Source: Clostridiaceae bacterium (GTDB lineage Bacteria > Bacillota > Clostridia > Lachnospirales > Lachnospiraceae). From it: a stretch of 54,422 nucleotides of DNA. Where the stretch lies: contig CAJTGF010000034.1 in the NCBI GenBank assembly GCA_910575585.1, forward strand, positions 1 to 54,422, read 5' to 3'. This document shows, piece by piece, positions 1 through 54,422 of this stretch (position 1 is its first letter; each line of letters starts with the position of its first letter). Below the pieces are notes generated by a model that saw nothing but the letters and a program-made list of their open reading frames with translations, was not told the DNA's origin and did not search any database. The position numbers were made by a program, and so were the translations under genes.

Positions 1-468
1 AGCCGCCGTCTGTTCCTATGCACAGCAGATCCAAGAACCATTTCCTTTGACTGGGAGAACAGTGCTGACAAAACAACCTATTCCTATGGAGCAGAAAATG
101 TCTTTTATCTGCCGCTGGCCTGGTATGGCCTGAGGTGGAACATTGAAGTTTCTTATTATGAAGGGAAAACCTTCTGGTCAATGGAGGAATACCGGATCCG
201 CAGTAAAGAAGGGATCGAACGGCTGGTGAATCTGATCAGCCTGTCCTATAGTGCCATGACCCTGCTTCCTTATAGTGATGAAACCTTTTCTGAATATCAG
301 TCCGCCAGCGCCCAGGAAACCAAATACGAAATTGGTCAGCAAATCCAGTCAGATATAATTTTATGCAGTTTCGGGAGATTTCTCGAAACTATTAAAAATT
401 GTTCTGCCTTGATAAAGGCCGTGGAAGACTACATTTTATCAGGTTTTAGGAAATTTCAAAAGTTGTAA
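1..468 (+). mobile_element. IS4-like transposase, C-terminal part (cut by window edge)
   Basis: The reading frame is open from base 1 to the TAA ending at 468, so about 155 C-terminal residues of a DDE transposase are present. The segment WYGLRWNIEVSYYEGK fits the IS4-family signature Y-(2)-R-(3)-E-(6)-K exactly; its glutamate is the third catalytic acidic residue. The first two catalytic aspartates would lie upstream of the window, so intactness cannot be judged. No inverted repeat of the element could be paired. A different IS4-like tail lies at the other end of the window on the opposite strand. Confidence 0.75.
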
Positions 469-493
469 ACTGGTGTAATACCTCGAATATCTG

Positions 494-769
494 TCAAAAG
501 TTTCTTCTCCCATTCATCTGGAACACATCATGCCCTTTGATACTCTTCACCGCCTGCCCCAGACTCCTGGCCCTCCCATGCTGATGGTACGGCTGGGAAG
601 CCCTGTGCTTATGGAAAATAATACACTCCCCCTCCCCCGGATACTCCGGGTTATGGATATACCAGATATGCCCCGTATTCTTCGACTGGATTGTCACATC
701 ATATTCCTCCGCCAGAATAATGTTAAAATAAGACCTATCCAGCCTCCCAATCTCTTCCGCCCGGAACAT
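494..769 (-). CDS. Small protein of the partition operon, unknown function
   Basis: A 91-residue protein starting MFRAEEIGRLDRSYFNII and rich in Tyr and His (HNPEYPGEGECIIFHKH, later YHQHGRA). It overlaps the end of the ParB-like gene by 35 bases. I chose the ATG at 769 because a GGGGGAG ribosome-binding site sits just upstream inside parB; the longer upstream extension is out-of-frame parB sequence. I recall similar small proteins beside ParA/ParB in clostridial mobile elements, but know no function. The conserved His/Tyr pattern and the operon position support a real gene. Confidence 0.6.
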   Translation of the reverse strand: MFRAEEIGRLDRSYFNIILAEEYDVTIQSKNTGHIWYIHNPEYPGEGECIIFHKHRASQPYHQHGRARSLGQAVKSIKGHDVFQMNGRRNF

Positions 770-1736
770 CAGCCACTCCCCCTTTCCCGAACCACGCTGC
801 CAGCGCGTCCTCCACGATACCCGCCACATCCGCAGGCTTCACCCCGCCAAAATACCTCTCATACACCGCTGCCGACAGCTTCACGCTCCTTCCAGCAGCC
901 GCTTTTTTACTTTTCCCGCCGTCCAATGCCCCCAGCACAGCCTCTTCCGTCACATTCCCCGCCATGCCCCTGACGCACTTCGCCGTCTTTGCATCCAGCT
1001 TAATCCTGCCCTGCTCCGCCATCCCGGACACCACTTTCTGCTCCTTCTCCGACAGATAAGACAAGTCCACCGCCGCCACCAAAGGCAGCGTCCCCTCGTC
1101 CAGCCGCCCCTTCAAAGGCTCCTCCAGCTTCTGCACCCGCATATACCTGGCAATATTCCTCCCGGTCATCCCATACTCTTCCCCAATGGCATCCCGGCTC
1201 TTCAACTTGTGGACATCATGTCCACAAGTCCCCGCCGTGTCCTGCCCGTTCAGTCTTGCAATCTCCTCCAGAATATCATTCCGCCGCCCCTGGCTGCTGA
1301 CCTTCTCATACCGCTCCGCCAGCACCGCCGCCTTCTCACTGGGCAGAAGCTCCGCAAATCCCCTCTGTATCACATTGGTCTCAATCACATACACATAAGC
1401 GTCCTCTTCCGTCAGATCTGTCTTCACAATGGCCGGAATCTCCGTCAAGCCTGCCAGCCTCCCCGCCACCTGCCGGTTATGTCCCGCAAGCATCTCATAC
1501 CCGTCCCCCTCCTGCCACACGATCACCGGATTCAGAACCCCATGCTCCCTGATGCTCTCCACCATATCCTCCAGACGCTCCCCCTCATACAGCCGGAACG
1601 GATGCCTCCGGAACGGGCGGATACTGTCAATCGGCAGCATCCTGATCCCATCCTCCACAGCGGAAACCTCCTCCGCCCCCGCCAGCAGGTCCACAGCGTC
1701 ACTAAAAATCTTCCTCTTCGCCCCATTAGCCTTCAT
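735..1736 (-). CDS. ParB/Spo0J-type partition protein
   Basis: About 333 residues. The N-terminal part has the ParB nuclease-like fold: box I-like IRPFRRHPFRLYEGERLEDM, then GVLNPVIVW and the signature GHNRQVAGRLAGL, followed by TEEDAYVYVIETNVIQR. A central helix-turn-helix region (RDAIGEEYGMTGRNIARYMR) should bind a parS-like site. The start at 1736 follows an AAAGGAG site lying inside the last codons of parA, giving an 11-base overlap; an ATG seven codons earlier lacks a good site. With ParA it would position or stabilise a plasmid or integrative element. No parS palindrome was recognised. Confidence 0.85.
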   Translation of the reverse strand: MKANGAKRKIFSDAVDLLAGAEEVSAVEDGIRMLPIDSIRPFRRHPFRLYEGERLEDMVESIREHGVLNPVIVWQEGDGYEMLAGHNRQVAGRLAGLTEIPAIVKTDLTEEDAYVYVIETNVIQRGFAELLPSEKAAVLAERYEKVSSQGRRNDILEEIARLNGQDTAGTCGHDVHKLKSRDAIGEEYGMTGRNIARYMRVQKLEEPLKGRLDEGTLPLVAAVDLSYLSEKEQKVVSGMAEQGRIKLDAKTAKCVRGMAGNVTEEAVLGALDGGKSKKAAAGRSVKLSAAVYERYFGGVKPADVAGIVEDALAAWFGKGGVADVPGGRDWEAG

Positions 1737-2511
1737 ACGAAACCAACTCCTTTGCAAACTTCCTATAAGCCATCCCCGCGCTCGCCTTCGGGCTGTACTC
1801 CGCCACCGGCAGGCTGTAATAAATACTTTCCCCCACCTTCACCGTACTGGGAATCCTCGTCTCAAACACCCGTATCTGCTCCTGGAAGCTCTCCAACACT
1901 TCCTCCATCAGCACCTTGCACAGCTTCGTCCTGGACTCACACATGGTCATCAGAATCCCTGCAATCCCCAGCCCCGGATTGATCCGCTTCCGTATCTTCA
2001 CCACCGTCCGCAGAAAATCCTGCATCCCCATCATAGCCAGAAGCTGGGGGTTCACCGTGATGATCACCTCGTCCGCAGCGGCCAAAGCATTAATTGTCAA
2101 AGTCCCCAGCGACGGGCAGGTATCAATCAGAATATACTCATACCTCTCCCGCAGCGGCTCCAGAATCCCGGACAGCATCCGCTCCGCCCCCATCTCCAGC
2201 CGCAGCTTCGCATCCACCACCGACAGATAAATAGACGATGGGATGAAGTCCACCCCGTCCTTCGTCCGTATGTACCTCTTCGGGGACGGCATCTTCCCGT
2301 CCTCAATCTGCGCCATCATCAGATGCCCAATGGTATCCTCCAAAACCCCCGTATCCTCCACGCCGAAGCACGTTGTCAAATTCGCCTGGCTGTCAAAATC
2401 CACAGCCAGAACCCGCTTCCCCATCTTCCGCAGACAGTACGCCAGATTGAACGTAGTAGTGGTCTTGGCCGTACCCCCTTTTTGCGAACCGATCATATAT
2501 ATCTTTCCCAT
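1726..2511 (-). CDS. ParA-family partition ATPase
   Basis: A 261-residue ParA/Soj ATPase. The deviant Walker A motif is near the N-terminus (SQKGGTAKTTTTFN, with both signature lysines), followed by LAVDFDSQANLT and a Walker B-like region YEYILIDTCPSLGTLTINAL. There is no N-terminal DNA-binding extension, so it is the short chromosomal/ICE-type ParA. The ATG at 2511 is preferred over a TTG two codons earlier because the GTGAGG site is correctly spaced for it. The SymE-like gene stops just upstream, so translation is probably coupled. It should work with the ParB encoded next in the same operon. Confidence 0.9.
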   Translation of the reverse strand: MGKIYMIGSQKGGTAKTTTTFNLAYCLRKMGKRVLAVDFDSQANLTTCFGVEDTGVLEDTIGHLMMAQIEDGKMPSPKRYIRTKDGVDFIPSSIYLSVVDAKLRLEMGAERMLSGILEPLRERYEYILIDTCPSLGTLTINALAAADEVIITVNPQLLAMMGMQDFLRTVVKIRKRINPGLGIAGILMTMCESRTKLCKVLMEEVLESFQEQIRVFETRIPSTVKVGESIYYSLPVAEYSPKASAGMAYRKFAKELVSYEG

Positions 2512-2513
2512 TC

Positions 2514-2756
2514 TCAATACCTCACTTTCTTCTCCGCAACCATGCTCAACTGCTGCTCCTCAAACACATCAATATAATCCACTGTCTCCCTCGGAACAAT
2601 GACCAGCTTCCCTTCCTCACACCGGACCGTCAGAAGCGTCCCCGCCCCGAATCCCAGCTCTTCCAGCCACAGCCCCTTCAACATGATTGTCGGCGTGGGC
2701 TTATAATTACGCCCGCTCTGCTCATACACCTTAATCTTCCGAACATCCTTCTTCAT
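2514..2756 (-). CDS. SymE-like (SpoVT/AbrB-fold) small protein
   Basis: An 80-residue protein: a basic N-terminus (MKKDVRKIKVYEQSGRNY), PTPTIMLKGLWLEELGF, and a beta-rich tail GTLLTVRCEEGKLVIVP. This matches the SymE toxin family, swapped-hairpin proteins related to SpoVT/AbrB. In clostridial mobile elements such genes often precede ParA/ParB, so it may be a small DNA/RNA-binding regulator rather than an active toxin. The site before the ATG (AAAGGA) is rather far upstream. It is the first gene of a four-gene operon with parA and parB. No antisense SymR-like RNA could be recognised. Confidence 0.6.
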   Translation of the reverse strand: MKKDVRKIKVYEQSGRNYKPTPTIMLKGLWLEELGFGAGTLLTVRCEEGKLVIVPRETVDYIDVFEEQQLSMVAEKKVRY

Positions 2757-3330
2757 CTATATCCCGTCCTTTCCACCGGCTCGCAAACCGGACTCTCCAT
2801 TGCTTCTCCGTCACTGAACTAACCCTGGGATTTTACAGAAACCGCTCCAGGCGCAACAGCCCGTGCCTCTCCCTGCAAAACAGAACTATTTGTTTCCGAA
2901 CGAAACGATATGCCATCTATAAAAATCAAAAACTCCGCTACACTAAAACTTCAAAACCATCACAACAATATGGGCGCTGTAAGTTTCCCGGCTTTCCGTA
3001 AATAAATCTCATTTGTTCCCATGGTACAGAAACACAGGTTTAACCCTCCCATGGCGCCCGATTCACATTAAACCCGGCCGAAACCTGTCAGCCAATATTA
3101 CAACGCCCCCGTTGCAACCCGTCAGCATTTATAAGGACTTCGGACCTTCAAATCCATCACCAGAGGATGGTATGGTTGCTTTAATCGCTATCAGACTTTC
3201 ATACTGCTGGCCAGCAATATATGTACGGCTCCCGGACGGAAACCAGAAATGAGGTGATTCCGTTTGCCCTTTTGAGGGCAAAAAAATAAGGGGACAAGTT
3301 AGTGCAACCCCTTGATTTTACTGGGTTCCT
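2757..3330. other. Non-coding stretch upstream of the partition operon
   Basis: About 570 bases with no convincing gene. A + strand frame at 3013-3252 is open but resembles nothing I know and has no good ribosome-binding site. A small hairpin (TTGCCCT, loop, AGGGCAA) lies near 3264-3281; it lacks a following T-run, so it is not an obvious terminator. The partition operon promoter presumably lies here, but no clear -35/-10 pair was found. Confidence 0.4.
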
Positions 3331-3342
3331 CTAACTTGTCCC
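3290..3342. repeat. Inverted repeat at the break of a truncated gene
   Basis: GGGGACAAGTTAG (3290-3302) faces CTAACTTGTCCC (3331-3342): 12 perfectly complementary bases with a 28-base spacer. The right arm supplies the last codons and TAG stop of the truncated aldo/keto reductase, so this is where that gene was broken. It may be the terminus or scar of an insertion element; no partner copy was found. Confidence 0.55.
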
Positions 3343-3654
3343 TATTATAACACGGTCATCGATATAATCCGTACCCAGGCGCTCCAGGGTGTCGTCTACG
3401 GCATTCTCATCGGTGTAGAACGCGGGCCACAGCTTGGTCTCCAGGAAGATCTCCTCCCTGGCCAGGCCGGATTTTTTCATGGCCCGGCCTACGGCCTTTT
3501 CGTTGACATAGGCGTTGGCCGTGTCGATCAGACGGTACCCGCATCCAAGGGCGCTTAAACAGGAAGCCTCCGCCTCGTCAGGAGACAAAAGAAAGGTACC
3601 GATGCCTGCCATGGGCATTTTTACACCATTATTTAAAGTTATGTATTCCATCAT
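3331..3654 (-). pseudogene. Aldo/keto reductase, truncated after about 100 residues
   Basis: The N-terminal third of an AKR: YITLNNGVKMPMAGIGTF, then the catalytic-Asp/Tyr region GYRLIDTANAYVNEKAVG and a typical TKLWP strand. Homology stops after LERLGTDYID, where family members continue with the lysine/histidine half of the barrel. Instead eight foreign codons run into the inverted repeat and stop. Two ATGs (3654, 3651) follow a GGAGG site. Without most of the barrel and the NADP-binding end it cannot be an active enzyme. Confidence 0.8.
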
Positions 3655-3737
3655 CTGTTCCTCCATCCATCCTTTTGGGCACTCCCGGCAACTCCCTCGC
3701 GCCTGTCTTTGCGGCTGAGTTTCCGGGAGTACTCCTT

Positions 3738-4727
3738 TTATTTTGCGCTGTGGCCGCCGAACACGTCAAAGTCCATGGTATCCAGTCTGGAATCGATTAT
3801 ATCAATCTCTTCTTTGGTCAGAACCACATTGCCTGCCTCAAAGTTTTCCTTCAGCCGCTCAATTTTGCGGGAACCCGGAATCGGGATAATGTAAGGCTTC
3901 TTATTGATCATCCACGCGAGAGACAGCTGACCCATGGTGGCCTTCTTTTCTTCTCCCATTTTCGTCAGCAGATCCAAAAGCTCCTTCGCCTTTTCATACC
4001 CCTCTTCGGTATACTGGGGCATATTTGCCCGGTAATCCTGGCTTCCCTCAAATTTTGTGGAGGGCGTGTATTTGCCTGTAAGAAATCCGTTTGCCATGGG
4101 AGAAAAGGCCACATAGGCCACATTCAGTTCCTCGCACACCGGAAAAACAGTCTCATGCCACCTGGCCATCATGGAATACCTGTTCTCTATGGCCGTCACG
4201 GGACATACGGCGTGGGCCCGGCGCAGGTATCTTTCTGTGGTTTCCGAAATGCCCCAATATCGAATCTTGCCCTCTTTGATTAACTGCCCCATAGTCTCGG
4301 CCACAACCTCCGGCTCCACCTTGGGATCAATCCTGTGCTGATAGTACAAATCAATATAGTCTGTCCCCAGCTTCCTAAGACTTTCCTCAACGCTTGTTTT
4401 TATAGTTTCCGGGCTGCTGTCCAGTCTTAAGGATCGGTCCGCGTTGTGCTTTACCCCCATCTTGGTGGCGATAACCACCTTGTCCCGGATTCCCTTCACG
4501 GCCTCCCCCACAAGCTCCTCATTGTAGGAAACCGTGCCGTCCGGTCTGACGCCGGTATAAGCCTCCGCCGTGTCAAAAAAATCATAACCGATCTCAAAAG
4601 CTTCTCTCAAAGTCTTAACCGCCACGCTCTTTTCTGTAGGGTCCCCCGAAGCGTGGCTGAATCCCATACAGCCCAGACCAACAGGATTGACCTTAAGACT
4701 GCTGGCCCCAAGTGTTCTCTTTTCCAT
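3738..4727 (-). CDS. Aldo/keto reductase (Tas/YhdN-like)
   Basis: A complete NADPH-dependent AKR of 329 residues acting on an unidentified carbonyl or sugar. The tetrad is visible: Asp and Tyr in DFFDTAEAYTG, Lys in VVIATKMGVKHN, His in DLYYQHRIDP. The NADP end IPIPGSRKIERLKEN is intact. The start at 4727 fits the GAGGGG site; an ATG three codons earlier is almost on top of it. The gene lies in a run with a broken SDR gene and a flavodoxin-like gene upstream and the truncated AKR downstream, all on the minus strand, suggesting a former redox operon. Confidence 0.9.
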   Translation of the reverse strand: MEKRTLGASSLKVNPVGLGCMGFSHASGDPTEKSVAVKTLREAFEIGYDFFDTAEAYTGVRPDGTVSYNEELVGEAVKGIRDKVVIATKMGVKHNADRSLRLDSSPETIKTSVEESLRKLGTDYIDLYYQHRIDPKVEPEVVAETMGQLIKEGKIRYWGISETTERYLRRAHAVCPVTAIENRYSMMARWHETVFPVCEELNVAYVAFSPMANGFLTGKYTPSTKFEGSQDYRANMPQYTEEGYEKAKELLDLLTKMGEEKKATMGQLSLAWMINKKPYIIPIPGSRKIERLKENFEAGNVVLTKEEIDIIDSRLDTMDFDVFGGHSAK

Positions 4728-4744
4728 TTCTATCATTCCCCTCT

Positions 4745-5158
4745 CTAAAAATCAGACCGACGGCTAAACTCCCGCCATTTGTCATATTCGCTCTTGTGAC
4801 TTTCCAAAACCGTATCCGCCGCTCTCACCGCGGCGCTTCCCAAAAGCAAACGCAGCGGCGCATCCCCGGGCTGGGTGCCGTGGGTCTTATCATTCTCAAT
4901 CCTTCTGGTTCCCGCCGTCCCCGCGTAATCGGCGATAGCGGTCTTTGACTGGGTAAGGGACCGCCCGGTAACCATAGCCGGCGTTATTGACCAGAACGTC
5001 AATTCCTCCAAACCTCTCTTTTGCCGCCTGGACCGCCTCCGTAACAGAAAGAAGGTCTGTCACGTCAAGACGGACTATGAGAGTTGTCGCCTTTTTGCAG
5101 CACTGCTTTGGCAAGACTTCTCCCAAGACCGGTGGAACAGCCTGTAATCAGCCAAGTT
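4745..5158 (-). pseudogene. Short-chain dehydrogenase remnant (frameshifts, deletions, lost start codon)
   Basis: Three pieces of one SDR gene lie in order but in different frames. First KTWLITGCSTGLGRSLAKAV (Rossmann TGxxxGxG) ends in a stop after about 32 codons. Next comes LDVTDLLSVTEAVQAAKER with FGGIDVLVNNAGYGYR. Last is a C-terminal piece with ADYAGTAG and LRLLLGSAAVRAADTVLESH. The catalytic Ser/Tyr-x3-Lys segment is missing. Where the start codon should be, behind GGGAGAGAATAGGC, there is ATA rather than ATG. The gene is dead by several independent lesions. Confidence 0.8.
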
Positions 5159-5180
5159 TTTATTGCCTATTCTCTCCCTT

Positions 5181-5813
5181 TTAGTGATGGAAACTGGTAA
5201 AGATGGTCTTTTCCTTCTGGGGAATCCCCAGTTTCTCCTTGCCCATCTGGATGCTCTTCATGAGAAATGCCATATTGTGGCCCAGAGTCCGCATGGTCTG
5301 CATGCCTTCCTCGTCCTTCAAAACCTCTTCCGGGGTTCCTCCATGTACCATATTCCAGTACTGGCTGCTTGCCACCGGCATGCCGCACATGGTAAAGTAT
5401 TTATTCAGCATGTCAAAGGTAGCCGTATTGCCGCCCCGGCGGCAGGATACCACGGCCGCTCCTACTTTCATGGTCTTGTCAATATTCAGGGTGCTGAAGA
5501 ACAGACGATCCATAAAGGATACGGCTCCGCCTGCCGGGGAAGCGAAGTAAACCGGGGAACCGATGACAAAGGCGTCCGCCTCGGCCAGCTTGGGGGCAAC
5601 CTCGTTGACGATATCGTTGAATACGCACTTGCCCCCCTGCTCCCCTTCGCTGTGACATTTCCGGCAGGCAATACAGCCCCTGATATCTTTATTTCCCACA
5701 TGGACGATCTCCGCCTCAATGCCTTCCGACTCCAGAGTCTTTGCCAGCTCCGTCAGCGCCGTGTAAGTACATCCGTTTCTCCTTGGACTTCCGTTTACAA
5801 GTAATGCCTTCAT
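5181..5813 (-). CDS. Flavodoxin-family NAD(P)H-dependent oxidoreductase
   Basis: A 210-residue FMN-binding reductase. The phosphate-binding loop is at the N-terminus (LLVNGSPRRNGCTYTAL), followed by a cysteine-containing turn GCIACRKCHSEG and the flavin-contacting segment VIGSPVYFASPAGG. It matches the multimeric flavodoxin / iron-sulfur flavoprotein-like family common in anaerobes, which reduce quinones, nitro compounds or other acceptors. The start follows AGGAGG at good spacing. It is the first gene of the minus-strand run leading to the SDR remnant and the aldo/keto reductase. Confidence 0.85.
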   Translation of the reverse strand: MKALLVNGSPRRNGCTYTALTELAKTLESEGIEAEIVHVGNKDIRGCIACRKCHSEGEQGGKCVFNDIVNEVAPKLAEADAFVIGSPVYFASPAGGAVSFMDRLFFSTLNIDKTMKVGAAVVSCRRGGNTATFDMLNKYFTMCGMPVASSQYWNMVHGGTPEEVLKDEEGMQTMRTLGHNMAFLMKSIQMGKEKLGIPQKEKTIFTSFHH

Positions 5814-5866
5814 AGTGAAATTCCTCCTCTTTTTATCTCCTGCTTTTATTTTTAAGAACTATGTTT

Positions 5867-5872
5867 ATTATA
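5867..5872 (-). promoter_or_regulatory. Probable -10 element of the flavodoxin-like gene
   Basis: A perfect TATAAT on the minus strand lies 54 bases before the start codon at 5813. No good -35 is at 17 bases; a TTGTGA lies further upstream. The poor -35 suggests an activated promoter. This is inference from the motif only. Confidence 0.4.
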
Positions 5873-5924
5873 AAGGAAATTCCTGGGCGGCAGAAGTCAC
5901 AATAAGTTATTCAGTATATACCTT

Positions 5925-6212
5925 TTAGTGTAAACTATAACAAACTTCTGTTACCGCGAAGTGACAGGTTGCTTTGATACCGGGCCTTGCCCAAAAGTTC
6001 TCCCACGCGTCCCCCTCATACCGGGCCGCGATGGAAATGGCTTTGCAGCAATCCATCACCGGACCCCCTCCCACACCAAGAATCATCCCTGCCTGCTGTA
6101 CTAGTTTCACTCCTTCCAGGACTTTGGCATAGGTGGGGCTGGCCGTAGGAGGAAGTCTCTCTCTGTTCATCAGTTTATACCTCTTGGTCACAACCGGATT
6201 CAGAAAATACAA
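5925..6212 (-). pseudogene. Iron-containing alcohol dehydrogenase fragment
   Basis: Only an N-terminal-middle slice survives: a YAKVLEGVKLVQQAG helix, the NAD motif GVGGGPVMDCCKAISI (normally GGGS) and YEGDAWENFWARPGI. It then runs into unrelated residues and a stop. The metal-binding Asp/His residues of this family lie further downstream and are absent. The first ~15 residues are also not recognisable as the family. The piece appears to have been cut at both ends. Confidence 0.75.
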
Positions 6213-6215
6213 AAT

Positions 6216-6243
6216 CGAGTAGGGGAGGCTTTTCCCCTACTCG
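6216..6243. repeat. Strong hairpin, 11-bp perfect stem
   Basis: CGAGTAGGGGA (6216-6226) pairs fully with TCCCCTACTCG (6233-6243) around a six-base loop. No T-run follows on either strand, so it is not a textbook terminator. It lies between the alcohol dehydrogenase scrap and the PTS remnant, about 100 bases past the end of the latter, and may end its transcription weakly or mark an element scar. Confidence 0.5.
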
Positions 6244-6348
6244 CCGTGCCGGAGGCGGGCCGCTTCAGCGGCATACTCCGTTCCGCCCCCGTGTACATAA
6301 AAAGAACCAAAATACCATTTGGTACCTGGTTCCTTCTTAAACTTCTGT

Positions 6349-7196
6349 TTATTTCATCCAGCTATCCCATGTACTGCCCGGAAATAAAGTTTTCGCAGGA
6401 ACTGCCACGTCGGCTGCAGGCTCTTTCTTTCCGGTATCCATCTTTACCACGAAGACATAGAAAAGGGCGAAGGAAACCCCAAACGCCATGATCCAGCCAA
6501 TCGCCGCATAACCGAACCAGGGGCCGATATAGGCCGGGATGCTGAAAACGCTGGAGGTGATATAGCCAAAAAGCCTTACGCCAAAGGTACCGATAAACGC
6601 GCTTCCAACAGTACTCCCGATGGCAGCTGCCACAAACGCCTTCTTATATTTTGTCAGCACACCGAAAAGAGCCGGCTTCGTGATGCCCAGGATCCTGGAA
6701 ATGACGGAAGAACCAACAATCTGCTTCTCCTGCTGATCCCCTGCTTTAAAATAGCAGGCAGCGGCGGCGCCTACGATAGAAAGATTCGCGATAAACATCA
6801 TCGGCATCAGCTGACTATAGCGGGATACATGACAATCGACGCGATGTCAGGCACCAGAGGACCGAAGATGCCGGATACCACATCCATAAACCATGTGGCA
6901 AAATCCTTTCGCTTTTCACTTCCGTCCGCTTCCACCGGACCATTGGCATCCAGCCCCAGCTGACTGATCAGTTCTTCATAATACTTCTCAACTCCCACGC
7001 CGATCACGATCTGAAACTGATCCTTTGCAAATGCCGTTCCCAAAACACCGTTCATCTTTTTGATTGCGGCCTCATCAATCTTCTGGTTATCCTTCAGTTC
7101 GAAGCGAAGCCGGGTGATGCAGTGCCAGGCATTTTTTACATTGTCTTTTCCTCCTACATATAGGACGATCTGCGTTATCTTTTCTTTCATATCCAC
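6349..7196 (-). pseudogene. PTS EIIBC (glucose/beta-glucoside superfamily) with the EIIC core deleted
   Basis: The EIIB domain is complete: KITQIVLYVGGKDNVKNAWH followed at once by the phosphorylated Cys in HCITRLRFEL. It continues into the first EIIC residues (WFMDVVSGIFGPLVPDIA), then changes to nonsense and stops near 6807. The C-terminal EIIC piece (ACYFKAGDQQEKQIVGSSV, TKPALFGVLTKYKKAF, final membrane helices) follows in another frame. Most transport helices are missing, so the permease cannot work. Start is GTG 7196 or ATG 7190. No EIIA domain is seen. Confidence 0.8.
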
Positions 7197-7380
7197 TTAT
7201 TTAAAGACGCTGCCGCAGACATCAGAAAATCAAGGTATTCCCATCATTCAAATACACTGTAACCATAAGAAATAAGGGTTGTGCCATAGGTGCAGCCCTT
7301 TTTCGCTTACACAATTTTCGTTTCTAAAATCCTTCCTGCCGTATAATTCTGATACACATCCATCTGCTCAAACCATTCCA

Positions 7381-8004
7381 TTAGTCCCCACACTCCACTT
7401 TCAAATCAGAAATAAATGCCTCTGTTCCGATATCCACAAAGATTCCCACAGAACCGTGCTGCCCAACACCATGCTTCATGTTAGCAACCACAAGTGTCGG
7501 TTGTTTCTCTCCATTAAGGTAAAACTCTGCCCGCTCATTTTCTATAACAGCCTTTAATGTGATCCACTCATTAAGAGCGATATTTACCGGTGCCTCATAG
7601 TCTGTGATACCATGTTCCCGAAAATAATTGAACGTGTAGCCCGGATAGGAAAAATACTGACAGCCATGGGATTTTCTCACCGGATCCGCACAATCCCGTC
7701 CATTAGTCGGCCTTACATAAAAAGATTCAAATTCGCAGTCCGCCTCATTAGCCCTATAGACAATCCCTATAAATCCTCTGGCAAAATCCGGCGCATCGGG
7801 CAAAAGGCGGCTGAGCATCTTTACCTCTATTATCCCGTTATGGAATGAAAGGCCATTTACTTTTGCGTAAGTATTCTCGTCAAATTCATTGATTTTCTCT
7901 TTTTTAACGACACGCAGAACTGGTATTCCATCTAATACTGCATCCTCTGCAGATGTGTGTATCGCCGTAAAATTTCCTGTCATTAATTTAATCTGTCGTT
8001 TCAT
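7381..8004 (-). CDS. Concanavalin A-like (LamG/DUF1080-type) domain protein
   Basis: A 207-residue protein without signal peptide. The pattern of short beta-strands, with FHNGIIEVKMLSRLLPDAPD, FARGFIGIVYRAN, EFESFYVRPTNGR and WITLKAVIENERAEFYLNGE, is that of single-domain jelly-roll proteins that bind or cleave glycans. I see no obvious catalytic acid pair, so the call stops at the fold. The ATG at 8004 follows GGAGGAG with six-base spacing; the ATG five codons earlier does not. It stands alone between the PTS remnant and the sirtuin remnant. Confidence 0.6.
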   Translation of the reverse strand: MKRQIKLMTGNFTAIHTSAEDAVLDGIPVLRVVKKEKINEFDENTYAKVNGLSFHNGIIEVKMLSRLLPDAPDFARGFIGIVYRANEADCEFESFYVRPTNGRDCADPVRKSHGCQYFSYPGYTFNYFREHGITDYEAPVNIALNEWITLKAVIENERAEFYLNGEKQPTLVVANMKHGVGQHGSVGIFVDIGTEAFISDLKVECGD

Positions 8005-8140
8005 GCTTTGCTCCTCCAAATTTTCCTAAATACTATACTCTGCTTTTTAAATTTATTCTTCCCAGAATTTTCCGGCATTGTGAATCGGCGGCATTTTTCA
8101 ATGCTGGCCGTGCCATGGATTCCATATATCGCGCATAATG

Positions 8141-8515
8141 TCACCTCAAATCAGCAAGCACTGTTCCAATATCCCCATCAATGCAAATGGACCGTGTCTC
8201 GGTTTCTTTCGGACAGACCGCCTCGCCGTAATTGACACAGGCATAGACAGCACTCGGATTTTTAGCTGTCATCTGCCAGAACGGATATTTAATAATACCC
8301 GGGGTGTTGTAGCCTACGCCAAGTTCCAAAAACAGGATCCTCTGATTTTTCCTTGCCCGCAGGAAATTCTCGTATCGCTCTGCCGCCAGATGCCAGCCTT
8401 CGTCCTCTACAAATCTATCATCCGAACGCAGATTCATTGTCAGCGTTTTTCCACATTTCGGACATTTGGGAATCAGCCGTATCACAAAAGGCCGCCGTTT
8501 TCTACGACCTTTCTT
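8141..8515 (-). pseudogene. Sir2-family (sirtuin) C-terminal fragment
   Basis: The second half of a sirtuin: the first half of the zinc site PKCPKCGKTLTMNLR, then FVEDEGWHLAAERYENFL, the NAD-contacting strand LFLELGVGYNTPGIIKYPFW and the tail SICIDGDIGTVLADLR. The N-terminal Rossmann half with GAGIS and the catalytic histidine is missing. The break lies close to the left end of repeat R1 copy A at 8516, with a short basic, unplaceable segment between. This resembles the macrodomain-associated or related Firmicutes sirtuins; no macrodomain partner is present. Confidence 0.75.
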
Positions 8516-8913
8516 CCTAACCCGGATAAACCGGAACTTTAAATTCGTTATGTTGCTGGATTGTTGAGTGAGCAATGGGCAGGGATTGTCGTGAGGCCAG
8601 TCAGAGGAGAGCTGTCCCGTCCGGGTTCAGATATGCCGGACATTCCGATGAGCCCAAAACGGAAAACACTCGGGGTGAGGCCCTCCTGTTTTCCTGGTCT
8701 CATCTCCATGGCATAGATTCACCCTGCCGGGACAGCTCTCCTCTGCCTGGCAAAACCAGAATTCGCTGGCTAAGGTTTGCTCACTTAAGGTGGTTTCGTC
8801 AGGGGACGCTGCTTCAACTTTACAGCGTAAAAACAGCTTCTTTTTATGGCCTCAAGTATCTTGTTGAGTAAGGTTAAGGCGATGTTGTTGGGAACATGAA
8901 AGGATCTGCCGCC
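8516..8913 (+). repeat. R1 structured repeat, copy A
   Basis: A ~398-base repeat closely similar to 10959-11354. It folds into one long interrupted hairpin. Outer helix: 8564-8575 with 8777-8788 (one G·U-type pair). Long helix: 8596-8619 with 8728-8751 (24 positions, one mismatch). Inner helices are GGGT/ACCC, ATGCC/GGCAT and GATGAG/CTCATC; the apical helix is 8661-8668 with 8687-8694. A separate hairpin CCAGAATTCGCTGG lies at 8756-8769, and ACGCTG/CAGCGT at 8806-8828. It has no coding potential. Its left edge adjoins the broken sirtuin gene. Confidence 0.8.
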
Positions 8914-8977
8914 TTGCAATTGCAGGCAATAGCAAGATTCCGTTGTTCCGCTAAGTGGTATGTCCGGATTTTTATGT

Positions 8978-9145
8978 ACTAGTATAACCCGTTTTAAATA
9001 ACCTTCCGTTTCACCAGTCTGCTTTCCCGATAGCACAGAGGGAAAATGCTCAACGCAGCCCCACTACGCCTCCGCTTTTCCCTCTGCACTCTCGGAAAAG
9101 TATCCTTGCCGAAACAGAAAGGTATTTAAAACGGGTTATACTAGT
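8978..9145. repeat. P3 palindromic element (MITE-like)
   Basis: A 168-base imperfect palindrome. The terminal arms at 8978-9000 and 9123-9145 are perfect inverted copies of 23 bases (ACTAGTATAACCCG... outward). Inside, CAGAGGGAAAA (9036-9046) pairs with TTTTCCCTCTG (9076-9086). Its right end supplies the TAG stop codon of the neighbouring gene at 9141. It is the only copy in the window and carries no gene, which fits a miniature inverted-repeat element or a long hairpin. Confidence 0.75.
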
Positions 9146-9971
9146 GAGTCTCTTCCCAAAGGTAAACCTCCATATCTACCGCCCCCAGGTCACGCTCCAT
9201 GCAATAACACCGATACAGTAAAGAAGCGTCCTCCCATGCCAGGGAAGAATCCTCCTGCAAGAGAACCATCAAGCGGGTTTTCTCCAGTTTCGCCCATGCT
9301 TCCTCTCGAGTACAGTGTTCCGCTCCCGCAAGAAGAAATTCCACAAATTTTCTGACCGGAGAATTCATGGCAAACTCCAAGTGGGGGATTTTCTTTGGCG
9401 GATTCTGTTTCAGCCGTTCCGCTGCTTTTTGCCGCAGCGCCTCACGTTGGGGATAAAGCACATAATTGGATAAATAGTTATCATCGTTCAGCAAACGCTC
9501 ATCCCACACATCCTCATCATTCCAAGACCCCATGTAGACCACACGGCCATTTTTTATCAGGCAGTGTAACCCCTCATCCTCCTGCCAGTCGCAGCTGCCG
9601 CTAAGATTCAACACAGGGGTTCCCGGCTCCCTTGGAACCTTGATGTCCAGGCTGCCAAACTCCATATACCGAAGAACCTCCAACGGCTCCCGGATGTGCT
9701 GTATATCTTCGTCCAACAGTTCTCCCTTGCTTGTAGATTCCAACTCATCCTGAAGGTAATACAGCGCGTATTGGCAGATTTCCCTTACCAGAGCTTCATC
9801 TACCTCTGCCAGCCAGCCAATAGACCGGGCCGCGTACTCCGCGGTAACACCCTCATCACAAATCACCTCAATCTGTTTGTGAAAATAAGGGAATTCTGCA
9901 TAACCTGTCACCCTGTCAAACTCATCTGTCCCGACATTTATTAAAATGTCCTCAAAGCGCAGTTCTGACAT
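9141..9971 (-). CDS. Hypothetical protein, DUF6985-like
   Basis: A 276-residue acidic soluble protein. Near residue 130 the sequence LNLSGSCDWQEDEGLHCLIK followed by GRVVYMGSWNDEDVW resembles the W/D-x-E-x-GL pattern of DUF6985 proteins, which include putative immunity proteins; this is family recall, not proof. The ATG at 9971 follows AAGGAGG. The final codons are Glu-Thr-His followed by a TAG lying within the terminal repeat of P3, so the original C-terminus may have been replaced. It sits in the 2-kb cargo between R1 copies A and B. Confidence 0.55.
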   Translation of the reverse strand: MSELRFEDILINVGTDEFDRVTGYAEFPYFHKQIEVICDEGVTAEYAARSIGWLAEVDEALVREICQYALYYLQDELESTSKGELLDEDIQHIREPLEVLRYMEFGSLDIKVPREPGTPVLNLSGSCDWQEDEGLHCLIKNGRVVYMGSWNDEDVWDERLLNDDNYLSNYVLYPQREALRQKAAERLKQNPPKKIPHLEFAMNSPVRKFVEFLLAGAEHCTREEAWAKLEKTRLMVLLQEDSSLAWEDASLLYRCYCMERDLGAVDMEVYLWEETH

Positions 9972-10023
9972 ATGTAACTTCCTCCTTGGGAATTTCGATG
10001 ACCAATGGCTTCTTTTCTTTCAT
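9952..10023 (-). CDS. Possible 23-residue upstream peptide
   Basis: A tiny frame, MKEKKPLVIEIPKEEVTYVR plus three residues, starts after a strong GGAGGAGGA site and overlaps the start of the downstream gene by 20 bases. The downstream ribosome-binding site (AAGGAGG) lies within its codons. It could be a coupling leader peptide, or the residue of a larger upstream gene. Evidence is the site and overlap only. Confidence 0.3.
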   Translation of the reverse strand: MKEKKPLVIEIPKEEVTYVRTAL

Positions 10024-10240
10024 TTTGGCTCCTCCTCCTAAATAAAAATTTCTTCGATGCTCATACCAAATTTTCAAATCAGCTTTGGGAGACAAAGACT
10101 GCTCTATCTCATTTACAGGAAAAAAACTGTTCCGCATTTAAAGTGGTATAGACTTCAACATATTTTTTAGACCATAACATTGCGCCCTCTCCCTTCCTGA
10201 CAAAATAGGAACCATTTTCGTTCTGTCATAATTATATAAA

Positions 10241-10723
10241 TCATTCATCTGATGCGCCACTCTCATTTGCCGTATCTTCGTATTCCACCATCCCCGCACT
10301 GCTTTTTAATACCTCTTCCGTCGCAAAAACCCACCATCCGTCATTTATATGAATTTCGATCAAACCATCGGATATTCCATATTGGTATTCATAGCCTGTT
10401 CCAAAGTTTGATTGATCATCCTCTTTCGGCTGTTCGCTTTGGTCAACTTCCGAAGTGATTTTCCCGTCTGTCAGAGCATCCCTGTCTTTTGCCGAAACCT
10501 CATACCCTGTATCCATGTATAATTTCCCATCTATCATGACCATGGGAATCAAATCATATTTTTCCTGCCCGTATGATTGGTCAGTCTGAGATTTTGCAGC
10601 TTCCTCCACTGCCTTTGCGGTCTCCCCTTCCGTATCTCACCCGCTTTTCTGTTTTCCGCATGCACACAGCATGATTGAAACAAGACCACATACACAAATC
10701 CCTCTGTATAATATCTTTTTCAT
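10241..10723 (-). pseudogene. Lipoprotein gene interrupted by an in-frame TGA
   Basis: Reading from ATG 10723 (good GGGAGGA site) gives a lipoprotein signal peptide, MKKILYRGICVCGLVSIMLC followed by AC, with lipobox LCAC. Codon 29 is TGA (10639-10637). The same frame then continues for about 130 codons (DTEGETAKAVEEAAKSQTDQ..., YDLIPMVMIDGKLYMDTGYE, IEIHINDGWWVFATEEVL) to a normal stop. Thus a ~160-residue secreted lipoprotein of unknown function has been split by one nonsense change. A GTG at 10609 could restart translation, but without a signal peptide. Confidence 0.7.
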
Positions 10724-10958
10724 TTTATCCTCCCATAAAAACACGTTTTCTCAGGCATAAAAATCATCATTTAAATTGCCGGATAAATTCCAAATTGTAT
10801 CTTTAATTATAAAACAGTCGTCTGCCATTTGCAATGTATATTACTGTTCACAGCCAATGTTGGTTATGCACCGACAGAGACGCAACAGCCTCCGACAGAA
10901 TCCAGACCACCGTAGTCTCCATGACCAGCCGCTCATTCACGACTTTCCCGCTGCTGCT

Positions 10959-11354
10959 CCTAACCCGGATAAACCGGAACTTTAAATTTGTTATGTTGCT
11001 GTATTGTTGAGTGAGCAATGGGCGGGGATTGTCGTGAGGCCAGTCAGAGGAGAGCTGTCCCGTCCGGGTTCAGATATGCCGGACATTCCGATGAGCCCAA
11101 AGCGGAAAACACTCGGGGTGAGGCCCTCCTGTTTTCCTGGTCTCATCTCCATGGCATAGATTCACCCTGCCGGGACAGCTCTCCTCTGCCTGGCAAAACC
11201 AGAATTCGCTGGCTAAGGTTTGCTCACTTAAGGCGGTTTCGGCAGGGGACGCTGCCTCAACTTTGCAGCGAAAAATAGCTTCTTTTTATGGCCTCAAGTA
11301 TATTATTGAGTAAGGTTAAGGCGATGTTGCTGCAAACCTGAAAGATCTGCCGCC
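10959..11354 (+). repeat. R1 structured repeat, copy B
   Basis: Direct repeat of copy A over its whole length, from CCTAACCCGG to TCTGCCGCC, differing at scattered bases, mostly in loops and the 3' part. The long stem is identical to copy A. The differences TTACAGCG to TTGCAGCG and AAAACGG to AAAGCGG keep the neighbouring hairpins plausible. Copies A and B flank a 2-kb segment carrying P3, the DUF6985-like gene and the lipoprotein remnant, and could recombine to delete it. Confidence 0.8.
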
Positions 11355-11377
11355 AAAGCAGTTATCTTTTCACTACA

Positions 11378-11660
11378 GAGTCGAAACAGCGTTCCCTATC
11401 GAAACCACCTTAAGTGAGCAAATCCCGGCCAGCGGATTCTGCTTTTGCCCGGGAGGGAAGGCAGGCTGTGTGCCGGGCGGGTGAATCTATGCCATGGAGA
11501 TGAGACCAGGGAACCAGGAGGGACTAACCCCTCCTGGTTCCCGTTGTGGGCTCATCGGAATGTCTGGCATATCTGAACCCGAACGGCACACAGCCTGCCT
11601 TCCCTCCCGGGCCTCACGACAATCCCCGCCCATTGCTCACTCAACAATCCAGCAATTCCA
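11378..11660 (-). repeat. R1 structured repeat, copy C (inverted, divergent stems)
   Basis: Read on the minus strand this copy shares with A and B the conserved blocks GAGTGAGCAATGGGC, GGGTTCAGATATGCC, CATTCCGATGAGCCCA, CTCATCTCCATGGCATAGAT and GCTCACTTAAGGTGGTTTCG. Its long stem (11447-11475 with 11584-11612) is 29 fully paired bases of largely different sequence. Its apical stem (11509-11522 with 11529-11542) is 14 fully paired bases where A has eight. Conserved junctions with rewritten but complementary stems are strong evidence for selection on the fold. Confidence 0.8.
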
Positions 11661-11859
11661 TTATTTTACCATTTTGCGCAAGATATCGTTCTTAAGTGTC
11701 TAAAGAAAAAGACATAAGCCATATTCCCGCCAATCTCCATCCCCTGCCCCACGGGTGTTAAGATCCGCTCCTACGGGATCCTCAACGCTGCATTACCGCC
11801 CCAGGCTCCATCGTGAACCTGCCATAACTCCCCATTGCCTGCTTAAAAGATCACATAAA

Positions 11860-11909
11860 AGCCACGGTTCCTACTCCATTTCAGGGCGTAAACCGTGGCT
11901 GTCTTATTT
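11860..11909 (+). terminator. Hairpin upstream of pncB, possible terminator
   Basis: AGCCACGGTT (11860-11869) pairs perfectly with AACCGTGGCT (11891-11900) around a 21-base loop and is followed by GTCTTATTT. It may end readthrough from upstream on the plus strand; the long loop and broken T-run make it moderate. It lies before the pncB promoter. Confidence 0.45.
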
Positions 11910-11950
11910 CCCAATACACAAATGTTTTCGTTATTTTATTAACATTCTCT

Positions 11951-11978
11951 TTGTATTTCCCCCATTCTGTGTTATACT
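11951..11978 (+). promoter_or_regulatory. Probable promoter of pncB
   Basis: TTGTAT at 11951 and TATACT at 11973 are 16 bases apart, with TG just before the -10 region, giving a sigma-A type promoter. It lies about 105 bases before the pncB start. No NiaR-type operator was recognised. Confidence 0.5.
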
Positions 11979-12084
11979 CTCTCTAATTACCAGCGCAGCC
12001 AACTACCTGGTTTCCGGAATCCGGCAGCACCCAAAAAGCCTGTTTCCGGCAACCGCGTCCGCTGCCATCACCAGGAGGATACTT

Positions 12085-13545
12085 ATGGAAAAGAGAAATC
12101 TCACCCTGCTTACGGATCTGTATGAGCTGACCATGATGCAGGGCTATTTCAAAGAAAAAGACGCCAATGAAACCGTGATCTTCGACGCTTTCTACCGCAG
12201 CAACCCCAACAACAACGGCTACTCCATCTGCGCAGGCTTGGAGCAGGCCATTGACTACATCAAAAATCTCCACTTTGACCAGAAAGATATCGACTATCTT
12301 CGCTCCACCGGGCTTTTTGGGGAAGATTTTCTGGACTATTTAAAACAGTTCCATTTTTCCGGGGACATTTACGCCATTCCGGAAGGCACGGTGGTATTTC
12401 CCAGAGAACCTTTGGTAAAAGTCATCGCGCCCATTATGGAGGCCCAGCTGGTGGAAACGGCCCTTCTAAACATCATCAACCACCAGAGCCTTATCGCCAC
12501 CAAGACGGCCAGAGTCATCTACGCTGCCCAGGGGGACGGGGTCATGGAATTTGGACTCCGCCGGGCTCAGGGACCCGACGCCGGGATCTACGGGGCCAGG
12601 GCCGCCATGATCGCAGGCTGTATCGGCACCTCCAACGTTCTGGCAGGCCAGATGTTCGATGTACCCATAAAAGGAACCCATGCCCACAGCTGGATCATGA
12701 GCTTCCCCGACGAGCTCACCGCTTTCCGCACCTACGCCAAGCTGTACCCCACAGCCTGCATCCTTCTGGTGGACACCTACGACACCCTAAAATCCGGCGT
12801 TCCCCACGCCATCCAGGTATTTAAAGAAATGCGCGAGGCCGGCATCCCTCTGACCTTCTACGGCATCCGCCTAGACAGCGGCGATCTGGCCTATCTGTCG
12901 AAAAAAGCCAAAGGGATGCTGGACGCGGCAGGATTTGGCGATGCCGTCATCTCCGCCTCCAATGACCTGGATGAAAACCTTATCAGCAGCTTAAAACTCC
13001 AGGGCGCTGCCATTAACTCCTGGGGCGTAGGCACCAATCTCATAACCTCCAAAGACTGCCCGTCCTTCGGCGGCGTTTACAAGCTGGCCGCCATTATGGA
13101 TAAGACCACGGGAACCTTTATCCCCAAGATCAAAGTCTCGGAGAACGCGGAAAAGATCACCTATCCGGGCAACAAGACCATCCGCCGCATCTACAATAAA
13201 AATACGGGCAAGATCATCGCCGATCTGATCTGCCTGGTTGAGGAAGAATATGACTCCAAAAATTCCCTGCTGCTCTTTGACCCTGTGGAAACCTGGAAAA
13301 AGACCCACCTTGCCCCGGACAGCTATACCATCCGGGAACTGATGATCCCGGTATTCCTTGGAGGGAACTGTGTCTATGAGTCGCCCAAGGTCATGGATAT
13401 CCAGAAATATTGCCGACAGGAGCTGTCTACCTTGTGGGAGGAATCTCTCCGCCTGGAATATCCCCACCGCACACACGTAGACCTGTCCCTGCCTCTGTGG
13501 AAGATGAGAAATGAGCTGCTGGATCAGTATCATTTCAACCGTTAA
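12085..13545 (+). CDS. pncB: Nicotinate phosphoribosyltransferase
   Basis: A 486-residue enzyme making nicotinate mononucleotide from nicotinate and PRPP, the salvage entry to NAD. Visible family blocks are LLTDLYELTMMQGYFKE at the N-terminus, the catalytic-His region GTHAHSWIMSFPDELTAFRT, the RRAQGPDAG loop, YGIRLDSGDLAYLSKKA and SWGVGTNLITSKDCPSFGGV. This is the full length for the Firmicutes type. The ATG at 12085 follows AGGAGG at six bases; the longer upstream open frame has no homology and includes the promoter. The gene appears monocistronic, with a hairpin about 175 bases downstream. Confidence 0.95.
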   Translation: MEKRNLTLLTDLYELTMMQGYFKEKDANETVIFDAFYRSNPNNNGYSICAGLEQAIDYIKNLHFDQKDIDYLRSTGLFGEDFLDYLKQFHFSGDIYAIPEGTVVFPREPLVKVIAPIMEAQLVETALLNIINHQSLIATKTARVIYAAQGDGVMEFGLRRAQGPDAGIYGARAAMIAGCIGTSNVLAGQMFDVPIKGTHAHSWIMSFPDELTAFRTYAKLYPTACILLVDTYDTLKSGVPHAIQVFKEMREAGIPLTFYGIRLDSGDLAYLSKKAKGMLDAAGFGDAVISASNDLDENLISSLKLQGAAINSWGVGTNLITSKDCPSFGGVYKLAAIMDKTTGTFIPKIKVSENAEKITYPGNKTIRRIYNKNTGKIIADLICLVEEEYDSKNSLLLFDPVETWKKTHLAPDSYTIRELMIPVFLGGNCVYESPKVMDIQKYCRQELSTLWEESLRLEYPHRTHVDLSLPLWKMRNELLDQYHFNR

Positions 13546-13877
13546 GCAGCCAGCGGGCAAAAGGCAAAAAATACGCCCTATGAGCGTTCATAATTTGTTA
13601 ACAAATCTTTCACAACCCTTTTACAACCGCGATAAATTTTCTTCATATTCGGGGGGTATACTTTAACCATCAAAAGACAAGAGCTGCTTACATTTTGATA
13701 AGATTTTTTTCATAATCCGCCGGTCGGCCCTCTGGGGTCTGACCGGCTCCTCCCTTTTATGGGATTCTGTCATCTGATCATTATCCGTCCCCTATCCCCA
13801 AAAACTGAGCCTCACAAATTTTTTTCCACATAAAGTCCTTCGTTTATGCACATACTTCTCAGAGTATGATCTTGATG
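13546..13877. other. Non-coding region after pncB
   Basis: No gene seen. It contains the palindrome TTTGTTAACAAA near 13596, a TATACT at 13657 without a convincing -35, and pairing segments ATCAAAA/TTTTGAT ahead of the hairpin at 13719-13747. A short untranslated RNA is possible but unsupported beyond these motifs. The right side adjoins P2 copy 1. Confidence 0.35.
13719..13747 (+). terminator. Hairpin, likely pncB terminator
   Basis: GCCGGTC (13719-13725) pairs with GACCGGC (13741-13747), with further pairing potential in the loop (GGCCC/GGGGTC), followed by a pyrimidine run CTCCTCCCTTTTAT. This is a plausible but not classical intrinsic terminator. Confidence 0.45.
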
Positions 13878-14048
13878 ATGTATTTCCGGAGTCTTTTTGC
13901 GCCTGATTTTGTGAGATGATTTTTTGTCAGATGCGCATAAATTTATGAGCCATACGTGGAACGTACGTTAATTAAATTTATGTGCATATGACGGAAAATC
14001 AGCCAATCTGCCACAAAGGCAGGTGCAGGAGAAATTCCGAGAGTACAT
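13878..14048. repeat. P2 palindromic element, copy 1
   Basis: A ~170-base imperfect full-length palindrome. Ends ATGTATTTCCGGAGTC and ATTCCGAGAGTACAT are inverted; the inner part has TGTCAGATGCGCAT against ATGTGCATATGACG, and a centre TACGTGGAACGTA. Similar copies lie at 25169-25331 and (inverted) 47417-47579. This copy ends 22 bases before the start of the SpoVAF-like gene, so it would form the leader of that message. Confidence 0.75.
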
Positions 14049-14070
14049 GATACAGGAAGGAGGATATCTC

Positions 14071-15483
14071 ATGGGTTTTTCAAAAAATATTCAGGAAAAT
14101 ATCGAATCCATGAACCAGGCATTGGATGTAACATCCAATTTTGACGTAGTTTACCGCACCCTGTCCATCGGCGGACGTACGGCCTGTGCCTATTTTATAG
14201 ACGGATTTACAAAGGACGAGGTTCTTTTAAAGGTGTTTCAGGTATGGTCTTCCATAAAGCCGGAGGACATGCCCCAAGATGCCCACGGCTTTTCCAAACA
14301 GTATATCCCCTACGGCGAGGTGGGACTCATAAATGATCCCGGCCCTATGATCGTCCAGCTGCTCACCGGCATCTCCTGCATCTTTATTGACGGGTACGAT
14401 GTCTGCCTGACTCTGGACTGCCGCACTTATCCGGCCAGAGGCGTATCGGAGCCGGAGAAAGACAAGGTTATGCGGGGGTCCAGGGACGGATTTGTAGAGA
14501 CTCTTATTTTCAACACCGCCCTTATCCGCCGCCGCATCCGGGACCCCAAGCTTACTATGGAGATCTTAAGCGCCGGTGAAAGCTCCCACACGGATATCGC
14601 GGTGTGCTACATGAAAGGCCGGGTAGATGAGCAGATGCTGGCCATGATCAAGCAGAGGATCCAAAACATTCACGTAGACGCTCTGACCATGAACCAGGAA
14701 AGCCTTGCGGAATGTCTCTACCCCAGCAAGTGGTACAACCCCTTCCCCAAATTCAAATTCTCGGAGCGGCCGGACACGGCGGCGGCCTCCATCCTGGAGG
14801 GCAACATCATCATCCTGGTGGACAATTCCCCTGCTGCCATGATCCTTCCCTCCTCTGTATTCGACATTATCGAGGAGGCGGATGACTACTACTTCCCTCC
14901 GGTGACCGGCACCTACTTAAGGCTGTCCCGGATGGCCATCTCCCTGCTGACCTTATTTCTCACTCCCACCTGGCTGCTGCTTATGCAGAACCCGGATATC
15001 CTGCCGCCATGGCTGGAGTTTATCAAGCTGTCGGAACAGCCCTTTGTTCCCCTGTTCATCCAGCTGATGATCCTGGAATTTGCCATTGACGGTCTGCGGC
15101 TGGCGGCTATCAACACCCCCAGCATGCTGACCACCCCTTTGAGTGTTATCGCCGGTATCGTCCTGGGAGAATACTCGGTAAAATCAGGCTGGTTCAACTC
15201 AGAGACTATGCTCTACATGGCTTTCGTGACGGTAGCCAACTACTCCCAGGCCAGCTTTGAATTAGGATACGCGCTGAAATTTATGCGGATGATCTTACTG
15301 ATCCTTACGGCTCTGTTTAACTACTGGGGCTTTGGGGCAGGAGTGCTTCTGTCCATATGCGCCGTTGTATTCAACAAGACCATTGCCGGGAAAAGTTATA
15401 TCTATCCGCTGATCCCGTTTAGCTGGTCAGAACTGAAGAAACGGTTTTTCAGAGGCAGGCTGCCCCATGGGGAGAAGGCATAA
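14071..15483 (+). CDS. GerA-family spore germination protein (SpoVAF-like)
   Basis: 470 residues in the layout of GerAA/SpoVAF: a soluble N-terminal two-lobed domain (residues ~1-280, ending in EGNIIILVDNSPAAMILPS) and about five membrane helices from residue ~295 (YLRLSRMAISLLTLFLTPTW onward), with PFVPLFIQLMILEFAIDGLR and TPLSVIAGIVLGEYSVKSGW typical of the family. It would sit in the inner spore membrane and take part in germination or DPA handling. The short N-terminus and lack of a gerB/gerC neighbour favour SpoVAF over a GerAA receptor subunit. ATG 14071 follows GGAGG; an open frame further upstream lies within P2. Confidence 0.85.
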   Translation: MGFSKNIQENIESMNQALDVTSNFDVVYRTLSIGGRTACAYFIDGFTKDEVLLKVFQVWSSIKPEDMPQDAHGFSKQYIPYGEVGLINDPGPMIVQLLTGISCIFIDGYDVCLTLDCRTYPARGVSEPEKDKVMRGSRDGFVETLIFNTALIRRRIRDPKLTMEILSAGESSHTDIAVCYMKGRVDEQMLAMIKQRIQNIHVDALTMNQESLAECLYPSKWYNPFPKFKFSERPDTAAASILEGNIIILVDNSPAAMILPSSVFDIIEEADDYYFPPVTGTYLRLSRMAISLLTLFLTPTWLLLMQNPDILPPWLEFIKLSEQPFVPLFIQLMILEFAIDGLRLAAINTPSMLTTPLSVIAGIVLGEYSVKSGWFNSETMLYMAFVTVANYSQASFELGYALKFMRMILLILTALFNYWGFGAGVLLSICAVVFNKTIAGKSYIYPLIPFSWSELKKRFFRGRLPHGEKA

Positions 15484-15514
15484 CACATGCCTTTCTCCAA
15501 ACATATGGCGGCTT

Positions 15515-15545
15515 AAAGGGACAGAGCAAAACACTCTGTCCCTTT
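15515..15545. terminator. Convergent hairpin between SpoVAF-like gene and hsdR
   Basis: AAAGGGACAGAG (15515-15526) pairs perfectly with CTCTGTCCCTTT (15534-15545) around seven bases. Lying between two converging genes it probably ends transcription from both sides, although neither side has a long T-run. Confidence 0.6.
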
Positions 15546-15554
15546 GAGTCTTGA

Positions 15555-18500
15555 TTATATGGAGCCTCCCACGCCTTTAAACTTCTCTACAAAAGCAGAT
15601 ATTTTCTGAAACACGGTTTGCTTTTTCGTTAAATACTTAGGATTCAATGGGCTCATTTTAGGCAGGACTTCATTAAGTTCCGTTCCATTTTCACTGGCAT
15701 ATTCTTTCTTTAACGAAGCGAGAATGTAGCGTCTTGCAGCTTCTTGGTTCAGTTCTTCCGCATGAATGAGTTCTTCTGCCTCTCTTTTTTGCCGGGCTTG
15801 GGCGAATAAGAAAAAGGCATCTATCATACTTACCTTATCCTCAATTTTATCTAAGTCTGTTTGATCAATAAAGTCAACCACCAAGCCTTCTTTTGCGCGA
15901 TTACCTACACTGGAACGGATCAAACGGCGAACATCTTCAACCAAAGTTTCTTTGTTTTGCGGCTTTTTATTTTTCTCAAAGATAAGTTCCAGAATATAAT
16001 CCAGATTTATCTCTTGTGATTTTAAAAGGTCAACCTCAAAGACAACATCATCCCAGTCAATCAACGATGCCTCTTTCTCCTTACCAACGCTTTTTTTGCA
16101 GATCCAGTCACGAATATCATTATAGGTCGAACAATAATCTTGAATAACGCTTTCTTCTGGCACAAAGATCCCTTGCATTGCACCAATTTCCTCATCACTT
16201 ACATAGCGGGCAGCCTGAAACGCTTTGATGGCTTTAGAATCCTGCAAATCAACGGACTGTAATGCTTTCAGGCTCGCAAACTCATCATAATTTTGAAGAA
16301 TATTTTCAACTCGCAAATACTCGCCAAATAACTTGGAAAAATCTTTTTTATCCTTCTCTGTCACGATTTCGTCCACATTCGGAAAGCGTTGGTTTAGCTC
16401 TTTTACCAGTTCGATATAACCGCGGCGGGCTTGGCCAGCAGCAATATCGGTGAAGCCTTTCATATACTCTTGATAGCTTTTTTCAAGCACAACATTTTTT
16501 GTATCGGTGTCGCCGAAAAGTGTGATGGCGTCAACGGTAGCTTCCCCCAAATCTCGAAAAGTAACAATGTTTCCGAAAGTCTTTGTTGAATCATAAATAC
16601 GGTTGGTTCTTGAAAATGCCTGAATTAATCCATGGTAACGAAGATTTTTATCCACAAACAGCGTGTTTAAAGTTGGCGCGTCAAAGCCCGTCAAAAACAT
16701 TCCGACCACAATCAAAAGATCTATTTCCTGTTTTCTTACACGATTTGCAAGGTCACGATAATAATTTTGAAACGCTTTCCTCTCCACGCCGAAATTCGTT
16801 TTGAACATAGTATTATAATTACTGATCGCGTAAGTTAGAAACTCTTTCGCGCTGCTATCCATAGCTGTGGGCTCAAATGTTTCGTCAACAAGTTCGCCAA
16901 TAGCATTTTGCTCTTCATTGGCCGCAAAGGAGAAAATCGTCGCGATTTTTAAGGGGTTTGGGCTGTCTTGCTGCAGGCTGTTCAAAGATTCATAGTAGAG
17001 CTTTGCCGCCTCAATACTGCTTACAGCAAACATGGCATTGAACCCTTTTGCCCCTCCATGAGAGCGATGTGTCTTTTCCCTGAAATTGTTCAGAATGTAC
17101 TGGGAAATCTCTTTGATCCTTTCTGGATGCAGCAGTGCCTCCTTTGTTTCGGCGGCAGTCAGCTTTTTCTCGTCCTGCTCCATTTCGATTGATCTGAATT
17201 TGGGGCGAACATCGTTATAATCAACTTTGAATTTAAGGACTTTTTCATCTCTGATGGCATCCGTAATAACATAAGAGTGCAATTCACGCCCAAATACAGA
17301 CGCCGTGGTCTCCGCCCCCAGGGCATTTTCAGGGAAAATAGGCGTGCCGGTGAACCCAAACTGGTAGTACTGCTTAAATCTCTTTTTAATATTTTTTTGC
17401 GCTTCGCCAAACTGTGAACGGTGCGCCTCGTCAAAAATGAAAACAACCTGCTTGTTATAGATTGACAGATCCGCTTCGCTTTTAATCAGATTATTTAGCT
17501 TCTGAATGGTAGTCACAATGATTTTATTATCATCTTTTTCAATATTGCGCTTTAACCCGGCGGTGTTTTCAGAGCCGTTTACGCTGTCGGGGGAAAAACG
17601 CTGATACTCTTTCATTGTCTGATAATCCAAGTCTTTTCTATCCACAACAAAAAGCACTTTATCTATGAAATCCAGTTCCGTTGCAAGCCGCGCGGCTTTA
17701 AAGCTGGTTAGCGTTTTCCCGCTGCCGGTGGTATGCCAGACGTATCCGCCGCTTTCATTGGTCCGCCATTTTTTAGCGTTATAAGAGCTTATAATCTTCC
17801 ATAAAATTCGTTCTGTTGCGGCAATCTGATAAGGACGCATAATAAGCAGGTTATCGCTGCTGTCAAAAACGGAATATCGTAAAAGCACGTTGAGCAATGT
17901 ATTTTTTTGAAAAAATGTTGCCGTAAAATCCTTCAAGTCTTTAATCAAGGAATTGTCTGACTTTGCCCAGTTCATGGTAAAGTCAAAACTGTTTTTATCT
18001 CGTTTTGTGGTGTTGGCAAAATAGCGGGTATCGGTTCCGTTGGAGATTACGAAGATCTGTAGGTATTTGAACAGAGAGTTTTCCCAATGGAAGCTCTCTT
18101 TGCTGTACCTATTTGCTTGGTTAAACGCTTCTTTGATGGAAATTCCGCGTTTTTTTAGCTCTATTTGAACCAAAGGAAGCCCGTTTACCAAAATGGTTAC
18201 ATCATATCGGTTGGCATAGCTTCCTGTTTGTTCAAATTGAGAAATAACCTGCAGCTTATTTTTTGCTATATCCTTTTTATTTACCAAATAGATGTTTTGA
18301 ATATGTCCATCGTCAAATACGAAGTCGTAGATATGATCGTTATGAATTTTACGGGTTTTGTCAATGTGGCTGTCACCGGGTCTATCTAAATACTCCTCGC
18401 AAAAGCGTCTCCACTCGTCATCGGAAAACTCCATTTTATTTAGCATCTGCAGCTGTACCCTGACATTTTCAATCATTGCTTTTGAGGTAGTTAGCTGCGG

Positions 18501-18653
18501 CAACGGTTCATAGCCCTGATCTGCCAAATCGGCGATGAACTCACGCTCTAAATCCGCTTCGGTCTGGTAGCCGGCGCCTTGCTGATCTATTTTTGTGTAC
18601 TTGTCTAAAACAATAAAGTTATTAGATTCAGCGATTGTTTTACAATCCGTCAT
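15555..18653 (-). CDS. hsdR: Type I restriction endonuclease, R subunit
   Basis: A 1032-residue motor and nuclease subunit. The PD-(D/E)xK nuclease is visible as [20 protein letters not shown] (Asp151, Glu165, Lys167). The SF2 translocase follows: Walker A HTTGSGKT (residues 309-314), [15 protein letters not shown] at 408-411, FGFTGTPIF, and the late motif [20 protein letters not shown] with [10 protein letters not shown]. The start is ATG 18653 behind GGGAGGA, overlapping the prrC stop as ATGA; an upstream TTG is part of that site. It needs HsdM2S for DNA recognition. Base composition is clearly AT-richer than the flanking genes, as for the whole cluster. Confidence 0.95.
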
Positions 18654-19819
18654 ATATCTTCCTCCCAATGATTGAATTTGTGGTTTTTCTTAATCTCCCT
18701 TAATAAGTATGCCAAAACTCTTTTGTCATTTTGTGTTAGTTCAACAATTTCTTCCGCCGAATGTTTTGAATGGCTGGAGATATTAATAATTCTGCTCTCA
18801 TAGGGATTGGTTTTTCCATCTTCCATTTTAGGCAAAAGCTGTCCCCAGTTTTCATAACCTAAGAATGTTGAAGTTTTTTCTAAGATATTCCTAAGAAAAT
18901 TAAAATGGTACTTTTGTATTTGATTTGTCTGTATGGCCTTCTCAATTTCAGCTTTTAGAAATAGATGGTAAGAAAACGGCGCATCGTTAGGTTGTTCTGT
19001 TAAGTTATATTGACCATCCTCCTCTTTTTTAAAAAAGTATTTCTTAAATGTCGCTTTCTTAAACTCATTATGCAGTACATTATAGAAGAGAGGATTGTGG
19101 GTGGTAATAATAAACTTCAAGTCGGATTTGCTTTCTTTTATCAACTGTGCCAAATTAACTGCCAGTTCAATCAAATGGTTGTCATCTAATGAACTGACAG
19201 GATCATCTATAAATACATATTCCAACTGGTCAAATTGATGGGTTTCTCTATCATTTACATCCGGTTCATCTAAAACATGAACAACTTGTTCAAGAAGAGA
19301 ATAAAAAACACTCCAGACAAAGCAGCTTTCTTCGCCCTTGGAAATTTTGATATGGTCCGAACGCTCGTCATTACCACGCTCGTAGGAAAAAGTAACTTCT
19401 GTAAAAGCAGGTATTTTCTTTTCTGTCCCCTTATCTTCAATGGTATAAGACGCATTAAAATGCGGGGTTAATTTATCATCGATGTAATGCTGAAAAATTT
19501 CAATGACACGTCCATCCTGTCCTTGGTTCACGAAAATCCAATGTGTAAAATCATTGGGTTGTATTTTAAGCTTTGGCGCAATATCGTTGTCTAAATCGTT
19601 ATCCCAATAAAATAAATCCTCTGTAAAGGCATTATAATAAATGATTTTTTTACTGGCCAGCTCTCCATCCTCTGTATCTGCATCACTTTTAGGCGCAATC
19701 AGTTCTTTGAATTCTCTCGACAGCCTTGTTTTTCCGGTTCCATTAAAGGCATAAATTAGCTGCGCTTTTTTGCGGCAATTTTTTAACTCCTTTGCGATTT
19801 CATTTAAACTTTTTCCCAT
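18650..19819 (-). CDS. prrC: PrrC-type anticodon nuclease
   Basis: A 389-residue homologue of Escherichia coli PrrC, which is held silent by a type IC restriction complex and cuts tRNA-Lys in the anticodon loop when a phage peptide inhibits that complex. The ABC-like NTPase half has Walker [11 protein letters not shown] (27-31), [16 protein letters not shown], a signature-like SKGEES and Walker [14 protein letters not shown], then TTH. The nuclease half keeps the Arg310-x3-Glu314 pair in FLRNILEK and His350 in ISSHSKHS, matching the catalytic triad known for PrrC (Arg320, Glu324, His356). Start ATG 19819 lies one base after the hsdS stop; an upstream ATG lies inside hsdS. Position between hsdS and hsdR matches the prr locus. 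Confidence 0.9.
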
Positions 19820-19820
19820 A

Positions 19821-21011
19821 TTACACCTCGAATTCATCCTTCGGAAAGGTAAACAGTTTATCACGGTAGTATTCATATTGTTGCTGTCTTGCCTTTATCT
19901 CGGCAGGCAGCCCCCTTGAAATATCGTTGCAAAGGGTGTCGAAGCGGTCTAGGATCTTCACTACTTTTCGCTGTTGATCAAGACTTGGGACAGAAGCAAC
20001 TAAATTTTCAATCGTTCCAACAGCCAATCCAGGCTGAGCTCCTTGTGTTTTATATCGGTTTAAATTCATAACTGTGAGTAAGTAGAACAGATAACGCGGT
20101 TCGTATTCGCCTAAGGATTCAACAACTACCGCGTGTTCCGTAGCATAAAATGTCCCCGTTGCATAACAAACATTTCCACAGAGCGCTCCCTGTCTGCCAA
20201 TAATGGGATATTCACCGTGGTGGCTCTGCTCAGCCACATAGCCTCGAGTACCATTTCCGCCGAAACAAGAATACGGGTGCTCTGTATCTCTGATTTCAGA
20301 GAGCATCGCCGGTTTAATTGCTCTGCCCGATTTCATTCTACAAGTATCTCCAAGCCTTTTCATTTTTGCGCCAGTGGTGTTTGAAAGTAAGCTATCCCTG
20401 TAAAACTCATACTGTTTTTTTCTCTCTGTAAGCTCCTCTGCAAGCTCCTTTGTAAGCTCTGTAAACTTGTCTAATACGCAGACAATTTCCTCTTGCACAG
20501 GGAGAGGCGGAAGGGGGATTATTACTTTTGCCATTTTATCTTTTGATACATTAAATCTTGTGACTCCACTTGCCGTTTTTCCAATTTGACGCCGTAAATT
20601 TTGAGAACGGAACAAATGCTTCGCAAAATCAGGTTTCATAAGATTAATATCATTAAATCGGTAAAAAAAACAAAAACTATTAAGATAAAGCGGTTTTTCT
20701 GGTTTTTTCGTTACAACGGATGAAAAGCCGCATTCATCTGGCGTTTCTGATGAGCCGGTAAATACGATATCCCCATATTCTAAAGTTCTTTGGTTTTCCC
20801 CTTCTGCTATTTTTACAGTATCATCAGGATTAATGTTCAATGCTAAATTTGAATACACATTTTTATAAGTAATAAATGCCGCGTTACCATCTGAAAAATC
20901 AGACTTAGATTTCCCCGTTAAGCCGCCATAAAACTTTCCTAAATCACCCAGGCTTTGATACTTCACCCCATTCGGACAAAGCTGCTTTATAAGTTCATCG
21001 ATTCTACCCAT
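19821..21011 (-). CDS. hsdS: Type I restriction specificity subunit S
   Basis: About 396 residues with two target-recognition domains, each followed by a conserved coiled-coil spacer: [20 protein letters not shown] ... [14 protein letters not shown] and [16 protein letters not shown] ... [15 protein letters not shown]. The two halves recognise the two parts of a split target; the target cannot be read from sequence. ATG 21011 (or 21014) follows GAGGTG and overlaps or abuts the hsdM stop, so translation is coupled. The full two-TRD form is intact. No second hsdS copy or recombinase for shuffling lies nearby. Confidence 0.93.
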
Positions 21012-21013
21012 CA

Positions 21014-22561
21014 TCACACCTCGATTTCCGCAATAATCTCATCTATCTCAGCACGAAGTTTATCAATTTTTGCAACTGTTGTTTTGATTTTTGCGTTCAG
21101 CGCATTGATGTCAATGACTTCTCTGGTGTCCTTTGCCTCTACATAAGAGCTTACAGAAAGATTATAGTTCTCTTCTGCGATCTTATCCTTATCGACTAAC
21201 TTTGTTACATAGTCAATATCTTCTTTACGGTCAAACAACGTGACGATCTTTTCAATATGGTCTTCTGTCAGCACGTTGTTATTGGTCTCTTTTTTGAAAA
21301 AGTCATCGCCGCTGGCATCAATAAACTGCACTTTTGTGTCGCTCTTGTGCTTGGACAAAACCAAGATATTAACAGCAATCGAGGTACCGAAAAAAAGATT
21401 TGGGGCCAGAGAGATAACCGTTTCCACAAAGTTATTGTCAATCAAATATTTTCTGATTTTCTGCTCTGCGCCGCCACGGTAAAAGATACCGGGAAAACAG
21501 ACCATGGCCGCGCGTCCTTTGACCGAAAGATAGCTCAGGCTATGGAGCACAAAAGCGAAATCCGCCTTAGACTTTGGCGCAAGAACGCCTGCCGGCGCAA
21601 AGCGTTCATCGTTAATGAGAGTTGGGTCGTCGCTGCCGATCCAGTTAATGGAGTAGGGCGGGTTGGATACAATGGCATCAAATGGCTTATGGTTTCCAAA
21701 TTGGGGATCTGTCAAGGTGTTGCCCAGCACAATATGAAATTTGTCGTAATTGATATTATGCAAAAACATATTCATACGAGCCAGGTTATACGTTGTATGA
21801 TTGATTTCCTGCCCAAAGAAACCGTCTTCAATAATATGAGCATCAAATTGCTTTTTCGCTTGCAGCAGCAATGAGCCTGAACCGGCTGCCGGGTCGTAAA
21901 TCTTGTTAATGGTAGTTTGCTTGTGGACTGCCAGCTTCGCGATGAGTTTAGATACACATTGGGGCGTAAAAAACTCTCCCCCCGATTTGCCTGCATTGGC
22001 GGCATAATTAGAGATTAAATACTCGTATGCATCGCCAAAAAGGTCAATTTGATTATCCTCAAACTTGCCAAAATCCAGCTGTTCCACACCTTTGATGACA
22101 GCGGCTAAACGGCTATTTTTATCTTTGACTGTATTCCCCAAACGATTGCTTGTGGTATCAAAATCGGCAAATAATCCTTTAATATCCAGCTCGGAAGGAT
22201 AGCCGTTGGCTGAGTTTTCAATGGCATCAAATATTTTTTTTAATTCGGTATTTAAGCTATCGTTTGTATCTGCGCTTTTCGCAATGTTGGCAAACAACTG
22301 GCTGGGGTAGATAAAATATCCTTTGGTTTTGATTGCGTCTTCTTTAATTTCTTTGGTTATGATGCTATCGTCAAGTTCCGCGTACTTGATACTCTCATCT
22401 CCGCCTTCCATGTAATTAGAAAAGTGTTCGCTGATAAAGCGATAAAAAAGTGTTCCTAAAACGTATTGCTTAAAATCCCATCCATCGACAGAACCTCGAA
22501 CATCGTTGGCTATTTTCCAAATATTAGATTGCAGTTTTGCTCTCTGTTCTGCGCTTGACAT
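21014..22561 (-). CDS. hsdM: Type I restriction methyltransferase subunit M
   Basis: A 515-residue N6-adenine methylase. SAM-binding motif I is [12 protein letters not shown] (residues 223-234) and catalytic motif IV is SNPPYS (around 300). The N-terminal helical domain [20 protein letters not shown] and C-terminal coiled coil ([20 protein letters not shown]) are both present. It protects host DNA and forms the M2S core. ATG 22561 follows GGAGG at seven bases and is two bases beyond the stop of a 28-codon upstream frame. It matches the type IC-like family, the family linked to prrC in E. coli. Confidence 0.95.
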
Positions 22562-22563
22562 TT

Positions 22564-22650
22564 TTATTCCTCCATATGATCATACTGAGCAATACGAAAC
22601 CGTTGAAGGTCTGAGATTGCTTCATTTTTGCCGTTGTCGTATTTGCCCAT
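22564..22650 (-). CDS. Possible small leader protein upstream of hsdM
   Basis: A 28-residue frame, [20 protein letters not shown] then AQYDHMEE, ends two bases before the hsdM start and contains its ribosome-binding site. It lacks its own strong site. A good GGAGG and ATG lie at 22676 in another frame; removing two bases of the GAGA run there would give MSDIETGT joined in frame, hinting at a frameshifted ~37-residue original. Function unknown; in this place a control or antirestriction-like peptide or coupling leader is conceivable. Confidence 0.4.
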
Positions 22651-22703
22651 GGTTCCGGTTTCAATATCTCACTCATTGAAAACCCTCCGTTTCTTAAACA
22701 TTG

Positions 22704-22709
22704 ATTATA
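22704..22709 (-). promoter_or_regulatory. -10 element of the hsd-prrC operon
   Basis: TGCTATAAT on the minus strand is a perfect extended -10. No strong -35 is seen at 17 bases, which the extended -10 can offset. The small leader frame and hsdM follow directly. Confidence 0.55.
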
Positions 22710-22857
22710 GCATAAACAGCACTAAAAATGTAGGGATTTTACACAATTTAACGATGATAACGAAAATTATACAAAACAAATAGCACCCCCAAAGAGATGC
22801 TGTTTGTTAAAGTCATTTATCCGCTTTGAATCGTATACAGAGGCTTGCAACGTTCTG

Positions 22858-23994
22858 TTACAAAACCATTTCCTTTTTATCAAGATCCGCCTGAACCTGC
22901 TCCAAATCCTGCCGGATAGCCAGCTTCTGAGGACAAGCAGCCTCGCACTTCCCGCATTTTACACAGTTTTTCGCCTGGTGGCTTTCCCCGATATTGTTCT
23001 CCCAGTCCTGTTTTACCAGGTTATAATTCTGGTAAATGTGGTAATTGTTCCACACCCCAAAGCACCCCGGAATGTCGACTCCTGCCGGACAGGGCATACA
23101 ATACCGACAGCCTGTGCAGCCGTTCTTAACCCGTCCTCTCATGGTGTTTACCACATCTTCAATAACCGCTTTCTCCTCCAGGGACAGGGACCGAAAGTCC
23201 TGGAAAGTCTTTAAATTGTCCTGCACCTGCTCCATGGAGGACATGCCGCTTAAGATGACCTTCACATTGGGGAAGGTCCCTACCCAGCGAAGGGCAAAGG
23301 AAGCCGGGGACGCGTCTTTGTCCAGCTTTCTGAATTTTTCGGTAATATCCTCGGAAAACGCCGCCAGCCTGCCGCCTTTTATGGGCTCCATGATGATCAG
23401 AGGCACCTGTTTTTCGGCTGCCAGCTCATACCCCTTTAAGCCTGCCTGCTCCTGGGTGTCCATGTAGTTAAACTGGATCTGGCAGAAATCCCAGTCCCTG
23501 TAGCTTAACACCTCCTCAAACACCTCGTAGCTGTCATGGAAAGAAAAACCCAGATACCGGATCTTCCCCTTCTCCTTCAGCTTCTCCAGAACCTGTATAC
23601 AGCCCATGTCTCTCATCTTATCCCACCGCTCTTTGTTGACAGCGTGCATGAGATAAAAATCCACATGGTCCGTCTGAAGCTTTGTAAGCTGCTCCTCAAA
23701 GATCGCCTCCACGTCCTCCAGACGATCCACCTTCCAAAGAGGCAGTTTTGTGGCCAGGTAAAAGGAATTACGGTCATATTTTTTCAGGGCCTTTCCCACC
23801 ACGATCTCACTGCTGCCCTGATGATATGGGTAAGCGGTGTCTATGTAATTGACCCCCGCAGCTATGGCCGCGTCCAGCATCCGCTCCGCCTCCGGCTCGT
23901 CAATATTTCCCTCCGGCGTGGTCGGGAAACGCATGCTGCCAAATCCCAGAAGGGATGTGTCAATACCAAGGTTTTCGAATCTTCTTTTTTCCAT
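22858..23994 (-). CDS. Aldo/keto reductase with C-terminal 4Fe-4S clusters
   Basis: A 378-residue protein: an AKR barrel (tetrad Asp/Tyr in NYIDTAYPYHQG, Lys in YLATKLPLW, His in DFYLMHAVNKE) fused to a ferredoxin-like tail with CTGCRYCMPCPAGVDIP and CVKCGKCEAACPQKL. This combination is common in anaerobes and is thought to couple NAD(P)H-dependent reduction to an Fe-S electron carrier. ATG 23994 follows AAAGGAG. It lies 40 bases after a sugar-isomerase-like gene, so the two probably form an operon that converts a sugar or polyol. Confidence 0.9.
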   Translation of the reverse strand: MEKRRFENLGIDTSLLGFGSMRFPTTPEGNIDEPEAERMLDAAIAAGVNYIDTAYPYHQGSSEIVVGKALKKYDRNSFYLATKLPLWKVDRLEDVEAIFEEQLTKLQTDHVDFYLMHAVNKERWDKMRDMGCIQVLEKLKEKGKIRYLGFSFHDSYEVFEEVLSYRDWDFCQIQFNYMDTQEQAGLKGYELAAEKQVPLIIMEPIKGGRLAAFSEDITEKFRKLDKDASPASFALRWVGTFPNVKVILSGMSSMEQVQDNLKTFQDFRSLSLEEKAVIEDVVNTMRGRVKNGCTGCRYCMPCPAGVDIPGCFGVWNNYHIYQNYNLVKQDWENNIGESHQAKNCVKCGKCEAACPQKLAIRQDLEQVQADLDKKEMVL

Positions 23995-24034
23995 GGGCTT
24001 GTTCTCCTTTATCTACAAATTTTTTCAGCCTGTC

Positions 24035-24874
24035 TTATACCCTGTCATAAACCCCCTGCAGATATTCCACATCCCCATGATACCTCTGGGGATTGGAATT
24101 CTCCAAAAGCATGGCAATATAAGGTTTCTGCTCTTTCACCTTCTTCATCAGCGTCTCAAAATGCAGCAGCCCGGTTCCCACATAGGCAAACTCCGGCTCC
24201 CCGTCTTTCATAACAAAATCCTTCACATGGATCACGGATATCCTGTCCCCGTACAGCTTAAACGCGTCCTCGATTACCTGGTCCTGATTCTGATGATTCT
24301 CCCTGCTGATAAGATTCACCGGGTCCAGGATCGCCTCCACATTAGGGGAATCGATATCCTCCAGAAACCGCCTCATCATCTCCGGGCAGTACAGGGTGTG
24401 ATCATGAACCGCCTCAATCCCCACGATAACGCCAAGCTTCTCGGCAGCGGACACAATTTGTCTCATGCTCTTTAACAGAAGCTGGTAGCACCCTTCCGTG
24501 TAGGTATAGGGTACAACGTCAAAGGCCGCGCTGTAACGCCCTGTCTCCGTCCCTACCATGTCAGCCCCCATGGCTTTGGCGTACTTTAAGTGCTCGATAA
24601 ACTTGCTCACTTCCGCCTGCCGCGTCTTCTCAACCGGGTTAACAGGATTGATATAGCAGCCGAGAACCGCCACATGAATATCCCGCTCCTTTAGCTTCCT
24701 GCCGATAAGGCGTCCGAATCCCGGGGAATAATGGCCATAATTAAAATCATAACCGGAAACGGACTTTCCCAGAGCCAGCTGGATCTGGTCAATACCATTA
24801 TTCTTTACCGCGTCAAACACGGTATCCATATCTGCCTTTGGACAGATATCATGACATCTCATTCCAAAATTCAT
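24035..24874 (-). CDS. Xylose-isomerase-like TIM barrel (sugar phosphate isomerase/epimerase)
   Basis: 279 residues of the AP endonuclease 2 / IolE-IolI-type barrel. Metal-binding residues appear in LGVIVGIEAVHDHTLY, VEAILDPVNLIS, ISVIHVKDFVM and YVGTGLLHFETLM, and the last glutamate in YIAMLLENSNPQ. These enzymes isomerise or epimerise keto sugars or inosose; the substrate is not determinable here. ATG 24874 follows GGAGAGGGTGG. It is the first gene of an operon with the Fe-S aldo/keto reductase. Confidence 0.85.
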   Translation of the reverse strand: MNFGMRCHDICPKADMDTVFDAVKNNGIDQIQLALGKSVSGYDFNYGHYSPGFGRLIGRKLKERDIHVAVLGCYINPVNPVEKTRQAEVSKFIEHLKYAKAMGADMVGTETGRYSAAFDVVPYTYTEGCYQLLLKSMRQIVSAAEKLGVIVGIEAVHDHTLYCPEMMRRFLEDIDSPNVEAILDPVNLISRENHQNQDQVIEDAFKLYGDRISVIHVKDFVMKDGEPEFAYVGTGLLHFETLMKKVKEQKPYIAMLLENSNPQRYHGDVEYLQGVYDRV

Positions 24875-25088
24875 ATGATTACCACCCTCTCCTGGTTTTC
24901 TGCCCCACTCTATAACTGTTTGGCAGCTTTATAGTTTGTACTCTTATTTCCCAACAGGCGTTTTGCCTTATGATCCTCTTGCGCATCCTGGCCTGCCGCG
25001 CCGGCCTCATTTTTTATCTCTGTATCCCGCCAAAATCATTATACCCTGAAATCCTGGTCATATCAATTAGATTCTGGTACATTACCAT

Positions 25089-25129
25089 AAAAAAAGCCTC
25101 TGCCGCATTTTATCACGGCAGAGGCTTTT
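25089..25129 (-). terminator. Intrinsic terminator
   Basis: AAAAGCCTCTGCCG (25092-25105) pairs perfectly with CGGCAGAGGCTTTT (25116-25129) around ten bases; on the minus strand the stem is followed by TTTTTTTATGG. It should end transcription of the 1010-residue gene upstream on the minus strand, and may work in both directions. Confidence 0.8.
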
Positions 25130-25168
25130 GGTTCAAGGAAGATTTTAAGTTCCGCAAGAAGAAAAATT

Positions 25169-25331
25169 ATGTACTCTCGGAGTCTCTTTGTGCCTGATTT
25201 TTCGAGATGATTTTTTGTCAGATGTGCATCAATTTATGAGGCGTACGTGGAACGTACGTTGATTAAATTTAGGTGCATATGACGGAAAATCATCCACACA
25301 GGCAGGTGCAAGAGAGATTCCGAGCATACAT
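25169..25331. repeat. P2 palindromic element, copy 2
   Basis: Same orientation as copy 1. Ends ATGTACTCTCGGAGTCTCT and AGAGATTCCGAGCATACAT are inverted; inner parts TGTCAGATGTGCAT and ATGTGCATATGACG-like blocks flank a GCGTACGTGGAACGTACGT centre, itself a short palindrome. It lies between the terminator and the end of the 1010-residue gene. Confidence 0.75.
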
Positions 25332-25540
25332 AAATTATAGGAAGCAGGGCCGTGTCCATCCACGGGCCTTCCATGTCAGCCGCATGCCTGATCCTCACCG
25401 CGCTTCCGCCCGGTCTGTCCTGTTTCACCGCCAAGTTTCTTCCGGTGAAACAGGAGAACCGGGAAAGACTGTCTCGCGTCTATCATATGGAAAACTGGCG
25501 ACTCTGCATAGGCCGCTATGGCGATAACTCCTCCAATCCC

Positions 25541-28500
25541 TCAATCCAAAACCACAATCTCCACCTCCCTTCCTCTCATAAGCCAGATTTCCCGCCTGCT
25601 CTGAGCATACCACACAGCCGCCTCCCTCAAAGCTTCTATCCCGCTCCTCCAGATAAACAGGGCAGTATCCGGACAGTATTCCGCATCATCCTCTGTCTCT
25701 TCCCCCTCATCCTCACAGATGCCGCCTTCCCGTCCCAAGGCCTCTTCCCCCTTCAAAATCCTACTTTCGGTCTTCGCGTCCCCCTCATCTTTCTCCGGCC
25801 AGCCGTCTTCCTCCTCTTCCCATTCATTCTCCCAGCCGTCTTCCCCCTCATCCTCCTCCAGGCAATCTTCCCAGTGAATCCCCCGCAGGCACACCGCTCC
25901 CCCTCTGTCCATATCCAGGCTAAGCACAACCATATTCACCCACGCCGGCAGCTCCTCCCCCAAAAGCCCGTCCATCCACCGGGCAAATTCCATCCAGATC
26001 CCAAACCTCCCAAAAACCGTAAACCAGTCCGCCAGCGTATCCTCCTCGCTGTAAAGAGACCTTATTCGGTCTTTCTCCTCATAACAGTATTCCAGCCTGT
26101 GGTCAAACCGGGACACCGTAAGGCATCCTTCATATGTTTCAACCTCCGTGACACCCTCAAACTCCTCCTCCATAAGCTCTGCCAAAACAGCCCCGATGCT
26201 GTCCCCCCGGTGCATCTTAATGGTTCCATAGGCATAAAAGCTGCCGCTTTCCCCCTGGTAGACGCAGACCGGATGAAAATCCGACTGGTTGGAATATTTA
26301 AATCCCCATCCAAACCGGGCCACCGGCCACTTCCTCTCCTTGATCTTTGAGACAGAAACCGACATAAGATACTCCATCCACCGCTCATAGTCCGCAGACT
26401 GGGCCTCTATAGGAAATCCAAAAGGAGCCTTAGCGCCGTAAAATACCCGGTCATGGCGTCTGTGCTTTTTATCCCCGTAGCGCAGCACACAGTAGCTCTC
26501 CCCCTTCTCATCATAGCCCATAGCATCCAGGACCGCCGCCATCTTCTCATCCCTGCCCATGCCCGCAACCATCCGCGCGTCCTTTCGCGCCGGCCTTGGC
26601 TGGCGAAGGCATTCAAGGATCTCTCCGGCAGTCTCCTCCCAGAAATCTTCTGTCCGGCCGTTTCCGTTTTCCCTGTCAGCAGGTTCCTCTCCCGTCTCAC
26701 AGGTATCCCCAAAGCCCCCTTTCGCCTTTCTTCCAAGTGCCCAGGGCAGCTCTGCCTCTTCCCAGCCAAACTCCGGCTGACGGAACAAAATATCCTGCCA
26801 CCCATAATCCACCTGTCGGAAAACGTTTATTCCCTCATCCCCTATAACCGCCCGAAAGCAAAACCGCTCCTGTTCTCCGTAATACACGGCCCTCGCATCC
26901 CCGGGCAGCCGGTCATTGTCAGCCGCCAAAAGCCTGGCTATGACCGGGCGCGTTATGGGATGGGCCGGTATACGCCCAAGCCATTTCTCAATAAGAGCCA
27001 CGGCCTCCTGCCTGTCTTTCCATGTAATGGAGGTCACTGCCAGGAGAAAGAAGAATTCCCGTGGATCCTCCAGATGTCCCTCGCAGTCCCGCAGATCACC
27101 AAAATCCAGCACAGGCCTTACCGCCTGCCTGCCGTCCACGAAATACAAACAGTAGTGATAATGAAACTCCACCCGAAGTCTACGTCCCCCTGGCATGGAA
27201 CACTCCCCGCTCACCGGCACGGCAATGGACTGGGACTCCTCATCCCATCCCACGAAAGCTTTCTGCCAGACTCTGGAAGGAGAAAACATAAGATCCACAT
27301 ACGCAGGAAGATAACACTCTCCATCTTTCACATAAATGTAATCCTCCTCCCACTGCCCCCGGACCGGCACATGGCGGTAGCCAAATCCTCTCATAAGAAA
27401 ATACTGCCAGAAATCCCCGCTGTCTTTTTCGGCATCCATATCTTCATGGGAAAACTCCATATCATATCTGTAATTAATCTCTTTGCACAGCCTCTCGATA
27501 CCCATTGTCCGCAGGATCTTCTGTTCCAGTTCCGTCCTCCCAGGCTCCGGAAATCCCCCGTCCCTCAGATACCCAAGAAGCCACTCTGCCAAAGATCTGG
27601 GCATCACCAGCCGGGACGCCACAAAAAACAGCCGGTCAAAAAACGTCCGGTCCCCTTTCAGCTCCTGCCACTGGGGCTGAGCCAAAAGTTTTCCGATCCG
27701 CTGCCGAATCTCATCCGTCTCCCCATAAATATGATGGTCGTAATTCGTCTGATGATCATTGATGATCCGGGCAGTTTCCCGGTAAAGCTTTGTGATGGCC
27801 TGTTCTTTCCCGCCTTCCCCGAACACGATCTCCTCCACGTCAGGAAGCTGTCTGACCACCTGCTCTTTCAAACCGCCGTACAATCCCCTGGTACTGCTGC
27901 GCTCCAACTCCCGGAAAGCCAGATTTTTGTAAAAATAAGTCAGCACGCACCGCGGCGCGTCCCCATCCTTAAGCCACTGCACATACAGCTTTACCACACA
28001 TTCGCTGCGGCTCTCATAAGCCCCGCACCCCATCTGCTTTCCGTTGCGCTCATAGAGGTAGTGAACCTGGCACATCTTCAGGATACTCTCCCACGCCTTG
28101 CGGTTCTCCTCCGTCACCTCCCCCCGCGCTTCCATCTCCCTGATGGCAATATAATCGGAAAACGCGTTAAACCTCACCTTATTGGCAGGCTGCCGTAACC
28201 TGGAAACAGCCTTTCTAAAAAGGCTGCCCTCTTCTGCCGGAATGTCAAACACTCTGGCCGCGTATGCCCTCCCCGCAAGAAGTTCTCGTTCGGCTTCCTC
28301 ACCGTAATCAGGTCCGATGGCATAAGCAATGGCCAGCTCCTGCAAAAAACCGGCAGGAAAATCGTTTGGGGGGCAGACGTTGCTCCCCGGCCCTGCAAGA
28401 TAAGCAAACATCCCTTTGCCAAAGCTTTCCGAAAACTGCTCCCCCAGAAATTCCTCCGACAGAAAAAAACGCCTCCAGGCATCTGCCTGTTTCGCCTGCT

Positions 28501-28573
28501 TCTGGTTTTCAAAAAGGGCTGTAAAACCAGAAAGAGCCCCCTTGGCTTCCGGCTCATTTCCACTGACTTCCAT
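25541..28573 (-). CDS. Large soluble protein of unknown function (1010 residues)
   Basis: I do not recognise a catalytic domain. The N-terminal part (WRRFFLSEEFLGEQFSESF) reminds me of the region after the J-domain in large clostridial J-domain proteins, but no J-domain or HPD motif is present. The protein is Trp/Tyr/Glu-rich with no signal peptide or membrane helix. A very acidic, low-complexity stretch (repeated E/D with W, e.g. EWEEEEDGWPEKDEGD) lies near the C-terminus, followed by a conserved-looking tail WRSGIEALREAAVWYAQSRR. ATG 28573 follows AGGAGGT. A partial P2 copy lies directly upstream, and an XRE regulator gene precedes it. Confidence 0.6.
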   Translation of the reverse strand: MEVSGNEPEAKGALSGFTALFENQKQAKQADAWRRFFLSEEFLGEQFSESFGKGMFAYLAGPGSNVCPPNDFPAGFLQELAIAYAIGPDYGEEAERELLAGRAYAARVFDIPAEEGSLFRKAVSRLRQPANKVRFNAFSDYIAIREMEARGEVTEENRKAWESILKMCQVHYLYERNGKQMGCGAYESRSECVVKLYVQWLKDGDAPRCVLTYFYKNLAFRELERSSTRGLYGGLKEQVVRQLPDVEEIVFGEGGKEQAITKLYRETARIINDHQTNYDHHIYGETDEIRQRIGKLLAQPQWQELKGDRTFFDRLFFVASRLVMPRSLAEWLLGYLRDGGFPEPGRTELEQKILRTMGIERLCKEINYRYDMEFSHEDMDAEKDSGDFWQYFLMRGFGYRHVPVRGQWEEDYIYVKDGECYLPAYVDLMFSPSRVWQKAFVGWDEESQSIAVPVSGECSMPGGRRLRVEFHYHYCLYFVDGRQAVRPVLDFGDLRDCEGHLEDPREFFFLLAVTSITWKDRQEAVALIEKWLGRIPAHPITRPVIARLLAADNDRLPGDARAVYYGEQERFCFRAVIGDEGINVFRQVDYGWQDILFRQPEFGWEEAELPWALGRKAKGGFGDTCETGEEPADRENGNGRTEDFWEETAGEILECLRQPRPARKDARMVAGMGRDEKMAAVLDAMGYDEKGESYCVLRYGDKKHRRHDRVFYGAKAPFGFPIEAQSADYERWMEYLMSVSVSKIKERKWPVARFGWGFKYSNQSDFHPVCVYQGESGSFYAYGTIKMHRGDSIGAVLAELMEEEFEGVTEVETYEGCLTVSRFDHRLEYCYEEKDRIRSLYSEEDTLADWFTVFGRFGIWMEFARWMDGLLGEELPAWVNMVVLSLDMDRGGAVCLRGIHWEDCLEEDEGEDGWENEWEEEEDGWPEKDEGDAKTESRILKGEEALGREGGICEDEGEETEDDAEYCPDTALFIWRSGIEALREAAVWYAQSRREIWLMRGREVEIVVLD

Positions 28574-28600
28574 GCTTCTTTTACCTCCTCTTTGTCTTTC

Positions 28601-28640
28601 ATGTACTTCCGGAGTCTCTTTGCTCCTGATCAGGCACACC
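28601..28640. repeat. P2 element, partial copy
   Basis: ATGTACTTCCGGAGTCTCTT at 28601 matches the left end of P2, followed by a degenerate inner part (TGCTCCTGAT, compare TGTGCCTGAT). The rest of the element is missing. It lies in the gap between the XRE gene and the 1010-residue gene, near where an N-terminal domain of the latter may have been lost. Confidence 0.5.
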
Positions 28641-28642
28641 TC

Positions 28643-28957
28643 TTATGCCGCCCTGTCTCTCTCGATTTGTATCTTACGCTCATACGCAGCCATCCTGACA
28701 CAAAATTCCCTGTAGGAACTTATTGTCCCAAACCGCCTGCTGCCCACAATCATCTGGTCCATAGGCATCTGAAAAAGTTCCGAAAGCGCATACAGATTGT
28801 CCATAGACGGCAGGCTGTGTCCCCCGAGCCACCGATACACACTCTGCACACAGGCCAGCCCCAGATACCGCTGGATATCCTTAGCCGTCACCGCTTTCTT
28901 TTCCATGATCTGGCGCAGTCGGACGCCAGTGGCCCTCATATCCACAACCGGATACAT
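28643..28957 (-). CDS. XRE-family helix-turn-helix regulator
   Basis: 104 residues. The HTH is GVRLRQIMEKKAVTAKDIQR ... CVQSVYRWLGGHSLPSMDNL, with the usual LYALSELFQMPMDQMIVG helix after it. The C-terminal tail is basic (REFCVRMAAYERKIQIERDR). Start ATG 28957 follows GGGGAG at seven bases; an upstream extension lacks a site. It probably lies in one transcript with the 1010-residue gene and may control it. Confidence 0.8.
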   Translation of the reverse strand: MYPVVDMRATGVRLRQIMEKKAVTAKDIQRYLGLACVQSVYRWLGGHSLPSMDNLYALSELFQMPMDQMIVGSRRFGTISSYREFCVRMAAYERKIQIERDRAA

Positions 28958-29136
28958 AATTTTTCTCCCCTTTCTGTCCGTTACCGCTATTCTACCACTG
29001 TCTTTCCCGCGCCACAAGACAAAAACCCCTGCCAAAGCCAACGCTTTCGCAGAGGTTTGATCTATTGGCCGTGAACCGGCCGCCTACTTATCATAATAAG
29101 CATTGTCCTTTGACTCCCGCATATCCTCAAAAGAAA

Positions 29137-29295
29137 ATGAGCATCCTGCTTCCCAAACATAAGGAAAACCACACAACGCCTCTTCCTCTTATCGTATGGT
29201 CCTGCGGCGCCTTTCAGGTAGTAGATAAAGATATCTGGATTCCGCAGCTTGTCCCTCTCGCCAAACAGGGATTTATCATCGCAAGTGTGGAAAGC
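29137..29295 (+). pseudogene. Alpha/beta-hydrolase (esterase) N-terminal fragment
   Basis: MSILLPKHKENHTTPLPLIV followed by WSCGAFQVVDKDIWIPQLVP and LAKQGFIIASVE matches the start of acetyl-esterase-like hydrolases (normally ...VWxxGGAF...ASVEYR). The homology stops at SVE where the frame joins another fragment. The nucleophile serine and catalytic Asp/His are missing. Confidence 0.6.
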
Positions 29296-29425
29296 GACCA
29301 AAGCGGCGGCGAAGGAGATTGGCCGGACTACCTACATTGTGCGGATTCATTTCAGCAAGACCAGCAGGGAAACCATGAGCGACAAAATCAAGCGTATGCT
29401 GAAAAATGAGATACAGCAGATGTAA
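29285..29425 (+). pseudogene. TnpW-like transposon protein fragment
   Basis: In a second frame, KEIGRTTYIVRIHFSKTSRE then TMSDKIKRMLKNEIQQM and TAA matches the small TnpW-type proteins of clostridial conjugative transposons. The N-terminus is lost; the fragment begins inside the esterase scrap without a start codon or ribosome-binding site. It marks a former integrative element at this place. Confidence 0.55.
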
Positions 29426-29503
29426 AAAAGCGATAACGGAAACAGGCCGGGATTCAGAAATGCGCTGGCTCCCGGCTTGTAAAATCAGGAGGTTTATGGT
29501 AGT

Positions 29504-30358
29504 ATGGAGATACGAAAACGAAAGGGAAAGCAGGTGAGAAGATTGACAGTGACGGAACAGATCGACCAGAAACATCAGGAAGATTTACAAAGGCTAAGAG
29601 GCTTTCGCCTGCTTGATGATGATTTCCTCACAAAGTGTTTTGAGGGAGATACGGCAAGCATAGAACTGGTATTACAGATTGTTCTGGAAAAGCCGGATTT
29701 AAAGGTTTTGGACGTCCGCACCCAGGTATTTGTGGAGAACCTGCTGAACCGTTCGGTAAGGCTGGATATCCTGGCTACGGACAGCACAGGGGCAAAACTG
29801 AATGTAGAAGTACAGCGCTCCGACAAAGGAGCCGGTAGAAAAAGAGCCAGGTACAACAGCAGCATGATGGACGCAAACCTTTTGAAAAAAGGCGAGGACT
29901 TCGACAAGCTGCCGGAAACGTGGGTAATCTTTATCACAGAGAATGACGTAATGGAAAAAGGATTGCCGCTCTATCCGATTGAGCGGTGTTTTTTAGGAAC
30001 TGGGGAAAGATTTGAGGACGGTTCGCACATACTGTATGTAAATGGCGCTTACCGTGGAGATACGCCAATCGGGAAGTTAATGCATGACTTCTCCTGCACA
30101 GACGCGGCAGATATGTATTATACGACACTGGCAGACAGAGTTCGTTTTTTCAAGGAAAGTAAGGAGGGCATTTTAATCATGTGCAAAGTCATGGAGGATA
30201 TGAGAAAAGAATCTTTACAAGAGGGCATAAAAGAAGGGGCAATAAATACTGCTAAAAGAATGCTGACAGATGGAATATTGACACTTGAAAAAATTGCGGA
30301 ATATGCAGGACTTCCACTTGACGAAGTGAAAAAACTGAAAGCAGAACGGACAGCATAG
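29504..30358 (+). CDS. Rpn-family recombination-promoting nuclease / putative transposase
   Basis: 284 residues of the PD-(D/E)xK nuclease family. The core is visible: NRSVRLDILATDSTGAKLNV with EVQRSD following (Asp and the E-x-Q nuclease pair), ARYNSSMMDANLLKKGEDFD and TWVIFITENDVMEKGLPLY. The C-terminal helix region EGIKEGAINTAKRMLTDGIL is typical. Relatives in E. coli stimulate RecA-independent recombination; many Lachnospiraceae carry dozens of copies. The ATG at 29504 follows AGGAGG at about 11 bases; a TTG near 29540 after AGGTGAG is an alternative. GGCCGGGA-type inverted repeats lie on both sides (29453-29478 and the terminator). Confidence 0.85.
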   Translation: MEIRKRKGKQVRRLTVTEQIDQKHQEDLQRLRGFRLLDDDFLTKCFEGDTASIELVLQIVLEKPDLKVLDVRTQVFVENLLNRSVRLDILATDSTGAKLNVEVQRSDKGAGRKRARYNSSMMDANLLKKGEDFDKLPETWVIFITENDVMEKGLPLYPIERCFLGTGERFEDGSHILYVNGAYRGDTPIGKLMHDFSCTDAADMYYTTLADRVRFFKESKEGILIMCKVMEDMRKESLQEGIKEGAINTAKRMLTDGILTLEKIAEYAGLPLDEVKKLKAERTA

Positions 30359-30368
30359 TAAAACCGTA

Positions 30369-30408
30369 GGCCGGGAATCTAAAAACAAGTTCCCGGCCTT
30401 ATTTTTTT
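30369..30408 (+). terminator. Intrinsic terminator of the Rpn gene
   Basis: GGCCGGGAA (30369-30377) pairs with TTCCCGGCC (30390-30398), followed by TTATTTTTTT, directly after the Rpn stop codon. Classical shape. Confidence 0.85.
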
Positions 30409-30441
30409 GCCCTGAAATGTAAATTTTCTATGAATTTGATT

Positions 30442-30568
30442 AAAAAGTCCTTTACTGAAAGCCATCTTGCCGCAAACCCACCGGAGAAGTGGCTTCGGAT
30501 TGGAAGGAACTCATGAAGCAATTATCGAAGCGGATGTTTTTGAGGCGGTGCAGAAACAGATTGCCAGC
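30442..30568 (+). pseudogene. Large serine recombinase fragment (frameshifted)
   Basis: KKSFTESHLAANPPEKWLRI in one frame and GTHEAIIEADVFEAVQKQIA in the next together read as the mid-region of a large serine recombinase (…HEAII..D.FE.VQ.QI). There is no catalytic serine domain. It is interrupted by a frameshift and stops short, a scrap of an integrative element. Confidence 0.6.
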
Positions 30569-30569
30569 C

Positions 30570-30781
30570 CCATGGAGCTGACCGCTCCTCTGCTGAATGC
30601 CTTGCCGCCCGGTCCAGCGCCATAACCGCCGCCACCGCAGCGTCAATCTTCTCCATAGACTTCTCCTTGTCCGGCTTAATATTCCCCGCCGGGCCCGTCT
30701 GCACAAAAATATATCCATCATCCAGTGGCGTTCCAGCACCTGATCGGAAACACCCAGCCCCTCTAACAGCACGATATCCAT
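30570..30781 (-). pseudogene. Chimeric scrap: hydroxyacid dehydrogenase start joined to phage terminase end
   Basis: After an AGGAGG site the sequence MDIVLLEGLGVSDQVLERH looks like the N-terminus of a D-2-hydroxyacid dehydrogenase. In another frame it continues as DGYIFVQTGPAGNIKPDKEK then SMEKIDAAVAAVMALDRAAR, the C-terminus of a phage terminase large subunit. Two unrelated genes have been joined by a deletion or illegitimate event. Neither product is functional. Confidence 0.55.
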
Positions 30782-30796
30782 TCTTTATAACCTCCT

Positions 30797-32140
30797 CTAT
30801 TGCTCCCAGGAAAGCAGCTGCTTTCTTTTGACTCCATAATAGGCGATCCCAACCACGTCCGCCAAAAACCACCCGATAGGCACCGACCACCAGATACCCG
30901 TTACCCCAAAAAAAGGCGACGCGGACAGCCCATAGGCCAGCGCCACCCTGGTGCCAAGGGAGATCACCGTAAGCACCACGCTCATCCCCGGCCTGCCCAG
31001 AGCCCGGTACAGCCCGTAAAGCAAAAACAGACAGCCGATCCCGCAGTAAAAAGCCCCCTCGATCCGCAGATACCGGACTCCCTCCAGGATGGTCTCCCCT
31101 TCCCCTGCCTCAATAAACATGGCCATCAGAGGACGGGCAAATACCCACACCAGCCCGGACACCACCACACAGAACCCCATAGACGCCAAAACCGCGCCTT
31201 TAAGCCCCCGGCGGATCCGGTCTGCCTTTTTCGCCCCGTAATTCTGGGCAATAAACGTGGAAAACGCGTTGCCGAAATCCTGCACCGGCATATAGGCAAA
31301 CGCGTCGATCTTCACTGCAGCCGCAAAAGCCGCCATGACCGTGGGCCCAAAGCTGTTGACCAGCCCCTGGACCATCAGGATGCCCAGATTCATCACCGAC
31401 TGCTGGACACAGGTAAGGATGGAAAATCCGGCAATCTCTTTCACACAGCTCCACTTTACCCGTTTCCCCCGGTACACGGCCCTTACCTGAGGACACCTCT
31501 TTACGGCGTAAAGGGCGATCCCTATGCCGGAAACATACTGGGCGATCACCGTAGCCTCTGCCGCCCCGGCCACTCCCCGTTTTAGTCCCAGCACAAACCA
31601 CAGATCCATAAGGATATTCAAAACCGCCGAGACTGCCAGAAAAATAAGCGGCACAACAGAATTGCCCACGGCCCGAAGGTAGGACGCGAAATAATTATAC
31701 AAAAACGTAGCCATGATCCCGCCGAAGATCACCAGCAAATAGGCCCGCATAGCGCCCCACACCTCATCCGGCACCTGCAGAAAGACCCGGATAAGATCCA
31801 GGCAGGCAAATGCCAGCGCATTGAGGAAAACAGCTGCCGCCCCAATGAGCAGGAAAGAAGCCCGGATGCTCTCCGTCAGCCCCTCCTCGTCCTTCTGGCC
31901 GAAGCGGATGGAAAACAGCGCCCCGCTGCCCATGCACAGCCCCAGAAGGATGGAAGTGAGAAAGGTCATCAGGGTAAACGAGGACCCTACGGCCGCCAGG
32001 GCGTTTTTCCCCAGAAACTTTCCCACGATCAGCGTGTCCGCTATGTTGTAGCACTGCTGCAAAAGGTTCCCCAGTATCATGGGGACAGCAAAAAGCAGCA
32101 TGGACCCCATGACCGGACCTTTGGTCAGATCTTTGTTCAT
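30797..32140 (-). CDS. MATE-family efflux transporter
   Basis: 447 residues with 12 predicted membrane helices in two homologous halves, beginning MNKDLTKGPVMGSMLLFAVP and including GNLLQQCYNIADTLIVGKFL and the second-half counterpart GILMVQGLVNSFGPTVMAAF. This is the DinF/NorM-like group that exports drugs or metabolites using Na+ or H+. Full length. ATG follows AAGGAG at eight bases. A small monooxygenase-fold gene ends three bases upstream, so the two are cotranscribed; the substrate may be related to that enzyme, but this is only inference. Confidence 0.92.
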   Translation of the reverse strand: MNKDLTKGPVMGSMLLFAVPMILGNLLQQCYNIADTLIVGKFLGKNALAAVGSSFTLMTFLTSILLGLCMGSGALFSIRFGQKDEEGLTESIRASFLLIGAAAVFLNALAFACLDLIRVFLQVPDEVWGAMRAYLLVIFGGIMATFLYNYFASYLRAVGNSVVPLIFLAVSAVLNILMDLWFVLGLKRGVAGAAEATVIAQYVSGIGIALYAVKRCPQVRAVYRGKRVKWSCVKEIAGFSILTCVQQSVMNLGILMVQGLVNSFGPTVMAAFAAAVKIDAFAYMPVQDFGNAFSTFIAQNYGAKKADRIRRGLKGAVLASMGFCVVVSGLVWVFARPLMAMFIEAGEGETILEGVRYLRIEGAFYCGIGCLFLLYGLYRALGRPGMSVVLTVISLGTRVALAYGLSASPFFGVTGIWWSVPIGWFLADVVGIAYYGVKRKQLLSWEQ

Positions 32141-32143
32141 ACC

Positions 32144-32476
32144 TTACTCCTTGATAAAACGGCTGTCCGACTCCGGTATCCCGCCCTCATCCGACACATA
32201 CCGCTCCACTTTCATGTGCAGGTCGTATTTTTCCCGCAGCCTGGTGATCGTCTCCATCATCGGCGAGGCGTGATGCCTGTCGATGGCCTGCTGGTCTTTC
32301 CACCCGTCGATCAAAAGCACGGTCTCCGGGTCTGCCATGGGAAAGAAATACTCGTATCTTAAGTTCCCCTCCTCCTGGCGGATTCTTTTGGCAACCCCGC
32401 TGTCCTCCATCTCCTGGGCAAACTTCCTGGCATTGCCCCCTGTGCCTGTGTAATAAATATTCACAATAATACTCAT
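32144..32476 (-). CDS. Antibiotic biosynthesis monooxygenase-fold protein
   Basis: 110 residues, MSIIVNIYYTGTGGNARKFA at the start, with the dimeric alpha/beta-barrel pattern: EGNLRYEYFFPMADPETVLL, WKDQQAIDRHHASPMMETIT and a final strand VERYVSD. Members are cofactor-free oxygenases or quinone/haem-handling proteins. ATG 32476 follows GGAGGGAG at good distance; the longer upstream frame has no site. It is the first gene of the pair with the MATE exporter. Confidence 0.8.
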   Translation of the reverse strand: MSIIVNIYYTGTGGNARKFAQEMEDSGVAKRIRQEEGNLRYEYFFPMADPETVLLIDGWKDQQAIDRHHASPMMETITRLREKYDLHMKVERYVSDEGGIPESDSRFIKE

Positions 32477-32611
32477 GTCTGTCTCCCTCCGTTTTTTCTT
32501 CCTGATCGTTCCGATCTCAAGTACCCCTTTATCATACCATAGTTGCCCTGCCAAGGAAAGGACAAACCAACGCAGCAAATGGAAATTCATTAAGTTGGAT
32601 CAAGCCCGGCA

Positions 32612-32863
32612 TCACAAAAGCAGCGGGTCCGGGCTCAGTTCAAACTCCTGGCCCTTATCGTCTGTCCCTATAAGGTAGCGGAGCCACCCTGCCAGCGCCA
32701 GAGGGATCAGCTTCAGATCCGAAGCCCTGTGATCCGGCGACGCCATATACGCCTTGATGGTCTCCCCAAACCGGATAGACAGCTTCTGGGACGTATCGGT
32801 AGCGATCCGCTGCGGCGTAATACTGTCATTGCCTTCCCCGTACCAGCGAAATGTCATCTTCAT
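32612..32863 (-). pseudogene. Fused remnant of uxuA (start) and uxuB (end)
   Basis: The first ~16 residues, MKMTFRWYGEGNDSITPQ, are the start of mannonate dehydratase (UxuA). The same frame then continues as RIATDTSQKLSIRFGETIKA and PLALAGWLRYLIGTDDKGQE, the C-terminal part of fructuronate reductase (UxuB, mannitol dehydrogenase family). A single deletion has removed nearly all of both genes and left an in-frame fusion; the UxuB end is itself cut. The ATG follows AAAGGTGG and lies 35 bases after the TRAP permease stop, so glucuronate/galacturonate uptake and catabolism were once one operon. Confidence 0.75.
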
Positions 32864-32897
32864 TCGTATATCCACCTTTTCTTTTTTTCAAAAACCG

Positions 32898-34199
32898 TTA
32901 CGCCAGACCTGCCAGCATGGGAAGTCCCATGCTTAACACCGGCACATAGGTCACCAGCAAAAGCCCGATCAAAATCGCCGCATAGTACCAGATCATATAC
33001 GGTATGGTCTTAGCCAGCGTACTGTCGCCCACCTTAATGGCCACAAACAGCGTATTCCCCACCGGAGGCGTGATATTGCCGATGCAAAGGTTATACACAA
33101 GGATCAGTCCAAAGTGAATCGGGTTCATGCCAAAACTTTTGACAATGGGCAAAAACAACGGCGTAAAGATCAAAATAGCCGGCGTTACATCCATAAACGT
33201 ACCTGCCACCAAAAGGATCACATTCATGATCAGCAGGATGATAAAATAATTATCCGTCAGACCCAGCAAAGCGGCGGACACTGCCTGGGGGATCAGCAGA
33301 AACGCCATAACCCACCCCAGAATATTGGACACGCCGATAAGGAACACAACCATGCCGCTCATCTTCGCGCTTTCCACCACGATCTTCCAAAACGATTTTA
33401 CCGTAATATTCCGATAAAAGATCCCCAACACCAGGGCGTAGATCACCGCAATGGCGGAACCCTCTGTAGCGGTGAAGATGCCGCCCACGATCCCGCCGAT
33501 GACCACCACGATCAGAGACAGGGCAGGGATGGCCTGCAGGGTGCATACCCCCAGATTCTTCCAGTCATACTTTCCGGCATTTCCTCCGTACCCCATGCGC
33601 ATGGCCAGGATAACGCCCACTGCCATACAGCACACAGCCCACAGGATACCCGGCACATAGCCTGCCAGGAACAAAGCCGCCACCGAAGTTCCGCCGGAAG
33701 CCAGAGAATAGGTGATCAGGGCGTTGGACGGCGGGATCAGCAGTCCCGACGGCGCCGAAGCCCCGTTGGTGGCCGCGCAAAGGCCCTTGTCATAACCTTG
33801 CTGCTCCTCCCCCTCTTTCACCATGCTGCCCACTGCGGCAGCTGCCGCCGAAGCCGAACCGGAAATGGCTCCAAACAGGGCGTTGGCGCCGGCATTGGTC
33901 ACCAGCAGCGCTCCTGGCAGCTTTCCCAAGATCGCCATGACAAAATCCACCAGCTTCTTGGCGATGCCGCCCTGGTTCATCAGATTGCCTGCCAGAATAA
34001 AAAACGGGATAGCCGTCAAGCTGAATTTGCTCATGCCCACAAAGGTTCTCTGGGCCGCCGTCACCACGGACACGTCAAGCGGCACTGTCTGGAGAATGAC
34101 CACCAGGGAAGAGATCCCGATGGAATACGAGATGGGAACTCCCAGTACCAGCAGGACTAACAATACAAATAAGATCAAAAACAGAGATTGAATTGCCAT
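32898..34199 (-). CDS. dctM: TRAP transporter large permease (DctM)
   Basis: 433 residues, about 12-13 membrane helices: LFLILFVLLVLLVLGVPISY at the start, SKFSLTAIPFFILAGNLMNQ, NAGANALFGAISGSASAAAA and late FMDVTPAILIFTPLFLPIVK with HFGLILVYNLCIGNITPPVG. This is the ion-coupled transport subunit of a TRAP importer. Its ATG directly follows the dctQ stop, with GGAGGGG upstream. The linked uxuA/uxuB remnant points to a hexuronate as the former substrate. Confidence 0.95.
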   Translation of the reverse strand: MAIQSLFLILFVLLVLLVLGVPISYSIGISSLVVILQTVPLDVSVVTAAQRTFVGMSKFSLTAIPFFILAGNLMNQGGIAKKLVDFVMAILGKLPGALLVTNAGANALFGAISGSASAAAAAVGSMVKEGEEQQGYDKGLCAATNGASAPSGLLIPPSNALITYSLASGGTSVAALFLAGYVPGILWAVCCMAVGVILAMRMGYGGNAGKYDWKNLGVCTLQAIPALSLIVVVIGGIVGGIFTATEGSAIAVIYALVLGIFYRNITVKSFWKIVVESAKMSGMVVFLIGVSNILGWVMAFLLIPQAVSAALLGLTDNYFIILLIMNVILLVAGTFMDVTPAILIFTPLFLPIVKSFGMNPIHFGLILVYNLCIGNITPPVGNTLFVAIKVGDSTLAKTIPYMIWYYAAILIGLLLVTYVPVLSMGLPMLAGLA

Positions 34200-34679
34200 T
34201 TACGCCGTCCCCTCCTTCTTTTTCATAATCTCCGCAATATTCAGCACCGTGTATACCATATTCAGGATACCGCACAAAGGCAGGACCACATAGAATACCC
34301 CGATGGGAACTCCCAGGGAGGAAGTCATCTGTCCCATAGCCAGATTGGCGATCCGAAAGCCGCCGTAAGCCAGGATAACCGCAGAAAACAAAAACCCGAT
34401 CACTTCCGCCAGACACAGAAGGGCCTTCTGAACCCCGGGGCCGCATTTCTCCACCACGATGGGGATATTCATATGCCCTCTCTCAGCCGTGACCAAAGAA
34501 GCGCCTAAAAGGCTCATCCACGCAAACATGTAAGACACCAGTTCCTCCGACCAGGAGGAAGGATTGTTAAGCACGTACCGGGTCAGCACCTGCCAGCAGG
34601 TCAGAACCACCATCACAAGAAAGCTTGCCCCGGCCAGCACATTAAGGGTCTGCGTCAGGATCTCACGAAGTTTATTCAT
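34200..34679 (-). CDS. dctQ: TRAP transporter small permease (DctQ)
   Basis: 159 residues with four membrane helices: NVLAGASFLVMVVLTCWQVL, then the conserved SSWSEELVSYMFAWMSLLGA, HMNIPIVVEK, and a C-terminal VFYVVLPLCGILNMVYTVLN. This subunit partners DctM. Its ATG overlaps the dctP stop as ATGA, showing tight coupling. Confidence 0.92.
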   Translation of the reverse strand: MNKLREILTQTLNVLAGASFLVMVVLTCWQVLTRYVLNNPSSWSEELVSYMFAWMSLLGASLVTAERGHMNIPIVVEKCGPGVQKALLCLAEVIGFLFSAVILAYGGFRIANLAMGQMTSSLGVPIGVFYVVLPLCGILNMVYTVLNIAEIMKKKEGTA

Positions 34680-35713
34680 TGTGTCCCACCTCCTTCTGGA
34701 CCATTGGCCCGATTATGTTCCTGGATCGCGTCATAAAATGGTTTCAGATCCGGATACTGCCCCAGAACAGACTGGTGCATCGGGAGACAGATCTCTTGGA
34801 ACGGCGCCGTATCCGGGTACAAAAACTGAACTCCCTGCTCATTTTCCGCCTTTTGCTTTGCCGCCTCCACTGCTTTTGTCCACTCCTGGCGCTCTACCTG
34901 GTTGACCAGCAAAAACCCTTCCTCAAAAACCGCCCGGTCTTCTGGGGAAAGCCCGTCCAAAAAAGCGCAGTTCCCGATCAAGATATCCGGGATCATCTGG
35001 TGCATGTCGTAGGAGTAAAATTTACATACATCCCCATGGCCGTTGGAGGTCAGGGCCATCTCGTTATTCTCCGCTCCGTCAATAATCTTTGACTGGAGAG
35101 CCGTGTACACCTCGCCAAACCCCATAGGCGTGGCAGACCCGCCTAAAAGCCGCATCATCTCCACATTGGTGGGAGACTGCTGGACCCGGATCTTCAGCCC
35201 CTTTAGATCCGCCGGAGATTCAATGGGCGTGGACACGGTGTAAAAATTCCTGGTCCCCGCGTCAATCCACGTCACCGCCTCAAAACCCGCTTTCTTTGTG
35301 GAATCAAAAATGGGCCCGGTGATCTGCGGATCATCCATGGAGGCATGGTACGCCTGGGCGGAGGCAAACAGATAAGGCATATTAAACAGCGTGTAATTGT
35401 CCGAAAATGTCTCAAGGATCGAATTGCTGGCCACGCAGAAATCAATGGCCCCTGTCTGGGTCAGCTGCACCATGTCTGTCTGTGAGCCTAAAAGCTCACT
35501 GGGATACACCTCTACATTGTACCGGTCCCCCAGTCTGTCCTCCACATAACTCTCAAATTCCAGCAATGCCACATGGGTGGGATGGTCCGTGGCCTGATTG
35601 TGGCCGATCCTGACAATCCTCCTGCCGTCCGAGGCCCCCGCGCAGCCTGATAGCGCCATCGCCGCAAGCAGCGTCCCAACAGATAGGGACACAACCGTGT
35701 AAAGTCGTCTCAT
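34676..35713 (-). CDS. dctP: TRAP transporter substrate-binding lipoprotein (DctP)
   Basis: 345 residues. A lipoprotein signal peptide (TLLAAMALSGC) anchors it outside the membrane. The DctP fold follows: RIGHNQATDHPTHVALLEFE, QLTQTGAIDFCVASNS, PADLKGLKIRVQQSPTNVEM with the substrate-carboxylate Arg, and FGEVYTALQSKIIDGAENNE. That arginine supports an acidic (uronate-type) ligand. It starts behind GGAGCGAGG. It is the first gene of the dctPQM operon; a TATAAT lies 81 bases upstream. Confidence 0.93.
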   Translation of the reverse strand: MRRLYTVVSLSVGTLLAAMALSGCAGASDGRRIVRIGHNQATDHPTHVALLEFESYVEDRLGDRYNVEVYPSELLGSQTDMVQLTQTGAIDFCVASNSILETFSDNYTLFNMPYLFASAQAYHASMDDPQITGPIFDSTKKAGFEAVTWIDAGTRNFYTVSTPIESPADLKGLKIRVQQSPTNVEMMRLLGGSATPMGFGEVYTALQSKIIDGAENNEMALTSNGHGDVCKFYSYDMHQMIPDILIGNCAFLDGLSPEDRAVFEEGFLLVNQVERQEWTKAVEAAKQKAENEQGVQFLYPDTAPFQEICLPMHQSVLGQYPDLKPFYDAIQEHNRANGPEGGGTQ

Positions 35714-35793
35714 AACTTTCCTCGCTCCTTTCCTTGTTTTTGCCCTTGTCTGCCGCCGGCATATTGTTAAGAACTTACGATTCTTATGGGAAT

Positions 35794-35863
35794 ATTATAC
35801 TAATCCGCCGTCAAATATGCATGGTGTATCCATCTTAAAATATGGCAAATCTTGCTTTATAAT
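35794..35863. promoter_or_regulatory. Divergent -10 elements between dctP and an AraC remnant
   Basis: A TATAAT on the minus strand (35799-35794) faces dctP and another TATAAT on the plus strand (35858-35863) faces the AraC-like remnant. -35 elements are weak on both sides, as expected where an activator once worked. Confidence 0.4.
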
Positions 35864-35901
35864 ACAAATAATATCAATTTTGGAAGGATTTTATGTAGAA
35901 T

Positions 35902-36087
35902 ATGTATATAGAAGAATTTACCTATCGCCAGATCATGGCCCACATTAACAATCACTGCCATGAGGACTTAAGCCTGGAAAGCCTTTCCAGCAAGTTTTGC
36001 CTAAGCAAATATTACTTAAGCCATAAGTTCAAACGGTTTACCGGGTTATCCCTCTATCAATTTAAAAGCATTCAAACAGGAATTTTG
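35902..36087 (+). pseudogene. AraC-family regulator fragment (one helix-turn-helix only)
   Basis: YRQIMAHINNHCHEDLSLES then LSSKFCLSKYYLSHKFKRFT and GLSLYQF is the first HTH of an AraC/XylS DNA-binding domain. The sensor domain before it and the second HTH after it are absent. The open frame continues into unrelated sequence over the icd terminator and gene. It was probably the activator of the divergent TRAP/uronate operon, now lost together with uxuA/uxuB. Confidence 0.7.
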
Positions 36088-36107
36088 GGAAAAGCCCAGC
36101 CAATACT

Positions 36108-36148
36108 AAAAAAAATAATCTGTCCCCGTTTGGGACAGATTATTTTTA
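36108..36148 (-). terminator. Intrinsic terminator of the TCA operon
   Basis: AAATAATCTGTCCC (36113-36126) pairs with GGGACAGATTATTT (36132-36145). On the minus strand the stem is followed by a run of eight T. It lies just past the isocitrate dehydrogenase stop and may also end plus-strand transcription. Confidence 0.85.
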
Positions 36149-36153
36149 AGTAT

Positions 36154-37152
36154 TTACAGATGTTTTATGATGGCCTCCTGATACTCCGTCGTGGAAGCCG
36201 TACCGCCCAGATCCGGGGTTTTCACCGTGCCCTGGGCCAAAACCTCATCCACAGCCTTTCGGATCTTTGCCGCGCAGTCGGTCTTGCCCATATGCTCCAG
36301 CATCATGCAGGCAGACCACAGAAAGGCCGTGGGATTGGCAATGCCTTTTCCCGCGATATCCGGGGCGCTTCCGTGTACCGCCTCAAACATGGCATAGCCG
36401 CACCCCAGATTGCTGGAAGGCAGAAGCCCCAGACCGCCGATGAGCCCGCTGGTCAGATCGGACAGGATATCCCCGTAAAGATTCTCCGTTACCATCACGT
36501 CAAACTGCCAGGGCTTCATCACAAGCTGCATGGCCACGTTGTCAACGATCTTATCCTCTGCCTCGATCCCGGGATATTCTTTGCTGACCTCATAGAACAC
36601 ATCACGGAATAAACCGTCAGACAGCTTCATAATGTTGGCCTTATGTACGCAGGTAACTTTCCGGCGTCCCTGGCGCGCCGCGTACGCAAAGGCGTCTCTT
36701 ATGATTCTCTCGCTGCATTTTCTGGTGATGATCTTGATGGAATGGGCGGTGTTTTCGTCCACCATCTCCTCCACCCCGGCGTACAGATCCTCGGTGTTCT
36801 CCCGAAACATCACGATATCCACATTGTCAAAGGGCGTCTTCACGGCGCTGTTGGACTTTGCCGGACGGATATTGGCGTAAAGGTCGTACTTTTTGCGCAT
36901 CATCACATTAAGGGAGCGGAATCCCTTGCCCACAGGCGTGGTGATGGGGGATTTTAACAGCACCTTCGTCCTCTCAAAGGAAGCAAGCCCTTCCGCTGGG
37001 ATCAGCTCCCCGTGGGCCTCATACTCCGCCTCGCCTACGGAAAAGATCTCATAGGTAAGACCGGCGCCTGCCGCGTCCAGGATCTTAAGCACCGCGTCTG
37101 TGATCTCCGGGCCGATGCCGTCCCCCTTAAATACCGTAATCGTATCGCTCAT
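36154..37152 (-). CDS. icd: NAD-type isocitrate dehydrogenase (isopropylmalate dehydrogenase family)
   Basis: 332 residues of the beta-decarboxylating dehydrogenase family: [19 protein letters not shown], substrate region [35 protein letters not shown], and metal-site [20 protein letters not shown] with [20 protein letters not shown]. The Ser/Asn substrate loop and position after citrate synthase and aconitase fit oxidative decarboxylation of isocitrate to 2-oxoglutarate for glutamate synthesis. ATG 37152 follows GGAGG, two bases after the citrate synthase stop. Confidence 0.88.
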
Positions 37153-37154
37153 CT

Positions 37155-38498
37155 CTATCTGTCCTCCATTGACACGTATTCCTGATTCGAATTTCCCACA
37201 TACTTGGTAGCCGGACGCATGATGCGACCGTCGTAAAGCTTATTCTCAATATTGTGGGCCAGCCATCCCACGGTCCTGCTGCACATAAACAGAGGCGTGT
37301 ACAGATCTCTGGGGATTCCCAGCATCTCGTAGGCAAAGCCGCTGTAAAAGTCCACATTGGCGGGAAGGGGCTTGCCCTTTCTCTCCTCCATGACCCTTTT
37401 GGCGATCTCCTCAAACCGCATGCGGAACTCCAGCTCTGTCATCAGATTTTTCTCCTTGGCAACCGCGTTGCAGCAGGCCCTCAGCATGTCGGCCCTCGGG
37501 TCGGAAATGGTGTATACGGCGTGGCCGAAACCGTAAACCAGCCCGGTGCGGTCGTACAGCTGGCCGTCCATCAGCTTTATGACTGCCCTGCGGATCTGTT
37601 CGTCTCCCGCTTCATAGCCGCCTGTTTCCTCCAAAACCGCGTCCATCATCTCCGCCACCTTGATGTTGGCGCCGCCGTGGCGGGGGCCCTTTAAGGAGCC
37701 GATGCTGCCTGACATGGTGGAGTAGATGTCCGTGTCCGTGGAGGAGATAACCACGTTGGTAAAGGTGGAGTTATTGCCGCCGCCGTGGTCTGCGTGAAGC
37801 ATCAGGATGGTATCCAAAAGCCCTGCCTCCCTGACGGAAAACTTCTGGTCCTTGCGCAGAAGGCTTAGGAAATTCTCCGCTATGGAGTATTCGGGATTGG
37901 CATAGTGGATAAACAAACTGTCCCTGTCATAGTAATGGACTTTGCTCTGGTAGGCGTAACAGGCGATAGAGGGCAGTTTGGCTAACAGGCTGATCCCCTT
38001 TACCAGCGTCTGATAGACCCCGATATTGTCCGGGTCCGGATCGTAGTTGTATAAGGTAAGCACCGCGTCCTGGAGTTTGTTCATCAGATTCATGCCAGGC
38101 ATGCGCAGCAGGTTCATCTCCACAAATTCATCTGGGATCTTATAAAATTCCCGGATCACATTACAGAAGTTTTCCAGCTCCTGCTTCTTGGGAAGGTATC
38201 CGAAAAGGAGAAGGAAACACACCTCCTCATACCCGAAATGGCTCCCCCGCTTTCCGTTGACCAGGTCTGCCACGTCAATGCCCCGGTAGTACAGCTTTCC
38301 GGGTGCTGCCTTGATGCCTTCCTCCGTCTCCTCATAGCCCACAACGTCAGACACCCTGGTAAGGCCGACGCGCACGCCGGTCCCGTCGTCGTTGCGCAGG
38401 CCCTTTTTCACATTGTATTCCTTGTACCATTCATTGGGGATATCCGTATAATTCTGGGATTTTCCATAAAACTGCGCAAGATAATTGTTTCTGAGCAT
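37155..38498 (-). CDS. Citrate synthase
   Basis: 447 residues. Catalytic His blocks are seen in LMLHADHGGGNNSTFTNVVI, GSIGSLKGPRHGGANIKVAE and VYGFGHAVYTISDPRA, with the C-terminal NVDFYSGFAYEMLGIP carrying the catalytic Asp and FMCSRTVGWLAHNIE the substrate Arg. It condenses acetyl-CoA with oxaloacetate. The N-terminal 60-residue extension is usual in clostridial versions. ATG follows AAAGGATG. It is the middle gene of the aconitase-citrate synthase-icd operon, with short gaps on both sides. Confidence 0.93.
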   Translation of the reverse strand: MLRNNYLAQFYGKSQNYTDIPNEWYKEYNVKKGLRNDDGTGVRVGLTRVSDVVGYEETEEGIKAAPGKLYYRGIDVADLVNGKRGSHFGYEEVCFLLLFGYLPKKQELENFCNVIREFYKIPDEFVEMNLLRMPGMNLMNKLQDAVLTLYNYDPDPDNIGVYQTLVKGISLLAKLPSIACYAYQSKVHYYDRDSLFIHYANPEYSIAENFLSLLRKDQKFSVREAGLLDTILMLHADHGGGNNSTFTNVVISSTDTDIYSTMSGSIGSLKGPRHGGANIKVAEMMDAVLEETGGYEAGDEQIRRAVIKLMDGQLYDRTGLVYGFGHAVYTISDPRADMLRACCNAVAKEKNLMTELEFRMRFEEIAKRVMEERKGKPLPANVDFYSGFAYEMLGIPRDLYTPLFMCSRTVGWLAHNIENKLYDGRIMRPATKYVGNSNQEYVSMEDR

Positions 38499-38504
38499 AG
38501 GCTA

Positions 38505-40835
38505 TCATCCTTTCTGTCTGTTTCTGTTATAATTGATCAGGCAGCCGGCCTTCACGATCTCTCTCTCCTCCGCCGTCATATCCGCCATGTAAAGCCGAAG
38601 TTCTTTCACGCAGGCGTCTTTGGCTGCCAATGCTTCCCTTCCCCCCTTTATCACATATGCCGCAATACCCTTTAAATCTCCGTCAAGAGCCTTTCGGATG
38701 CCCGGCACATAGATATAATCTCCCACCTGAAATTCCGGTTCCTCCTCCGTCTGGAAGGGGAGCATCCCCCAGTTGATCACATTGGAGCGGTACCGCTTTG
38801 TGGCGTACTCTTTACAGATATTGGCAAGACCTCCCAGCACCCTCTGGCAGCTTGCGGCCTGCTCTCTGGCGGAGCCGTCGCCGGGTTTTACGGCGTAGAT
38901 CATGCTGCCGATCTCCACATCCCGGGGCTGTATCTGCCGGCTGCCGGGAATGTTCCGAATCTGCCGGAAAACAGCCCGAAGATCTTCTTCTCCCTCAACC
39001 TCTGCGTCCGCTGTCTCCTGGGACCGCATCCTCTCAAGCCGGTCCACCTCCTTGGCCCTGGCCACATACTCCGGATCCCTTCTTGAAAGCGTAAACTCCG
39101 CCAGGCCAAGGGGGTTGGAGCGGTAGGAGGACGTCTCCCCGGAGGGAATCAGCTCATCCGTGGTGGTCACCGGATCCATGATCTTCGCGCATACCTTCAA
39201 AAGAATGTCATCCGCCAGCGGGCTCATCCTGGGCCAATCCTTAATATTGGGCCCATAGACCAGCTCCCTGCCGCCGTCCCCTTCCCCGAAACCGCTGTAC
39301 ACCCGATTACGGTAGGAACTGTCATCAAAATCATACTCCGGCACCTGATCCCAGCCATCCATCTCCCAGGCCGAAGTCAGACGCCCCTTGTTGGCTGCCG
39401 TAGCCGCAATGGATCTGGCATCCATAAGGGCCACCGCCGCCATCTGCCCGCTGCCGGGCTTGGACCCTTCCCGGTTGGGGAAGTTCCTGGTGGTGTGCCG
39501 GATGCTTAAGCCGTTGTTGCTGGGCGTATCCCCTGCGCCGAAGCACGGACCGCAGAACGCGGTGCGGACAATAGCCCCGGCGTCCATAAGGTCTGACACA
39601 GCCCCCTTCTTCACCAGATCGGCGAACACCGGCTGGGAGGACGGGTACACGGCTAAGGAAAACTCGTCGCAGCCGCAGCTCTTTCCCTTTAACGCCTGGG
39701 CCGCCTCCATAAGATTGCTGTAAGTGCCTCCGGCGCACCCTGCTATGACAGCCTGCTGCACCATCAGTTCCCCGTCTTTTACTTTATCCAAAAGCGTAAA
39801 TTCCGCCTTTTTGCCGGACACCTTCCGGGCCTGAACTTCCACTTCCCTTAAAATATCCGTCAGATTGGCTTTCAGCTCATCAATCTCATAGGCATTGCTG
39901 GGATGGAACGGCAGGGCGATCATGGGCTTTACCGTGGAAAGGTCCACATACACGCAGCCGTCGTAGTAAGCCACCTCTCCGGGCGCCAGCTCACGGTAAG
40001 CTTCCTCTCTGTGGTGCTTTGCCAGATATGCCCTGGTATCCTCGTCCGTCCGCCACACAGAGGTGAGACAGGTGGTCTCCGTGGTCATCACGTCCACGCC
40101 GTTTCGGTAATCCGTGGTCATGGAGGCAACTCCCGGCCCCACAAACTCCATCACCTTATTCTTCACATAGCCGTTTTTAAATACGGCCGCAATGATCGCC
40201 AGCGCGATATCCTGAGGCCCTGTGCCGGGCTTTGGCGCCCCATCCAGGTATATGGCCACAACCTCCGGATACGCCACGTCATAGGTATCTCTTAAAAGCT
40301 GTTTCACCAGCTCTCCGCCGCCTTCTCCCACAGCCATGGTCCCCAGCGCCCCATAGCGGGTATGGCTGTCTGACCCCAGGATCATCTGCCCGCAGCCGGC
40401 CATTTGCTCCCTCATATACTGGTGGATCACGGCGATATGGGGCGGAACGTAGATCCCTCCGTACTTCTTTGCCGCCGATAAGCCGAACATGTGGTCATCT
40501 TCGTTAATGGTGCCGCCTACCGCGCAAAGGGTGTTGTGACAGTTGGTCAGCACATAGGGAATGGGAAACCGCTCCATGCCGGATGCCTTAGCTGTCTGTA
40601 CAATCCCTACAAATGTAATGTCATGAGATGCCATAGAATCAAAACGGAGCTTCAGATGCTCCATATCGTCAGATGTGTTGTGTGCCTGCAATATAGAATA
40701 CGCGATGGTCTCCTTCTTCGCCGCCGCCCTGTCTGCCTCTCGTCCCGTCAGAGCCTTTACCCTGTCCCTTTCCTTTTCAGGGATAAGCTCCGTGCCCCTA
40801 ACCAGATAAACTCCGCCTTCATGCAGTGATATCAA
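38505..40835 (-). CDS. Aconitate hydratase (large single-chain, YbhJ-like)
   Basis: 776 residues of the aconitase superfamily: [40 protein letters not shown] with the substrate His/Asp, [14 protein letters not shown] and [10 protein letters not shown] supplying Fe-S cysteines, and [14 protein letters not shown] swivel domain ends the chain. I chose TTG 40835 ([12 protein letters not shown]) because AGGAGG lies eight bases before it; a GTG three codons earlier sits on that site. It begins the operon making 2-oxoglutarate. A palindrome inside its promoter suggests a repressor. Confidence 0.88.
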
Positions 40836-40867
40836 TGTATCCACCTCCTGGTTAATAATTTACAAAT

Positions 40868-40896
40868 ACTATAAACGAAAATCGTTTATTTGTCCA
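40868..40896 (-). promoter_or_regulatory. Promoter of the TCA operon with embedded operator
   Basis: On the minus strand TGGACA (40896-40891) and TATAGT (40873-40868) are 17 bases apart. Between and overlapping them lies ATAAACGA-AAA-TCGTTTAT (40871-40889), eight-base perfect arms. A protein bound there would block RNA polymerase, as expected for control of glutamate synthesis. The regulator is unknown. Confidence 0.65.
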
Positions 40897-41001
40897 GTGT
40901 ACGATGGAATTTCTGCTTTGGATGGCAAATCTTTTCTGCTCCCTTCTACCCTTCTTTTCCCGCTCATACGTTATACCAATACCCTTTTCACCGGAGCATC
41001 C

Positions 41002-41322
41002 ATGACCGATTTTTTCAAAAAACACACGCTCATCGCCAGCACCCTCCTTCTCACTGCCACCGGCTTTGCCACCAAGCTGCTGGGGTTTTTCTACCGCATA
41101 TTCCTGTCCCGGACCATCGGGGCGGAAGGTCTTGGCATCTGCTTCGCCCTGCGCGCCGGCTCCATCCAGACCGCCATATCCCGTTTCGTTGCCGCTGATG
41201 TTCAGAAAGGGAAACAGATCTTCCGAACAGGTCTTGTGATCTCCCTCACCTTAAGCATAGCCCTGGCCGCCTTTGTCAGACAGCAGGTTTCATTCCTTCT
41301 AATCCCCGTATTTTCGGGATAA
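41002..41322 (+). pseudogene. SpoVB/MurJ-like flippase remnant
   Basis: MTDFFKKHTLIASTLLLTAT then GFATKLLGFFYRIFLSRTIG and AEGLGI matches the start of SpoVB-type polysaccharide flippases (~450-500 residues). After AEGLGI about a dozen family residues are skipped and the text resumes with CFALRAGSIQTAISRFVAAD. It then ends after about 105 residues. So there is both an internal deletion and loss of most of the protein. ATG follows CCGGAG. Confidence 0.75.
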
Positions 41323-41620
41323 ACGCACCTTCCGGCTGCCCAGTTCCAGGGCGGTTTGGCTGTCAAAATCCGCGAATCACAGTTCCCTTTCCAGTTTCTC
41401 CAGCTGCTTTGCGCTGCCGGCAGGGTACTTCCCCTTCAGCTGCTCTTTCAATTCCATCAATGTCATATCAGGTTCCTGCTTTTATATCCGTTTCAATTGT
41501 TCCATAACATGATAAATCCCATCCGGATCCGGGTCCTCAAAAAACGTAACGGCATGCTTTTTCAATTCGCATCACTTTACTCTCCCCAACTTTGGGACAT
41601 TTTGTCTCAAAGTCGCATTT
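41323..41620. other. Short fragments between SpoVB remnant and XRE gene
   Basis: On the minus strand two tiny frames are visible: 41466-41377 (MTLMELKEQLKGKYPAGSAK and nine more residues) and, just upstream, a frame ending DPDPDGIYHVMEQLKRI that would join MRIEKACRYVF if one T of a six-T run were removed. They may be pieces of one or two lost small genes; not recognised. ACTTTGGGACA/TGTCTCAAAGT near 41593-41617 could terminate the XRE gene. Confidence 0.35.
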
Positions 41621-41830
41621 TTAATCTTCATCTTCGACATATTCAAGAATATCCCCCGGTTGGCATTTTAGAACTTTGCAGATTGCGTCTAACGTACTGA
41701 ACCGGACAGCTTTTACTTTTCCCGTTTTCAAGTAAGAGAGATTGACATTAGATATACCGACCTGGGCTGCTAAGTCATTAAGCCGCATTTTTCTGTCCGC
41801 CAGCACCCGGTCAAGCCGAATAATAATCAT
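41621..41830 (-). CDS. Small XRE (Cro/CI, YozG-like) regulator
   Basis: 69 residues that are little more than one HTH: VLADRKMRLNDLAAQVGISN, VNLSYLKTGKVKAVRFSTLD, then AICKVLKCQPGDILEYVED. This type is regularly paired with a DUF2975 membrane protein, as here; ATG overlaps the preceding stop as ATGA. It probably represses its own promoter through the long palindrome at 42500-42534. Confidence 0.9.
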   Translation of the reverse strand: MIIIRLDRVLADRKMRLNDLAAQVGISNVNLSYLKTGKVKAVRFSTLDAICKVLKCQPGDILEYVEDED

Positions 41831-42453
41831 AACGTATGATCCACCTCGTCCTGCAAATGCACCCCGTAATGGATGATGTATGCAGCTACAATAAAAGCGA
41901 TGCTGGGGATAAGCATATTAAACATTGCCTGCCCTGTAGAAATGGACATCCGACCATTAGATATAAGGTTGGTAAGCCAGCAAATCAATAGTTTGATGAA
42001 TGGAACAAAAACAGCCACTGAAAATTGGAGCATCCCATAATAAAGCAGATAGGAGGAGTTTTTCTCTGTAAAAATTTGCCCTTTATTTATATTGGAAAAT
42101 ACACGGCTCAGAAACCAATAAGCAAAAATCATAGGAACTATATGGACAGCATACATGAAAGAAAGCCCAATCTGAATTGTTAGGTCAATCTGGTCATTAT
42201 CGTTTGTCCATACATGAATATCATCGCCCGTAAATACAGTCATACCGCGAGAGTGCGCAGCGTGATTTTCCTCTGCGTAAATTGCTCGCTCATAGGTTAC
42301 CGTTTTTGTATGCAGGAAAAAAGATTGACGCCCCATAAAGCTAAGGACGATACATAGGACATAGAAACAGATTACAAAATAGCAAGCAAATTCCATCAGT
42401 TGAGCGGCGGGTCTTGCAAATCGCTCATTTGCGAGTTTCCGAATGAATTTCAT
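41827..42453 (-). CDS. DUF2975 membrane protein
   Basis: 208 residues with four membrane helices (about residues 20-42, 100-120, 140-165, 180-200): ACYFVICFYVLCIVLSFMG, SFMYAVHIVPMIFAYWFLSR, LQFSVAVFVPFIKLLICWL and MLIPSIAFIVAAYIIHYGV. NINKGQIFTEKNSSYLLYYG in the middle is the characteristic block. Function is unknown; such proteins are always coupled to a YozG-like XRE regulator and may sense membrane state. ATG follows GAGGTG. Confidence 0.85.
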   Translation of the reverse strand: MKFIRKLANERFARPAAQLMEFACYFVICFYVLCIVLSFMGRQSFFLHTKTVTYERAIYAEENHAAHSRGMTVFTGDDIHVWTNDNDQIDLTIQIGLSFMYAVHIVPMIFAYWFLSRVFSNINKGQIFTEKNSSYLLYYGMLQFSVAVFVPFIKLLICWLTNLISNGRMSISTGQAMFNMLIPSIAFIVAAYIIHYGVHLQDEVDHTL

Positions 42454-42472
42454 AATCTATCACCTCGGGTTT

Positions 42473-42534
42473 ATGATAGCACAGAAATTCAAATATATCA
42501 ATAATAATTTAATGTTAATCATTAAATTATTATT
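42473..42534 (-). promoter_or_regulatory. Promoter and 15-bp palindromic operator of the DUF2975/XRE pair
   Basis: On the minus strand TTGATA (42501-42496) and TATCAT (42478-42473) are 17 bases apart. Just upstream, AATAATAATTTAATG (42500-42514) and CATTAAATTATTATT (42520-42534) are perfect inverted arms with a five-base spacer, overlapping the -35. This is a natural autoregulation site for the XRE protein. Confidence 0.65.
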
Positions 42535-42621
42535 GACAGGCTTTATCTGGGAACAAAGCCCGATACCATGTAGCAAAGTCTGATAATATGACCGCCATTA
42601 TTTTGCCGATTATTAGGGGGC

Positions 42622-42783
42622 GCACAAACGACACGCTACAATGTTTATCGGGAAGATTTAAGGGAAGCAATCAATGAGAGCAGGGATTTACGGCACATGA
42701 TGAAATACCTTGCCGACAAGGGATACGAGATTGATTTTTCGGGCGGCCATGGGAAAATGAAGCTGCCGCCGACACCGTCATGA
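42622..42783 (+). pseudogene. Relaxase (MobA-type) fragment
   Basis: The frame AQTTRYNVYREDLREAINES then RDLRHMMKYLADKGYEIDFS and GGHGKMKLPP ends in TGA at 42783. It resembles the middle of Tn1549-type relaxases, after the catalytic domain (…L..KGYEI…KMKLP). No start codon or catalytic tyrosine is present. A scrap of a mobilisable element. Confidence 0.5.
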
Positions 42784-42915
42784 CCGAGAGCATACCCATT
42801 ACCCATGTCATCCACAGAACCCGAAAAAAAGGAGGTTGACTTTTCTTCATCCTTCACTTACCTCCTCCCGAAAACCAAAGATCCGATCCGCCACAAGGCA
42901 TAAAATCACACCCCT

Positions 42916-44718
42916 TCAATCCTCCGCGCGCTCCTCCCCCAGCCGACCGAGATACCGCCACAGGGTGGTGCGGCTGATGCCAAGCTGGCGGGCCGCCGCC
43001 GCGCGGTTGCCCCCATGGGCCGCCACGGTCTGCCTGACCGCCTCGCTGATAATATCCTCCAGGGTCTGGTCTGTCCGGATCTGCGAAAGCCCGACAGGCT
43101 GGGCGCTGCGCAGAACCCTCTCTTTGGCCAGCAGCTCGGCTACGGTATCGGCGCGGATATACGGGCCGTCAGAAAGGATGGCAAGGGAGCGGAGCAGATT
43201 TTTAAACTGTGTATAATTATTAGGCCACGGATACTGGCGCAGAAGCTCCAGCGCCCGGGGCTCAAACCCGGAAAACTGTTTGCCCAGTTCAAGGTTAAGG
43301 CTGTTAAGGTAAAGGCTTGCCAGGGACGGTATCTCGTCGGAACGGCTGCGCAGAGAAGGCAGCGGAAGCGTCAGATAGCCAAGGCGTTCACAGATCATAC
43401 GCATCACCTCCGGCATGGCCTCATTTTCCTGAACCGAGCAGGAAAACAAAAGCCTGACCCGGCGGGAAAGGCCGGTCTCCTCAATGGCGTCCGACAATCT
43501 GGAGGCGACGGCAGGAGAAACGGTTTCAAAATTCTTAAAATACACGGTGTTCCCTGAAGCATTTAAAGGAGAATTATAATGATCCAGCAAAAAATCCCAT
43601 CCCTTATCATTTACCTTCGCGCAGCTGACCACTACCATAGGGCGGTTAACCAGAGGACTGTTTAAGTATAGAAAGCGGGCGATCTGCTCTTTGCCTGTCC
43701 CCGGTTCGCCGCAGATCATTACCGCCTGGCGTCCCCTGGCCAATGCCCGTATCTCGTTATCAAGGGTTCCCATGGCCCCGCTTAAGCTGTAAAAACTGTT
43801 GGTAAACAGATATTCACACTCCCCCCGGTTCATGGTGCGTATCCCCACGCGGCTGGTATGCAGGGGGATCCGGGAAGGCACACAGTAAAACAGACGGCGC
43901 TCTGCCCCGTCCGACAAAAGCCGCTGCGCCGTAATGCTGTAAAGCTGATCCCGCTCCGTGTGGTAAAACTTAAACGAACCGCTGACAGGTATCTCCCGCA
44001 GATGGCTTTTCAGCGCTTTGTGCAGCTCAGGGGAAGGCTCTGAGGGACTGCTGTAAAACAGGCTTCCGTCCGGGTCCAGCACCACCACCCGGCCATTTTG
44101 CCCCTGGGTTATACTGCGCAGAAAAAGATTGTCCTGCCGCAGCCGGCGAAACCAGGAGCTGATGCTGATAGCCTGATCCATGGCAGTATGAAGACTTTCG
44201 GGGCCTGAGGTGATCAAAAAGGCGTCAAACCCCATTTCCCGGGCAGTAGTATGAGTAACCACATCGCAGACCACCATCCGATAGCCGCCCTCTTTCAGCT
44301 GCTGTAAGGTGCCGGAGACTTCCTCCGCGCTGTGTACCGTGAAAATATCCAGGTGATATCCCAGCAGGTCGCAGAGCGTATGGGCAGGACCGGTTATGCT
44401 GGGAAAGCCTACGATGGCATATAAATTGGAATAATTTTCGGCCAGCTTCATAGTGCGCAATACGTCGTAAACAGAGATATGGATCTCCACTACCGGCACG
44501 TCTGTCACTTTTTGGATGAGGGACGCGGTTCCGCCCCGGGAGATAATACAGTCGTAGGTGTTGGGAGGCATACCCTCCACTATAGCCTGCCCTTCCTCCA
44601 GATCGCCGATGTAGACGTCCAGCTCCACATCAGGATAGGCCTGCGCCACCAGTTTCATGGCCGTATACATCCCATCATAGGGGGCGATACCCAGGATCCG
44701 GGTATGAGTTTTGAGCAT
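42916..44718 (-). CDS. PrpR_N/AAA+/Fis-type transcription regulator of the acid-sugar cluster
   Basis: 600 residues in three parts. Residues 1-185 resemble the PrpR_N ligand domain (two Rossmann-like lobes; CIISRGGTASLIQK, VPVVEIHISVYDVLRTM). 200-290 may be PAS-like. 305-515 is an AAA+ module with Walker A GEPGTGKE (337-344), weak Walker B, and YPWPNNYTQFKNLLRSLAIL. 568-590 is a Fis-type HTH (GNRAAAARQLGISRTTLWRY). The sigma-54 contact loop GAFTGA is absent, so it probably works with sigma-A. ATG 44718 follows GGAGG at eight bases. Divergent from the kinase gene, it most likely senses an intermediate of that pathway. Confidence 0.85.
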   Translation of the reverse strand: MLKTHTRILGIAPYDGMYTAMKLVAQAYPDVELDVYIGDLEEGQAIVEGMPPNTYDCIISRGGTASLIQKVTDVPVVEIHISVYDVLRTMKLAENYSNLYAIVGFPSITGPAHTLCDLLGYHLDIFTVHSAEEVSGTLQQLKEGGYRMVVCDVVTHTTAREMGFDAFLITSGPESLHTAMDQAISISSWFRRLRQDNLFLRSITQGQNGRVVVLDPDGSLFYSSPSEPSPELHKALKSHLREIPVSGSFKFYHTERDQLYSITAQRLLSDGAERRLFYCVPSRIPLHTSRVGIRTMNRGECEYLFTNSFYSLSGAMGTLDNEIRALARGRQAVMICGEPGTGKEQIARFLYLNSPLVNRPMVVVSCAKVNDKGWDFLLDHYNSPLNASGNTVYFKNFETVSPAVASRLSDAIEETGLSRRVRLLFSCSVQENEAMPEVMRMICERLGYLTLPLPSLRSRSDEIPSLASLYLNSLNLELGKQFSGFEPRALELLRQYPWPNNYTQFKNLLRSLAILSDGPYIRADTVAELLAKERVLRSAQPVGLSQIRTDQTLEDIISEAVRQTVAAHGGNRAAAARQLGISRTTLWRYLGRLGEERAED

Positions 44719-44941
44719 AATTGATTCCTCCATTCATCTTTAACGTACTGTTTAAGTACATTGTACCAAAAATGTCCGCAAAAACAGCAACTGGCACGTC
44801 TTAATTTGAAACAGATTCAAGGGCTTCCGGCCTTATTTTTCCTTTTCGTTACAAATTAGAACATTTCCCCCAATTTTTCCCCATGCAAATCATTGCCAGA
44901 TACGACATAATAGAACCACAAAAATAGAGAGGAGACCTTAC

Positions 44942-46195
44942 ATGATTCTTCTGTTGATCCTTGCAGATGATTTTACCGGGGCATTGGATACAGGTGTACA
45001 GTTTGCCGCCTGCGGCATCTCCACCTGGGTGATCGTTGGGGAAGTCACGGATTTTTCCGCTTATCAGGCCGACGTGCTGGTAGTGGACACCGAGACCCGC
45101 CACCTTCCGCCCGACACGGCTGCCTGTGTGGTGGCACACCTGACCAAGAACGCCTTAGAAGCCGGCATACGCTTCCTTTATAAAAAGACCGATTCCGCCC
45201 TTCGCGGCAATGTGGGCGCGGAATTAGCCGCCCTGTTCCAGGCCAGCCACAGCAGACAGCTTCCTTTTCTGCCGGCCTTTCCGCAGATCGGACGGGTTAC
45301 ACGAAACGGTATCCACTATATAGACGGCGTTCCGGTGGCTGAAAGCCCCTTTGGAAACGACCCCTTTGAGCCTGTGTGTCATTCCGCGGTAACGGCCCTC
45401 CTTGCCCGGCAGACCAGCCTGCCCTCCCACAGCTATCCTGTACTTCATGAAGGGGACGCCATGCCTAAGGAGGAGGGAATCCTTGTGTTTGACGCCGCCA
45501 CAACAGAAGATCTGGCCGAGACCGGGAGGCGGCTGTTTTCAAGTGAACCGCCGCGGATCCTGGCCGGCTGCGCAGGGTTTGGGGCAATGCTGCCGAAGCT
45601 CCTTAACCTTACCGGTCAGCCGGTTTCCTCCCCTCCCCCGCTTATCCCCCGCCTGTTAGTCATATGCGGCAGCGTCAATCCCATTACCCTTGCCCAGCTG
45701 GACGAGGCAAAGCGGCGGGGCTTTAGCCGTCTTTGCCTGACTCCCCGCCAGAAACTGGAGCCGGATTACTGGCAAAGCAACGAAGGCAAAGAGAGTCTGA
45801 CGAAAATGAAAGCCATGCTGGAGGAAAATCCCTGCTGCATTATTGAGAGCAACGACCCGGACGGCAATGAACCTACCGCTCAATACGCGAAAAAGCTTGG
45901 CATCGACAAAGAAACCATGCGTGTCCGCATTTCAAGCAGTCTGGGCCACATCTTCGGCGCGCTGTTTGCCGGCCCGTGGACAGGAACTCTCCTGGTGACC
46001 GGCGGCGATACGCTGCTGCAGTGTATGAACCACGTGGGCGTATGGGAGCTGGAGCCTGTGTGCGAACTGGAAAACGGCGTGGTTCTGGTACGCTTCACTT
46101 ATAACGGGCGCGCCTGCCATATCATTACAAAATCCGGAGGATTTGGTCAGCCGGACCTGCTGGTCCGTCTGGCAAACCGTATTGTCAACTGCTGA
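44942..46195 (+). CDS. Four-carbon acid sugar kinase (DUF1537 family; DtnK/OtnK-like)
   Basis: 417 residues. N-terminal DUF1537_N: LADDFTGALDTGVQFAACGI and FLYKKTDSALRGNVGAELAA. C-terminal NBD: LVICGSVNPITLAQLDEA, LLVTGGDTLLQCMNHVGVWE and ITKSGGFGQPDLLVRL. Known members phosphorylate D-threonate, L-threonate or D-erythronate at the 4-position. Paired in this operon with a PdxA-type dehydrogenase, the D-threonate (DtnK) type reaction is the closest known case; the exact substrate is inference. ATG follows GAGGAG at seven bases. First gene of the plus-strand operon. Confidence 0.88.
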   Translation: MILLLILADDFTGALDTGVQFAACGISTWVIVGEVTDFSAYQADVLVVDTETRHLPPDTAACVVAHLTKNALEAGIRFLYKKTDSALRGNVGAELAALFQASHSRQLPFLPAFPQIGRVTRNGIHYIDGVPVAESPFGNDPFEPVCHSAVTALLARQTSLPSHSYPVLHEGDAMPKEEGILVFDAATTEDLAETGRRLFSSEPPRILAGCAGFGAMLPKLLNLTGQPVSSPPPLIPRLLVICGSVNPITLAQLDEAKRRGFSRLCLTPRQKLEPDYWQSNEGKESLTKMKAMLEENPCCIIESNDPDGNEPTAQYAKKLGIDKETMRVRISSSLGHIFGALFAGPWTGTLLVTGGDTLLQCMNHVGVWELEPVCELENGVVLVRFTYNGRACHIITKSGGFGQPDLLVRLANRIVNC

Positions 46196-46252
46196 ACCGT
46201 TTGCGGGAAATGCCCGCTTCGGATACAAAAAACGAAAATAGGAGGAAAACAC

Positions 46253-47413
46253 ATGACTTACCCAAAACTGCCCGGTCTTACCTGGGACGGCGCCGTTTAC
46301 GAAAATGACGAGATGGGAACCCTGGAGGCTCTGCTGCCCACCGGCGGCTACCCCACTGCCCATGCTCCCGCTATGGTGGAGCTGCCAGACGGCGATCTGC
46401 TGTGCTGCTGGTTTGCCGGCACCTATGAAGGAAGCGCCGACATCCGTATCATCTGTTCCTGTCTGCCAAAGGACGGCACAGCCTGGCTGCCGCCGGTAGA
46501 TATCTCCGGCGACGATACCCGCAGCGAGCAGAACCCCTCCCTCTTTTACGGGCCGGACGGCGCGGTGTGGGCAATGTACACCGCTCAGCTGGACCGTCAG
46601 CCAGGCAAAGATAATATGCAGTACACCGCCGTGGTGCGCTGTCAGAAAAGCACGGACGGCGGAAAAACCTGGGGACCCTATGAGACCGTATTTGCCGAGG
46701 AAGGCACGTTCTGCCGCCAGCCCATCCAGGTGCTCTCCAACGGGCGTTGGATCTTTGCCAACTGGCTCTGTACCGACTCCGCGGACGGTCTTTCCGGTGA
46801 TCCCACTGCCCTGCGCATCTCCGACGACCAGGGCAAAAGCTGGCTCAAGGTCATGATGCCCGCAAGCAACGGCCACGTCCACGCCAATGTGGTGGAACTG
46901 GAACCGGGACATCTGGCAGCCTTTATGCGCAACCGGGAGGCATACCGCATTCACCGCAGCGAGTCCTTTGACTGGGGCGAGACCTGGACCGAACCCGCGC
47001 CCACTCCTCTGCCCAACAACAACTCAAGCATCAGCGCCCTGAAGCTGAAAAGCGGCCGGATCGCCATTGCCTATAACCCAACCTGCACCCCGGATCCCAA
47101 GCCCGGCAAAGCGGCCTGGCCCGGCCTGCGCTGTCCGGTGGCTGTGGCTCTGTCAGAGGACGGCGGCCTTACTTTCCCCATCATCCGCTGGATGGAGCGG
47201 GGCGAAGGCTACATGGGCGAAGAAAACAAGACCAACAACAAGCAGTACGAGTACCCCTACCTTATGCAGAGCCGGGACGGTATGCTGCATCTTGCTTACG
47301 CCGCCCGTACCCGTCAGGGCATCAAATATGTCCGTTTCAGCGAGGAAGACGTCCTGGGCGCGAAACGGGAGAAGGTAGGTCTGTACAATCCCACCGCGGC
47401 CCAGAGCCGATAA
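46253..47413 (+). CDS. BNR/sialidase-fold protein, substrate unknown
   Basis: 386 residues without signal peptide, so cytoplasmic. A six-bladed propeller of the BNR_2 (sialidase) type is indicated by Asp-box repeats STDGGKTWGP, SDDQGKSW, SFDWGETW and SEDGGLTFP, with HAPAMVELPDGDLLCCWFAG at the first blade and EYPYLMQSRDGMLHLAYAAR at the last. BNR_2 proteins include sialidases but also lyases and other enzymes on acidic sugars, so hydrolysis of sialic acid is not implied; no NanA/NanE/NanK genes are near. It would act on an imported oligomer or a sugar-acid conjugate before the aldolase and kinase steps. ATG follows AGGAGG. Confidence 0.75.
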   Translation: MTYPKLPGLTWDGAVYENDEMGTLEALLPTGGYPTAHAPAMVELPDGDLLCCWFAGTYEGSADIRIICSCLPKDGTAWLPPVDISGDDTRSEQNPSLFYGPDGAVWAMYTAQLDRQPGKDNMQYTAVVRCQKSTDGGKTWGPYETVFAEEGTFCRQPIQVLSNGRWIFANWLCTDSADGLSGDPTALRISDDQGKSWLKVMMPASNGHVHANVVELEPGHLAAFMRNREAYRIHRSESFDWGETWTEPAPTPLPNNNSSISALKLKSGRIAIAYNPTCTPDPKPGKAAWPGLRCPVAVALSEDGGLTFPIIRWMERGEGYMGEENKTNNKQYEYPYLMQSRDGMLHLAYAARTRQGIKYVRFSEEDVLGAKREKVGLYNPTAAQSR

Positions 47414-47416
47414 AAA

Positions 47417-47579
47417 ATGTACTCTCGGAATCTCTCCTGCACCTGCCTTTGTGGATGATTTTCCGCCATATGCACATAAATTTAATCAACGTACGTTCCA
47501 CGTACGCCTCATAAATTTATGCACATCTGACAAAAAATCATCTCACAAAATCAGGCACAAAGAGACTCCGAGAGTACAT
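47417..47579. repeat. P2 palindromic element, copy 3 (inverted)
   Basis: The reverse orientation of copies 1 and 2, with ATGTACTCTCGGAATCTCT and AGACTCCGAGAGTACAT ends and the centre ACGTACGTTCCACGTACGC. It fills nearly the whole gap between the sialidase-fold gene (stop 47413) and the alcohol dehydrogenase start (47607). As RNA it would form a ~160-base hairpin within the operon transcript. Confidence 0.8.
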
Positions 47580-47606
47580 AAAAAATATAAGGAGGATCTG
47601 ATCACA

Positions 47607-48803
47607 ATGCTGACTCAGTACAATCTGAAAATGCCCCATGCCGTTTACGGCGGGGAGAACGCCATGGACAACATCACCGCCGTCATCAAAGCCCGGGGCG
47701 TCAAAAAAATCGCCATGTTTACCGACAAAGGGATCGAGGAGGCCGGTCTGTTCGCTCTGCCAGAAGCTGCCGTCAAGGCTGCCGGCGTGGAATACTATGT
47801 TCTGGATGATCTGCCTGCGGAACCCAGCTACATGGCCGTGCAAAAGCTGGTGGACGAGTTCAAGGTCTCCGGCGCGGATCTGATCGTGGCCTGCGGCGGC
47901 GGAAGCGTCATGGACGCGGCCAAGCTGGCCAGCGTGCTGGTTACCGACGCCTACGGCGTAAAGGAGCTGTTAGACGATCCGGGCATGGCCAAAAAGTGCG
48001 TGCCTATGATCCTGATCCCTACCACTGCCGGCACCGGCGCGGAGGTAACACCGAATGCCATTGTGGCGGTGCCTGAAAAGGAACTGAAAGTGGGGATCGT
48101 CAATGAGAACATGATCGCCGATTACGTCATTCTGGACGCGCGGATGATCAAAAACCTGCCCCGCAAGATCGCCGCGGCCACAGGAGTAGACGCCCTGGCC
48201 CACTGTATCGAGTGCTTTACCAGCAATAAAGCCAATCCCTTCAGCGATCTGTACGCCCTGGAAGGCCTGGATCTGATCCTGAACAACATCGAAAAAGCCT
48301 GCGACGACTCGGAGGCCATGGAGGAGAAAAACCGGATGCAGATAGCCGCTTACTACGGAGGCCTGGCCATTACAGCCAGCGGCACCACGGCTGTCCACGC
48401 TTTAAGCTATCCTTTAGGCGGCAAGTACCATATTGCCCACGGCGTATCCAACGCCATCCTTTTGGCCCCGGTTATGCGCTTTAACAGCGGACATGAAGCC
48501 GTGCGCCAAAGGCTGGCCGCTGCCTATGACCGCTGCTGCCACGACCAGGCGCGCCGCAGTACTGTGGAGGAAAAGGCCGCATGGATGATCGCACGGCTGG
48601 AATCTATCGTCAAACATCTGGACATTCCCACCAGCTTAAAGGAGTTCGGCGTGCCTGCCCGGGATCTGGATAGTCTGGTGGAGGCCGGCATGCAGGTACA
48701 GCGCCTGCTGGTTAACAATATGCGCCCCGTAACCGCCGACGATGCCCGCAAACTGTATCAGGAGATCATTGAAACGAAACATAAGAAAGGAGAATTACCG
48801 TGA
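47607..48803 (+). CDS. Iron-containing alcohol dehydrogenase (FucO-like)
   Basis: 398 residues of the group III alcohol dehydrogenase family. NAD site GGGSVMDAAK (97-104), PTTAGTGAEVTPNAI, and metal ligands Asp195, His199, His264 and His278 in GVDALAHCIE and VHALSYPLGGKYHIAHG are all present. Such enzymes reduce small aldehydes (lactaldehyde, glyceraldehyde, glycolaldehyde), suiting an aldehyde released by the aldolase encoded next. ATG 47607 follows GGAGG at a longish distance; the upstream open frame is P2 sequence. The stop overlaps the next start as GTGA. Confidence 0.9.
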   Translation: MLTQYNLKMPHAVYGGENAMDNITAVIKARGVKKIAMFTDKGIEEAGLFALPEAAVKAAGVEYYVLDDLPAEPSYMAVQKLVDEFKVSGADLIVACGGGSVMDAAKLASVLVTDAYGVKELLDDPGMAKKCVPMILIPTTAGTGAEVTPNAIVAVPEKELKVGIVNENMIADYVILDARMIKNLPRKIAAATGVDALAHCIECFTSNKANPFSDLYALEGLDLILNNIEKACDDSEAMEEKNRMQIAAYYGGLAITASGTTAVHALSYPLGGKYHIAHGVSNAILLAPVMRFNSGHEAVRQRLAAAYDRCCHDQARRSTVEEKAAWMIARLESIVKHLDIPTSLKEFGVPARDLDSLVEAGMQVQRLLVNNMRPVTADDARKLYQEIIETKHKKGELP

Positions 48804-49714
48804 AAACCAGCAAAATCAAAGGAATTATCCCCCCGATTATTACCCCGATGAACGATGATGCCGAGCAGACCGTCAACCATGAGGAACTGCGCAGACAGGT
48901 GGAACGCCAGATTGAAAGCGGCGTCCATGGCCTGTTCCCCTTCGGAACCAACGGCGAAGCCTACGCCCTTTCCATGAAGGAGAAAGAAGAGATCCTGGAA
49001 ACGGTCATTGACCAGGTAAAAGGCCGCGTTCCGGTTTACGCAGGCAGTGGATGCATCACCACAGCAGACACCATCCGCATGAGCAGACGGGCCCAGGCCC
49101 TGGGCGCGGACGCCCTGTCCATCATCACCCCCAGCTTTGCCCTTGCCTCCCAAAAGGAGCTGTACGACCACTATGTAGCTGTGGCAAAGGCTGTGGACAT
49201 CCCCATTATCCTGTACAACATCCCGCCAAGAACCGGCAACAAGCTGCTGCCTGAAACCGTTCAGGCCCTTTGCCGGGACGTAGATGTTATCGTGGGAGCC
49301 AAGGATTCCAGCGGTGATATCGAAAACCTGAAAGCTTACATCCGCCTGACCAGGGAGCTTAACAAGGAGGTTGCCATCCTTGCGGGCAATGACGGTTCCA
49401 TCCTCACATGCTTAAAGGAAGGCGGCGCGGGAGGAATCGCCGGCCGCGCCAACATCTGGCCTGTTACCGCAGCCAGCATCTATGACCGCTTCATAGCAGG
49501 GGATATAGAGGGCGCCCAGAAGGCCCAGGACGCTGTTGCCATCTTGCAGCAGACCTTCAAATACGGCAACCCCAACACCATCATCAAGACCGCCGTGGCT
49601 CTGCTCGGCTATAACGTGGGCAAGTGCCGCGCGCCGTTTAACTATGTTCCAGAAGAGGGAATCGAAGCTTTGAAGAACGTCCTGGCAGAGAACACTGCCA
49701 AGGGCATTAAATAA
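48800..49714 (+). CDS. DapA-family aldolase (dihydrodipicolinate synthase / 2-keto-3-deoxy acid aldolase-like)
   Basis: 304 residues, class I TIM-barrel. Schiff-base Lys168 in IVGAKDSSGD, Tyr139 in PIILYNIPPRTG, and the carboxylate-binding GTNGEAY (49-55) are present. GTNGE in place of GTTGE, and the catabolic neighbours, argue against a lysine-biosynthesis role and for cleavage of a 2-keto-3-deoxy sugar acid to pyruvate and an aldehyde. Start is GTG 48800 with AAAGGAG before it. Co-translated with the alcohol dehydrogenase that could take up the aldehyde. Confidence 0.88.
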   Translation: MKTSKIKGIIPPIITPMNDDAEQTVNHEELRRQVERQIESGVHGLFPFGTNGEAYALSMKEKEEILETVIDQVKGRVPVYAGSGCITTADTIRMSRRAQALGADALSIITPSFALASQKELYDHYVAVAKAVDIPIILYNIPPRTGNKLLPETVQALCRDVDVIVGAKDSSGDIENLKAYIRLTRELNKEVAILAGNDGSILTCLKEGGAGGIAGRANIWPVTAASIYDRFIAGDIEGAQKAQDAVAILQQTFKYGNPNTIIKTAVALLGYNVGKCRAPFNYVPEEGIEALKNVLAENTAKGIK

Positions 49715-49724
49715 GGAGGGGCAC

Positions 49725-50792
49725 ATGACAAAACCCATTATTGGCATTACCATGGGGGATCCCGCAGGCTCCGGCCCGGAGATCACCGTCAAAGCGCTGG
49801 CAGACCCAGAGCAGTATGGTTACTGTCGTCCTATTGTTGTAGGAGATGTGAAGATCATGGAGCAGGCGAAAAAGCTTGTGGGCCAGGAGGATATGGTTAT
49901 CCACCGCTGCGGCCGCGTGTCGGACGCCCTGTTCACCCCAGGCGCCATTGACGTGCTGCACCTTGATCTGATTAAAGATATCAGCAAATTTGAACTGGCA
50001 AAGGTCAGCATAGAGGGCGGCAACGCAGCCTTCCAGTGTGTAAAAAAGGTCATCGAACTGGCTATGGCAGGGGAGGTGGACGCCACCTGCACCAATGCTC
50101 TGAATAAGGAAGCCATGAACAAGGCCCTGGAGTTTTACCACGGTGAAAAATCCGACGGCCATACCCACTTTGACGGCCATACCGAGATTTACGCCACCTA
50201 TACCAACACCAAAAAATATACCATGATGCTGGCACACCACGACCTGCGGGTGGTACACGTTTCCACCCACGTTTCCCTGCGGGAGGCCTGCGACCGGGTA
50301 AAGAAGGACAGGGTGCTGGAGGTAATCGAGATCGCCAACAAGGCATGTAAGGATATGGGCATCGAAAATCCGCGCATTGCCGTGGCAGGCCTTAATCCCC
50401 ACTGCGGCGAAAACGGCCTGTTCGGCAGGGAGGAGATCGAGGAGATCACCCCGGCCATTGAGGCCGCAAAGGCCAGGGGCATAGCAGGCGTCACAGGCCC
50501 ATGTCCGCCGGACAGCGTGTTTTCCCAGGCGCTGGGCGGCTGGTATGACATCGTGGTGTGCATGTACCACGACCAGGGCCATATCCCCCTTAAGACCGTG
50601 GGATTTGTTTACGACCGCGAAAGACAGGAGTGGGGCGCCGTGGAGGGAGTCAATGTTACCCTGGGCCTTCCCATTATCCGCGCCAGCGTGGATCACGGCA
50701 CTGACTTTTATCATGCGGGAAAGGGCAACGGCAATGAATTAAGCCTTGTCAACGCCATAAAATACGCCGTGCGCATGGCAAACGGACACTAA
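49725..50792 (+). CDS. PdxA-family dehydrogenase (PdxA2-like, 4-phospho-acid-sugar dehydrogenase)
   Basis: 355 residues. PIIGITMGDPAGSGPEITVK, metal His in HFDGHTEIYA, MMLAHHDLRVVHVSTHV, NPHCGENGLFGREE, MYHDQGHIPLK and SVDHGTDFYHAGKG follow PdxA. No other vitamin B6 gene is near; with the DUF1537 kinase it fits PdxA2, which oxidises 4-phospho-D-threonate or -erythronate with decarboxylation to DHAP. The late motif normally reads DHGTA.D.AG; here it is DHGTDFYHAG, which may reflect a changed substrate. ATG follows AAGGAGG. Confidence 0.88.
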   Translation: MTKPIIGITMGDPAGSGPEITVKALADPEQYGYCRPIVVGDVKIMEQAKKLVGQEDMVIHRCGRVSDALFTPGAIDVLHLDLIKDISKFELAKVSIEGGNAAFQCVKKVIELAMAGEVDATCTNALNKEAMNKALEFYHGEKSDGHTHFDGHTEIYATYTNTKKYTMMLAHHDLRVVHVSTHVSLREACDRVKKDRVLEVIEIANKACKDMGIENPRIAVAGLNPHCGENGLFGREEIEEITPAIEAAKARGIAGVTGPCPPDSVFSQALGGWYDIVVCMYHDQGHIPLKTVGFVYDRERQEWGAVEGVNVTLGLPIIRASVDHGTDFYHAGKGNGNELSLVNAIKYAVRMANGH

Positions 50793-50813
50793 ATCAAGTT
50801 AGGAGGAAATATA

Positions 50814-52091
50814 ATGACTTTACCCATGATAACAGCTCTGGCCATCACGATCCTCATGATCATCTTAATCATGATGGACAAACTGCCCTTCGGAGCGCCG
50901 CCGCTGCTGGCTCTGCTGCTGCTGGTCGTGTTTGGCGTGACCGATATCAAAACCGCGTTCGGAGGTTTTTCCAACTCCACCATCGTCATGCTGGCTTCCT
51001 TTATGGCGATCATAGCAGCCCTGCAAAAAACCAGTTTTATTGTCAAATTCAAGGCTTTGATGTATAATATGGCTAACAAGGGCGGCTTTAAGGCTTACGT
51101 CCTGCTTATTGTCATCGTTATGCTGGGATGCAGCCTGTTCGGCACCGGCTCCACTGCTTACTATGTCCTGGTAATCGGTCTTCTGTCCACTTTGCCCTAC
51201 AATAAGCAGCTTCCGCCTTCCAAGGTGCTTATGCCTGCGGGTTTTGCGGCCAACCACCCGCTGGTTCCGTTTAATACCGCGCTGCAGTATGGTATCGTTA
51301 TAGCTGTTTTGGGAAGCGCCGGCGTCACTGCCAATGTTAATTTGCTCAAGTTCTCTCTTGTAAACCTAAGCCTTTCCCTTGGCTTTCTGGCCTGGTGCGT
51401 CATCGCCTATAAGATCATGCCCGACCACCCCATCGCCGAAGCCAGCGAGGAAGCCAAGGCACAGGGGGAGGGTGCGCCCGTCCTTACCAAGCAGAAAGAG
51501 ACGGTTACATACATCAGCTTTGTGATTGCCGTTGTAGGTATGGTCCTGCAAAGTACCATCGGCGACAGAGGCTACGCCATCACCGGCCTTGCCGTAGGCA
51601 TCCTGCTTGTATTTGGAGTAATGGACTTTAACGAGATCCGCAACGCCATCAGCGCGCCAATTATCCTGATGTCTGCCGGCGTCATCGGTATCGCGGACGC
51701 CCTTGGAAACACCGGCCTGACCAATCTGGTTGGAGAAACCGTGGCCCAGATGCTGGGGGGCAATGTCAATCCTTTTGTCCTCATCTTCGTCTTCTGCGTC
51801 CTGACCAGTGTGCTGGCCACCCTCACCGGTTCTACCATCGGCACGGTTTACGTTTTTGCCCCTATGGCTATCGCTACCTGCGTCAACCTGGGCCTTGACC
51901 CCACCGCGGCTGCTTCCGCTATTGTTATCTCCGGCTGGTGCGGACACTTTCTGCCCATTGACGGTATGCCTGCCATGATCATGGGTACCGGAAACTATAA
52001 GATCACCGAGTTTTGGAAATTTACTATCCCACAGTACTTTATCCGCCTGCTGGCTCTCACCGTAGGCGCGGTACTTATCTTCCCTATGTAA
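50814..52091 (+). CDS. SLC13/DASS-like (ArsB/NhaD superfamily) acid permease
   Basis: 425 residues with about 11 membrane helices: ITALAITILMIILIMMDKLP, then PPLLALLLLVVFGVTDIKTA, NSTIVMLASFMAIIAALQKT, GCSLFGTGSTAYYVLVIGLL and the repeated half ending LTGSTIGTVYVFAPMAIATC. Symmetry and length fit ion-coupled uptake of organic acids. In this operon it should import the acid sugar handled by the kinase, aldolase and PdxA-like enzymes. ATG follows AGGAGG. Confidence 0.85.
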   Translation: MTLPMITALAITILMIILIMMDKLPFGAPPLLALLLLVVFGVTDIKTAFGGFSNSTIVMLASFMAIIAALQKTSFIVKFKALMYNMANKGGFKAYVLLIVIVMLGCSLFGTGSTAYYVLVIGLLSTLPYNKQLPPSKVLMPAGFAANHPLVPFNTALQYGIVIAVLGSAGVTANVNLLKFSLVNLSLSLGFLAWCVIAYKIMPDHPIAEASEEAKAQGEGAPVLTKQKETVTYISFVIAVVGMVLQSTIGDRGYAITGLAVGILLVFGVMDFNEIRNAISAPIILMSAGVIGIADALGNTGLTNLVGETVAQMLGGNVNPFVLIFVFCVLTSVLATLTGSTIGTVYVFAPMAIATCVNLGLDPTAAASAIVISGWCGHFLPIDGMPAMIMGTGNYKITEFWKFTIPQYFIRLLALTVGAVLIFPM

Positions 52092-52104
52092 AGGAGATCG
52101 TCTG

Positions 52105-52455
52105 ATGATGAATAACAAATTTGAACTGGAGCATATTGGTATTAACACCAATAACGCAGACCAGGCCGCGGATCTGGCCAAGCTGCTGAGCATGATGTTT
52201 AACCTGGAGCCCCGCCACGGCCAGAAGTCCGAGTTCGCCGGTCCTTATTTTGAATGCATGAAAGCTCCGTTTTTAGGAGCCAAGGGACACATCGCCATGA
52301 GAACCCCGGATCTGGAGGCTGCCGTAGCGGAGTTAAAGGAAAAAGGCTTTGACTTTCGCATGGATACCGCCGCTTACTTTGATGACGGCAAGCTGAAAAA
52401 CATCTATCTGGACGGAGAATTTGGCGGATTTGCCATCCACATCATGCAAAAGTAA
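52105..52455 (+). CDS. VOC-fold protein, like the C-terminal domain of clostridial KDPG aldolases
   Basis: 116 residues: FELEHIGINTNNADQAADLA, SEFAGPYFECMKAPFLGAKG, HIAMRTPDLEAAVAELKEKG and NIYLDGEFGGFAIHIMQ. The same pattern (…HIGIN…E.MK.P.LG..GHIA…GFA.H..Q) forms a C-terminal domain on many Firmicutes 2-dehydro-3-deoxyphosphogluconate aldolases; here it stands alone. It may assist (for example as an isomerase or metal-binding partner) the handling of a 2-keto-3-deoxy acid. ATG follows AAAGGAG. Confidence 0.75.
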   Translation: MMNNKFELEHIGINTNNADQAADLAKLLSMMFNLEPRHGQKSEFAGPYFECMKAPFLGAKGHIAMRTPDLEAAVAELKEKGFDFRMDTAAYFDDGKLKNIYLDGEFGGFAIHIMQK

Positions 52456-52547
52456 ATAGGAACAGATTGCCGTAACCGGAGGCAGAAACATTCTGTCTCC
52501 GGTTTTAGAGGCAACGGCCGCGGATCAAAAATCAAAGGAGACAAAAT

Positions 52548-53513
52548 ATGTTTGTTGCTGTTTTACTATTTATTGTGGGGCTGCTTTTTCTGATCAAAGG
52601 CGGCGATTGGTTTGTAGACGGAGCTTCCGCCCTTGCCCGGCGGTTCCACCTGCCGGAACTGCTCATCGGAGCAACAGTGGTCTCCATCGGCACTACCCTG
52701 CCGGAAGTCATGGTTTCTACCATGTCAGCCTTATCCGGTCACGGCGAGATCGCCTACGGCAATGCCATCGGCTCCGTAATCTGTAATTCTGCCCTGATCG
52801 CGGCGATCACCATCGCTGTCCGCCCCGGAAAGGTTAACCCCAAGACCCTTCGGGTTCCCATAGCGTTTTTCTTTGCAGCCGCCGCCATTTACTGTGTGGC
52901 TGCCTACGGCATGGGTAGATTTACCCGCCCCATAGGTCTTATCATGTTAACCGTCTTTTTTGTGTACATGGTTGCCAATGTGCTGCAGATGAAAAACGCT
53001 CCTGCCGGTCAGGAGGAGGAAGAAGATGAATCGGATCTGATGCCCATGGGCAAGACGCTGATCCTGCTGGTAGTAGGCGCAGCCCTTATTGCCGCTGGCG
53101 CCAATCTGCTGGTGGACAACGGTACGCTGATCGCCCAGGCCCTGGGCGTGCCCGAATCGGTTATCGCCCTGACTTTTGTGGCCCTGGGCACAAGTCTGCC
53201 GGAGCTGGTCACCGCCATCTCCTCTCTTATCAAAGGCCACAGCGATCTGTCCCTGGGCAATATTGTAGGGGCAAACGTGTTTAATCTGGTGTTAGTCAGC
53301 GGAGTATCCGTTACACTGGCGCCTTTTACGATTCCCCAAAGCTCCATGCTCTTTGGCATCAATTCCAGCCTGGTGATGGATATACCTGTCATGCTGCTGG
53401 TGATGCTGATCATGACAGTCCCCGCCCTGGCCCGCGGAAAGCTTTTCCGCGTTCAGGGTATTGCGCTGCTGTGCGTTTACGCCGCGTTTTGTATCATCCA
53501 GTTTACAATGTAA
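52548..53513 (+). CDS. Na+/Ca2+ (CaCA-type, YrbG-like) antiporter
   Basis: 321 residues, ten membrane helices in two inverted halves, each with the alpha motif: TVVSIGTTLPEVMVSTMSAL with AIGSVICNSALI, and FVALGTSLPELVTAISSLIK with NIVGANVFNLVLVSGV. An acidic loop QEEEEDESDL lies between. The family exchanges Ca2+ for Na+ or H+. It may supply ion balance to the Na+-coupled acid permease upstream, or simply be the neighbour at the operon end. ATG follows AAAGGAG. Confidence 0.92.
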   Translation: MFVAVLLFIVGLLFLIKGGDWFVDGASALARRFHLPELLIGATVVSIGTTLPEVMVSTMSALSGHGEIAYGNAIGSVICNSALIAAITIAVRPGKVNPKTLRVPIAFFFAAAAIYCVAAYGMGRFTRPIGLIMLTVFFVYMVANVLQMKNAPAGQEEEEDESDLMPMGKTLILLVVGAALIAAGANLLVDNGTLIAQALGVPESVIALTFVALGTSLPELVTAISSLIKGHSDLSLGNIVGANVFNLVLVSGVSVTLAPFTIPQSSMLFGINSSLVMDIPVMLLVMLIMTVPALARGKLFRVQGIALLCVYAAFCIIQFTM

Positions 53514-53613
53514 TCTCCGATACATGAAACTCCTGAAACACCCTCCCTGGCCGCGGGAACCCATACGTGGATATGGGCGTATACTAAAGGGAGGGCAGAT
53601 GTTTTCGCGCCTT
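53514..53613 (+). terminator. Nested hairpin after the antiporter gene
   Basis: CCCTCCC (53541-53547) pairs with GGGAGGG (53589-53595), enclosing CCCATA (53560-53565) with TATGGG (53572-53577). It is followed by CAGATGTTTTCG. It probably ends the acid-sugar operon transcript; the T-run is short. Confidence 0.45.
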
Positions 53614-53775
53614 AGAACGTGTTTGAAAATTGCTTTCTGACAGATGCGCGTCACAATTTGTGGAAGATTTGAACCAAATGAGGGGCGCATAGCGGGCTAT
53701 GTAACCTGAATTTGACTCAAATATACCGCAAAGCGGGACGCGCATCTGGCGGGAATGAATTTTCAAACACGCTCT
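53614..53775. repeat. P4 palindromic element
   Basis: A 162-base imperfect palindrome: AGAACGTGTTTGAAAA (53614-53629) against TTTTCAAACACGCTCT (53760-53775), 15 of 16 matched, and CAGATGCGCGTC (53641-53652) against GACGCGCATCTG (53737-53748), perfect. The middle (ATTTGAACCAAAT and ATTTGACTCAAAT) is also paired loosely. One copy in the window; similar CAAACACGCTC ends are, from memory, common in Lachnospiraceae genomes. Confidence 0.7.
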
Positions 53776-53830
53776 TACGAAAAGCGCGTGATCGGGACCC
53801 GGAACAAAGTTTCAGGAGTGAGGGATCAAC

Positions 53831-53977
53831 GTGGTGGAATGGATCATCAGGCTGATACAGGAGACAGGAATCGTTTTAGGGATCATGGCGTGTGCAACGG
53901 GAGGAACCATCTGCGCCGTAAAACTGGCAGAGACCATGAAAAAATTGGCGGAAGGACCTCCGACAACAAGGTTTTGA
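53831..53977 (+). CDS. Possible 48-residue membrane protein
   Basis: Starting at GTG 53831 behind AGGAGTGAGG: VEWIIRLIQETGIVLGIMAC followed by ATGGTICAVKLAETMKKLAE and a short polar tail. One hydrophobic helix with a following amphipathic helix. Not recognised; its position between P4 and a transposase gives no context. It may be a genuine small protein or chance. Confidence 0.4.
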   Translation: MVEWIIRLIQETGIVLGIMACATGGTICAVKLAETMKKLAEGPPTTRF

Positions 53978-54113
53978 TCCGTCAGCGATCATATAGCCTT
54001 TAAAATGGATGCTTTCAGTAAAAAATAAAGAACTCAAACTTCGCACATAGATTTTGCCTATGCACCCTGAAAATTCAATACCTGGCTGTTATTCAGTTGT
54101 CGAAAGTCTGCTG

Positions 54114-54422
54114 TTATGCTGCTTGAAGCTGCGCTTTCAGTAAACCAGGTAATGTATTCATAAATGTATCAACCAGCTCGTCGATTTTATCGTCGGACAG
54201 CTCTGTATTGTTGTTAAGTATGGTTCGGAACATTTGAAGCAGCATTCGAAATGCCTGTATCCATGTGATGTCAGACATTTCATCAGAGAAATATAGAAAA
54301 AGTTCTCCCAGCGAACGGTTATCGCTCCCTTCCCTGCTTTCCAAAGACAGCATCATATATCGTGTAAAAACAACCGCAGTGTGGGCTGTCATTGCGTCAT
54401 ATGATAAGGAGTTACATTCCCG
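54114..54422 (-). mobile_element. IS4-like transposase, C-terminal part (cut by window edge)
   Basis: The frame runs from base 54422 down to the stop at 54114: YDAMTAHTAVVFTRYMMLSL, then ESREGSDNRSLGELFLYFSD and a helical tail DDKIDELVDTFMNTLPGLLK. This is the end of an IS4-type DDE transposase common in Lachnospiraceae, beyond the catalytic Glu. The catalytic part lies outside the window. It differs from the fragment at base 1. Confidence 0.7.

What the first reader, a model, noticed from the sequence alone, without database searches (positions are those of the whole stretch)
8516..11660. Dispersed ~270-400 base element (R1) whose stems covary between copies
Copies A and B share a 24-position stem (8596-8619 with 8728-8751). 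In copy C the same position holds a 29-bp perfect stem of largely different sequence (11447-11475 with 11584-11612), and the apical stem is likewise rewritten (8 bp in A, 14 bp in C). Junction and loop blocks (GGGTTCAGATATGCC, CATTCCGATGAGCCCA, CTCATCTCCATGGCATAGAT, outer GAGTGAGC/GCTCACTT) are nearly unchanged. Compensatory replacement with conserved unpaired segments is what selection on a fold produces. The outer helix and a 3' hairpin tolerate G·T changes, which favours RNA over DNA. I recognise no named RNA family. It could be a structured ncRNA, an RNA-based mobile element, or hairpin DNA moved by a trans-acting enzyme.
Basis: seen in the sequence. Interest (0 to 1): 0.88.

Follow-up and report, generated by a model that had tools for sequence, protein, structure and literature searches.

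The report
Mobile hairpin repeats sharing one tip
The repeat is a non-coding, probably mobile DNA hairpin scattered in many copies through some bacteria of one family, the Lachnospiraceae; its tip keeps the same folded shape while its letters change in matched pairs, which points to an unknown job for the folded strand.

Summary
Copies A, B and C lie where stated, with 23 of 24 and 29 of 29 stem positions paired. They belong to a dispersed family: at least 86 hairpin tips in this genome, hits in 26 of 397 sampled genomes of the same family, only family members in the order sample and only this genome in the phylum sample. The tip covaries strongly: 23 of 28 pairs change on both sides in the seed, 27 of 28 in 26 rows outside it. 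No Rfam gathering match in the window.

It is best read as the palindromic centre of MITE-type mobile DNA. In sibling genomes the element has target duplications of 9-12 bp (24 of 44 copies) or mostly 5 bp (14 of 19); this genome's 745-bp doublet probably duplicates CTAA. The same tip thus sits in differently moving backbones.

The RNA claim is not secured: G-U equals A-C in the arms (138 vs 136), and wobbles are 1.6% of tip cells. I favour selection on a folded single strand, more likely DNA than RNA. Function and enzyme are unknown.

The parts
8516..8902 (+). Copy A: left end CCTAACCCGGATAAACCGG plus left hairpin module; right module absent
   Evidence: 98% to 10958-11257 over 300 bp and 91% over a further 74 bp; left end shared with other copies
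8596..8751 (.). Copy A stem 8596-8619 with 8728-8751 and everything between
   Evidence: 23 of 24 positions pair
8624..8722 (-). Conserved hairpin tip of copy A
   Evidence: Model R1, 99.4 bits
10959..11703 (+). Full 745-bp doublet (copies B and C): left end, left module, spacer, inverted right module, right end; CTAA at 10960-10963 and 11700-11703
   Evidence: Length and ends, alignment of ends; recurrent unit
11067..11165 (-). Conserved hairpin tip of copy B
   Evidence: Model R1, 99.2 bits
11447..11612 (.). Copy C stem 11447-11475 with 11584-11612 and everything between
   Evidence: 29 of 29 positions pair
11481..11579 (+). Conserved hairpin tip of copy C
   Evidence: Model R1, 94.9 bits

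Best explanation
R1 is a non-coding, MITE-type mobile DNA repeat of Lachnospiraceae: a long palindrome whose centre carries a conserved structured tip. Shown: many dispersed copies; target duplications in two sibling backbones; a tip in which paired positions change together while a set of unpaired letters (GNA facing GNA, an A facing a G, a bulge beginning with G) stays nearly fixed; the same tip in backbones with different ends and duplication lengths. Inferred: the copies are moved by transposases encoded elsewhere that recognise the outer ends, not the tip; the tip is kept because its folded single strand, most likely the DNA hairpin exposed when the palindrome extrudes or is replicated, is bound by, or protects the palindrome from, a factor shared by these hosts. 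The 745-bp form in the window is a doublet of two such hairpins in divergent orientation.
For: Covariation: 23 of 28 pairs change on both sides, 0 of 500 shuffles reach it; 27 of 28 in 26 distinct rows not in the seed, 0 of 500. Tip letters in those rows (27 with duplicates, gaps aside): G16, A18, G133 and A135 26 of 26 each, A25 and G125 27 of 27, G138 25 of 26, while the middle letters of the 3x3 loop vary. Mobility: perfect flank repeats of 9 bp or more in 24 of 44 copies of backbone A against a mean of 0.03 in mispaired flanks; 4 bp or more in 16 of 19 of backbone B against 2.0, maximum 6 (tip-less copies included in both). Nested insertion L142: the flanks, with one CTAA, match the uninterrupted sibling tip apart from two letters (sequences, compared by eye). 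Scattered copies: at least 86 tips here; 44, 28, 28, 7 and 4 in five other genomes. DNA rather than RNA: arms have 138 G-U and 136 A-C cells; wobbles are 1.6% of 5646 tip cells against 5 of 91 in 13 tRNA acceptor stems; the same site in two genomes holds the tip in opposite orientation.
Against: No transposase with matching ends was seen (pairs of ends judged by eye; the lists are capped at about 40 places per genome and at 100). No variable target duplication is seen for the doublet in this genome: CTAA is on both sides in 12 of the 16 copies with both ends located, but the search letters included it, so a 4-bp duplication rests mainly on one nested insertion. The DNA-over-RNA step is weak: tip G-U contexts exceed A-C (54 vs 33, p = 0.03), and purine loops are common in RNA too (recalled). 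The seed sequences were picked with letter patterns, which inflates loop conservation in A1, and two degenerate L079 tips were left out of it; A4 is fitted to the model's structure. Backbones A and B share a short stretch (ACTCAAA...CTT), so they may be related despite different duplication lengths. Tip-less copies may mean that the tip is dispensable or merely lost after insertion.
Confidence: 0.55

Rival explanations
1. The tip works as RNA: a structured transcript segment (leader element or small RNA) bound by a host protein, carried by mobile DNA.
For: Covariation and purine-rich 3x3 loops; tip G-U contexts exceed A-C 54 to 33; backbone A sits in 5' leaders: 23 of 32 copies have a Shine-Dalgarno plus start within 60 nt.
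Against: In those leaders 18 of 23 messages would carry the reverse complement of the tip and 5 the sense; one site shows the tip inverted between two genomes; arms show no strand preference; wobble pairs are rare; none of the 5 promoter-like sites found in 8000-12100 (5.0 expected) lies inside the copies.
Confidence: 0.3
2. A REPIN-like element: doublets of inverted hairpins moved as single-stranded DNA by a Y1/HUH transposase that recognises the tip.
For: Distinct neighbouring tips within 1.3 kb are divergent in 44 of 51 pairs, 33 of 34 in this genome and 11 of 17 elsewhere; all 6 pairs closer than 1.2 kb in the five genomes are divergent (read by eye). Two alternative folds, one long hairpin or two hairpins. 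REPINs are described with the same two folds and with compensatory changes (PMC3116915, passages).
Against: Target duplications of 9-12 and about 5 bp are not expected of Y1 chemistry (recalled); many copies are single; 6 of 17 pairs outside this genome are not divergent; no Y1 gene was looked for.
Confidence: 0.2
3. Neutral palindromes: the stems stay paired because one arm is copied from the other during replication (palindrome correction), with no function of the fold.
For: Arms co-vary within copies in CE91-St56 (own arm identity median 0.81 against 0.66 for other copies; own arm best for 11 of 15) and less so here (0.73 against 0.58; best for 16 of 64), without strand bias.
Against: Correction would also erase the conserved mismatched loops, which persist across genera. 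In G007/G022 own arms match no better than other copies' arms (0.71 and 0.71; best for 1 of 34).
Confidence: 0.1

Closest known systems
Prokaryotic MITEs (reviewed in PMC10969869; passages seen)
   Same: Short, non-coding, dispersed, inverted-repeat ends, target duplications, stable folds
   Different: A covarying, letter-specific tip shared by backbones with different duplication lengths; the terms compensatory and covariation do not occur in that review's main text
REPINs / BIMEs (PMC3116915; passages seen)
   Same: Inverted doublets, two alternative folds, compensatory changes
   Different: Modules far longer than REP sequences (REP length recalled); target duplications in sibling backbones; no RAYT link tested; different hosts
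BOX, RUP, SPRITE repeats of pneumococcus (PMC3049150; passages seen)
   Same: Modular dispersed repeats with stable predicted RNA folds
   Different: No sequence comparison was made; the term compensatory does not occur in that text
Correia (NEMIS) and ERIC elements (PMC10969869, passages; otherwise recalled)
   Same: Palindromic elements in intergenic DNA, some processed as RNA
   Different: Different hosts, ends and targets (recalled); no conserved covarying tip known to me

Membership tests
MITE | Short non-coding repeat in many dispersed copies | tested here: met
   104 matches of copy A in the own genome; at least 86 tips
MITE | Terminal inverted repeats | tested here: met
   Backbones A and B; in this genome the arms pair but the outermost stretches of the two ends differ
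MITE | Target site duplication | tested here: met
   Backbone A 24 of 44, backbone B 16 of 19; this genome's doublet inconclusive (constant CTAA)
MITE | Ends shared with an autonomous transposon | tested here: inconclusive
   None seen; lists were capped and several genomes are incomplete
REPIN | Inverted doublet of hairpins | tested here: inconclusive
   Met in this genome (33 of 34 distinct neighbouring pairs divergent); 11 of 17 elsewhere; many copies single
REPIN | Associated RAYT (Y1) transposase | not tested
   No search for Y1 genes was made
Known Rfam RNA family | Match above gathering score | tested here: not met
   0 in the window; in L191 the best is MIR8622, 121 bits against 197 needed, on both strands of a long hairpin; L275 best RUF4, 22.9 against 55
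BOX element | boxA-boxB-boxC sequence blocks | not tested
   No BOX sequence was compared

The most novel reading that the evidence does not exclude
The tip is an independent module, a passenger of passengers: a structure-specific nucleic acid cap that several differently moving MITE backbones have acquired because a Lachnospiraceae factor recognises the folded strand, for example to let long palindromes escape hairpin-cutting nucleases or to recruit the replication or transposition machinery.
Probability: 0.3. Interest if true: 0.85.

Novelty: new variant of a known kind. Interest (0 to 1): 0.68.

Why it matters
Covariation this strong with fixed unpaired letters is normally the mark of a functional RNA. 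Here it sits in the centre of mobile DNA palindromes, in many genera of one family, across backbones with different duplication lengths. If the folded DNA strand is the selected object, it would be a rare case of a widely conserved structured DNA motif and would give a handle on how bacteria tolerate long palindromes. If it is RNA, it is a sizeable family that the Rfam searches made here did not find. The placement of one backbone at a nearly fixed distance from Shine-Dalgarno sequences is a second testable point.

Tried and rejected
Known RNA family: no convincing match. RUF4 on L275 (22.9 bits, E 0.017, gathering 55) and MIR8622 on L191 (E 1e-23 on both strands, but 121 of 197 bits needed) were taken as chance and as a generic long-hairpin match.

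Intron-like element: considered because L029 lies inside an open frame; dropped because it looked like an interrupted gene and no spliced frame was shown.

Plasmid or phage origin: no match in plasmids or phages or by pattern in viral contigs.

Rpn-type nuclease (PF04754 / PF12784 / TIGR01784) as the mobilising enzyme: an Rpn-like gene (PF04754 at 19.6 bits, below its cut-off of 21) lies beside a single end in CE91-St56, and a few Rpn genes lie within about 300 bp of elements in G000 and CE91-St56 (coordinates compared by eye). Too few and chosen after the fact; not claimed.

Replication-strand bias of the tip: by hand, in CE91-St56 28 of 44 tips on one side and 16 on the other, assuming the origin at base 1; the other complete genome tallied (G272, 10 of 28) pointed the other way. 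Not claimed.

The Shine-Dalgarno placement as a property of the tip: rejected, because tip-less copies show it too (7 of 11 at 16-17 nt), while 14 copies of CE91-St56 and E. tayi (5 with a Shine-Dalgarno within 80 nt, scattered distances; three copies with an end not located) and 23 copies of this genome (6, scattered) do not.

Rows dropped: 4 of the 80 listed rows (82 stretches, capped) have titles outside Lachnospiraceae; L199, L203 and L208 gave no model match and are taken as chance, L222 matched at 43.4 bits. Of the 38 cluster representatives, four were left out of the 34-row seed: L222 on purpose, as an outside test; L002 and two L079 tips without a recorded reason. The first count of tips (87) and of neighbouring pairs (49 of 57) held double counts and is replaced. 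The first tRNA benchmark was misregistered and replaced by acceptor stems only.
Full report
What is there. The window holds one truncated copy (A, 8516-8902) and one complete copy (B plus C, 10959-11703) of a 745-bp unit. B and C are not independent copies but the left and right modules of one unit in opposite orientation. The unit folds far better than shuffles on both strands, as does the single module. The 117-base tip of copy A alone does so only mildly, the longer-stemmed tip of copy C strongly. In the own genome copy A finds 104 matches, and at least 86 non-overlapping tips lie in the stretches fetched.

Distribution. With copy A as DNA query, 9 of 41 genomes including this one have hits, all of the same genus. 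A letter pattern for the tip in the GTDB-based collection gave 82 stretches, capped; of the 80 rows listed, 76 have titles of Hungatella, Eisenbergiella, Butyrivibrio, Lachnospira or Lachnospiraceae. A covariance model of the tip (R1, 34 sequences) hits 26 of 397 genomes of the family, in 23 of 334 genera; 4 of 246 in an order sample, all of the same family; and 1 of 398 in a phylum sample, this genome itself. These large runs scored only 10 or 16 candidates per genome with stricter filters, so they are lower bounds. A finer run on five genomes found 44, 28, 28, 7 and 4 tips. L222, from an unclassified bacterium, matches without having been in the seed. That three same-genus genomes (G005, G007, G016) are MAGs titled Hungatella sp. 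is inferred from equal contig lengths.

The tip. In the GGA sense it reads, from the outside in: a stem ending about GCC, then ATGGA, a six-pair stem, ACC, an upper hairpin that may be absent, GGG, the six-pair partner, GGAATG, a short bulge beginning with G, and GGC. The six-pair stem takes many forms, for example GATGAG/CTCATC, GCTGAG/CTCAGC, GCCAAG/CTTGGC, GAAGAG/CTCTTC, GTTGAA/TTCAAC and ATTCTG/CAGAAT; some copies carry a mismatch, such as GAGGAG/CTCATC in 5 of 175. On the seed, 23 of 28 pairs change on both sides and 95.5% of 918 cells pair, against 34.9-44.4% when partners are slid. On 26 distinct rows outside the seed, 27 of 28 pairs change on both sides and 94.1% of 676 cells pair. The seed was chosen with letter patterns, so its invariant loops are partly by construction. 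The model-found rows are the fairer test of the loops, and there the outer letters of the GNA/GNA loop, the A facing a G and the first bulge letter are all but fixed while the loop centres vary. Those rows are fitted to the model's structure, which favours pairing; some are near-duplicates and some may come from genomes that also gave seed rows.

Backbones. In G007 and G022 the tip sits in a 214-217-bp element (273-275 bp in six copies) with ends near TAGGYAWTTGCG. Of 44 copies, tip-less ones included, 24 are flanked by perfect repeats of 9-12 bp, against a mean of 0.03 in mispaired flanks. In CE91-St56 it sits in near-perfect palindromes of about 258 bp with ends ACTCAAACTTCGCAG; 16 of 19 copies, tip-less ones included, have perfect flank repeats of 4 bp or more, 14 of them 5 bp, against a mean of 2.0 and a maximum of 6. 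In this genome the ends are CTAACCCGG... and ...GGGTCTAA. CTAA stands on both sides of 12 of the 16 copies with both ends located, though the search letters included it. A copy nested in another copy's tip (L142) leaves the sibling sequence with one (C/T)TAA. I infer a 4-bp duplication. Tip-less copies occur in both sibling backbones: 65 bp in 10 of 11 read in G007 (one of 102 bp), 30-88 bp in five read in CE91-St56. They look like deletions of the palindrome's centre. Backbones A and B share ACTCAAA...CTT near their ends, so common descent of the ends is possible.

Placement. Of 32 backbone-A copies, 23 have a Shine-Dalgarno plus start codon within 60 nt, and in 20 of these the Shine-Dalgarno begins 15-19 nt from the element's end; 15.4% of 7200 random positions in the same stretches have one within 60 nt on either side. 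In 18 the message would carry the reverse complement of the tip, in 5 the sense. Tip-less copies show the same placement in 7 of 11, the other two backbones do not, so it belongs to the backbone.

Doublets and inversion. Distinct neighbouring tips closer than 1.3 kb are divergent in 44 of 51 pairs: 33 of 34 in this genome, many being copies of one unit, and 11 of 17 elsewhere. All six pairs closer than 1.2 kb in the five genomes (in G272, G359 and G231) are divergent too; CE91-St56's nearest pairs, 1.4 and 1.6 kb apart, are not (read by eye). Two genomes of one genus with 96-97% identical flanks carry an element at the same site, next to a Shine-Dalgarno and between a substrate-binding-type and a permease-type gene (names by eye from the translations), with the tip inverted.

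RNA or DNA. In the arms outside the tip, over 227 copies and 8718 aligned columns, G-U and A-C mismatches are equal: 138 and 136 cells, 108 and 101 distinct contexts. In the tip, 94.0% of 5646 cells are Watson-Crick, 1.6% G-U and 0.6% A-C. As distinct contexts it is 54 to 33 (p = 0.03), not different from the arms (p = 0.12). On the seed and the outside set together it is 25 to 11. So a strand preference in the tip is suggested, not shown. G-U is lower than in 13 tRNA acceptor stems (5 of 91), a very small yardstick. GXA loops with sheared G-A pairs are known from single-stranded DNA as well as RNA (recalled; a library search gave no source). Within-copy agreement of the arms is clear in CE91-St56 (0.81 against 0.66), present here (0.73 against 0.58) and absent in G007/G022 (0.71 against 0.71). 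I put DNA ahead of RNA on the inverted tip, the mixed orientation in leaders, the symmetric arms and the rarity of wobbles.

How it most likely works. Shown: insertion with duplications in two backbones, dispersion, a fold kept by paired changes, one tip in several backbones. Inferred: movement by transposases acting on the outer ends; upkeep of the tip through recognition of the folded strand by a host factor, or protection of the palindrome. Not shown: any enzyme, any transcript, any binding.

What is known. REPINs also form inverted doublets with two folds and compensatory changes (PMC3116915, passages). The MITE review describes stable folds and RNase III processing but has no hit for compensatory, covariation or Clostridi (PMC10969869, passages). 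The pneumococcal repeat paper has no hit for compensatory or covaria (PMC3049150, passages). Library searches on MITEs with Lachnospiraceae, structured RNA with Lachnospiraceae, Shine-Dalgarno and MITE insertion, palindromic or MITE repeats with these genera, compensatory MITE folds, target specificity near Shine-Dalgarno sequences, and palindromes with SbcCD gave no description of this element in the titles and abstract starts listed; some lists were cut to 8-12 of many papers. Only open-licence PMC papers were searched, so it may be in print elsewhere.

Noticed in passing
window 8978-9145: A separate 168-bp palindromic element (35-nt arms, 91% complementary, ends ACTAGTATAACCCG), not seen to be related to R1.
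   Followed up: no
window 13869-14048, 25166-25341, 47407-47588: Another dispersed repeat in three copies; the first lies directly before the Shine-Dalgarno and start of a GerA-type spore germination gene.
   Followed up: partly
window 53614-53775: A further long palindrome, 80-nt arms, 75% complementary, 2 nt apart.
   Followed up: no
window 29504-30358; G000 C1:315461, C17:72912, C145:3039; CE91-St56 875370: PD-(D/E)XK transposase-type (Rpn) genes; those outside the window lie within about 300 bp of an R1-type element (distances by eye).
   Followed up: partly
L029 1178-1923: A complete copy of the doublet inserted inside an open reading frame, with open frame on both sides.
   Followed up: partly
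G007 and G022 stretches (L062-L081, L165-L179, L320-L330): The TAGG-ended MITE lands at a nearly fixed distance from genes (Shine-Dalgarno 15-19 nt from its end in 20 of 32 copies), with or without the tip, as if the Shine-Dalgarno were part of its target.
   Followed up: partly
L275 and L276, about 1450-1640: Same-site element with the tip inverted between two genomes with 96-97% identical flanks.
   Followed up: yes
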